Below, in pieces: positions 1 to 36,323 of a DNA stretch of 36,323 bases (position 1 is the stretch's first letter; each line of letters opens with the position of its first letter). The stretch spans positions 1-36,323 of the forward strand of contig JACCXN010000059.1 in the NCBI GenBank assembly GCA_013696965.1, in the 5' to 3' direction. The translations under genes were made by a program, and so were the position numbers. This DNA comes from Bacteroidota bacterium. GTDB taxonomy: Bacteria > Bacteroidota > Bacteroidia > JACCXN01. The notes under the pieces were generated by a model. It was not told the origin of the DNA, made no database searches, and saw only the letters and a list, made by a program, of their open reading frames with translations.

Positions 1-134
1 TGGCTATTTCATATGTGTATAATTTGTTTTTTAACTGTCATTTGGTATAGCCAGGTTATATTCATTAGCGTTTGTGAACGGTTCGTGCATGGCTATTTCA
101 TAGGTATATAATTTATTCGTTTTTTAATTATTCC
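1..134 (+). repeat. Interspersed ~90-bp repeat, one full and one partial unit
   Basis: The unit runs from TGGCTATTTCATATG through an AATTTGTTTTTTAA core, then GGTATAGCCA, GTTATATTCATT and a TTTGTGAACGGTTCGTGCA tail. A second, partial unit starts at about 90 and fades near 134. The same family occurs as four units at 18372-18748 and as one inverted unit at 26592-26688. The two edges of each unit (ATGGCTAT..ATATG and CATATGGTATAGCCAT in the better copies) are inverted repeats, so the transcript could fold into a hairpin with a T-rich or A-rich loop. The array is probably cut by the window edge. Confidence 0.85.
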
Positions 135-614
135 TTAAAAGAACTCGTGAATTGCTAAAGCATTTATCTTTTACCTGTTGTATGGTATGAATAGGTTTAT
201 TTATTTATTTATTTATTGAATTTTAACGAATAAACCTTCCATATCCAAATTTTATATACATGATTTACATTTTTATTTTTCATTATTATTAATTCAAGGA
301 AATTAATTCCAGTTCCTTCTTGCTGAATATTAAAATCCATCATTAATTTGTTTTTTAGGCCTTTCCCATACAATTTCTAAAGCCTCTTTAGCTCAAAAAA
401 AAGAAGTTAAAATACATTAATAAAAGACTAAAATACTCAGCCAATAATTTTTGTAATTATTTAAATAAAATCTAAAATCTATTAAAATCCTTACTGGGCT
501 TTAATTCAATAAAAAAACACCTATTCAGAATGTTGTTTTCCAAAAAAAAATTACAAAAAATAATTGTTTGTTTTAGATAAATCACTAAATTGCCCCTATA
601 AAAAGCTTATTATT
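135..614. other. Intergenic region, no gene seen
   Basis: This very AT-rich stretch holds a TTTA tetranucleotide run at about 196-217. I see no convincing reading frame, RNA gene or strong hairpin. The promoter of the following small gene should lie in its right end, but no clean TAnnTTTG box was found. Confidence 0.6.
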
Positions 615-989
615 ATGAATAAATTCTTACCCTTGGTATTTGCTCTCTGTGCATTAATCTTATTTGGATTTACTATGAAAGGCCCTTCCGCTACTTCAAA
701 ATTTAAAGAAATCATTATAGGAATTGAAGATGCTCACACCTCAAGAGATGCCATCAATATTAAAAAAGAGCTCAACCTCATCCCTGGTGTACAATATATT
801 GGGTACTGCAATATTTTGAAATGCATTATGGTAAAGATAAATCTGGAGTTGATACAGGATGAAAAGCTGGTATTAGAAAAGGTGCTTGATATGGGCTATA
901 AAGAAGTCCATGTAAAAGAAGGAATAACAGTATTTGAAATAAAAAAAGTGTGCAAGGACAAAATTGAAATAGAGCACGCCTCAGAATGA
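615..989 (+). CDS. Small membrane-anchored or secreted protein with an HMA-like fold
   Basis: The gene encodes 124 aa. The ATG at 615 is preferred over a TTG at 564 because it puts a hydrophobic signal or anchor segment (MNKFLPLVFALCALILFGF) at the N-terminus. The rest (about residues 30-105) has the alternating pattern of a ferredoxin-like heavy-metal-associated domain, with IIIGIEDAHTSRDAINIKKE followed by a valine- and isoleucine-rich strand region. The usual CxxC metal site is absent; two cysteines sit in YCNILKC (CxxxxC). It lies 33 bp upstream of the large T9SS protein on the same strand and may be cotranscribed. Function is unknown: the fold is an inference from the pattern, and metal binding is doubtful. 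Confidence 0.65.
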   Translation: MNKFLPLVFALCALILFGFTMKGPSATSKFKEIIIGIEDAHTSRDAINIKKELNLIPGVQYIGYCNILKCIMVKINLELIQDEKLVLEKVLDMGYKEVHVKEGITVFEIKKVCKDKIEIEHASE

Positions 990-1022
990 TATTAAACTAA
1001 TTTCAACCTTAAATTTTAAAGC

Positions 1023-4000
1023 ATGAGGAAAATTTACTTCATCTTTTTAGCTGCTCTTTTATTTTCAGCAGTTAAAACTTCAGCCCAATGCACAGGTGGA
1101 ACACTAGGAAGTGCTATCACTCCTACTACTGTTTGGCAATCGCAATCTACAGTAGGTGGCAGGTATTATACATTTAATGCTACAGCAGGAAATATTTACT
1201 ATTTTTCGTATTGCTCTGCGGATGGTGGAAACACTACCTATGATACACAAATAACGATCTTAAACAATACTGGTGGATATGCAAATGGATATAATGATGA
1301 CTTTTGTGGCGCACAGTCTTACTTAACATGGACGGCTCCTGCGTCAGCAACTTACCGTTGCCTTGTGAATAAATGGAACTGTACAAATCAGAATAACATG
1401 GGAACAATGGTCTATAAATTTTCGGGCCCTTTAACTTGTCCTAACTCATTAGGTGCAGGTACAGTTTCGGATGCTTCTCTTCCTTATTCTTCTGGATCAG
1501 GCACAACATGCGGCAACGGCAATAACATTAACAGCACAAATGCCAGTGCCTATTGTGGCGCCTCATATTATTATAATGGCGAAGACAAGACATGGATATT
1601 TTCCCCTGCAACTACAGGCACAATTACCATTAATTTAACTTCAACAGGCAGCTATACCGGTTTAATGCTTTATCAAGGATGTCCTTTTTCTGTAGGAAGT
1701 ACTTGCATTGCATTTGCCCAAGATTTTTCCGGCTCAAAGAGCATTTGTGTAAGTGTAACAGCTGGTGTTACTTATTATCTTATTCTTGATTCATGGCCAT
1801 CACCCACTTGCAATCCATTTTCAAACCTTACCATTAGTGCCCCCGGGGGAGCATTAGCAGGCTCAACTTGTGCAAATGCACCAACCATTACCCTTCCTTA
1901 TTCTGCTACTGGTCATAGCACTGCATGCTACGGAAATAATTATAATAATTCCAGTACCGGGTCCTGTATGTCCTTATATGAATCAGGCGAAGACAGAGTT
2001 TATAAATATGAAGCAACAGGAGCCCAATGTATTGGGATAACTTTGAGTAACCAGTCCACCTCCTATACAGGCTTCCAGGTGTATAATGGATGCCCGGGAA
2101 CAGCCGGAACTACTTGTGTAGGGAGTTTTGGAGGAAGTATACCATTAACCGGAACTGTTACTTTACCCGGAGCAGGTACTTATTATATTATTGTAGATAC
2201 CTGGGCTTCCCCTTCAAGTGCTTCCTACTCGATTTCAATACAATCTTATGGTTCAGGTCCAACAAATGATCTTCCATGTAATGCAACTAACATTCCTTTG
2301 GGTTCTACATTAACAGACGATAATAATTGCTCAGGCGGTGGTGGAGAGCCAGCAACTCCTTCTTGTTGGTGGGCTGGAAATTTAAATACAATTTGGTATA
2401 GCGTTGTTTGCCCGGCCTCTGGTCAATTAAGAATAAAAACACAGGCTGGTACTCTTACCAATACACAAATAGCAGTATACTCAGGTTCATGCGGCTCTCT
2501 GACCATGGTTACAGGTGGATGTAATGATGATGCAAGTTCTTGCGGAGGTTATGTTTACTATTCCGAACTACTTCTTAGTACACTTACTCCCGGGGCCACT
2601 TATTTCATCAGAGTGGATGGGTACGGCAATGCTGTTGGCACATTTACAATTACTGCTACTGATGGCAACATTTCTCCGCCTCAAGGAAACCAGGATTGCG
2701 GAGGAGCTATTGCAGTTTGCGGAACAATTATAAATGAACCAGCGGGATTTCTAGGTTGTGGAGGAGTCCAGGATGTACCCACTTCGGGGAGCATACCTGG
2801 CAATCCAAGTACAAATGTCAACTCAGCTAATAGTGGTTGTATGCTATCGGGTGAACTTAACACAGTATGGTACCATATTACCATAGGAAGCAATGGGAGT
2901 TTGAACTGGACACTAAGTCCCAATACCAACGGGTTTTGGGACTGGAATTTATATCCCCTTAATCCATTGTACACATGTTCTGATATTTCGAATAACCTGG
3001 TGGCTCCCGTAAGATGCAACTGGAATGGAAGTTCGACCAGTTCAACAGGGATGCAGCAACCAATACCGGTCGGAGCGAGTGCAAGTAATTTCGAAGCTCC
3101 CCTAAACGTAACAGCAGGACAATCATATATGCTTGTTATGTCGAATTTTAGTGGTACTACTGCAGGTTACACACTTGATTTTTCAGGTTCAACCGCTGCT
3201 TTTGCCACACCATCCTCAATAACCTGGACAGGCAGTTCTAGTTCTTCCTGGACCACATCCTCTAACTGGGGCGGATGTTCTACTCCATCCTGTTCTGTGA
3301 ATTGCAGTGTACCAGTGGGGACCAATCAGCCGGTAATATCCACAAATACTACAGTAAAGGATATAACTATTATGCCTGGTGCCACCCTTACTATTAATCC
3401 AGGTATTACGCTTACTGTTTGCGGAAACTTCGTAAATAACGGAACACTAGCAATCTCCCCCACTTCCACCATTTTATTTAACAATGGCACTGTCAACCAA
3501 ACTATTTCAGGGAATCTAACAGGTACAAATTCTTTGGGAAATTTTACAGTTACTAAAGCTGGGGGTACAGTTACATTCCTTAGTGATATTGACATTGCTG
3601 GTAATTTTACTACATCTACAAACACTAGTGTAGTTAATGCCAACAGCCGTTATATTTCAGTAAAAGGTAACTTTACCAACGCAGCTGCAGGAACTACCTT
3701 TACCAACGTGGGCAGTGGAACTCTAAGTTTTAATGGAGCAACCGCTCAGACTTATTCCCCAGGAGGTGCTCTTACCCTTAATAATGTTATAATGCAACAT
3801 ACAGGCACTGGTGTTACACTCTCAGGAAATCACATGATCCTTGGAACATCAGGGAATCTTACCCTAACACAAGGAAAAATCATTACAGGAGCAAATGAAG
3901 TGAGAGTAAATAACATCGCCTCTGCTTCTGTTACACAGGGAAATACAACTAGCTACGTGGAAGGCAATCTAAGAAGGTGGATCAATGTAACTGGAAGTTA

Positions 4001-4976
4001 TGATTTTCCCGTAGGCCATGCTACTAAAGGATACCAAAGAGCAAACATCAACTTTACACTAGCAACTACCATTAACAATCTTTTGGCTAGCTTTGCTCCA
4101 TATGGAACTGTTCCGGCTGCACTTAATTCTTCTGAATGTGGGGTAACATATAATAGTCCTGCTCTTGATAACGGACGTTGGACCATCAATGCTTACAATT
4201 CATCCTTAACTCAGATTACAGGTACAGGAAATTATACAGCAACCCTTTATAACTTGAATTACACAAATGCTATAGGAGCAGGCGGATGGACCGTTATGAA
4301 AGATCCTGGAACAGGATGGGGACTAAATGGAACATGCAGTCCTAGCCCAGTAACGGCTGTTGTCAGAACTGGAATGGGCGGATTCTCCAACTTCGGAACT
4401 GCTCAGGCCTCCTCTCCACTTCCCATTACTCTTATCTCATTTGAAGGTAAAAATTCAGGCAAAATGAACAAACTTTATTGGATTACAGCTTCTGAACAGA
4501 ATAATGATTTCTTTACGGTTGAACATTCCTCAGATGGTGAGAATTTTGAAGATATCGTAAGAGTTAAAGGAGCAGGAAACAGCTCAAACACCAAAAAATA
4601 CGAAGCAATAGATGAGAATCCTTTCAATGGAATTACCTATTATCGTCTAAAACAAACAGACTTTAATTCTGATTTTACCTATTCTCAAATCATTGCCCTT
4701 CATAATCATTTTGATGAAATTAACGTATTCAATGTGCGGCCTAACCCAACTCAAAATGAGTTATACTTTGATTTCAACACACCGGTTGAAGGAAAAATAA
4801 CAACGGAAATAACCGACAACATGGGAAGAAAAATTTATTATGCTGAACCAGAGGTTAGAAAAGGGAAAAATAGCATTCTCATTCCTATGAATTCGTTTGA
4901 ACCTGGCATTTATTCGCTAAAAGTAACCTTCCCTGAATCAGATTACATCAAAATATTGAAAATAGTTAAAAATTAA
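1023..4976 (+). CDS. Large secreted T9SS cargo protein (type A sorting domain)
   Basis: This 1317-aa protein starts with a signal peptide (MRKIYFIFLAALLFSAVKTSAQ). Residues about 22-750 carry repeated Cys- and Gly-rich beta-sandwich modules (patterns such as YYLILDSWPSP, YYIIVDTWASP and YFIRVDGYG) that look like pre-peptidase C-terminal or CUB-like domains. Residues about 735-1000 form a repetitive beta-rich stretch (GATLTINPGITLTVCGNF, then many NGT/GTT strands) like those in beta-helix adhesins. A fibronectin-like module (ITLISFEGKN..YYRLKQTD) comes before the C-terminal sorting domain, which begins VRPNPTQNELYF and ends ILKIVKN. The protein is thus expected to cross the outer membrane by the T9SS and be anchored to or released from the surface. 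No catalytic motif was seen, so an adhesin or structural role is an inference. A terminator follows at 5002. Confidence 0.88.
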   Translation: MRKIYFIFLAALLFSAVKTSAQCTGGTLGSAITPTTVWQSQSTVGGRYYTFNATAGNIYYFSYCSADGGNTTYDTQITILNNTGGYANGYNDDFCGAQSYLTWTAPASATYRCLVNKWNCTNQNNMGTMVYKFSGPLTCPNSLGAGTVSDASLPYSSGSGTTCGNGNNINSTNASAYCGASYYYNGEDKTWIFSPATTGTITINLTSTGSYTGLMLYQGCPFSVGSTCIAFAQDFSGSKSICVSVTAGVTYYLILDSWPSPTCNPFSNLTISAPGGALAGSTCANAPTITLPYSATGHSTACYGNNYNNSSTGSCMSLYESGEDRVYKYEATGAQCIGITLSNQSTSYTGFQVYNGCPGTAGTTCVGSFGGSIPLTGTVTLPGAGTYYIIVDTWASPSSASYSISIQSYGSGPTNDLPCNATNIPLGSTLTDDNNCSGGGGEPATPSCWWAGNLNTIWYSVVCPASGQLRIKTQAGTLTNTQIAVYSGSCGSLTMVTGGCNDDASSCGGYVYYSELLLSTLTPGATYFIRVDGYGNAVGTFTITATDGNISPPQGNQDCGGAIAVCGTIINEPAGFLGCGGVQDVPTSGSIPGNPSTNVNSANSGCMLSGELNTVWYHITIGSNGSLNWTLSPNTNGFWDWNLYPLNPLYTCSDISNNLVAPVRCNWNGSSTSSTGMQQPIPVGASASNFEAPLNVTAGQSYMLVMSNFSGTTAGYTLDFSGSTAAFATPSSITWTGSSSSSWTTSSNWGGCSTPSCSVNCSVPVGTNQPVISTNTTVKDITIMPGATLTINPGITLTVCGNFVNNGTLAISPTSTILFNNGTVNQTISGNLTGTNSLGNFTVTKAGGTVTFLSDIDIAGNFTTSTNTSVVNANSRYISVKGNFTNAAAGTTFTNVGSGTLSFNGATAQTYSPGGALTLNNVIMQHTGTGVTLSGNHMILGTSGNLTLTQGKIITGANEVRVNNIASASVTQGNTTSYVEGNLRRWINVTGSYDFPVGHATKGYQRANINFTLATTINNLLASFAPYGTVPAALNSSECGVTYNSPALDNGRWTINAYNSSLTQITGTGNYTATLYNLNYTNAIGAGGWTVMKDPGTGWGLNGTCSPSPVTAVVRTGMGGFSNFGTAQASSPLPITLISFEGKNSGKMNKLYWITASEQNNDFFTVEHSSDGENFEDIVRVKGAGNSSNTKKYEAIDENPFNGITYYRLKQTDFNSDFTYSQIIALHNHFDEINVFNVRPNPTQNELYFDFNTPVEGKITTEITDNMGRKIYYAEPEVRKGKNSILIPMNSFEPGIYSLKVTFPESDYIKILKIVKN

Positions 4977-5001
4977 ATGGAATTCTTATTGCAATTTTTC
5001 A

Positions 5002-5036
5002 GGAGTTAAGTAATGATTATCTTAACTCCTTTTAAT
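5002..5036 (+). terminator. Terminator after the T9SS protein
   Basis: A ten-base perfect stem, AGGAGTTAAG pairing with CTTAACTCCT across a short loop, is followed by TTTTAATTATTTC. It lies 25 bp after the stop codon of the 1317-aa gene. Confidence 0.8.
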
Positions 5037-5283
5037 TATTTCTATTGGTATTTGAGGCCATAATTTACAATTACAGAAATCTTAAGGGAAAAAGCGGTTC
5101 ATATTTTTGCTGACAACTTAGGCATGAGGGAAGAGTTGAGGGAATGCTTCATGTGTTTGTGGTGTAAGCTGTGCCTTACTTTCTGTAGAAAAGCATTACT
5201 ATTCTTACCATGTCGGATATTTGGGAAAGTCCAGATTGTTTTATAATTATTGGAAGCATAGTTATCTGAATTCTCAATATTGA

Positions 5284-5412
5284 AATCTTTTAAAGAAATT
5301 TTCCGGTAATAAGTTTTCAATAGATATGAGCACATATGCTCCAGGATTGTATTTTATTGAAGTAAACCAAAACCTTGAATTGAGCAGGATGAAAGTGATG
5401 AAGAATTATTAG
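5284..5412 (+). pseudogene. Remnant of a T9SS type A C-terminal sorting domain
   Basis: Read in frame from 5284, the DNA encodes NLLKKFSGNKFSIDMSTYAP, then GLYFIEVNQNLELSRMKVMK and NY before TAG at 5410-5412. This matches the last half of a T9SS type A sorting domain (the 'aPGlYfi.v......kkikv.k' ending). A TGA stands just upstream in the same frame, and no start or upstream coding sequence for it is visible between 5040 and 5284. It is a tail without a body, left from an older secreted-protein gene. Confidence 0.75.
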
Positions 5413-5503
5413 ATGAGAATTTCCTATCTGCTTTAATCAAGCAACTAAGGCAAAAGCATTTTAATTTTAATTAAAAAAATCAAACGAAATTTGAAAAATA
5501 GTA

Positions 5504-6003
5504 TTGATTGCGTTTCATCCAATAACACATATTTCAGAATACCTGCTGGTAAAAGTAGACAGCACAAGAGAGCCCTATTGGGAGAAGTATTATAAAAATG
5601 ACAAATACTTATTCCTCAACCAGGTGCTGGCCACCAGCGATGGTGGTTGCCTGATGAATGGGGTAAGTTATGATAAAGAAAAAGCCATAGAAGAGGAACT
5701 GGATATTTACATCATTAAAGTAAACAATGATGGAGATGATCCAACTACTATAAAAGAAGCCAAACAAAAAATAATTTTAAAGTTTATCCCAACCCGTTCA
5801 ATAATTCTTTTACCATTGTTTCAGAAGAAACTGCTCCATCTGTTTTTCAACTTTACAATCATTCCGGAGCAGTGATACTGGAGGAAAAAATTCAATCAGA
5901 AAGGCAAACAATTGATGCTGCTTTTCTTCCGGCAGGAATGTATTTTTACAGGCTTACAAATGAAAATGGGAAAGCAGTTACAGGGAAATTGCTGAAGAAT
6001 TAG
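5504..6003 (+). pseudogene. Frameshifted C-terminal part of a T9SS secreted protein
   Basis: The first part (frame of 5504) reads LATSDGGCLMNGVSYD and ELDIYIIKVNNDGD, the usual sequence of WD/Kelch-like T9SS proteins just before their tail. The tail itself, KVYPNPFNNSFTI..FQLYNHSGAVILEE..LPAGMYFYRL..GKLLKN, lies in the other frame and stops at 6001-6003. The two join cleanly if the frame changes in the six-A run at 5766-5771 (AKQ then NNFKVYPNP). No signal peptide or N-terminal body is present. It is either a truncated and frameshifted relic or, for the single indel only, a homopolymer sequencing error. Together with the remnant at 5284 it suggests a decayed run of T9SS genes. Confidence 0.8.
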
Positions 6004-6115
6004 ATGAAAATTGTTTTAATGGTTTGACCAAAACAATTTACGTTATACCAGCATGTTGATATCTAAAATTACACAATATTATTGTGAAATTCGGTTTTAA
6101 GATTATTATTGAATC

Positions 6116-6151
6116 AAAAACCCCTTTGGCAATTTCGTTAAATGGGTTTTT
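6116..6151 (+). terminator. Probable terminator after the T9SS relic
   Basis: AAAAACCC pairs with GGGTTTTT around a loop of about 20 bases, followed by GATTTT. It is the first hairpin after the relic's stop codon. The loop is long, so the call is moderate. Confidence 0.5.
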
Positions 6152-6173
6152 GATTTTATCATTTTAAGAGAAT

Positions 6174-6212
6174 AAAAAAAGCGGACTCCATTAAAGTAGT
6201 TCCGCCTTTTTT
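6174..6212 (-). terminator. Terminator of the cold-shock-domain gene
   Basis: On the minus strand GGCGGA pairs with TCCGC, extended by a few further pairs, and is followed by a run of seven T. It begins 19 bases after the stop of the cold-shock gene. An A-run on the other side could let it work in both directions. Confidence 0.7.
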
Positions 6213-6230
6213 GGGAATTATAATTATAAT

Positions 6231-6683
6231 TTAAACCGCTTTTTTAACCGCTACAGCAGTGAGTCCCTTTTTTTCCAATTTAACCTCAAAGGTCACCTTG
6301 TCATTTTCTTTTACCTCGTCTATCAAACCATTCACATGAACAAACACGCTTTCCTGGGTCTTTAGATCCTTTATAAAACCATAACCTTTGGAATCATTGA
6401 AATGCGTAACCACTCCGTTTCTAACAAGTTCTTCTATTTCTATTTCGCGCTTTGGAACACCTATTTCTATGTCTTCTTTTTTAATTACTCTGCGTTTGCT
6501 TGGATCTGGGGGGGTTGAGGTTATGTTTCCATATTCATCAACATAAGCAAGCATATTATCAAGAGAGCTACTCTCTTTTGGATTGTCTTTCTTTTCCAGT
6601 TTTTTTGTCTCTTTGTCTTTTCTCTTCTTCTCTTTTTTCTTCGCTATTTCTTTTTTATTCCATGTTTCTTGTGATCTGGCCAT
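6231..6683 (-). CDS. Cold-shock-domain protein with a lysine-rich N-terminal extension
   Basis: The gene encodes 150 aa. Residues 1-40 are highly charged (KKEIAKKKEKKRKDKETKKL), probably helical and RNA-binding or disordered. Residues 41-87 are a linker with MLAYVDEYGNITSTPPDP. The cold-shock domain spans about 88-149 and keeps RNP1 (KGYGFI, residues 99-104) and RNP2 (VFVHV, 113-117). Canonical CspA proteins are about 70 aa, so this belongs to the long form found in Bacteroidota. The likely role is cytoplasmic RNA binding or an RNA chaperone. The gene stands alone, with a promoter-like box about 100 bases upstream, which leaves a long 5' UTR as in other cold-shock genes. Confidence 0.88.
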   Translation of the reverse strand: MARSQETWNKKEIAKKKEKKRKDKETKKLEKKDNPKESSSLDNMLAYVDEYGNITSTPPDPSKRRVIKKEDIEIGVPKREIEIEELVRNGVVTHFNDSKGYGFIKDLKTQESVFVHVNGLIDEVKENDKVTFEVKLEKKGLTAVAVKKAV

Positions 6684-6780
6684 AGTTTTTTTTGTGCAGT
6701 TTATGTTTTGTTGTTAATGGTTTTTTTAAATTTCAAATTAGAAGAAAGAAATTTAATCCAAAACCAGTTTTATATAGGTG

Positions 6781-6788
6781 CAAATTTA
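6781..6788 (-). promoter_or_regulatory. Promoter -7 box for the cold-shock-domain gene
   Basis: The minus strand reads TAAATTTG followed by CACC, a full match to the Bacteroidota -7 element TAnnTTTG. It would start transcription near 6775, giving a leader of about 90 nt before the ATG at 6683. No clear -33 element was found. Confidence 0.5.
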
Positions 6789-6949
6789 CACTAATTCTTA
6801 GTACTATAACATTTGGCTTTGAAAATATATCTTCTTAATTCCCAATCATTGATTAACAACGTACAGCGATGCTTTTTATTAGAAAATAAGACTGGAGGTT
6901 TTAATTAATCTTCTTTCTAGCTTTGGGAAAAAGAAAAAAACTGTTCTTG

Positions 6950-7171
6950 CTATTTTTTTTTCTTCAGGGGTTCCAAAAGATATTCCAATCCATTCATTTT
7001 TATTTCATAAATAGTCACCAAAAGCATTCCAAGCTTGCCCTGTGGAAAGCCCTTGCGTTGAAACCATTCAAGATAGGATACAGGCAAATTACACAACAAG
7101 GTGCCTTTGTATTTGCCAAAAGGCATTTGCATACTAACCAATTGCAGGAGTAACTGAGGATCGGGTCCCAA
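6950..7171 (-). CDS. DUF3820 family protein
   Basis: This is a 73-aa protein with the family core MPFGKYKGTLLCNLPVSYLE and WFQRKGFPQGKLG, followed by YEIKMNGLEYLL. DUF3820 proteins are small cytoplasmic proteins; some are labelled putative quorum-sensing-regulated virulence factors, but their molecular role is not established. The start is uncertain: TTG at 7171 keeps the leading LLLQLV helix, while ATG at 7132 would remove it. Related proteins have that helix, so I chose TTG. Length and motif agree with the family. It is monocistronic, and a GCACCTTTG box lies just upstream. Confidence 0.8.
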   Translation of the reverse strand: MGPDPQLLLQLVSMQMPFGKYKGTLLCNLPVSYLEWFQRKGFPQGKLGMLLVTIYEIKMNGLEYLLEPLKKKK

Positions 7172-7196
7172 TGTCGTTTTTTTTATTAATGTAAAT

Positions 7197-7204
7197 CAAA
7201 GGTG
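7197..7204 (-). promoter_or_regulatory. Weak promoter -7 box for the DUF3820 gene
   Basis: The minus strand reads GCACCTTTGATTTAC. CACCTTTG differs from TAnnTTTG by one base (C for T at the first position). The identical GCACCTTTG stands before the TPP riboswitch. The implied leader is only about 15-20 nt. Confidence 0.35.
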
Positions 7205-7218
7205 CATATTTTTTCAAT

Positions 7219-7577
7219 AAAAAAAGCCCTGGAAAATTTGAGGCCACTGAAAAAGCTAATCCCGAAGGGATGATACAAATATAGATTAATATTTTTAATT
7301 CCAGTTCAACCCCAGAGGGGTGAAATTATTGATTGTTTATTTTTATAACACCCCTTCGGGGGTTTTGGTTTTAATTGTTGTTATTTTCTGTAATCCTGTC
7401 ACCCTTCGGGGTTAGCTTTTTCAGTGGCCTCCTTTTTGGGGAGGCCTCTGAAAAAGCCTTTTTAATTAAAAAAAATAAAAAAGGGAGTAGATAAACTTGC
7501 GATTCTACTCCCTTTTATTAACATTTAAGTCTTAAAAAGACTTTTTTAGTGGCCTCAAAATTTCCGGGGCTTTTTTA
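7219..7577. repeat. Nested MITE-like inverted repeats
   Basis: Four copies of a GAGGCC(A/T)CTGAAAAAG-type end are arranged as inverted pairs. Left arm 7240-7273 (GAGGCCACTGAAAAAGC then TAATCCCGAAGGGATGA) is almost perfectly complementary to 7399-7431. A second pair is 7441-7462 with 7533-7556. The outer flanks AAAAAAGCCCTGGAAAATTT (7219 on) and AAATTTCCGGGGCTTTTTT (ending 7577) also pair, enclosing the whole block. CCCCTTCGGGG-type palindromes occur inside. There is no reading frame, so these look like two small non-autonomous elements side by side inside a third inverted pair. Confidence 0.75.
7482..7516 (-). terminator. Hairpin downstream of the DUF2911 gene
   Basis: AAAAGGGAGTAGA pairs with TCTACTCCCTTTT over 13 bases across an 11-12 base loop, with A-runs and T-runs on both sides. 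It lies about 80 bases after the minus-strand gene's stop and could terminate it. It also sits within the MITE-like block, so it may simply be part of that element. Confidence 0.5.
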
Positions 7578-7592
7578 AAAATGTTTTCCAGC

Positions 7593-8444
7593 TTATTTCT
7601 TTGCCGGCTTCCAATCTACAAGTGCTTTTTCAACAGCTTCTTTGTAAAAAAAACCTGCAGGGTTTTTATCGCCAAGTTCTTTGGCTTTTTGGGCCGATGC
7701 AAAAGCTTCTTTGCTTTGTTTTTTCTCAGCATGTATTTGTGCTTTTATCCAATGGCTGTACCATTGATCAGGGCTAATGGCAATAGATTGGTTTATCCAC
7801 GTCAGTGCCTTATCAAGGTCTTTTTTGTTGGTAAGCATATAGTTTGCGGCATTGGTATAATTTCTCCAACTTGCATTTAAAGAGTTGTTGATGTTTTTTA
7901 ATGCCTGTTCATCAGTTGCTGTTGTAAAAGGAACATCAATTTTCAATTTCTCCCATTCAAGGCTGATGTTTCCACCAGTATTTGAAAAATCGGAAATCAA
8001 AAATGTAAGTCTTTCACGGTTTGGGGAAACTTGTGGTTTTACTTTTAAGCGCACAACATCCTTGTCAATGGAATAGCCATCAGTTCCTCTTAATTCAGAA
8101 TCACTGTTGATAATAACTGTCCATTCTTCTTTTTCTGGAATAGTCAAAAATGCATAACTTCCTGCAGCAACTGCTTTTCCACCAATGGTAACTTCCTTGC
8201 TAAATGTGATTTTACTTGCCATATTAGCACCAGTACGCCACATTTCGCTATAAGGAACAAGATCACCCCATATTACCCTTTTATTGACTGCTGGACTACT
8301 GTAATCAATGGTTACATCTGTTAAACCAACAGTTTGTTTAACCATTGCCTTAGGGCTTGGTTGAGGAAGATCAAGTTGGGCGAAAACAGGTTGAACCAAT
8401 AAAGCTCCGGCTGAAATAATAAAAGTTGCAAATAATTTTTTCAT
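7593..8444 (-). CDS. DUF2911 family exported protein
   Basis: The gene encodes 283 aa. An in-frame start at 8483 exists, but ATG at 8444 puts a clean signal peptide (MKKLFATFIISAGALLVQPV, cut after FAQ) at the front. The DUF2911 domain (about residues 25-180) is clear: SPKAMVKQTVGLTDVTIDYS, RVIWGDLVPYSEMWRTGAN, KITFSKEVTIGGK, AGSYAFLTIPEKEEWTVI, and LEWEKLKIDVPF. The C-terminal 90 residues look like one or two TPR helices (LDKALTWINQSIAISPDQWY). The family is common in Bacteroidota and is predicted periplasmic; its function is not known. It stands alone on its strand, bounded by the repeat block downstream. Confidence 0.88.
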   Translation of the reverse strand: MKKLFATFIISAGALLVQPVFAQLDLPQPSPKAMVKQTVGLTDVTIDYSSPAVNKRVIWGDLVPYSEMWRTGANMASKITFSKEVTIGGKAVAAGSYAFLTIPEKEEWTVIINSDSELRGTDGYSIDKDVVRLKVKPQVSPNRERLTFLISDFSNTGGNISLEWEKLKIDVPFTTATDEQALKNINNSLNASWRNYTNAANYMLTNKKDLDKALTWINQSIAISPDQWYSHWIKAQIHAEKKQSKEAFASAQKAKELGDKNPAGFFYKEAVEKALVDWKPAKK

Positions 8445-8646
8445 CTTAAATAAAAGTTTTAAAAAGGTTAGTAAAAGCTTCAAGATTCTAGTCTGTGCGG
8501 CTCTTGTTAATTTATTTTGAGGGGTGAAGATAGAAATACTTTAAAGAACCACAATAATATGCGGGTACTTTTGTATTCATAAAACTCCCTGAAAATTATC
8601 TTTATTCCTCTAACAGCGATAAATGCCTTCTTTTCTTATTTATAAT

Positions 8647-8654
8647 TACTTTTG
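8647..8654 (+). promoter_or_regulatory. Promoter -7 box for the dehydrogenase gene
   Basis: TACTTTTG matches TAnnTTTG exactly and lies 24 bases before the chosen ATG at 8679, giving a very short leader. Another TACTTTTG occurs at about 8564. The presence of the box argues against the TTG start at 8652, which overlaps it. Confidence 0.5.
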
Positions 8655-8678
8655 GAAAATATATTAACATTGGGCATT

Positions 8679-9761
8679 ATGTATACTTACGAATCATTAA
8701 GAAATTTTATTCTCACAGTATTTAAAAATATGGGATGTTCTGATGCTGATGCCTCTTTGGCTTCAGATGTGTTAATTTCAGCAGATTTGCGTGGTGTTGA
8801 TTCCCATGGGATAGCCCGTTTGATTGGATATCACAGACTTTGGGAGGCATCCAGAATAAATTCAAAACCACAGATCACTACCGTTCATGAAACCCTCAGT
8901 ACTGCTACCATTGATGGAGATGCAGGATTGGGACTTGTTGTGGGACCGGTGGCCATGCAAAAAGCCATTGAAAAAGCAAAAAATGTTGGAACAGGTTGGG
9001 TTGCGGTAAGAAATTCAAACCATTTTGGAATTGCTGGCTTTCATTCCATGATGGCCCTTGAACATGATATGATAGGTATTGCCTTAACCAATGCCAGCCC
9101 TCTTGTTGCTCCCACATTTTCTACAAAAAGAATGTTGGGTACAAATCCAATTTCAGTTTCTGTACCTGCCGGCCAGCAGCCTGCATTTGTGCTCGACATG
9201 GCCACAACAACCGCTGCTAACGGGAAACTGGAAATTCTGCAAAGAAAAAAAATGCTTGCACCAAATGGATGGATTCAGGATTCTAAGGGAAATACTACAA
9301 CAAGCCCCGATGGAGTGAAAGATGGGGGCGCTTTGCTTCCCCTGGGTGGAGATAGAGAACATGGTAGCCATAAAGGATATGGACTTGGAGCTGTTGTGGA
9401 TATTCTATCTGCAGTTTTATCCGGAGCAAATTATGGCCCCTGGGTTCCTCCATTTGTCGCTTTTCTGCAGCCTGATCCAAATCCGGTAGGCAAGGGGATA
9501 GGACATTTTTTTGGAGCCATGCGCATTGATGCATTCAGACCAGCAGGTGAGTTCAAAAACAACATGGACAACTGGATTAATGCTTTTCGCTCTGCACCTG
9601 TTGTTCTGGGTCATGAAAAAGTAATAATACCCGGTGATCCCGAAAGAGAATTAACCCAGGAAAGAATGAAATACGGAATTCCTTTGATTGATCCCGTGGT
9701 AAAAGATTTAAAGGCTTTGGCCAAAAAACTGAACATACCCTTCGAACCAGAAATTATTTAG
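8679..9761 (+). CDS. Malate/L-lactate dehydrogenase family oxidoreductase (Ldh_2)
   Basis: This 360-aa protein belongs to the NAD(P)-dependent malate/lactate/sulfolactate dehydrogenase family, which is unrelated to classical Rossmann-fold MDH. Family marks are ISADLRGVDSHGIARL (with the conserved Asp-Ser-His), AMQKAIEKAKNVGTGWVAVRNSNHFGIAG, TNASPLVAPTF, LGTNPISVSVP and HKGYGLGAVVDILSAVLSGA. The length fits the family (330-370). It probably oxidises a 2-hydroxy acid in the cytoplasm; the exact substrate cannot be read from sequence. ATG 8679 is preferred over TTG 8652 because the latter falls in a promoter-like box. The gene is single, closed by a strong terminator. Confidence 0.9.
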   Translation: MYTYESLRNFILTVFKNMGCSDADASLASDVLISADLRGVDSHGIARLIGYHRLWEASRINSKPQITTVHETLSTATIDGDAGLGLVVGPVAMQKAIEKAKNVGTGWVAVRNSNHFGIAGFHSMMALEHDMIGIALTNASPLVAPTFSTKRMLGTNPISVSVPAGQQPAFVLDMATTTAANGKLEILQRKKMLAPNGWIQDSKGNTTTSPDGVKDGGALLPLGGDREHGSHKGYGLGAVVDILSAVLSGANYGPWVPPFVAFLQPDPNPVGKGIGHFFGAMRIDAFRPAGEFKNNMDNWINAFRSAPVVLGHEKVIIPGDPERELTQERMKYGIPLIDPVVKDLKALAKKLNIPFEPEII

Positions 9762-9799
9762 CAAAGAACCGTTATTACAGATTGTTGTTGTTTAGAGTT

Positions 9800-9843
9800 A
9801 AGGCAAAGAAGGGCGGCAAAGCCGCCCTTCTTTGCCTTTTTTT
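9800..9843 (+). terminator. Strong terminator
   Basis: An 18-base perfect stem, AAGGCAAAGAAGGGCGGC with its complement, has the loop AAA and is followed by seven T. It lies about 40 bases after the dehydrogenase stop. Confidence 0.93.
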
Positions 9844-9857
9844 GCCCATTCATTGCT

Positions 9858-9894
9858 GTCATTCCGCATGAAGCGAAGCGTAATGCGGAATCTC
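9858..9894. repeat. Short palindromic repeat with GAAGCGAAGCG core
   Basis: ATTCCGCAT and ATGCGGAAT form a nine-base stem around GAAGCGAAGCGTA. A diverged copy with the same ATGAAGCGAAGCG core lies at 35988-36020, where the stem is broken. The form resembles REP-like interspersed palindromes. Confidence 0.6.
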
Positions 9895-10023
9895 TTTCTG
9901 GGCGCAGGAATTAAGGGCGAAGTCCATTTCTGAATTAAATCAATATTTTGGCGAACGATTATTAAACGATGACACACTTAATTAAGCACTCCCCCATTTC
10001 TCAATTCCTTTCCCAACTTTTCA

Positions 10024-10094
10024 GATCCTCCATCCTCCATCTTCCATCTTCCATCTTCCATCCTCCATCCTCCATCCTCCATCCTCCATCCTCA
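10024..10094. repeat. Heptanucleotide tandem repeat (CCTCCAT/CTTCCAT)
   Basis: About ten copies of a 7-bp unit, CCTCCAT with CTTCCAT variants, lie between the dehydrogenase terminator and the next gene. The 7-bp period is not a multiple of three, so the reading frames that cross it are artefacts. Copy number is likely to vary by slippage. Confidence 0.85.
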
Positions 10095-10172
10095 AATTCC
10101 AAAATCCCTCTAAATATTTTACAAATAATCCGTAACTTAATTTATGCAGAATTAAAGAAATAAAAATAAAAA

Positions 10173-10781
10173 GTGGAAGAATTTTTGTCCCAGTTCCAAT
10201 ACATTCCAATCTGGTTTAAAGTACTCTATACAAGCTTTGTGTTGGTGCTCATCCCTGTTTATTGGAAACATTACGGACCGGCTAACTTTCTTTGGTTTTC
10301 TGACATTTCGCTTTTTACACTTGCCTTTGCTTTATGGTTTCAAAGCAGCATACTAACAAGCATGATGGCCCTGGGAGTTCTGTTTCCTGAAATTGTTTGG
10401 AACATCGATTATTTTGCAAGGTTGATTTTCGGCAAAAAACTTATTGGATTAAGTCATTATATGTTTGAAAAGGACAAGCCTCTTTTTCTTAGGGCTTTAT
10501 CCTTATTTCATGTCATTATTCCCCCATTGCTTTTATGGATGTTAATGCTGTATGGCTATTCAGAAAACGCACCGTTTTTTCAAACAATTCTTGCCTGGAT
10601 TGTGCTTGCGGTATGTTATTTTTTCACAACACCATTAATGAATATCAATTGGGTATTTGGGCCAGGAAGTATACCGCAAAACAAAATTTCTCCAAAAATA
10701 TATTTTTTGCTTATCCTGTTATTCTTTCCCATTTGCATTTATCTGCCCATCCATTTCCTGCTGCGGTATATTTTTAATTAA
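10173..10781 (+). CDS. Conserved multi-pass membrane protein, uncharacterised
   Basis: The gene encodes 202 aa from GTG. Five or six hydrophobic segments are visible: VLYTSFVLVLIPVYW, ISLFTLAFALWF, SMMALGVLFPEIVW, LFHVIIPPLLLWMLMLYGY, ILAWIVLAVCYFF and YFLLILLFFPICIYLPIHFLL. The motifs HYGPANFLWFSDISL, MALGVLFPEIVWNID and NINWVFGPG, with conserved acidic and histidine residues in the membrane, resemble a widely distributed uncharacterised integral membrane family. No function is known. It is followed 219 bp later by another conserved membrane-anchored protein on the same strand, which may be a partner. Confidence 0.75.
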   Translation: MEEFLSQFQYIPIWFKVLYTSFVLVLIPVYWKHYGPANFLWFSDISLFTLAFALWFQSSILTSMMALGVLFPEIVWNIDYFARLIFGKKLIGLSHYMFEKDKPLFLRALSLFHVIIPPLLLWMLMLYGYSENAPFFQTILAWIVLAVCYFFTTPLMNINWVFGPGSIPQNKISPKIYFLLILLFFPICIYLPIHFLLRYIFN

Positions 10782-11000
10782 CTATCACAACTTCCCTGTG
10801 GAGAGTGTGGCATTTTGTATTCCTTCAATTTTACTTTTTTTGAGGAATTTCAAGGGCAAAACATCTTGAATTACAAATGGAATAGAAGGGGTGCATTTAT
10901 TTCATTTTGCATTGATATTCAGAGAAATAAAAGAAAACAGCTTCGGTTTTTTAACAACTGGCATTATATTCTTGAAAAGGATGGTATAAGACCAACTTTT

Positions 11001-11498
11001 ATGATAAGTGAGAATATCAAACTTCATCAGAACAGAAACTTTTATTCGAAGAAATGGAAATTAGAAACAATAATTTGGATAAGCATTGCTGTTTTACTTA
11101 GCATGGTTTTTTTGATAATTATTGGAGCGGGGCCATTAAGTAAAAAAACGATAGGCTCAAAAGAAGAAGGTTTTATAGTTGAATTGCAAACTATGCTTAG
11201 ATATAAGAGAGCGTTTTCTTTGAATTTTTCAGTAAATCCACCTTACCCTGGAAAAGATTATCGAATCAGGATCAACAAAGGTTTTTTAAAAAACATGTCA
11301 ACCATAAAAATAATGCCTGAACCAGAGGTTACATTTATCGGAAAGGATGATTATATTTTTTCTTTCAATATACCGGAACCTACTAAAGAAACCAGGATAG
11401 TTTTTTATTTGGAACCAGTAGTTACAGGCATAACAAAACTTATAGTAGTTCAGGAAAATGGAAAAGTCATGGAAACAGATGCTTTTATTTATCCCTGA
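11001..11498 (+). CDS. Membrane-anchored protein of unknown function
   Basis: This is a 165-aa protein from ATG 11001. A TTG at 10815 would add 62 residues of unremarkable sequence, so the ATG is preferred. One transmembrane helix (IIWISIAVLLSMVFLIIIGA, about 28-47) is followed by the GPLSKKTIGSKEEG segment and an extracytoplasmic beta-rich domain. The 'GaGPLS' after the helix and the following 'VELQTMLRY' resemble small uncharacterised proteins of Proteobacteria and Bacteroidota. I cannot assign a function. Its orientation and closeness to the membrane protein at 10173 suggest the two may act together. A small CCCTG/CAGGG hairpin overlaps the stop. Confidence 0.65.
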   Translation: MISENIKLHQNRNFYSKKWKLETIIWISIAVLLSMVFLIIIGAGPLSKKTIGSKEEGFIVELQTMLRYKRAFSLNFSVNPPYPGKDYRIRINKGFLKNMSTIKIMPEPEVTFIGKDDYIFSFNIPEPTKETRIVFYLEPVVTGITKLIVVQENGKVMETDAFIYP

Positions 11499-11557
11499 AA
11501 ACAGGGTATAAATTTTTATATAATAACCTGGAGTTCTTAAAAAAAAGTAAAAAAACA

Positions 11558-12309
11558 ATGGACAATAAAAAAGCAAAAATAATATTGGAACTTCCGGTTT
11601 TTTATACAAACACTGGATAGGGAATTCTATCCCCAGGATTTTAAACCAAAAGACTTCCTGGCTTATCACATTAAATTCTTTAAAACGGTGGAACTCAACA
11701 GCCCTTTTTACACCTTCCTAAAGCATCAACCTTTGAAAAATGGCGGGAGAAAGTACCTGCCGATTTTGTTTTTTCGGTTAAAGCAAACAGGTATATAACA
11801 CACATTAAAAAGCTTGTAGAACCGGCAGAACCCGTGGCTAATTTTTTGAAAATGCTGAAAAACTTGAAGATAAATTAGCAGTAGTCTTGCTTCAGCTCCC
11901 TCCATCCTTAAAATACAATTATGAAAGATTGGAAGTGTTTTTAAATACTTTACCTGTAAACTACTGCTGCACCTTCGAATTTCGAAATCACAGCTGGTAT
12001 AATAATGACTTGTATGATCTTCTGGAAAAACACAAGTGCGCGTTTTGTATTTATGAACTTGAGTACCATATGTCTCCAATTGTAATTACAGCTGATTTTG
12101 TTTATGTACGCCTACATGGCCCAAAAACCAAATATGCTGGAAATTATTCCGATGAGACATTGTCAGAATGGGCAGACAGAGCCAGGTTATGGCAAAAAAA
12201 TGGAAAAGATGTTTTTATTTATTTCGATAACGACCAAAATGCATATGCTGCTTATAATGCACTTAAGTTTTTGGAAATCCTGCAATACAGTAAAACCTTA
12301 AGCCATTAA
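11558..12309 (+). pseudogene. DUF72 (YecE-like) gene broken by four frameshifts
   Basis: The DNA encodes, in pieces, a DUF72 TIM-barrel protein: an IGTSGFLYKHWIG start, DFLAYHIKFFKTVELNSPFY, FEKWREKVPADFVFSVKANR, LAVVLLQLPPSLKYN, CTFEFRNHSWYN, DFVYVRLHGPKTKYAG and VFIYFDNDQNAYAAYNA. Each junction needs one base restored: after ATA near 11582, at GGAATTC near 11625, at the TTCC near 11717, and in the T-run near 11846. The last segment (11846-12309) is open. Four losses of the same kind in 300 bp mean either a dead gene or a locally poor assembly. DUF72 proteins are cytoplasmic and of unknown function. Confidence 0.85.
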
Positions 12310-12461
12310 AGTAAAGTTGATTTTCATTTCAATAAATTTAGAAGAAATGTTTTTTGCTCCAGGGGAAGAAACATTAAACGAATTATGGATCAATACTAAT
12401 GCCCAATTAATTGATTATGGCTACTGCCTATAGCACCAATGCATTCCATGTTTAGGGAAAA
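12310..12461. other. Intergenic region between the DUF72 relic and thiH
   Basis: Contains a 28-codon open frame at 12347-12433 (beginning MFFAPGEETL) with no recognisable family. No terminator for the thi operon is clear here. Confidence 0.4.
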
Positions 12462-13568
12462 TCAAATAGTATCCCAATCCTTCCAAACTGGCTCATAGCC
12501 CTGAGTCTTAAGCATAACAGCAATTTCATCAGGGGAGCGCTCATCGTTAATTTCGAACTGCTCCAGGGATTCCGGGTCAACGGCATATCCTCCGGGATTG
12601 GTTTTTGACCCTGCACTCATTGAAGTTATTCCCAGTTTAATAATGTTATCCCTAAAAGTTCTGCTTTCTCGTGTAGAAATGGATAGTTCAATTTCCTGGT
12701 TGAAAATTCTGTATGCGCAAATAAGTTGTACAAGTTCCCTGTCCTCCATAATTACTTTGGGTTGCATTACACCCTCTGCTGGTCTTAATCTTGGAAAAGA
12801 AATCGAATATTTTGTCCGCCAATAATTCTTCTCCAAATAGGAAAGATGCATTGCAGTGAAATAGGCATCCGTACGCCAATCTTCAAGCCCGAAAAGTACA
12901 CCAAGTCCCATTTTATATATTCCAGCCTGGCCTAACCTGTCAGCGGTTTGTAAGCGGTAATCGAAATTTGATTTTTTACCTTTAGGATGATGCGTTTTGT
13001 AGGTATCCTTGTGGTAGGTTTCCTGGTAAACAAGCACTGTATTAAGTCCTGTGCTTATTAAACGCTCATATTCGGGTTGTTCTAAAGGCTGTACCTCAAT
13101 TGCTATATGTGAAAAATGCGTCTTTATTAAATTAATTGCATGCTCCAGGTAATCCACCCCTACTGTTTTGTTAGCTTCCCCGGTTACGAGCAATACATGA
13201 TCATAACCTAAGGCTTTAATTGCTTTTACCTCCGAAAGTATCTGATCATCAGTCAGGGTAATTCTTTTGATTTTATTGTCAAGGCTGAATCCGCAGTAGG
13301 TACAAATGTTTTGGCATTCATTAGATAAATAAAGAGGCACATACATTTGAATGGTATTGCCAAATCTTTTTAATGTAAGTTGCCTGCTTTTGGCAGCCAT
13401 TTGTTCTAAATAAGGAGCAGCTGATGGGGATATAAGAGCTTTAAAATCCTCAAGGTTCAAGTGTGAGGTTTTGGAAAGTGCATATTCTACATCAGTTAAA
13501 GTTTTACTTAGAATTGAATTTTTCTCCTCATCCCAGCTGTGTTGATTGAATTTTTCTAAAAAGGTCAT
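12462..13568 (-). CDS. thiH: 2-iminoacetate synthase (tyrosine lyase) ThiH
   Basis: ThiH is a 368-aa radical-SAM enzyme that splits tyrosine into p-cresol and dehydroglycine, the glycine-derived donor for the thiazole ring. The [4Fe-4S] cluster motif CxxxCxxC is at C85, C89 and C92 (NECQNICTYCGF). Downstream motifs include HVLLVTGEANKTVG, IEVQPLEQPEY, VYQETYHKDTYKTHHPKGKK and SISFPRLRPAEG. Length matches E. coli ThiH (about 377). It is the last gene of the minus-strand thi operon, 50 bp after thiG. Use of ThiH rather than glycine oxidase ThiO is common in anaerobes and in many Bacteroidota. Confidence 0.96.
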   Translation of the reverse strand: MTFLEKFNQHSWDEEKNSILSKTLTDVEYALSKTSHLNLEDFKALISPSAAPYLEQMAAKSRQLTLKRFGNTIQMYVPLYLSNECQNICTYCGFSLDNKIKRITLTDDQILSEVKAIKALGYDHVLLVTGEANKTVGVDYLEHAINLIKTHFSHIAIEVQPLEQPEYERLISTGLNTVLVYQETYHKDTYKTHHPKGKKSNFDYRLQTADRLGQAGIYKMGLGVLFGLEDWRTDAYFTAMHLSYLEKNYWRTKYSISFPRLRPAEGVMQPKVIMEDRELVQLICAYRIFNQEIELSISTRESRTFRDNIIKLGITSMSAGSKTNPGGYAVDPESLEQFEINDERSPDEIAVMLKTQGYEPVWKDWDTI

Positions 13569-13618
13569 AAGGAATATTTCTTTGGAGCTTTGTATAGTTT
13601 AGCTTTTTGATTTAAAAT

Positions 13619-14386
13619 TCAATCCAAAAAACTGGTTAATGGACTACTTGCATGGGCTGTGTATATAGCTTGTCCCAATCGGGCCTCAAATGCCATTCTT
13701 CCTGCCTGTACTGCCATTTTAAATGCTATTGCCATTTGTATAGGATTTTGAGAAACTGCTATGGCTGTATTTACCAATACAGCATCAGCGCCCATTTCCA
13801 TAGCTTGGGCAGCATGAGAGGGAGCACCTAAGCCAGCATCAATAATTACTGGTACTTTGCTTTGTTCAATAATTATCTCAATAAATTTAACTGTAAGAAT
13901 TCCGTTATTGCTTCCAATTGGCGACCCAAGTGGCATTACAGCTGCAACTCCTACATCTTCAAGCCTTTTGCACAATACAGGATCTGCATGAATATAGGGC
14001 AAAACGATAAATCCTTTTTTTACAAGTTCTTCAGCAGCAATCAATGTTTCAATTGGATCTGGCATTAGGTATTTTGGATCAGGATGGATTTCCAGTTTAA
14101 GCCAGTTTGTTTCCAAAGCCTCACGAGCCATTTCAGCCGCAAATACAGCCTCTTTTGCCGTGCGAACACCAGAAGTGTTTGGTAAAAGGTTAAATTGAGA
14201 ATGAGTCAAATGTGTAAGAATATCATCCTTGCTGTTTGTCAAATCAACCCTTTTCAAGGCAACTGTAACAAGCTCAGAACCGGAGGCTAGCAATGCTTCT
14301 TCCATTAAAATGGAAGAACTGAATTTTCCGGTCCCGGTAAATAATCTTGATTCAAAAGTTTTATCTGCAATCTTCAATAGTGACAT
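13619..14386 (-). CDS. thiG: Thiazole synthase ThiG
   Basis: The gene encodes 255 aa, the normal length. ThiG condenses deoxyxylulose 5-phosphate, dehydroglycine and the sulfur of ThiS thiocarboxylate to form the thiazole phosphate, in the cytoplasm. Visible marks are [39 protein letters not shown] (this lysine fits the Schiff-base position of the family), [33 protein letters not shown] and [12 protein letters not shown]. It sits 4 bp after thiE and 50 bp before thiH, so translation with thiE may be coupled. Confidence 0.97.
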
Positions 14387-14390
14387 GAGT

Positions 14391-15014
14391 CTAGTTTTTA
14401 ATATTTAACTTGTCAAGAAAAGCTTTAATTACTTTTCCCTTGTCTTCTGCCATGTTTATGGCCGAAGAAACTGCAATACCATGAACTCCTGTTGAAAGAA
14501 TTTCTTCTACATCCTCAGGTTTTATTCCACCTATGGCAACCAAGGGAACATTATGTTTTAGGCTTGTTGATATTTTTTTTAATCCCTCCATTCCAAGAAC
14601 AGGGCTTAGATTTTTTTTTGTGGAAGTAAATCTAAAAGGACCTAATCCTATATAATCAATTTCCAATTGTGATAATCGTTCAATGTCATCCATTGTATTT
14701 GCCGTTGCCCCAATAATAGGTCCATATCCAAGTATTTTCCTGGCCTTCTCCGGGCTCATGTCCCCAGCACCTAAATGCACTCCATCAGCATTAATTTTTA
14801 AGGCTACTTCTACATTGTCATTGATTATTAGTCGTGCATTGTACTTTTTACATATTTCTAAAGTTTCAGAAGCTGTTTTAAGCCATAAATCATAATTTAC
14901 TTCCTTCAACCTGAGTTGAACCCATTGTACACCATTTTTACAAGCTATTTCAGCTAATTCCGTATGGCTATAACCTGGAATGTCCTGTGTAATATAATGA
15001 AACCTTGAAATCAT
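14391..15014 (-). CDS. thiE: Thiamine-phosphate synthase ThiE
   Basis: This 207-aa protein joins HMP-PP to thiazole phosphate to make thiamine monophosphate. It keeps the substrate-binding marks of active ThiE: VQLRLKE (QxRxK), [12 protein letters not shown] (ND pair), [15 protein letters not shown], and the phosphate loop [19 protein letters not shown] in the form typical of Bacteroidota. The C-terminal [14 protein letters not shown] and GIAVSSAI complete the TIM barrel. It lies 45 bp after thiD and 4 bp before thiG. A second, less complete ThiE-like gene is present at 15841. Confidence 0.95.
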
Positions 15015-15059
15015 TTGAATTTGTAAATTAATACTTTTAAATTTTTTTAATTTTTCACT

Positions 15060-15824
15060 TTAAACATTCAGCTTCCTTTTATGCACACCCAGCAATCCAC
15101 GTGCACTAATTAAATAATCAGCTACGTAAGCTTTAGCTTCAGCGCAGGCATCAGCAAGGTTTAACCCTTGTGCCAGGCCTGCTGTAATGGCTGAAGATAA
15201 GATACATCCTGTACCATGTTTTTCTGCATTTTCAAATTTCATAGACTCAAATTTAATGCTTTTCCCATCCACAAAAAGCCAGTCATTGGCCTGGTTGTCC
15301 TCTGAATGACCTCCTTTTAAAAACACAGCACAAAGTTTACTTAATTCAGCAATCCCCTCAATTGTCCCTGGCTTGGCAGAAATCATTTTCGCCTCCTCAA
15401 TATTGGGTGTAACAAGGAAAAGTTTACTGCAAATGGATTGGATTTTCTTGCTTTCTAAAATTGGATGAAAAGTAAAACCTGCACTGGCACTGATTATAGG
15501 ATCCCAAATAATTTTAGCGTCCCTGTTTTCACTTTTAAGTAAATCAACTATTTTCTCAAGTACATCAAGATTTTCTATTAATCCAATTTTTATAAAATCA
15601 AATAAAAAACGGTCGCTTAAAATTTTGATCTGGGCTACTATTTTTTCTTCAGAAACCCAATCAACACTTTCAAAACTCAAATCATTTTGAATAGTAATTG
15701 CAGAACAAACTCCTGTTGCATAAAGCCCATGCGCTTCAAAAGTTTTTATATCCGCAAGTATTCCAGCTCCTGCACTAGGGTCGAATCCTGCTACAGATAA
15801 TATATGTGGATTTACAGGTTCCAT
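15060..15824 (-). CDS. thiD: HMP/HMP-phosphate kinase ThiD
   Basis: This 254-aa ribokinase-fold enzyme phosphorylates hydroxymethylpyrimidine phosphate to the diphosphate. Motifs are SVAGFDPSAGAGILADIKTF near the N-terminus, AITIQND, VTPNIEEAKMIS, FLKGGHSE, and the anion-hole/catalytic motif KHGTGCILSSAITAGLAQG (GTGC at residues 204-207). The length fits the family. It is 16 bp downstream of the ThiE-like gene and 45 bp upstream of thiE in the operon. Confidence 0.95.
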   Translation of the reverse strand: MEPVNPHILSVAGFDPSAGAGILADIKTFEAHGLYATGVCSAITIQNDLSFESVDWVSEEKIVAQIKILSDRFLFDFIKIGLIENLDVLEKIVDLLKSENRDAKIIWDPIISASAGFTFHPILESKKIQSICSKLFLVTPNIEEAKMISAKPGTIEGIAELSKLCAVFLKGGHSEDNQANDWLFVDGKSIKFESMKFENAEKHGTGCILSSAITAGLAQGLNLADACAEAKAYVADYLISARGLLGVHKRKLNV

Positions 15825-15840
15825 TTGTTTTTATTTTTCT

Positions 15841-16506
15841 TTATTTTTCTTTATTTATATAATTTAGGCAGCTTTCATTCAACTTTTCAAAAGTCCTTAT
15901 TATATCACTGTATTCTTTTTGAATCCATAGTGTCCCAAAAATTGCCACACCATCAAATCCTGCATCATGTGCAGAATTTAAATTCTCTGATTTTACACCA
16001 CCTAATGCAAAAATTTCCGATTTCTCCGAATTGTTTTCATCTTTTTTATAATTATCCAAAAAGAGTTTAAGCTCTTGCAAATCAAAACCTGCCTTGTAAT
16101 TTTCTTTAGATATGCTGTCAAAAACCGGACTCAGAAACAAGTAATTGTAGGTGTCTGCATTTTCTATTAACTCGGACAATGAATGAAAAGAAGCAGAAAT
16201 TGATTTATTCCCTTTGGGTCGTAATAAATTGCTGAAAGTTTTCATTCTTGAAGCACTCCACTGGAAATGTTTTTTTGTAAAATGAATTCCAGCTAAATCA
16301 TATTTTTCCAACAACTTATGATGGGAATGAAGGACTATTTTACTGTGAAGATGTTCTGGTAATTGTTTCAAAAATAAATCAACTTCAGCCTCTGAATATC
16401 CTGGTTTTCTTAAATGAAACCGTTCCATACCACTATCGAAAAAACTACTGATAATTTCAGTTTCGTTTTTTATAGGTTCAGGATTGGAAATAACCACTAA
16501 CTTCAT
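15841..16506 (-). CDS. ThiE/TenI family protein, probably TenI-like
   Basis: The gene encodes 221 aa. The fold and order of strands match the thiamine-phosphate synthase superfamily (MKLVVISNPEP.., ERFHLRKPGYSEAE, DLAGIHFTKKHF, YLFLSPVFDSISKENY, FALGGVKSENLNSAHDAGFDGVAIFG). It lacks key ThiE residues: QxRxK is replaced by HLRKPG, the ND pair by HSHH, and the phosphate loop is diverged (LSPVFDSISK). B. subtilis TenI shows the same kind of loss and acts as a thiazole tautomerase, which would fit beside ThiG. Automated annotation would likely call it a second ThiE. It lies 14 bp after thiC and 16 bp before thiD. Confidence 0.85.
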   Translation of the reverse strand: MKLVVISNPEPIKNETEIISSFFDSGMERFHLRKPGYSEAEVDLFLKQLPEHLHSKIVLHSHHKLLEKYDLAGIHFTKKHFQWSASRMKTFSNLLRPKGNKSISASFHSLSELIENADTYNYLFLSPVFDSISKENYKAGFDLQELKLFLDNYKKDENNSEKSEIFALGGVKSENLNSAHDAGFDGVAIFGTLWIQKEYSDIIRTFEKLNESCLNYINKEK

Positions 16507-16520
16507 ACTTTAAAAAGAGT

Positions 16521-18748
<2,228 letters not shown>

Positions 18749-18761
18749 GAGATTGTTTTTT

Positions 18762-18962
18762 TTATCCACCCTGAGTGGCTTTGATAATAATGATTGTATC
18801 ATTTTCTTTTATTTGAAGTTCTTTCCACGAAGTCCGGGAAATTACTTTGTTATTTACTGCAACAGCAATGCCTTTTGGAGTGTCGATATTAAATTGCTCA
18901 AAGAGTAAGGCAAGGTTTTTTTCTGATCCAAGGTTAAATGATACTCCGTTTATAAGAATCAT
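18762..18962 (-). CDS. thiS: Thiamin sulfur carrier protein ThiS
   Basis: This 66-aa beta-grasp protein ends in the required Gly-Gly (KATQGG), the site of adenylation and thiocarboxylation. The pattern MILINGVSFNLG, IAVAVNNKVISRTSW and DTIIIIKATQGG is standard. It donates sulfur to ThiG. It is the first gene of the thi operon, about 60 bases after the TPP riboswitch hairpin, and is separated from thiC by the repeat array. The adenylating partner ThiF is not in the window. Confidence 0.95.
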   Translation of the reverse strand: MILINGVSFNLGSEKNLALLFEQFNIDTPKGIAVAVNNKVISRTSWKELQIKENDTIIIIKATQGG

Positions 18963-19021
18963 AATAGTAGATAATGAGTAAAAAACTTAATAATAACAAA
19001 ATTTACAGGGAGGGAAATAAA

Positions 19022-19049
19022 CAGGGAAACTGCTTCTGCTTATTCCCTG
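19022..19049 (-). promoter_or_regulatory. Hairpin competing with riboswitch P1
   Basis: In the transcript CAGGGAA (last bases of the aptamer) can pair with TTCCCTG 14 bases later. This would take bases from the 3' part of the TPP aptamer, so it may be the expression-platform switch. There is no T-run after it. That suggests control of translation of thiS, or an anti-aptamer helix, rather than a simple terminator. Confidence 0.55.
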
Positions 19050-19119
19050 CGACAGCATTATCTGCATCAGGTTCCAAGGGTATAATCTCAGTAACGCAAA
19101 AGCGAAACACCCCTATAAG
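19039..19119 (-). promoter_or_regulatory. TPP riboswitch (THI element)
   Basis: The minus strand shows the conserved thi-box parts in order: GGGGTG, TACTGAGATTATACCC, GAACCTGATGCAGATAAT and GCTGTCGCAGGGAA. CTTAT at the 5' end pairs with ATAAG at the 3' end to close P1. It precedes thiS and should lower expression of the whole thi operon when thiamine pyrophosphate is plentiful. Confidence 0.95.
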
Positions 19120-19131
19120 TTTTTGTTATCA

Positions 19132-19139
19132 CAAAGGTG
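19132..19139 (-). promoter_or_regulatory. Likely -7 box for the thi operon
   Basis: The minus strand reads TTGCACCTTTGTGATAAC; CACCTTTG is one base from TAnnTTTG. It would start transcription about 5-8 bases before the aptamer, which fits a riboswitch leader. The same box precedes the DUF3820 gene. Confidence 0.4.
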
Positions 19140-19428
19140 CAATTTTTTTTTAATATCACAATTTATAATCTTTCATTGTAAGCCTTCCATTTTTTAGACA
19201 TTTCAAAACTAGACAATTTCAACATAGTCACAGCTATTAAATTCTGAATTTAAAACCTGTAAAGTAAAGCCAGGAACATGTTAATGATGTTTTGCATAAA
19301 TGGAATTTGTGTTAAAAAAAGAAAAAAAATTTATACTTTTACAAGTAGGTATTTATTCTTTTAAATGAGTATCAGCAATAAAAGCTTTAGTATAAATTTA
19401 TAGCAAAAATATTTTTACCCCTTCTTAC
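19140..19428. other. Intergenic region between divergent thi operon and SpoIIE gene
   Basis: This is AT-rich, with no gene or strong hairpin. TATACTTTTAC near 19333 resembles a plus-strand -7 box but lacks the final G. Confidence 0.4.
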
Positions 19429-21657
19429 ATGAGGCGAATAAATTTTGTTCAGTTAATAATTCTACTTTTTTTATTTCATTTCCCAAATTATTTGTGTAGT
19501 CAAACTCCGGTTCTCGATTCTCTCGAAAATATTTTAAACTCCGCAAAAGCCGATACTATTAGAGTTAAAATATCCAATCAATTAGCTTGGGAGTATCTTA
19601 TGAATGGAGATACTGAAAAAGCATTAAAATACACTCAAAATTCTATCAGCTTAGCTAATAAAATTAAATTCCCAAAAGGCGAAGCTGCTGCATACAATAA
19701 TTTAGGAAGTATTTATTGGAGCCAGGGAGAGTACAGTAAGGCATTACAGAATTATAAAAAGGCATATGACATTGCTTATTTAATGGGAGATCAAACAAAA
19801 CAATCTTCCTTTTTGGGAAATATGGGAATGATCTACATTTTGCAAAGTGATTATATGAATGCTTTAGATGTTTATCATAAGGCTTTGAAAATGGATGAAA
19901 AACAAGGCAACACTAAAGCTATTGTGAAAAATTTCGGAAGTATTGGAACTATTTATAAAGAATTAAATGATTATGAGAAGTCTTTAGAATATTGTCTAAA
20001 AGCTCTTGAAATAGCTGAAAAGATCAACGATATTAATGGGAAGGCAAGCAATTATGGAAATATCGGAAATGTGTACATGGAAAAAAAAGAATATAAAAAA
20101 GCATTAGACTTTTATCAAAAAGCATTGGTACTTGAAAAGGAGTTAGATGACAAATACGGCATGGCAGGCGAAATGACCAATATTGGCTCTGTTTATTCTT
20201 CCATGGCCGAAGTTAGTGCTGCAAATGACAAAGCAGGTTTGTTTCATTTAGCCCTTGAATATTTTAACCAGTCGAATTTAATAGCAAAATCATTAAATTT
20301 AAAAAACATTGAGGCTTTTAATCAACATGCTATTGCTTCTATTCATTTAAATCAAGGTAAGCTTCCAAAGGCATTTAGCTTAATAAATAATGCTATTGTT
20401 TTACAGGAAGAAATGGAAGCAATTTACTACTTGAAAGACTCGTATTTAACTCGTTCAAAGATTGATAGTGCCCTAGGAAATTATAAAGACGCTTATTCCA
20501 ATTATAAAAAACATAAATATTGGGAAGGAATGGTAGCTAATGAGGACAATAAGAAGGCTAAAATTCAAAAACACATTCAATATGAATATGAAAAAAAAGC
20601 CACTGCCGATAGCGTTCGGGCTGCTAAAGAAAAGGAAGTGAGTGATGCGAAAATAATGACGCAAAAGGCACAAATAGAGCAAGAGAAAACCAAAAGCTAT
20701 TCTTTATATGGAGGCTTGGCTTTACTATTTATTTTTGGCGGGTTCATGTATAATCGTTACCGAATAACTCGAAAACAGAATATCTACATTGAGGCACAAA
20801 AAAAAGAGGTAGAAATTCAAAAACAAATTGTAGAAACGGCCCATCATTTACTTGAAGAAAAAAACAAAGAAGTAATTGATAGCATCAATTATGCTAAACG
20901 AATTCAAGATGCACTACTTAAAAACGAGGAACATGAAAGCAAGCATTTACCTGAACATTTTATCTTTTTTAAGCCCAAAGACATTGTAAGCGGAGATTTT
21001 TACTGGTCATTGGAAAAAGACAATCATCTTTATCTTGCTGCTGCAGATTGCACAGGACATGGCGTTCCTGGAGCTTTTTTAACCCTGTTGGGAACAAGTT
21101 TTCTTAATGAAATTAATGCTCATGATAAACTTCTTACACCGTCTCAAATTTTAGATGAACTTAGAAACAGGTTCATAAAGGAGCTTAATCAAACCGGAGC
21201 AGAGGGGGAATCTAAAGACGGGATGGATGTTTCCCTTGTTCGAATAAATCTTAAAAATTTTGAGACTACTTCTGATCAAAATAGTCAAAAAGATTCACTT
21301 GAACTTCAGTTTGCGGGAGCTAACAATCCACTTTACCTAATAAAAGGAAAGGAATTTCATGAAATTAAAGGCGACAAACAACCAATTGGTTATCATAATG
21401 TAATGAAGCCTTTTACTAATCATATTATTCAACTAAAAAACAAGGATAATTTTTACATTTTCACTGATGGTTTCCCCGATCAGTTTGGTGGGCCTAAAGG
21501 TAAAAAGCTAATGTATAAAATGATGAAAGAAATATTAAATTCTATATGTCATAAATCAATGGAAGATCAAAAAATGACATTAAACAATAGTTTTAACAAT
21601 TGGAAAGGTGATTTGGATCAGGTAGACGATGTTTGTGTGATTGGAGTTAGAGTTTAA
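19429..21657 (+). CDS. TPR-repeat sensor with SpoIIE-type (PP2C) phosphatase domain
   Basis: The gene encodes 742 aa. A signal peptide or anchor (residues 1-24) is followed by at least five TPR units (about 40-340), for example AAAYNNLGSIYWSQGEYSKA, KASNYGNIGNVYMEKKEYKK and KYGMAGEMTNIGSVYSS. One transmembrane helix lies at about 423-442 (LYGGLALLFIFGGFMYNRYR). It is followed by a coiled coil (about 443-490), then SINYAKRIQDALL and a SpoIIE phosphatase domain (about 500-742). Metal-binding aspartates are visible in VSGDFYW, AADCTGHGVPGAFLTLLG, FTDGFPDQFGG and VDDVCVIGVRV. TPRs should face the periplasm and the phosphatase the cytoplasm, so a periplasmic signal would control dephosphorylation of an anti-sigma-factor antagonist. 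No such partner is encoded nearby. The architecture is common in Bacteroidota. Confidence 0.92.
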   Translation: MRRINFVQLIILLFLFHFPNYLCSQTPVLDSLENILNSAKADTIRVKISNQLAWEYLMNGDTEKALKYTQNSISLANKIKFPKGEAAAYNNLGSIYWSQGEYSKALQNYKKAYDIAYLMGDQTKQSSFLGNMGMIYILQSDYMNALDVYHKALKMDEKQGNTKAIVKNFGSIGTIYKELNDYEKSLEYCLKALEIAEKINDINGKASNYGNIGNVYMEKKEYKKALDFYQKALVLEKELDDKYGMAGEMTNIGSVYSSMAEVSAANDKAGLFHLALEYFNQSNLIAKSLNLKNIEAFNQHAIASIHLNQGKLPKAFSLINNAIVLQEEMEAIYYLKDSYLTRSKIDSALGNYKDAYSNYKKHKYWEGMVANEDNKKAKIQKHIQYEYEKKATADSVRAAKEKEVSDAKIMTQKAQIEQEKTKSYSLYGGLALLFIFGGFMYNRYRITRKQNIYIEAQKKEVEIQKQIVETAHHLLEEKNKEVIDSINYAKRIQDALLKNEEHESKHLPEHFIFFKPKDIVSGDFYWSLEKDNHLYLAAADCTGHGVPGAFLTLLGTSFLNEINAHDKLLTPSQILDELRNRFIKELNQTGAEGESKDGMDVSLVRINLKNFETTSDQNSQKDSLELQFAGANNPLYLIKGKEFHEIKGDKQPIGYHNVMKPFTNHIIQLKNKDNFYIFTDGFPDQFGGPKGKKLMYKMMKEILNSICHKSMEDQKMTLNNSFNNWKGDLDQVDDVCVIGVRV

Positions 21658-21697
21658 AATAGTAGTAGAGAGAAAAAAGCAAGAAAAAATCTTATTC

Positions 21698-22076
21698 TTA
21701 TACTATCGCAATCATTTCAGCTGCCTTAATTGCAGTTGTTTTAACAGCCTCTACATTTACGCCTATCGAATCCCATGCAAGTGCAACTCCAATTCTTCTT
21801 GCCAGGAGAATTTCCCAAGAAAATATTTTTTTTCGTTGAGCCATTTTGATGAACCAGATTCCATTAGCTTGGATGGAGAAATAGTTGGGTGCATCACCAC
21901 AAATATGTGTGTATGGTCTGGATTACAGTAAATGGTATAGGTTTTACATTTTTGGTTTGTTACTATGCGCACATTACCTTTTCCAATTCGTCTCTGAATG
22001 TTTCTTTGATTAGGTTTTGCCGTCCTAGTACCGAAAAAACGAATTGAATGGATAATTGTCTAAATGTGTTTGCCAT
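21698..22076 (-). pseudogene. Decayed IS200/REP-associated (RAYT) transposase
   Basis: From ATG 22076 the frame gives MANTFRQLSIQFVFSVLGRQ and NLIKETFRDELEKV, then TAG. The next frame (from 21972) continues IVTNQKCKTYTIYCNPDHTH, IFVVMHPTISPSKLMES, GSSKWLNEKKYFLGKFSWQE. These are the N-terminus, the HUH metal motif (DHTH) and the SSKW..KFSWQ block of Y1/IS200-type transposases. After WQE the frame is lost again and the catalytic-tyrosine region cannot be recognised; only an unplaced 48-codon frame (21844-21698, MAQRKKIFSW..) remains. The gene is inactive. It lies next to a palindromic repeat block, as RAYT genes often do. Confidence 0.82.
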
Positions 22077-22090
22077 TTGTTTAAATGATG

Positions 22091-22369
22091 TCAGGGCTAC
22101 GCCCCTTTATTAGTTTTTATTGTTTTTCTACGAAGATTTTAGGGCTACGCCCCGTTATTTTTATCATTGTTCATTCATTTTAGGAACAAACCCTGTTTCA
22201 AACCCTTTTTTGTCATTTCAATTGTTCTATTTTCTGCGCAGCCACAGGTGAGGACACCTGCGGCTGTGGTTCAGTTTTTCACAAACTCGCGAGTGCGCAG
22301 TATATTGATTTTGAGGGGCGATAGCCCTGTATTCTTCGTAGTAGAGATAAATGAGGGGCGTAGCCCTGA
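22091..22369. repeat. Palindromic repeat block next to the RAYT relic
   Basis: TCAGGGCTACGCCCC (22091-22105) is inverted as GGGGCGTAGCCCTGA (22355-22369). Inside it, CTACGAAGATTTTAGGGCTACGCCCC (from about 22128) pairs with GGGGCGATAGCCCT..CTTCGTAG (22315-22342). At the centre GCCACAGGTG-AGGA-CACCTGCGGCTGTGG (22240-22269) folds as a ten-base stem. The whole is thus a nested inverted repeat of about 280 bp without a reading frame. REP-like elements paired in this way are the usual partners of RAYT transposases. Confidence 0.75.
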
Positions 22370-22481
22370 AATCTATCAATTGTACCATTCAAATAAATAG
22401 TTTGTATCATATTCAATTCCAAATTTCCAACAATAACAAATATTCATCTCTGAAGGATTGTTTTTTATGATGCTTTAAAAA

Positions 22482-23084
22482 TCAGTACTTACAATTGCAG
22501 GCAGGGGAGAAAAATATTTTTGTTTCAGGAAGCAGGCTGGAGATTTTCTTCTGCTCATTGTCGTTGATTTGAATGTTTCTAAGGTCCAATCTTTTAAGAT
22601 TTTTCAAGGCTTTAATTTCATCAGGTAAAACAGAGATTTCATTGTCCCATAAATCAATTAGTTCAAGATTAATTAACTGGCTAATTTGAGGAGGAAGTGA
22701 GGCAATGTTATTTTGATGCAGGTATAGCTGTTTGATGTTAATAAGATTTCCTATTTCTTTTGGAATTAAATCAATTTTGTTTTTTGATAAATCAAGGTAT
22801 TGCAAATTCATTTGATAAAAAACCTGTTCTGGAATTTCTGTTAATTTGTTCCGGCTTAAACACAACCATTGCAAGTTTTTGAACTGCTGTAAATCCGGAA
22901 ATTGTTCCGGCTTTGTTTTCTTAAGGCTTAGTTTATAAACTTGTTCGGGAAATAACAAGGCCTCCTCCAGCGTGTAAATAGTTTTATTGCTAAGTGCAGT
23001 AGAATCCAGTAGCTGGGCTATTGTGGGAAATGTAACGAACAGAAAAATAAAGAGTAATCCAGCAGAAAATTTAAGCATAGTCAT
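22482..23084 (-). CDS. Exported leucine-rich-repeat protein
   Basis: This is a 200-aa protein. A signal peptide (MTMLKFSAGLLFIFLFVTFP, cut near IAQ) precedes about six LRR units from residue 65 to 175: LQWLCLSRNKLTEIPEQVF, LQYLDLSKNKIDLIPKEIG, IKQLYLHQNNIASLPPQIS, LELIDLWDNEISVLPDEIK and LKRLDLRNIQIND. These are the bacterial 22-23-residue type with xxLPxxI. It ends FSPACNCKY. It probably binds protein or surface ligands in the periplasm or at the cell surface; the partner is unknown. It follows ribF by one base on the same strand, so the two are surely cotranscribed. Confidence 0.88.
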   Translation of the reverse strand: MTMLKFSAGLLFIFLFVTFPTIAQLLDSTALSNKTIYTLEEALLFPEQVYKLSLKKTKPEQFPDLQQFKNLQWLCLSRNKLTEIPEQVFYQMNLQYLDLSKNKIDLIPKEIGNLINIKQLYLHQNNIASLPPQISQLINLELIDLWDNEISVLPDEIKALKNLKRLDLRNIQINDNEQKKISSLLPETKIFFSPACNCKY

Positions 23085-23085
23085 T

Positions 23086-24012
23086 TTAAAATTGAAGGGC
23101 TGTTTTTTTATCCTTTTCCAACTGTTCCTTTAATTGTTCCAGATTTTCAAATTTAATTTCATCTCGTATTCTGTCCTTGAATTCTACAATTATTTTTTGT
23201 CCATAAATATCCTTTGAAAAATCAAAAATATGAACTTCAATTGTCTGTTCTTTATTGTTATTATTTACGGTTGGGTTGTTTCCTATATTAAGCATTCCCT
23301 GGAATCTGGAATTCTCAATAATAACATCAACCACATAAACGCCATTGGCAGGAATAAGTTTGTATTTTTCCGGAATTTTAATGTTTGCCGTAGGAAATCC
23401 TATTTCTCTTCCAAGTTTATTTCCTAGCACAACATTCCCTCTCAAAGAGTAGGGGTGACCCAGGTAGCTGTTAGCAGTATTAATATCACCTTCTAATAAT
23501 GCAGCCCGTATTTTTGTGGAGCTCACACTCACGTTTTCCATATCCTGGGCTGGAATTTCCTCTACTTCAAAACCATAAACCGGTCCAAATTCCTTTAAAT
23601 GTTCAAAACTACCTTCTCTGTTTCTGCCAAAATGATGGTTGTATCCAATCACTAGCTTTTTTGTTCTAACTTTATTAACTAAAATATTTCGAACAAATTC
23701 AATAGAAGATAACCTGGAAAATTCTTTAGTAAATGGTATTACAATAAGATGGTTTATTCCATATTTATCCAAAAGCTCGATTTTTTCCTCCTGGGTGTTA
23801 ATTAATTTAAGAGAATCATCCGAGGGATAGAGAACCATTCGGGGATGTGGAAAAAATGTAATTAATACTGTTTCGCCATTTTCTTTTTCAGCCAGTTCTT
23901 TTAATCTTTTTATGATGGTTTGATGACCAATATGAACACCATCAAAAGTACCTGTTGTTACTACAGGGTTATTTGCTTCATTAAATTCATCAAGGGAAAA
24001 ATAAACTCTCAC
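23086..24012 (-). CDS. ribF: Bifunctional riboflavin kinase / FAD synthetase RibF
   Basis: RibF makes FMN from riboflavin and then FAD from FMN. The N-terminal nucleotidyltransferase domain has TTGTFDGVHIGHQTII (HxGH-type), ITFFPHPRMVLYP, KLVIGYNHHFGRNREG and SVSSTKIRAALLEGDI. The C-terminal kinase domain has LGREIGFPTANIKIP, ANGVYVVDV and MLNIGNNPTV. The GTG at 24012 gives 308 aa starting VRVYFSLDEF, the usual RibF N-terminus. An upstream TTG at 24036 overlaps a good TAnnTTTG promoter box and is rejected. The LRR gene follows by one base. Confidence 0.95.
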   Translation of the reverse strand: MRVYFSLDEFNEANNPVVTTGTFDGVHIGHQTIIKRLKELAEKENGETVLITFFPHPRMVLYPSDDSLKLINTQEEKIELLDKYGINHLIVIPFTKEFSRLSSIEFVRNILVNKVRTKKLVIGYNHHFGRNREGSFEHLKEFGPVYGFEVEEIPAQDMENVSVSSTKIRAALLEGDINTANSYLGHPYSLRGNVVLGNKLGREIGFPTANIKIPEKYKLIPANGVYVVDVIIENSRFQGMLNIGNNPTVNNNNKEQTIEVHIFDFSKDIYGQKIIVEFKDRIRDEIKFENLEQLKEQLEKDKKTALQF

Positions 24013-24033
24013 AATTTGTTTTCTTATTCTGCC

Positions 24034-24041
24034 CAAAATTA
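24034..24041 (-). promoter_or_regulatory. Promoter -7 box for ribF
   Basis: The minus strand reads TAATTTTG, an exact TAnnTTTG. It predicts a start about 15 bases before the GTG of ribF, so the message would be nearly leaderless. Confidence 0.5.
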
Positions 24042-24259
24042 TAAAATTACTAAGGAATAACTCAAATAGAGGGCTTTTTTTAATGTTTTATTTCATAGTA
24101 AGCATTCTTATTGCTTTTTCATTATATTTTTAAAATGAATAAATCAATTATTTTTTTTCTGGCCATCCACGGAAACAAGCAATATTTAATGGATGCAGGA
24201 AAGTATGAAATTCTGTAAAAATTTACTAACAATTAGCACTTTAATTTAATTAATTGTAG

Positions 24260-24267
24260 TACTTTTG
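24260..24267 (+). promoter_or_regulatory. Promoter -7 box for atpDC
   Basis: TACTTTTG matches TAnnTTTG, about 50 bases before the ATG of atpD. The leader after it is A-rich (TTAAATTAATAAAAAA), as is usual for highly translated Bacteroidota genes. Confidence 0.6.
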
Positions 24268-24304
24268 CAGTCAGAAATGAAAAAACAGCGTTTTTAAATA
24301 TTAA

Positions 24305-25825
<1,521 letters not shown>

Positions 25826-25847
25826 ATTAATTCGACAATTAACTGAT

Positions 25848-26090
25848 ATGTTTTTAGAAATAATAACCCCCGATAAAAAAGTATACGAAGGCAATGTGAT
25901 ATCAGTAAAACTTCCCGGTTCTGATGGATCCTTCGGAGTTATGAATAATCACGCTCCTATTATATCTACTTTGGATAAAGGGACAATTAAAATTGTGGAT
26001 GAAAGCAAAAATACCTTGTTTTTCGATGTGAATGGTGGAGTAGTGGAAGTGATGAAAAATAAAATTGTTGTATTGGCGGAATCTATTTAA
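25848..26090 (+). CDS. atpC: F1F0 ATP synthase subunit epsilon AtpC (short form)
   Basis: The gene encodes 80 aa starting at ATG 25848 (MFLEIITPDKKVYEG); an earlier in-frame start inside the atpD end is unlikely. It holds only the N-terminal beta-sandwich (SVKLPGSDGSFGVMNNHAPI, VNGGVVEVMKNKIVVLAE). The C-terminal two-helix domain that inhibits the enzyme in E. coli (139 aa) is missing. This short form is usual in Bacteroidota. The subunit links the beta hexamer to the c-ring and gamma. Confidence 0.95.
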   Translation: MFLEIITPDKKVYEGNVISVKLPGSDGSFGVMNNHAPIISTLDKGTIKIVDESKNTLFFDVNGGVVEVMKNKIVVLAESI

Positions 26091-26114
26091 ATAGAATTGA
26101 TTTTTCGAATAAGA

Positions 26115-26145
26115 AAGTAGTATCCAAAAAGGTACTACTTTTTTA
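26115..26145 (+). terminator. Terminator of atpDC
   Basis: AAGTAGTA pairs with TACTACTT around TCCAAAAAGG, followed by TTTTTATTTTT. It is 25 bases after the atpC stop. Confidence 0.85.
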
Positions 26146-26591
26146 TTTTTATTTAGTCTTAGCATTTCAGAACCAAATGTTGTTTTTTTGTAATTGCTTT
26201 TGATTGTTAAAAAGTTTAATAATCAGATCATAGAGTTATCACAGAGTTACACAGAAGAGACCGGAATAAATCCAATTTGAAAGTTCAGGGAATCTCTGTG
26301 ACCCTCTGTGACTTCTCCGTGAACTCTTTGAAATAATAGAAACTATGCATCTGTACAATGAAGCACCGCGTTATGAGGAATTGGCTTCAGGATGCAGAAG
26401 TGTCATTTATTAATCGAGCTGAGGTTATTTGAAACTGTTGTCCTCTATAAATTTGTAAAAGTGCAGGCTAACTTATTCGGCTGTTTTAATTTGGTTTTGC
26501 GAAACACTTAAATTATCTGGAATATTATGGAATAGTAATGATTTAAATACCAAAATGGTAAAATAAAATGTACTTTCACCAAAAATATAAA
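26146..26591. other. Intergenic region with degenerate inverted repeat
   Basis: AGAGTTATCACAGAGTTACA (from 26232) and a partner ending GTGACTTCTCCGTGAACTCT (26308-26327) form an imperfect inverted pair rich in CACAGAG/CTCTGTG. This is a common kind of intergenic repeat in this phylum. The rest to 26591 is AT-rich with no gene seen. TACTTTCACC at about 26571 is a weak candidate -7 box for the PKD gene. Confidence 0.5.
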
Positions 26592-26688
26592 AATATGAAA
26601 TAGCCATGCACCGAACCGTGCACAAACAGCAATGAATATAACATGGCGAATTCCATATGACAATTAAAAAACAAATTATATACATATG
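26592..26688 (+). repeat. Single ~90-bp repeat unit fused to the PKD gene start
   Basis: This is the reverse complement of the units at 1-134, in the same orientation to its downstream gene as the array at thiC. It runs from ATATGAAATAGCCATGCACC through CGTGCACAAACAGCAATG, AACATGGCGAATTCCATATG and AAAAAACAAATTATATACATATG. The last ATG (26686-26688) is the start codon of the following gene. In repeat copies inside arrays that edge reads CATATGAAATAGCCAT; here it becomes CATATGAAAAACAG at the point where the gene begins. Confidence 0.9.
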
Positions 26689-28536
26689 AAAAACAGTTAC
26701 TTCTTATTTGCAATTTCATGCTTAGCACTGGTTGCGAATAGCCTTTTTGCACAGGTATCCTTTAATATGGATAATACAACAGGTTGCAAGCCCTTAACCG
26801 TAAGTTTTACCAATACAAGCTCAGTTGGTAATTATTATGAATGGTATATGGATGAATCTTTTTATTCCATAGAAAATCCCACACATACCTTTATGAGCAG
26901 CGGATCGTTTTATGTTAATCTTACGGTTTATGATACTACAAATGGCAACATGAATTATATTGGGAGTCATTATGATTTTATTTTAGTAATTGGTGCAAAC
27001 TTTTATTCGACCGATAGCATTTGTCCAAATGATGTAGTTTATTTTTATGCAGAAGGAAATAATTTAATCAGCCAGCAATGGTATTTTGGAGATGGAACTT
27101 CTTCCATGCAGAGTGGACCTAATCATAGTTATTCTGCTACCGGTACTTATGATGTGAAGTTAGTTATTGAAAGTGCAGAATGCGGAAAAGACTCTATAAC
27201 CAAACAAATAGTAGTTAGTAATACTCTTACTCCTTTTGTTTATTTTGATTATTACCCTTCCTCTGTATGTCCGGGAATGAAAGTAAATTTCTATGGAACA
27301 TCAGGGCAAAGTTATTTTTGGGACTTTGGGGACGGTACAACTTCTACATTGGCATCTCCAAAACATACCTATGCACAGACAGGTTTATACCAGGTTGCAT
27401 TTACCCTAACAAATGCATGCGGGAATTCTGCAACTGAAATAAGTTCAATAGAGGTTACAAATGATTATGCATTCTCTTCAAACCTTAATTTATTTGCTCC
27501 TGATTCAACTTGTCCGGGGCAGATGACTTCTTTTTATGTTGGAGCAGATGCAAACTTTGCTTTATATGAATGGAATTTTGGTGACGGAGGAATTCTTACA
27601 GGAAATGACAATGAGGTTTCATATAATTATCTTTCAACAGGCACTTTTAATGTAAGTGTGAAAATAACACAATGCAATAAAGATACTACCCTAAGCAGCA
27701 CAATCGTGGTTAATAACAATGTAACTTTAAATGAGAATGATGTGGACTTTGGGATTGCCGATGATAATGTTCATTGTCCTGGAGATAATATTCTTTTTTA
27801 TGTACAAGGAGGCAATAGTGCAGTATGGAATTTTGGAGATGGTGTTATTATGAGCACCCCATCTGATACTTTATTTGGATCAATTCTGATATTTTATCAC
27901 GCCTACACTGGAATTGGCACTTACAATGCCACTGTAACTATCACCAATGCATGTGGCAATTCTTACACAGATCAAATTGAAGTTGTAATTTCTAATGTGG
28001 CAGGTGAATATGAGCCTTATTTCGTCCTATTAAATGACCAAAATGAAGTAGAAACTTGTGAACCTGTTACTTTTTGGGCCAATGGCGGTAAATCATTCAA
28101 ATGGAATTTTGGTGATGGTTCTATAATAACGACCACTCAAGCACTAATTACACATACATATACAATTGCAGGAACATATGAGGTAACACTTACTGCCACT
28201 AATGGCTGTAATGATACTGCTACAGTTAATGATCAAATAATAGTCACAGGAACTTGTGTGGGGGTAAATGTTGTTTCTCACAATCTTGAACAGCTGGTAA
28301 TTTATCCAAATCCTGCCCAGGAAATACTAACAATTAAAGGTGATTTCGGAAATAAACCTGCTTTGTTTACCATTTACAATATGCTTGGAAAACAGATCAC
28401 TGCTGTTAAGTTTTCAAATGATACAAATTCTTTTTCAATTGATCTTAATCAATTAGGGTTAACAAGTGGTATTTATATGCTGGTAATGGAACAAGAAGGA
28501 CATAAACTTTTCAATAAATTCAGTGTTATTAGATAA
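26686..28536 (+). CDS. Secreted PKD-repeat protein with T9SS type A sorting domain
   Basis: This 616-aa protein begins with a signal peptide (MKNSYFLFAISCLALVANSL, cut near FAQ). About six PKD beta-sandwich repeats follow, recognised by WYFGDGTSS, WDFGDGTTS, WNFGDGGIL, WNFGDGVIM and WNFGDGSII, each with a later HTY/HAY and GTYxVxxT strand; the first copy (EWYMDESF) is diverged. The sorting domain starts VIYPNPAQEILTI and ends GIYMLVMEQEGHKLFNKFSV. It should be exported by the T9SS to the cell surface. PKD domains usually mediate protein or sugar contacts; no enzyme domain is seen. Its 5' leader and ATG lie in an interspersed repeat shared with thiC. Confidence 0.93.
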   Translation: MKNSYFLFAISCLALVANSLFAQVSFNMDNTTGCKPLTVSFTNTSSVGNYYEWYMDESFYSIENPTHTFMSSGSFYVNLTVYDTTNGNMNYIGSHYDFILVIGANFYSTDSICPNDVVYFYAEGNNLISQQWYFGDGTSSMQSGPNHSYSATGTYDVKLVIESAECGKDSITKQIVVSNTLTPFVYFDYYPSSVCPGMKVNFYGTSGQSYFWDFGDGTTSTLASPKHTYAQTGLYQVAFTLTNACGNSATEISSIEVTNDYAFSSNLNLFAPDSTCPGQMTSFYVGADANFALYEWNFGDGGILTGNDNEVSYNYLSTGTFNVSVKITQCNKDTTLSSTIVVNNNVTLNENDVDFGIADDNVHCPGDNILFYVQGGNSAVWNFGDGVIMSTPSDTLFGSILIFYHAYTGIGTYNATVTITNACGNSYTDQIEVVISNVAGEYEPYFVLLNDQNEVETCEPVTFWANGGKSFKWNFGDGSIITTTQALITHTYTIAGTYEVTLTATNGCNDTATVNDQIIVTGTCVGVNVVSHNLEQLVIYPNPAQEILTIKGDFGNKPALFTIYNMLGKQITAVKFSNDTNSFSIDLNQLGLTSGIYMLVMEQEGHKLFNKFSVIR

Positions 28537-28552
28537 TTAACATAATTTCAAT

Positions 28553-28594
28553 AAAAAAAAGAGGCTGTTTTAATTAACAGTCTCTTTTTTTTTT
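28553..28594 (+). terminator. Terminator of the PKD gene
   Basis: AAAGAGGCTGTT pairs with AACAGTCTCTTT (one G-T pair) with A-runs and T-runs on the two sides. It starts 17 bases after the stop codon. Confidence 0.88.
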
Positions 28595-28673
28595 AAATTT
28601 CCTCAATCTAAAATAGGATATAAATCATTTAAAAAGAATCATTATTCATCCTTTTCCTGATTTAAATTAATTC

Positions 28674-29000
28674 TTATTTCAACTTGTTATTATCATGATG
28701 TCTTTGGGAATCACGTTCTGTCTTTTTTTGAAGATTTTTTTCTAAAGCCTTTGTTAAATCAATCCCGGTTTGGTTCGCAAGGCAAATGAGCACAAATAAA
28801 ACATCAGCCAGTTCATCAGCAAGTTCTTTATTGCTATCTGTTTTTTTTGAAGATTGCTCTCCGTATTTTCTTGAAATAATGCGGGCAACTTCCCCAACTT
28901 CTTCTGTCAATATTGCCATGTTAGTAAGTTCATTGAAATAACGAACCCCATGGGATTTTATCCAATCATCTACTGTTTTTTGGGCTTGTTCTAGAGTCAT
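28674..29000 (-). CDS. MazG-like nucleotide pyrophosphohydrolase
   Basis: This 108-aa all-alpha NTP pyrophosphatase belongs to the single-domain MazG-like/dCTPase group. Metal-binding acids are in AILTEEVGEVARII (ExxE) and NKELADELADVLFVLICLAN (ExxxD), the standard arrangement. It likely hydrolyses a non-canonical or excess dNTP to the monophosphate; the substrate is not certain. It lies alone between the PKD gene terminator and dtd on the minus strand, 177 bp after dtd, separated by short G/C-rich direct repeats. Confidence 0.88.
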   Translation of the reverse strand: MTLEQAQKTVDDWIKSHGVRYFNELTNMAILTEEVGEVARIISRKYGEQSSKKTDSNKELADELADVLFVLICLANQTGIDLTKALEKNLQKKTERDSQRHHDNNKLK

Positions 29001-29075
29001 AAGTTTATTTTTGGATAAATAATTTCAAAAATAGCACAATTGGGGCACTTTGAATAAAATCTTTACTGACCCTTT

Positions 29076-29139
29076 TGCGCCCTTTGCGTGAACCCCTCTG
29101 CGCCCTTTGCGTGAAAACCTCTGCGCCTCTTTGCGTGAA
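29076..29139. repeat. Three direct repeats of TGCGCC(C)TTTGCGTGAA
   Basis: Units at 29076-29092, 29099-29115 and 29122-29139 are nearly identical, spaced 23 bases apart, and lie between dtd and the MazG-like gene. They stand out as G/C-rich in AT-rich DNA. No coding or binding role is evident. Confidence 0.8.
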
Positions 29140-29177
29140 TTATATAACACAAGTTTTCCTGAAAGTAAATCCCGCTC

Positions 29178-29630
29178 TTATTCTTTATTCTTAGTATCAA
29201 TCAATATCGTAACAGGACCATCATTGATCAGGGCAACTTTCATATCCGCGCCAAACTCTCCTGTCATCACCGGTTTTCCAAGATCTTTTTCAAGATTATT
29301 AATAAAAAATTCATAAATAGGAATTGCAGTTACTGGATTAGCAGACCTTATGTATGAAGGCCTGTTTCCTTTTTTAGTGCTTGCATGCAATGTAAATTGA
29401 CTAACGACCAAAACCTGTGCATTTACATCTTTTACAGATAAATTCATGACTCCTTGCGCATCATCAAATACCCTTAAATTTACAATTTTTTGAACAAGCC
29501 ATTGCAAATCACCAGCATCATCACCCTGCTCAACCCCAAAAAGAACCAATAAGCCTTTTCCAATAGCACCTTTCAATTGATCGTTTACTGTTACAGATGC
29601 CTCACATACCCGTTGAATAACTACCCTCAT
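29178..29630 (-). CDS. dtd: D-aminoacyl-tRNA deacylase Dtd
   Basis: This 150-aa protein removes D-amino acids (and glycine from tRNA-Ala) from mischarged tRNA. It keeps MRVVIQRVCEASVTV at the N-terminus, LLVLFGVEQGD, LRVFDD, the catalytic-site motif VSQFTLHA and the C-terminal ALINDGPVTILID (the family's NxGPVT). Length is as expected. It lies 101 bp after rsgA on the same strand, a possible translation-quality operon with the MazG-like gene behind it. Confidence 0.95.
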   Translation of the reverse strand: MRVVIQRVCEASVTVNDQLKGAIGKGLLVLFGVEQGDDAGDLQWLVQKIVNLRVFDDAQGVMNLSVKDVNAQVLVVSQFTLHASTKKGNRPSYIRSANPVTAIPIYEFFINNLEKDLGKPVMTGEFGADMKVALINDGPVTILIDTKNKE

Positions 29631-29731
29631 TGTACTTTTTAATTCAAATTTTTTTATTTCAATTTAATCCAGTATTCAAACCTTGCTTGATAATTACAAA
29701 TGAATAAAATTCCTGTTTTGCATTATCATTA

Positions 29732-30655
29732 TCAAAAAGTCTCAACAAGTTCTTCACTATTATACATGCTTAAATAATTATAGTATCGGGATTCGGAGAT
29801 TTCCCCTTTTTCTACGGCTTCTTTTACTGCACACTTAGGCTCATTTACATGACGGCAATTATTGAAATGACATTTATGCATAATGTTCCGTATTTCAGGA
29901 AAAAAATGTGCGAGTTCCTCTTTTTTAATATGTATAAGGCCCAATTCTTTTATACCAGGAGTATCAATAATAAAACCTCCAAAGGATAGTGGTAACATTT
30001 CAGCAAAGGTAGTAGTATGCATTCCCTTTGAATGGGTTTGAGAAATTTCGCCTGTTTTTAAATTTAAACCTGGTTCTAATGAATTTACCAAAGTGCTTTT
30101 TCCGACTCCCGAATGCCCCGATACAAGATTTGTCTTATCTTTTATCAGTGTTTTTAGCATTTCTAAATCCTGTTTTTTTAACGCAGAAATTACATAACAA
30201 GGATAACCTATTCGCTCATACATCTCTATCATTTCCTTTTGAATCTCCAGAGTTTCGGCATCCATTAAATCTGATTTATTAAAAAGTATAATGGTGGGAA
30301 TGTTATAAGCCTCAGCAGTAACAAGAAAACGATCAATAAAACCAGTTGATGTTCTTGGAAATACAAGAGTTGCAATTAAAAATGCCTGGTCAATATTAGC
30401 GGCTATTATATGTGATTGCTTGGATAAATTAATCGATTTGCGAATTATATAATTTTTGCGTTTTTCAATTTCACTTATTATACCCGTATCATTATCCTCT
30501 ATGTTAAATTCCACTTTGTCGCCAACAGCTATTGGATTAGTGCTTTTAATACCCTGCATCCTGAACTTGCCTTTTATGCGGCAATTCACTATTTTCCTGC
30601 TTTCATCCATTACAGCATACCAGCTGCCAGTTGATTTTACTACTATTCCCTTCAT
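29732..30655 (-). CDS. rsgA: Ribosome small-subunit maturation GTPase RsgA
   Basis: This 307-aa circularly permuted GTPase checks late 30S assembly. The G4 motif NKSD (126-129) comes before G1 GHSGVGKST (180-188) and G3 DTPG (231-234), which proves the permutation. An N-terminal OB fold (about 1-68) and a C-terminal zinc site (C262, C267, H269, C275 in CHFNNCRHVNEPKC) are present. It is divergent from gldA with 108 bp between them. Confidence 0.96.
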   Translation of the reverse strand: MKGIVVKSTGSWYAVMDESRKIVNCRIKGKFRMQGIKSTNPIAVGDKVEFNIEDNDTGIISEIEKRKNYIIRKSINLSKQSHIIAANIDQAFLIATLVFPRTSTGFIDRFLVTAEAYNIPTIILFNKSDLMDAETLEIQKEMIEMYERIGYPCYVISALKKQDLEMLKTLIKDKTNLVSGHSGVGKSTLVNSLEPGLNLKTGEISQTHSKGMHTTTFAEMLPLSFGGFIIDTPGIKELGLIHIKKEELAHFFPEIRNIMHKCHFNNCRHVNEPKCAVKEAVEKGEISESRYYNYLSMYNSEELVETF

Positions 30656-30732
30656 TTTAATTCCTCTAAAACTAATAAAAATATAAAATTACAGTTTATA
30701 TATCAGTAATAACAAGCACTGATTAAAAATAG

Positions 30733-30740
30733 TATTTTTG
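30733..30740 (+). promoter_or_regulatory. Promoter -7 box for gldA
   Basis: TATTTTTG matches TAnnTTTG and lies 24 bases before the GTG start of the ABC ATPase gene. Confidence 0.55.
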
Positions 30741-30763
30741 CCTGAACAAAACCCATTACATAC

Positions 30764-31678
30764 GTGTCAATAGTTATAAAAAATATCACAAAGTTATATG
30801 AGTCTCAAAAGGCTCTGGATGAGGTATCATTTGAAGTGAATACCGGTGGAATTGTTGGCTTTCTTGGCCCAAACGGAGCTGGTAAATCTACCATGATGAA
30901 AATTATTACCTGTTTTATTCCCCAAAATTCAGGGACTGTTACAGTTAATGGCTTTGATACCCTTGAACATTCAATGGAAGTTAAAAAAATAACCGGCTAT
31001 CTTCCCGAGCATAACCCCTTGTATCTTGATATGTATGTGAAAGAGTATCTTGAATTTATCGCAGGATTGCATCATGTTCCAAACATCAAAAACAGGATAA
31101 AGGAAATGATAGAAATGACAGGCCTTGAAGTTGAACAAAAAAAGAAAATAGGCCAGTTGTCAAAAGGGTATAGGCAGCGTGTGGGTCTTGCCCAAGCACT
31201 CATTCACGATCCTAAGGTTTTAATTCTTGATGAACCCACCACGGGTCTTGATCCTAATCAGCTTGGAGAAATTAGAGCATTAATAAAATCAATTGGCAAA
31301 GAAAAAACAGTGATGCTTTCAACCCATATTATGCAGGAAGTTGAAGCCATTTGTGATAGGGTAATTATTATTAACAATGGCAAAATAGTTGCGGATAGCC
31401 CAGTTGCTGAAATTAATGGACTTATGGGTAGCCAGCAGTTTTATTTGGTTGAGTTTGGGGGAATTGTTTCCAGAAGCAATCTCAAAAAAATAGCAGGTGT
31501 TTATGATGCAATTCAAATAAATGAGGGTGAAAATACCTGGCAAATTCAATCTTCATCTAGCCAGGATATTCGTAGCTCTTTGTTTAATTATGGAGTGGAA
31601 AATAAAATTCCAATTCTTACCATGCACAAACAAGAAAGAAAGCTTGAAGATGTTTTTAAGCAATTAACCAAAAAGTAA
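30764..31678 (+). CDS. gldA: ABC transporter ATP-binding protein, GldA-type
   Basis: The gene encodes 304 aa from GTG. Walker A GPNGAGKST (35-43), signature LSKGYRQRVGLAQAL, Walker B VLILDEPTTGLDP and the H-loop MLSTHIMQEVEAICDR are all intact. The long C-terminal part after residue 220 is the type found in GldA, the ATPase of the GldAFG complex of gliding Bacteroidota; GILPEH-type sequence (TGYLPEHNPLYLDMYVKEYL) also agrees. The permeases GldF/GldG are not in the window, which is normal for gldA. A close ABC-2 type exporter ATPase is the alternative, so the symbol is probable rather than certain. Confidence 0.85.
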   Translation: MSIVIKNITKLYESQKALDEVSFEVNTGGIVGFLGPNGAGKSTMMKIITCFIPQNSGTVTVNGFDTLEHSMEVKKITGYLPEHNPLYLDMYVKEYLEFIAGLHHVPNIKNRIKEMIEMTGLEVEQKKKIGQLSKGYRQRVGLAQALIHDPKVLILDEPTTGLDPNQLGEIRALIKSIGKEKTVMLSTHIMQEVEAICDRVIIINNGKIVADSPVAEINGLMGSQQFYLVEFGGIVSRSNLKKIAGVYDAIQINEGENTWQIQSSSSQDIRSSLFNYGVENKIPILTMHKQERKLEDVFKQLTKK

Positions 31679-31878
31679 ATCAATTTCACTTCTTTGTTAA
31701 AAAGTTTTTCCGCAAAATTCATTTGTGCTTTTTTATCTCCTGCCTAATGTTTTGTGACCCTTTAAGCAATTTTATAGGAGCAAAAACAAATAAATATTCA
31801 TAATTTTTATTTGTAATACAATCAAACTATAAAATTTGTTTAATTTAGCCGTCCTAAAAACCCATAAAAACGATAAAA
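31679..31878. other. Intergenic region before metK
   Basis: This is AT-rich. TTTAATTTAGCC near 31840 resembles a -7 box with one mismatch. No hairpin of note ends gldA. Confidence 0.4.
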
Positions 31879-33150
31879 ATGCCATATTTATTTACATCTG
31901 AATCCGTTTCAGAAGGTCATCCGGATAAAATAGCAGATCAGATTTCTGATGCTTTGCTTGATGAATTTTTAAGACAAGATCCTGATTCCAAAGTTGCCTG
32001 TGAAACCCTTGTTACTACAGGTCTTGCAGTTTTGAGCGGAGAGGTGAAAACCAAAGCATATGTTGATGTGCAAAAAATTGCACGTGAGGTTATCAAGCGA
32101 ATTGGCTATACCAAATCAGAATATATGTTTGATGCTGACTCATGCGGAGTTATTTCTGCTATCCATGAACAATCTCCCGATATTAACCAGGGTGTTGTTC
32201 GTGCTAAAGTTGAGGAGCAAGGAGCAGGTGACCAAGGAATGATGTTTGGTTATGCCTCAAGAGAAACAGATTACTATATGCCTCTTGCACTTGAATTGGC
32301 TCATTTCCTTGTTCAGGATTTAGCTAAAATAAGAAAAGCAGGCAAAAAAATGAAATATTTGCGTCCTGATTCAAAATCACAAGTTACCATTGAATATGAT
32401 GATAACAACCATCCAATTAGAATCGATACCATCGTTCTTTCAACCCAGCATGATGATTTTGCTAAGGAAAAAGAAATGCTTGCCACCATCAGAAAAGATG
32501 TACAGGAAATATTGATTCCTGGAATAGTAAAACAATTGCCAAAAAGAGTTCAGGATTTATTTAAAGGAGATTATAAATTACACGTTAATCCAACAGGTAA
32601 ATTTGTAATTGGTGGGCCTCATGGTGATACTGGATTAACTGGAAGGAAAATAATAGTTGATACTTACGGAGGTAAAGGAGCTCACGGAGGTGGTGCTTTT
32701 TCAGGTAAGGATTCCTCCAAAGTTGATCGCTCTGCAGCTTATGCTACAAGGCATATTGCTAAAAATCTTGTGGCAGCAGGAGTTGCCGATGAGGCCTTAG
32801 TTCAGGTTGCTTATGCCATTGGAGTTGCACAACCAGTTGGAATTTATGTCAACACCTATAATTCTGCTAAAGTAACTGATAAAAAAGGTAAAAAATTATC
32901 TGACGGAGAAATCGCTGTACGCGTTTCCAAACTCTTTGATATGCGCCCAGCTGCAATTGTTAACAGATTCGGTTTAAAGTATCCTATATTTGCAGAATCT
33001 GCAGCATACGGACATATGGGAAGAACACCATACTCTAAAGAAGTGGAAATTTGTTACAACGGTAAAAAATCCAAAAAGAAAGTTGACTTTTTTGCCTGGG
33101 AAAAACTTGATTATGTTGATAAAATCAAGAAAGAGTTTGGTTTGAAATAA
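31879..33150 (+). CDS. metK: S-adenosylmethionine synthetase MetK
   Basis: This 423-aa cytoplasmic enzyme makes SAM from methionine and ATP. Signature parts are [20 protein letters not shown] (ATP site), [16 protein letters not shown] (methionine-loop region), [20 protein letters not shown] and [19 protein letters not shown] with its phosphate-binding Lys and Asp. It is about 40 residues longer than E. coli MetK, with an insert around 155-215 that is usual in Bacteroidota. It is monocistronic, closed by a strong terminator. Its product feeds ThiC and ThiH. Confidence 0.98.
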
Positions 33151-33167
33151 GCACTAGTTTCTAAAAT

Positions 33168-33208
33168 AAAAAAGCTGCACTGGAATAATCCAATGCAGCT
33201 TTTTTTAT
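33168..33208 (+). terminator. Terminator of metK
   Basis: AAAAAAGCTGCACTGGA pairs with TCCAATGCAGCTTTTTTT around ATAA. It starts 17 bases after the stop. Its sequence is close to the der-side terminator at 33347. Confidence 0.92.
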
Positions 33209-33346
33209 GAATAAATTCTGCTTTGAGGGATTTTCTGTATTCCAAAAATTTCCAATGGATTTAATAATATAGACTGCTCCCAATTTCAGATAAATGTATA
33301 AACAGGATTGTTTTTCAACTACAAAAATTCTGAAAGGATAATGCAA
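33209..33346. other. Spacer between two similar terminators
   Basis: No gene is seen; the open frame across it on the minus strand is made of terminator and spacer sequence. Confidence 0.6.
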
Positions 33347-33385
33347 TAAAAAAGCTGTAATGGAATATTTCCATTACAGCTTTTT
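33347..33385 (-). terminator. Terminator of der
   Basis: AAAAAGCTGTAATGGAA pairs perfectly with TTCCATTACAGCTTTTT around TAT. It lies 19 bases after the stop of der on the minus strand. Confidence 0.92.
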
Positions 33386-33403
33386 ATCCATAATTATTAT
33401 TTA

Positions 33404-34714
33404 TTATTTCTTCCTAAAATAGATGGTAATTGGAACCCCTGTGAAATTAAACTGTTTTCTGAGTTTGTTTTCTATAAATCTTTTGTAGGACTCATCAATA
33501 TATTGAGGGAGATTTGCAAAGAAAACAAAACTTGGATAGTAAGTTGGAATTTGTGTGCAGTATTTTATTTTTATGAATTTACCTTTAACGGCAGGTGGGG
33601 GAGTATGCTCGATTATGGGTAGCATAATATCATTTAATTTGCTGGTGGATATTTTTCTTGATCGGTTTTCCTGAACTTCAAGTGCAATTTCAAGCGCTTT
33701 TAATATTCTTTGTTTGCTTAATGCCGAAATAAAAATAATTGGTACATCTTTGAATGGAGCAATAGTTTCTCTTATTTGTTCTTCATATTCTTTTGAAGTA
33801 TTGGTTTCCTTATCCATTAAATCCCATTTGTTTACCAAAATCACCAGGCCTTTATTGTTACGCTGGGCCAAATGGAAGATATTCAAATCTTGGGATTCCA
33901 GTCCTAATGTTGCGTCTAAAACAAGCAGGCAAACATCACAATGTTCAATTGCCCTTACGCTTCGCATTACAGAATAAAATTCAAGGTCTTCATGAACTTT
34001 ACTCTTTTTTCTAACCCCGGCAGTATCCACAAGAACCAAATCGTGACCAAATGCCTGAAAATGCGTGTTTATGCTATCCCTGGTTGTTCCGGCTGTGGAA
34101 GTAACAATTGTTCTTTCTGTACCCAAAAAAGCATTCAAAAGGGAAGATTTGCCAACATTTGGCCTTCCTACAATTGCTAATTTCGGCAAGCCTTCTGTGC
34201 CATCATCTGGTGCTTGGTCCTCTGGTAGTGCTTTAACAAGGTCATCTAAAAATTCACCTGTGCCGCTTCCGTTAATGGATGAAAGGCAGTATGGCTCACC
34301 CAATCCAAATGCATAAAACTCCGCAGCCATGGCAATTCGGGCAGAATTATCTACTTTATTCGCTACAATAAATACCGGCTTTTTTGTTCTTCTTAATAAA
34401 TTTGCAACTTCTTTGTCCAAATCTGTTATACCATCCACCACATCAACAACAAATACAATTATATTGGCCTCATCAATAGCCAATTGAACCTGTTTTCTTA
34501 TTTCTCCTTCGAATACATCGTCTGAGCCTTTAACATAACCACCCGTATCTATCAAAGAAAATTCCCTGCCTGTCCATTCAGCTCTTCCATAATGCCTATC
34601 GCGGGTTACACCGCTGGTTGAATCAACAATCGCACTTCTGGTTTCTGTCAACCTGTTGAATAAGGTGGATTTGCCAACATTTGGCCTGCCTACTATGGCT
34701 ACTATATTACTCAT
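33404..34714 (-). CDS. der: Double-domain ribosome assembly GTPase Der (EngA)
   Basis: This 436-aa protein carries two tandem G domains and a KH-like tail. Domain 1 has GRPNVGKST (9-17), DTGGYV and NKVD; domain 2 (from about 178) has [19 protein letters not shown] and NKWD. The C-terminal part (about 350-436) with [20 protein letters not shown] and the ending [12 protein letters not shown] is typical. It acts in 50S subunit maturation. It is downstream of era on the same strand with 142 bp between, so the two assembly GTPases are neighbours. Confidence 0.97.
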
Positions 34715-34856
34715 TTTATTCTTGTTAATTTAAATCGTGTATCCTATAAAAACGCAAATGTCGCTTTATTTGTATGAATCAGCAAATTACGATCAGGAGT
34801 TTTTCTTTGCGAACTATATAAAAGAAGTATTAATCCTTGTTTTTCTTTTCTATTTC

Positions 34857-35738
34857 TTAATCGTCATAACCAAACCTTCGAAGCATAAGTTGGTCATCTT
34901 TCCAGTCTTTTTTTACCTTAACGAATAACTCCAGGTGAATTTGTTTTTGAAAAAATGCTTCCAAATCCTTTCTTGCTTCAACCCCAACTCTTTTTAATGC
35001 CAATCCTTTATGGCCTATAATTATTCCTTTTTGGGAATCACGGGCAACAATTATTTCTGCCCTTATTCGTATAATGTTTTCATCTTCCTTAAATGTATCT
35101 ACAACCACTTCAGAAGAATAAGGTATTTCTTTTTTATAATGAAGAAATATCTTTTCCCTGATTGCTTCCGAAACAAAAAAGCGTTCTGGTTTATCAGTTA
35201 ATTGGTCCTTTGGATAAAAGGGTTCTCCCAGGGGAAGGTTATCTAAAATCATCTGGAAAATTTTTTCCGTGTTGAATCTCTCTAGTGCCGACACAGGAAT
35301 TACTTCAGCATTGGGCATTCGTTCCTTCCAGAACTTCATTTTTTCCTCAACTTTATCCTGGGTTGTTAAGTCAATTTTATTCAACAAAAGCAAAACAGGT
35401 ACTTTTATATGCTGCACTTTTTTAAAAATCTCCTCATTTTGCATTTCCTCCTCAAAAATATCTGTTACAAAAAGAATAATGTCTGCATCTGTAAGTGCGG
35501 TTTTAACAAAATTCATCATTGATTCCTGCAACTTGTATTGGGGATTTAACACTCCGGGAGTATCAGAATATACAATCTGGAAATCCTCTCCGTTAACAAT
35601 TCCCATTATCCTGTGTCTTGTAGTCTGGGCCTTCGATGTAATTATTGATATCCTTTCTCCTACAAGGGCATTCATAAGTGTTGATTTACCAACATTAGGG
35701 TTTCCAATGATGTTTACGAATCCTGATTTGTGTTCCAT
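34857..35738 (-). CDS. era: 16S rRNA-binding GTPase Era
   Basis: This 293-aa protein acts in 30S maturation and binds near the 3' end of 16S rRNA. G motifs are [14 protein letters not shown] (12-25), SIITSKAQTTRHRIMGI, DTPGVLNP and NKID. The KH domain in the last 90 residues has IRAEIIVARDSQKGIIIGHK and GLALKRVGVEARKDLEAFF. Length is normal. It lies just upstream of der on the minus strand. Confidence 0.97.
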   Translation of the reverse strand: MEHKSGFVNIIGNPNVGKSTLMNALVGERISIITSKAQTTRHRIMGIVNGEDFQIVYSDTPGVLNPQYKLQESMMNFVKTALTDADIILFVTDIFEEEMQNEEIFKKVQHIKVPVLLLLNKIDLTTQDKVEEKMKFWKERMPNAEVIPVSALERFNTEKIFQMILDNLPLGEPFYPKDQLTDKPERFFVSEAIREKIFLHYKKEIPYSSEVVVDTFKEDENIIRIRAEIIVARDSQKGIIIGHKGLALKRVGVEARKDLEAFFQKQIHLELFVKVKKDWKDDQLMLRRFGYDD

Positions 35739-36048
35739 ATTTACCTATTTTGCAAAATTTTCGAATTATTTTCTCCTAAACGATAAAATACCAGAAACTT
35801 TTTTGAATTTATTGGCTATTTACTCGCACTTAACATCAAATTTAAGAAGTGCTTTTGAGAAATTCCTTTTAAATCTGACCGATTTAGTTTTTGAAAACAC
35901 AAACATAGGGAAAAATATAGTATAAAGCCCTATTTTTCCACAGTTTGTAAGTATAAAAAGTAGAATATTCATGCTCCAAAAGCTGTCATTCAAAATGAAG
36001 CGAAGCGCAAGGAAGAATCGCTATCGCATTAATTGTTTTTCCATACCC
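35739..36048. other. Intergenic region between the T9SS type B gene and era
   Basis: Holds a degenerate copy of the GAAGCGAAGCG repeat (35988-36020) and otherwise AT-rich DNA. No gene or terminator hairpin of strength was seen; open frames on the plus strand are antisense to era. Confidence 0.5.
35988..36020. repeat. Diverged copy of the GAAGCGAAGCG repeat
   Basis: GTCATTCAAAATGAAGCGAAGCG and the following AAGGAAGAATC match the repeat at 9858-9894, but with the palindromic arms disrupted. Confidence 0.55.
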
Positions 36049-36323
36049 TCACCGCATTAAATGCAGGGAACCTTGTTTTTGGAAGGCTTCTCCATTTTCC
36101 AGAACTCCGGTTATGGTATAATAATAAACCCCCTGGCTGCATTCCTGGCCTGTAACTGTGTGGCCATCCCAGTGCATATCGTTTCCTTTTTCCCAGGCGT
36201 GAATTTGTATGCCCCAGCGGTTGACAATACTTACCCGGAATGTTTTTGCCCCTTTTACAACCAGAGTGAATGTATCGTTTTTGCCGTCACCATTGGGGGT
36301 GAATACATTGGGGGCAAGCACCA
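36049..36323 (-). CDS. C-terminal end of a T9SS type B (CHU_C) secreted protein, partial
   Basis: The last 91 or so residues of a minus-strand gene that continues beyond the window edge. It reads LAPNVFTPNGDGKNDTF, FRVSIVNRWGIQIHAWEKG, WDGHTVTGQECSQGVYYYTI, GSLHLMR. This is the gliding-motility or CHU_C-type C-terminal domain that targets large proteins to the T9SS type B route. The main body of the protein cannot be seen. The GTG at 36321 is an edge artefact, not the start. Confidence 0.92.
   Translation of the reverse strand, partial: VLAPNVFTPNGDGKNDTFTLVVKGAKTFRVSIVNRWGIQIHAWEKGNDMHWDGHTVTGQECSQGVYYYTITGVLENGEAFQKQGSLHLMR

Follow-up and report, generated by a model that had tools for sequence, protein, structure and literature searches.

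The palindromic block at positions 22086 to 22374 of the window (the whole stretch of 36,323 nucleotides analyzed, which is contig C59 of a genome of 3.86 Mb in 106 contigs) is probably a REPIN-like unit of a transposase-palindrome family of the Bacteroidota, that is, part of a REP/REPIN-like system with an IS200-like enzyme. Judging from sequence comparison, we assign this reading a probability of roughly two in three. In the window a broken transposase gene lies beside the palindrome, and intact relatives of this gene carry matching palindromes, which suggests that the family runs a mobile-repeat system; that the units are moved by the enzyme is what we infer from this arrangement.

The transposase relic reported in the earlier note is real. 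A tblastn search of the window with an intact relative of 154 amino acids from genome G014 detected the 5' part (residues 1-97) of a dead IS200-like gene of the TnpAY1 subclass 1.2 type at 21796..22076 on the minus strand. In this alignment (linked E 1.9e-36) a frame break near residue 37 separates two pieces, residues 1-36 of the relative at 22076-21969 and residues 38-97 at 21966-21796; the DHTH motif is located at 21907-21918, and the Pfam model Y1_Tnp matches this relic with 30.4 bits (cut-off 23). No transposase alignment was obtained with this query for 21698-21795, the first part of the interval given in the earlier note. A further gene piece, overlooked earlier, was found at 22376..22475 on the minus strand (E 1.3e-9): it is a frame-broken 3' gene end from this transposase family, comprising residues 121-153 and the stop codon in two tblastn pieces, 22475-22425 and 22426-22379. 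The palindromic block is sandwiched between the 5' gene piece on one side and the 3' gene piece on the other. Residues 98-120 are absent from both pieces in the tblastn alignments, and with them Tyr115, which is invariant in 33 aligned intact members.

The nested palindrome said to adjoin the start of the relic was confirmed as well. The block consists of two hairpins, a spacer and two more hairpins in inverted orientation, and begins nine bases upstream of the start codon of the 5' relic. A pattern for the whole unit matches at 22086 over 288 bp, the reversed control giving no match, and the right end was read to 22374; the left end is TGATGTC, which is AGATnTC in other copies. Terminal hairpin 1 (22093..22105, minus strand; AGGGCTACGCCCC on the plus strand) lies 16 bases away from the start codon of the transposase. 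Internal hairpin 2 and its conserved tail (22128..22153, minus strand) are composed of CTACGAAGAT at 22128-22137 and the hairpin at 22141-22153, the minus strand reading hairpin-AAAATCTTCGTAG; GCGTAGCCCTNANATCTTCGTAG matches here at 22128-22150 with 0 mismatches. The spacer contains a GC-rich hairpin region (22232..22307). On the plus strand follow internal hairpin 3, GGGGCGATAGCCCT, which has a variant loop and a ATTCTTCGTAG tail (22315..22341), and terminal hairpin 4, GGGGCGTAGCCCT, with a terminal GAAATCT (22355..22374). Within the block AGGGCTACGCCCC is found at 22093, at 22141 and, in reverse, at 22355, with a variant at 22315. Folding of the block as single-stranded DNA yielded -58.4 kcal/mol compared to a mean of -25.0 for shuffled sequences (z -9.87, none of 200 shuffles being as low). 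The block is not a product of chance. A CRISPR array, prompted by the period of about 50 bp, was set aside because the stretches between the hairpins are, by eye, near-copies of one another.

The earlier note had considered that similar palindromes might be scattered over the genome and that an intact transposase copy might exist; neither wide scattering nor an intact copy of this subfamily was observed. An exact genome-wide search for the hairpin 13-mer gave 21 places (reversed control 0), three of which may be double-counted, as contigs C33 (at its end) and C75 (at its start) read the same over 127 bases. With up to one mismatch the 13-mer is confined to C59, C33 and C75, and all 13 matches of the composite motif described below are on the same contigs. 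At C43:1575-1686 we found a degraded second copy of the GC-rich spacer hairpin together with hairpin 3 and its tail (84% identity over 112 columns). About 1.4 kb from this second GC-rich hairpin lies an open frame (L287 3130-3498), which the ending of the TPR-SpoIIE gene beside the relic (window 19429-21657) resembles. A second transposase copy, at C33:7108-7568, was detected by tblastn and is frame-broken too; no intact copy of the window's subfamily was found in the source genome, both copies found being broken. Contig C17 encodes an intact but different relative (53% identity). The palindromes of this relative have a TCCC stem of their own; with up to 3 mismatches they were found at 18 places, 10 of which are within C17:4863-6108. 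For the source genome, the view of the relic as the fossil of the palindromes' source is a possible one.

Array units at C33 557, 741 and 927 and at C75 141 retain the last codons and the stop of the gene, and resemble what would be left of a gene that was flanked by two units and deleted up to its edge. The surroundings of these arrays show additional features. A fragment resembling transposase residues 79-103 is present among the upstream palindromes at C33:6939-7016 (E 9.3e-5), and the interruption of the second transposase copy lies at a perfect palindrome of 15 bases (C33:7363-7377), whose pattern TCCCGATNNTCGGGA occurs at one other genomic place with a different centre. The arrays of loci L024 (C33) and L025 (C75) alternate with related genes that we named PAS histidine-kinase-like by reading; two of these share C-terminal residues, which hints at a segment duplication between the arrays. 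Elsewhere in the window, at 7258-7277, the 20-base palindrome-bearing string AATCCCGAAGGGATGATACA is identical on six contigs (C4, C5, C19, C37, C59 and C91) and may be a dispersed palindrome that belongs to another lineage.

To the relic the earlier note had given a double label, RAYT/IS200, of which the IS200 half stood and the RAYT half did not hold in its usual sense. The intact G014 relative scores 75.6 bits with the NCBIfam IS200 model NF033573 (cut-off 55) and 31.7 bits with the REP-transposase model NF047646 (cut-off 80). A scan of named genomes gave 191 relatives, the best 80 of which were kept; by their tree labels nearly all of these 80 are Bacteroidota, with one Balneolota and one Calditrichota. 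The signature Y---Q--HH, and not the Y---NP of class 2, is present in 74/80 (best 80 of 191) and was read in these relatives, the gene pieces of the window being without residues 98-120. DHxH was likewise found in 74 of the best 80 of 191. In the window, as in the consensus of the majority among the 33 aligned members, the third residue of the HUH motif is T, as opposed to the I or V of DH[IV]H. W95 and Q96 are invariant in these 33 members (153 columns), and the stricter pattern WQ[EDSNAT] is found in 64/80 (best 80 of 191). In its accessible part, Quentin et al. (2018, PMC6006769) gives a DH[IV]H HUH motif, a WQ motif and a length of about 148 amino acids as features of TnpAY1 subclass 1.2. 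An AlphaFold2 model of a Reichenbachiella member (mean pLDDT 83.8) has its best fold matches in the ISDra2 and IS608 transposases (TM about 0.57-0.60); comparison with the E. coli RAYT-REP complex 4er8 gave an rmsd of 3.0. The reading proposed in the earlier note, a canonical RAYT together with a REP family of its own, would agree with an HUH/Tyr1 protein between inverted palindromes and with the GTAG in the motif, but it is contradicted by the score with the REP-transposase model, by the Y---Q--HH signature and by the GTAG itself, which lies about 10 nt past the 3' side of the hairpin and not at its 5' foot. We regard this reading as very unlikely, and a typical RAYT was rejected on the first two of these grounds.

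That transposase and palindromes belong together, as had been suggested, is supported, and the pairing recurs in many Bacteroidota. In a class sample of 395 genomes the exact 13-mer was present in 22 and a homologue with an E value of at most 1e-35 in 126, with 1 to 5 matches per genome at E 1e-35. Among the matches listed, those of at least 80% identity come from three genomes: G000, where the gene is broken, and G014 and G117, where the frame is open and free of stops. The 13-mer is present there in 21, 5 and 10 copies, respectively. Two or more palindromes of the GGGC type were present within 500 nt of the gene at all 44 loci with at least 75% identity, at 2/4 loci with 66-74% and at 1/32 below 66% (best 80 of 191). 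Among stretches of 500 nt taken far from the gene at the close loci (at least 75%), 1 out of 73 contained any GGGC-type motif. These locus counts are not independent because related loci have flanks in common by descent. The flanks were also compared with each other, using shuffles as control because comparison with other loci is noisy, hairpins being common to loci. One locus, L224, was dropped for its short flank, leaving 79 of the best 80 of 191: at 54 of these the inverted flank-to-flank match exceeded all 100 dinucleotide shuffles, 25/79 failed this test, and a match in direct orientation passed at 28/79.

Among 44 loci examined, the gene start lies at most 16 nt from a unit end in 30/32 measured loci and the gene end in 32/36. 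Gene edges recur at few of the best 80 loci (the 5' edge at one, the 3' edge at three), compared to 1/1327 for internal controls. In the upstream array of G117 (L148/L157) the beginning of the transposase gene, start codon and first codons, is present three times in degenerate form. Hairpins with a conserved foot or tail were additionally observed in G164 (L102, L149, L150), G235 (L151) and G149 (L107). For these three genomes no transposase of at least 75% identity was among the matches listed, and their hairpins are either orphan repeats or belong to a missed gene. Among the exact 13-mer places inspected in other genomes, the remaining ones are without foot or tail and resemble chance or coding sequence; three 13-mer places in G250 have a different context in common.

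Hairpins of this kind are not restricted to relatives with the same stem. We searched for tailed hairpins (stem of at least 4, loop of 3-4, then [GA]TAG) at the best 80 of 191 loci and found 241 in 62 kb near the genes (within 400 nt) vs 50 in 204 kb far from them; 73 of these 80 loci have at least one. Among the 241 near hairpins, the tail is at position +9 or +10 in 168 and the loop is GTA or GTTA in 130. Of the tailed hairpins with a common loop, 118 point towards each other across the gene and 37 are in the opposite arrangement. Because a hairpin is required by this search, we also ran a test that used the tail as its only anchor, in which 55/294 near anchors had a perfect 5-bp stem (arm-swapped mean 12.3, maximum 22, in 200 rounds) and 3/150 far anchors did. 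At loci with at most 66% identity there were 27 perfect stems at 66 anchors vs an arm-swapped mean of 2.0 and a maximum of 6. Loops ATC, AGC or AAC occur in 12 of the 27 perfect stems with a GCTCC arm, and locus L210 is rich in such hairpins, so that these are not independent. In many distant relatives the stem is a different one, next to a similar loop and the GTAG tail.

When the stem type was plotted on a transposase tree it changed 5 times compared to a shuffled mean of 22.8 (0/500 as low), a measure of clustering to which near-copies contribute. The tree comprises 73 proteins, 7 of the best 80 of 191 having been omitted because of stops or length, and 5/73 rows are unlabelled; the labels were assigned automatically and are sometimes wrong, as for L183 and L184, which are labelled CAGC yet pass the GGGC test. 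Across the family the stem changes with the transposase lineage, and loop and tail change less.

These data also bear on the possibility that the palindromes act in RNA, as terminators or mRNA ends, in arrays that grow by slippage or recombination and with the transposase as a bystander. The hairpins do adjoin gene ends, tandem arrays with a period of about 50 bp are prone to slippage, the copy number is low, and a terminator search returned one terminator-like match, at 22315; with shuffles giving a mean of 0.7 in this search, terminators were rejected as the main role. The stem type tracks the transposase tree, however, the conserved tail is ATCTTYGTAG and not a T-run, units with a defined left end are found away from the gene, and an Rfam search gave two matches, both far below the gathering score. 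Overall, a role in RNA is improbable as the explanation.

A REPIN-like unit, the reading we prefer, is consistent with the anatomy of the repeats. Read from left to right, the complete unit comprises AGATnTC-hairpin, a gap of about 24 nt, CTACGAAGATnTC-hairpin, the spacer, hairpin-GAnATCTTCGTAG, a second gap of about 24 nt and hairpin-GAnATCT; the hairpins are short and GC-rich, with GTA or GTTA as the most frequent loop. Intact genes of the same transposase subfamily lie a few bases from such unit ends. A composite motif was searched in 18 genomes with 3 mismatches allowed (the genome of L194 being outside this set) and detected in 17 of them, with 0 to 21 matches per genome and none in the reversed control. 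By contig and coordinates, about 7 of these 17 genomes have their matches at transposase loci only, and about 10 have at least one match elsewhere. The units are most dispersed in Alkalitalea (21 matches on ten contigs), Lunatibacter (12 on six) and G117 (13 on six). For REPs, hundreds of copies are usual.

Unit ends were aligned for 8 left and 10 right ends, hand-picked from 18 fetched places (L269-L286). All 8 left ends start with AGAT, and the next base outward agrees in 3 of them. Right ends have GAnATCT or a variant followed by T in 7/10; some copies share more, and this end is less sharp than the left one. The whole four-hairpin unit is present in the window, on C33 and C75, in Runella, at L187 and at the Alkalitalea gene locus (reversed control 0). 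The corresponding pattern was tuned on units already seen and is descriptive, not a test; it matched 5/18 fetched places (four in Alkalitalea, one in Lunatibacter near its gene) and had no match at L157, L158, L174 and L092.

The dispersed units are gene-free and have the opposite order, their outer ends being the sides that face the gene at the transposase loci. This bears on another alternative, an ordinary dead IS200/IS605 insertion sequence whose left and right ends, with leftovers, are the palindromes. It gains support from the IS200 model score, which is above the cut-off, from ISDra2 and IS608 as nearest solved folds, from the prevalence of hairpins that face across the gene and from the many loci where only the gene-proximal half unit was recognized. 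Gene-free units of opposite order are not what it predicts, nor are the few matches per genome at E 1e-35. Furthermore, the three sister-species pairs compared (Cyclobacterium, Labilibaculum and Runella) are colinear at the gene locus and differ in array length. We consider an ordinary insertion sequence unlikely, though the least unlikely of the three alternatives. In the Runella pair (L168 vs L175) identity is 81% for the transposase gene and 93-94% for its two flanks, which may reflect either faster change of the gene or its replacement at a fixed place.

For the preferred REPIN-like system we propose the following mechanism. The IS200-like HUH/Tyr1 enzyme would bind the hairpins as single strands, with the conserved tail serving it as cleavage site or guide. 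By cutting and rejoining, it could excise units, copy them beside the gene and now and then move them elsewhere, while the gene itself would mostly stay put. Repeated local joining or recombination might then generate tandem arrays and remove all but the edges of a gene that two units enclose. One late stage of this process may be represented by the window, in which a unit is left between the 3' end of one copy and the 5' part of another, both dead.

A wider interpretation, which we put forward tentatively and at slightly less than even odds, is that subclass 1.2 forms a separate REP-type system that arose independently of the RAYTs. Its IS200-class enzyme would have stopped moving its own gene and would serve an inside-out four-hairpin unit, enzyme and stem having diversified together throughout the phylum, with GTA as the favoured loop and GTAG as the tail. 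In its accessible part, Quentin et al. (2018, PMC6006769) describes TnpAY1 subclass 1.2 as without REP, generally without IS200 terminal structures and without IS properties; the subclass therefore has been without a known substrate. The clade-matched hairpins are candidate substrates for each enzyme, and the natural stem swaps offer ready-made specificity tests. If the enzyme serves the hairpins, a single-strand transposase would have been domesticated into a repeat-serving enzyme outside the known RAYTs. No report of these palindromes or of the two 13-mers was found among the papers listed from a collection of open-licence literature, most subscription papers being outside the search. What appears to be new is a palindrome partner, of the REP/REPIN kind, for a transposase group reported without one.

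Compared with known systems, the enzyme resembles TnpAY1 subclass 1.2 as far as the accessible part of its description goes (PMC6006769) in the Y---Q--HH signature, the WQ motif, a length of about 150 amino acids, its occurrence in Bacteroidetes and few copies per genome; unlike the subclass as reported there, the genes described here are flanked by clade-specific palindromes. With the IS200/IS605 elements (IS608, ISDra2) it shares protein family, fold and the HUH and Tyr motifs, but here the gene keeps its place between the sister species compared, and the dispersed units are gene-free and inside-out relative to an IS. CGTC-tagged REPs, in the part of PMC3733652 available, are short palindromes in Bacteroidetes among other phyla, reported without a dedicated transposase, with a tag that varies to TGTC. 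The palindromes analyzed here are similarly short, are found in Bacteroidetes and often have the foot ATGTC, whereas their stems are mostly 4-5 bp compared to 8-9 bp there. A further parallel is with REP/RAYT systems and REPINs of Pseudomonas, E. coli and Stenotrophomonas, which according to the accessible parts of PMC3116915 and PMC8266576 also have palindromes beside an HUH/Tyr1 gene, inverted units, an own palindrome for each enzyme lineage and tandem clusters beside the gene. They differ from the present family, in which the enzyme is of the IS200 class, the hairpins are arranged two plus two inverted and the copy number is low. In IS608 the guides lie 5' of the palindromes, a part played in REPs by GTAG (PMC8266576, in its accessible part); here GTAG is at +9/+10, 3' of the hairpin, unlike the GT[AG]G of REPs at the 5' foot.

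Follow-up and report, generated by a model that had tools for sequence, protein, structure and literature searches.

Start-codon-regenerating mobile repeats are a widespread family in Bacteroidota

IS200/IS605 elements, which are moved by the Y1 transposase TnpA, insert 3' of a short fixed target that matches their right-end cleavage sequence, carry subterminal hairpins, and follow the rule that an internal guide sequence pairs with their short target as well as their right end (PMC6006769). REP/REPIN sequences and their RAYTs represent high-copy, hairpin-bearing, non-autonomous repeats, some of them in tandem, and a REP is defined by a GTAG/GTGG tetranucleotide at the hairpin foot (PMC6006769). 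Prokaryotic MITEs, including the Rickettsia palindromic elements, are small non-autonomous mobile elements that sometimes lie within genes, and the TAACTGA direct repeats, short sequences present in some Bacteroidetes too, lie immediately upstream of the start codon (PMC4679880).

The repeat described here is very probably a small mobile element of Bacteroidota, non-autonomous, whose insertions lie precisely behind ATGAA (in occasional cases GTGAA) and whose own last five bases are ATGAA. It shares with IS200/IS605 the insertion 3' of a fixed target matching the right end, the subterminal hairpins and possibly an internal sequence pairing with the cleavage site, but it is only ~90 nt long and without a gene, has ATGAA as both target and right end, and bears its pairing box 3' of the left hairpin instead of at the 5' foot. 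Unlike REP/REPIN elements, it has a strong start-codon placement in one orientation, its consensus (ATGAAATAGCCAT..) lacks GTAG/GTGG at the hairpin foot, and no RAYT gene flanked by the repeat was found at the loci scanned. In contrast to MITEs, it occupies the same target in nearly every copy and supplies a start codon rather than an in-frame peptide; moreover, the terminal inverted repeats of DDE-type MITEs were absent from its aligned ends (ATAGCC.. and ..ACATATGAA). The TAACTGA repeats differ in being heptamer arrays without hairpins, a reported target regeneration or a start codon inside, and no such heptamer arrays were found in the unit sequences. As judged from sequence, the element is best placed near the IS200/IS605 derivatives and REP-like elements, while lacking the defining features of REP/RAYT systems and MITEs. 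The literature searched (an open library) yielded no description of it, and the repeat family has apparently not been described previously.

Repeat units at the starts of thiC and a PKD-domain gene

The window, that is, the whole stretch of 36,323 nt analysed, belongs to a genome of 3.86 Mb in 106 contigs (G000). The first-pass annotation had claimed that thiC and a PKD-domain gene begin within the edge of one shared ~90-nt repeat, and the sequence bore this out: ACAAATTATATACATATGAAA was located directly at the start of the PKD gene (ATG 26686-26688, + strand) and of thiC (ATG 18374-18372, - strand), in the orientation of the gene at both, and array-internal copies read ...ACATATGAAATAGCC. 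Both start codons are considered real because Pfam identified ThiC and a PKD/Por_Secre_tail protein (as well as ThiS) among the window gene products and because thiC of G007, a genome of another family, has the same N-terminus (MKKDKTP). In the box names below, X is the base preceding the start codon and Y its partner base, not a pyrimidine. The features are as follows.

26595..26599, + strand: left ATGAA of the insertion at the PKD gene, a copy of the target site marking the 5' junction (reads ATGAAATAG)
26600..26690, + strand: full unit of 91 nt, inserted at the start of the PKD gene (105.9 bits with model R1)
26603..26608, + strand: 5' arm (GCCATG) of HP1, the left hairpin, from the fold and the covariation test
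26642..26647, + strand: 3' arm (CATGGC) of HP1, from the fold and the covariation test
26654..26659, + strand: internal CATYTG box (here CATATG), pairing with the right end
26683..26688, + strand: CAXATG box (here CATATG), pairing with the internal box and including the PKD start codon
26686..26690, + strand: right-end ATGAA, the 5 nt with which the element ends and the PKD gene begins
26686..28536, + strand: host gene, a secreted PKD-domain protein with a Por secretion tail, 616 aa
18744..18748, - strand: left ATGAA of the thiC array, ~14 nt past the thiS stop
18648..18743, - strand: thiC array unit 1, the most degenerate and farthest from the gene
18558..18647, - strand: thiC array unit 2
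18469..18557, - strand: thiC array unit 3
18370..18468, - strand: thiC array unit 4, with the CCCGATAAATCGGGATGAC hairpin variant, ending in the thiC start
16521..18374, - strand: thiC, with its start codon from array unit 4
1..129, - strand: a further array of one or two units, cut by the contig end

The 91-nt unit at the PKD gene has the sequence ATAGCCATGCACCGAACCGTGCACAAACAGCAATGAATATAACATGGCGAATTCCATATGACAATTAAAAAACAAATTATATACATATGAA. The thi operon has the order thiS-[4 units]-thiC, and a TPP riboswitch (RF00059, 71.6 bits) was detected upstream of thiS (19124-19027, - strand), so the repeat array sits within a riboswitch-controlled operon. Elsewhere, the window harbors a 7-bp unit, ATCCTCC, in 9.9 tandem copies (10025-10093), a 23-bp tandem repeat, TGCGCCCTTTGCGTGAAACCCTC, in 2.7 copies (29076-29139), and an inverted repeat pair of 36 nt and 92% complementarity (7220-7576) with another inverted copy at 7402-7431.

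Insertion target, mobility and spread

Sequence comparison showed precise insertion behind ATGAA, with ATGAA regenerated and a copy of it at both junctions. The boundary had earlier been read as ATGAAA / CATATG, with CATATG as the insertion target; across genomes the ATGAA part stood but the next base was free (A 167, T 20, G 5, and C 3), and CATAT proved to be element sequence, the target being ATGAA or occasionally GTGAA. Within the genus of G007, an empty site was identified at an sdhC-like gene, named from its N-terminal sequence: the unit is present in G007 (...AAAGCTACTAATT[ATGAAATAGCC...ACAC]ATGAATCGTTTT) and absent in its congener G089 (...AAAGCTATTGATT-ATGAATCGTTTT, aligning to ATGAA on both sides), where the flanks join exactly at ATGAA and the gene is 86% identical over the query CDS. 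Three further congeners (G150, G149, and G053) were also without the unit at this site.

In addition, three interrupted genes were found in which joining the flanks at the pentanucleotide restores the reading frame, namely a Y1 transposase gene in G000 contig C42 (...KQLI before and NEIMENPQESRKE after the junction, as against ...KQLINAIKENPQESRKE in an intact paralog), a 164-aa ORF in G048 contig C7, and a phosphatase-like gene in G000 contig C29, whose target is GTGAA and whose join was read manually, the script's own join having covered a longer stretch. These interruptions lie in a non-start codon phase, and the target is therefore a DNA word and not a codon, the element being found also in intergenic DNA and within genes in any reading phase. 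The empty site and the interrupted genes agree with IS200/IS605 in displaying precise insertion at a fixed short target with no extra duplication. Identical flanking pentanucleotides in any phase, with frames restored on joining the flanks, would also be expected if the unit were skipped at the RNA or ribosome level, by splicing or a byp-like bypass between identical ATGAA copies, so that intragenic insertions were silent; this is highly improbable, as the intragenic cases number just three, one of them in a transposase gene, and a unit at a start site needs no bypass, the right-end ATG restoring the protein.

Each new unit of the mobile element brings a fresh ATGAA, and tandem arrays can therefore form. 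In G000, every array read opens directly behind a flanking ATGAA and every unit terminates in ATGAA, with arrays of one to six units at ~60 places. A blastn search gave 106 unit matches in this genome, and a pattern search gave 136 right ends (≤3 mismatches) and 132 left ends (≤2 mismatches), corresponding to ~130 copies, a number not due to chance because reversed control patterns gave only 0 or 1. Decayed units tended to be farther from the gene (17 arrays of at least three units; mean of 35 bits for the first and 52 for the last), a weak trend in which some arrays are cut by contig ends. Arrays also mark assembly breaks at the ends of the G000 contigs C94, C99, C98, C42, C84, C60, and C20, and C26 and C60 have one nqrB-like left flank in common; short-read assemblies break at arrays, and single junctions may therefore be chimeric.

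Beyond this genome, a covariance model detected units in 33 of the 149 genomes of the class, and an exact degenerate pattern matched at least 120 stretches in named genomes. Among the matches listed, units occurred in Algoriphagus, Cyclobacterium, Belliella, Mongoliibacter, Lunatimonas, Labilibaculum, Breznakibacter, Geofilum, Natronoflexus, Sphingobacterium nematocida, Parapedobacter, Marivirga, and many Bacteroidota MAGs, and the sole record labelled outside Bacteroidota was a MAG called Atribacteria, which is probably mislabelled. Start-codon-regenerating mobile repeats are thus a real and widespread family. Carriage by phages was considered and rejected, as just one of 2.9 million viral contigs matched; this contig (IMG/VR, 11.4 kb, L359) matched the right-end pattern of the unit.

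Hairpins, covariation and a possible transposition route

The left hairpin HP1, GCCATG/CATGGC in G000, shows compensating changes elsewhere (e.g., GTCAT/ATGAC and TAACCA/TGGTTA), with a mean stem of 5.31 compared with 4.86 (sd 0.09) for shuffled partners. For the pairing of CATYTG with CAXATG, X and Y were complementary in 58 of the 67 copies outside G000 and G048, where shuffling predicts 19, and in 115 of the 132 copies from named genomes; in the counted alignment, 49 double-changed cells were observed against 15.0 (sd 3.1), a value reached in 0 of 500 shuffles. These shuffle tests are inflated by relatedness, yet all four Watson-Crick combinations are present, most of them in several genomes. 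Subterminal hairpins are thus found at both ends, as in IS200/IS605, given the covariation of HP1 and the right-end stem. The box that pairs with the right end is internal, 3' of HP1, and the left TTC/GAA pairing is nearly invariant; in the folds of L093, L065, and L360, the internal-box TTC is additionally paired with the GAA in the left ATGAA. Pairing of the guide with the base preceding the target was rejected, since the left -1 base showed no covariation with the CATYTG base, whereas the right -1 base did. A conserved Met-Lys-stop upstream ORF was likewise rejected, the left end reading ATGAAACGAGCC or ATGAAATCAAGC in other genomes.

About half of the G000 units, including the last at thiC (18468-18370), are of a variant type, CCCGAT..ATCGGG, that lacks the CATYTG box; in these a TCCCGATAAATCGGGATGAC hairpin takes the place of the internal box and the start codon is no longer enclosed by a stem. 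A longer unit variant with a GCTTTAGCATTCTTGAGTTCCTTAAAGGAAAAATTAAAAACGAATAAATTATATACATATGAAA module was observed in the arrays L031, L032, L040, L044, and L047, and some genes begin directly at this module (C32:60027, C26).

A covarying pairing that encloses the start codon is what a cis-regulatory RNA leader would show, with hairpins controlling translation, CAUYUG:CAXAUG pairing that hides the start codon, and duplication as the means of spread, and such a leader would also fit the persistence of units between species at galE and a dehydrogenase gene and the minimum-energy RNA folds of single units, many but not all of which contain both hairpins. This explanation is nevertheless unlikely: units also occur in intergenic DNA and within genes, no common theme links their host genes, the box that would sequester the start is missing from about half of the G000 units, and none of the Rfam covariance models matches the unit.

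Under the reading as a mobile element, transposition would use a single strand, as with Y1/HUH transposases. This strand, when folded, would carry the left hairpin, and the TTCCATYTG box could pair with the GAA of the left target and with the right-end CAXATG, bringing the ends side by side; the cut behind ATGAA would be made by an enzyme supplied in trans. Each of the 11 unit-bearing genomes checked, G000 among them, had Y1 genes. Within ±1.5 kb, no Y1 gene was framed by units at the loci scanned; those read are flanked by other palindromes, including the Y1 gene adjoining the galE unit in G007 and G089, which has palindromes of its own. No long autonomous copy was recovered from unpaired left and right ends among the matches listed for G000 and G048, and no mobilizing enzyme tied to the unit was found. 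A Y1 (IS200-like) transposase gene remnant also lies in the window (21796-22005, - strand), one of 12 such matches genome-wide.

The small, hairpin-bearing repeats and the ubiquity of Y1 genes in the genomes checked could also reflect an ordinary REP/REPIN element mobilized by a resident RAYT, and the Bacteroidetes RAYT subclass 2.6 has been reported to have 'atypical secondary structures' (PMC6006769). This is rather unlikely, however, because the unit is without the GTAG/GTGG foot of reported REPs, the Y1 genes read are flanked by palindromes other than the unit, and one Y1 gene in G000 is itself broken by a unit. A tentative possibility, of rather low probability, is a start-codon-specialized element whose target, right end, and start-codon stem have coevolved, which can harmlessly enter even essential genes and set their translation, and whose TTCCATYTG box guides both ends in a novel transposition system.

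Placement at start codons and quality of the leader

A gene is normally destroyed or silenced by an insertion at its start. The present element restores its target, which belongs to the start codon context, and can therefore land on essential genes, replacing whole leaders; hosts with a unit at the start include the essential or core genes pyrH, asnS, and uvrB, names taken from the N-terminal sequence and not from a family search. Where the target is a gene start (ATG-AAN, encoding Met-Lys or Met-Asn), the full coding sequence is kept, the leader and start codon come from the right end of the element, and the former start persists just upstream as a dead ATG-AAA-TAG. Such an upstream ATG-AAA-TAG, a former start site, is a trap for annotation, and the element provides Bacteroidota with a natural supply of new 5' leaders.

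An ORF of at least 45 aa begins at the right end of 36 of 54 arrays in G000 and 30 of 44 in G048, about two thirds in these two richest genomes, and of 33 of 35 in the few-copy genomes, in which nearly all copies lie at starts. The background, i.e., other noncoding ATGAA words at candidate starts in the same loci, was 23%, 41%, and 29%, respectively, when counted generously. The enrichment is modest in G048 (30/44 vs 0.41), and the binomial p values (1e-11 for G000, 2e-4 for G048, and 6e-16 for the few-copy genomes) are rough, as copies in one genome are not fully independent and a simple ORF caller was used. Of 132 matches in the named-genome sample, 87 are at the beginning of an ORF, and many others precede another unit. 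The proposal of an element inserting at starts is therefore essentially right, in that genome-wide copies favor start codons in one orientation. The first-pass annotation had also pointed to relatives lacking the repeat but carrying the same leader as a case that would speak against it; in the relatives without the repeat, the same ATG follows a different leader (sdhC, thiC). For thiC, the G007 gene has its N-terminus at ATGAAG behind a short ordinary leader, and the thiC start codon is thus older than the repeat. The enrichment may have arisen because start-site insertions were tolerated and then locked in as the only leader of the gene, while coding insertions would have been purged and intergenic insertions left to decay.

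Bacteroidota are a phylum without Shine-Dalgarno sequences, and the A/T-rich leader had been proposed as a portable translation-initiation module spread by selection for good initiation. In 108 host-gene copies, A occupied -11 to -13 at frequencies of 0.89-0.94 and -6 at 0.66, whereas -3 was C in 0.96. In Flavobacterium johnsoniae, A at -3, -6, -12, and -13 favors initiation (PMC6847099), so that the first of these positions goes against the module, the conserved -3 C being the stem base that pairs with the G of CATYTG, and the others agree with it. In addition, not all copies are located at starts, and the start codon is enclosed by a covarying hairpin; accordingly, the module idea holds in effect, the right end serving as leader by necessity because the host genes have no other, but as a function it is quite improbable. 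The leader is A-rich but does not appear optimized for translation, and its conservation seems to fit the hairpin better.

Several loci carry units in more than one lineage. The start of a lysine-pathway-like dehydrogenase gene bears units in L189 and L212 (family f6) and in L113 (family f21), and that of manC in L190 (f6) and L072 (f1); these units may go back to a common ancestor or to independent insertions, and ancient retention or a functional role could account for these occurrences across families. At galE, the right half of the unit is near-identical in G007 and G089, and the inner hairpin has been replaced.
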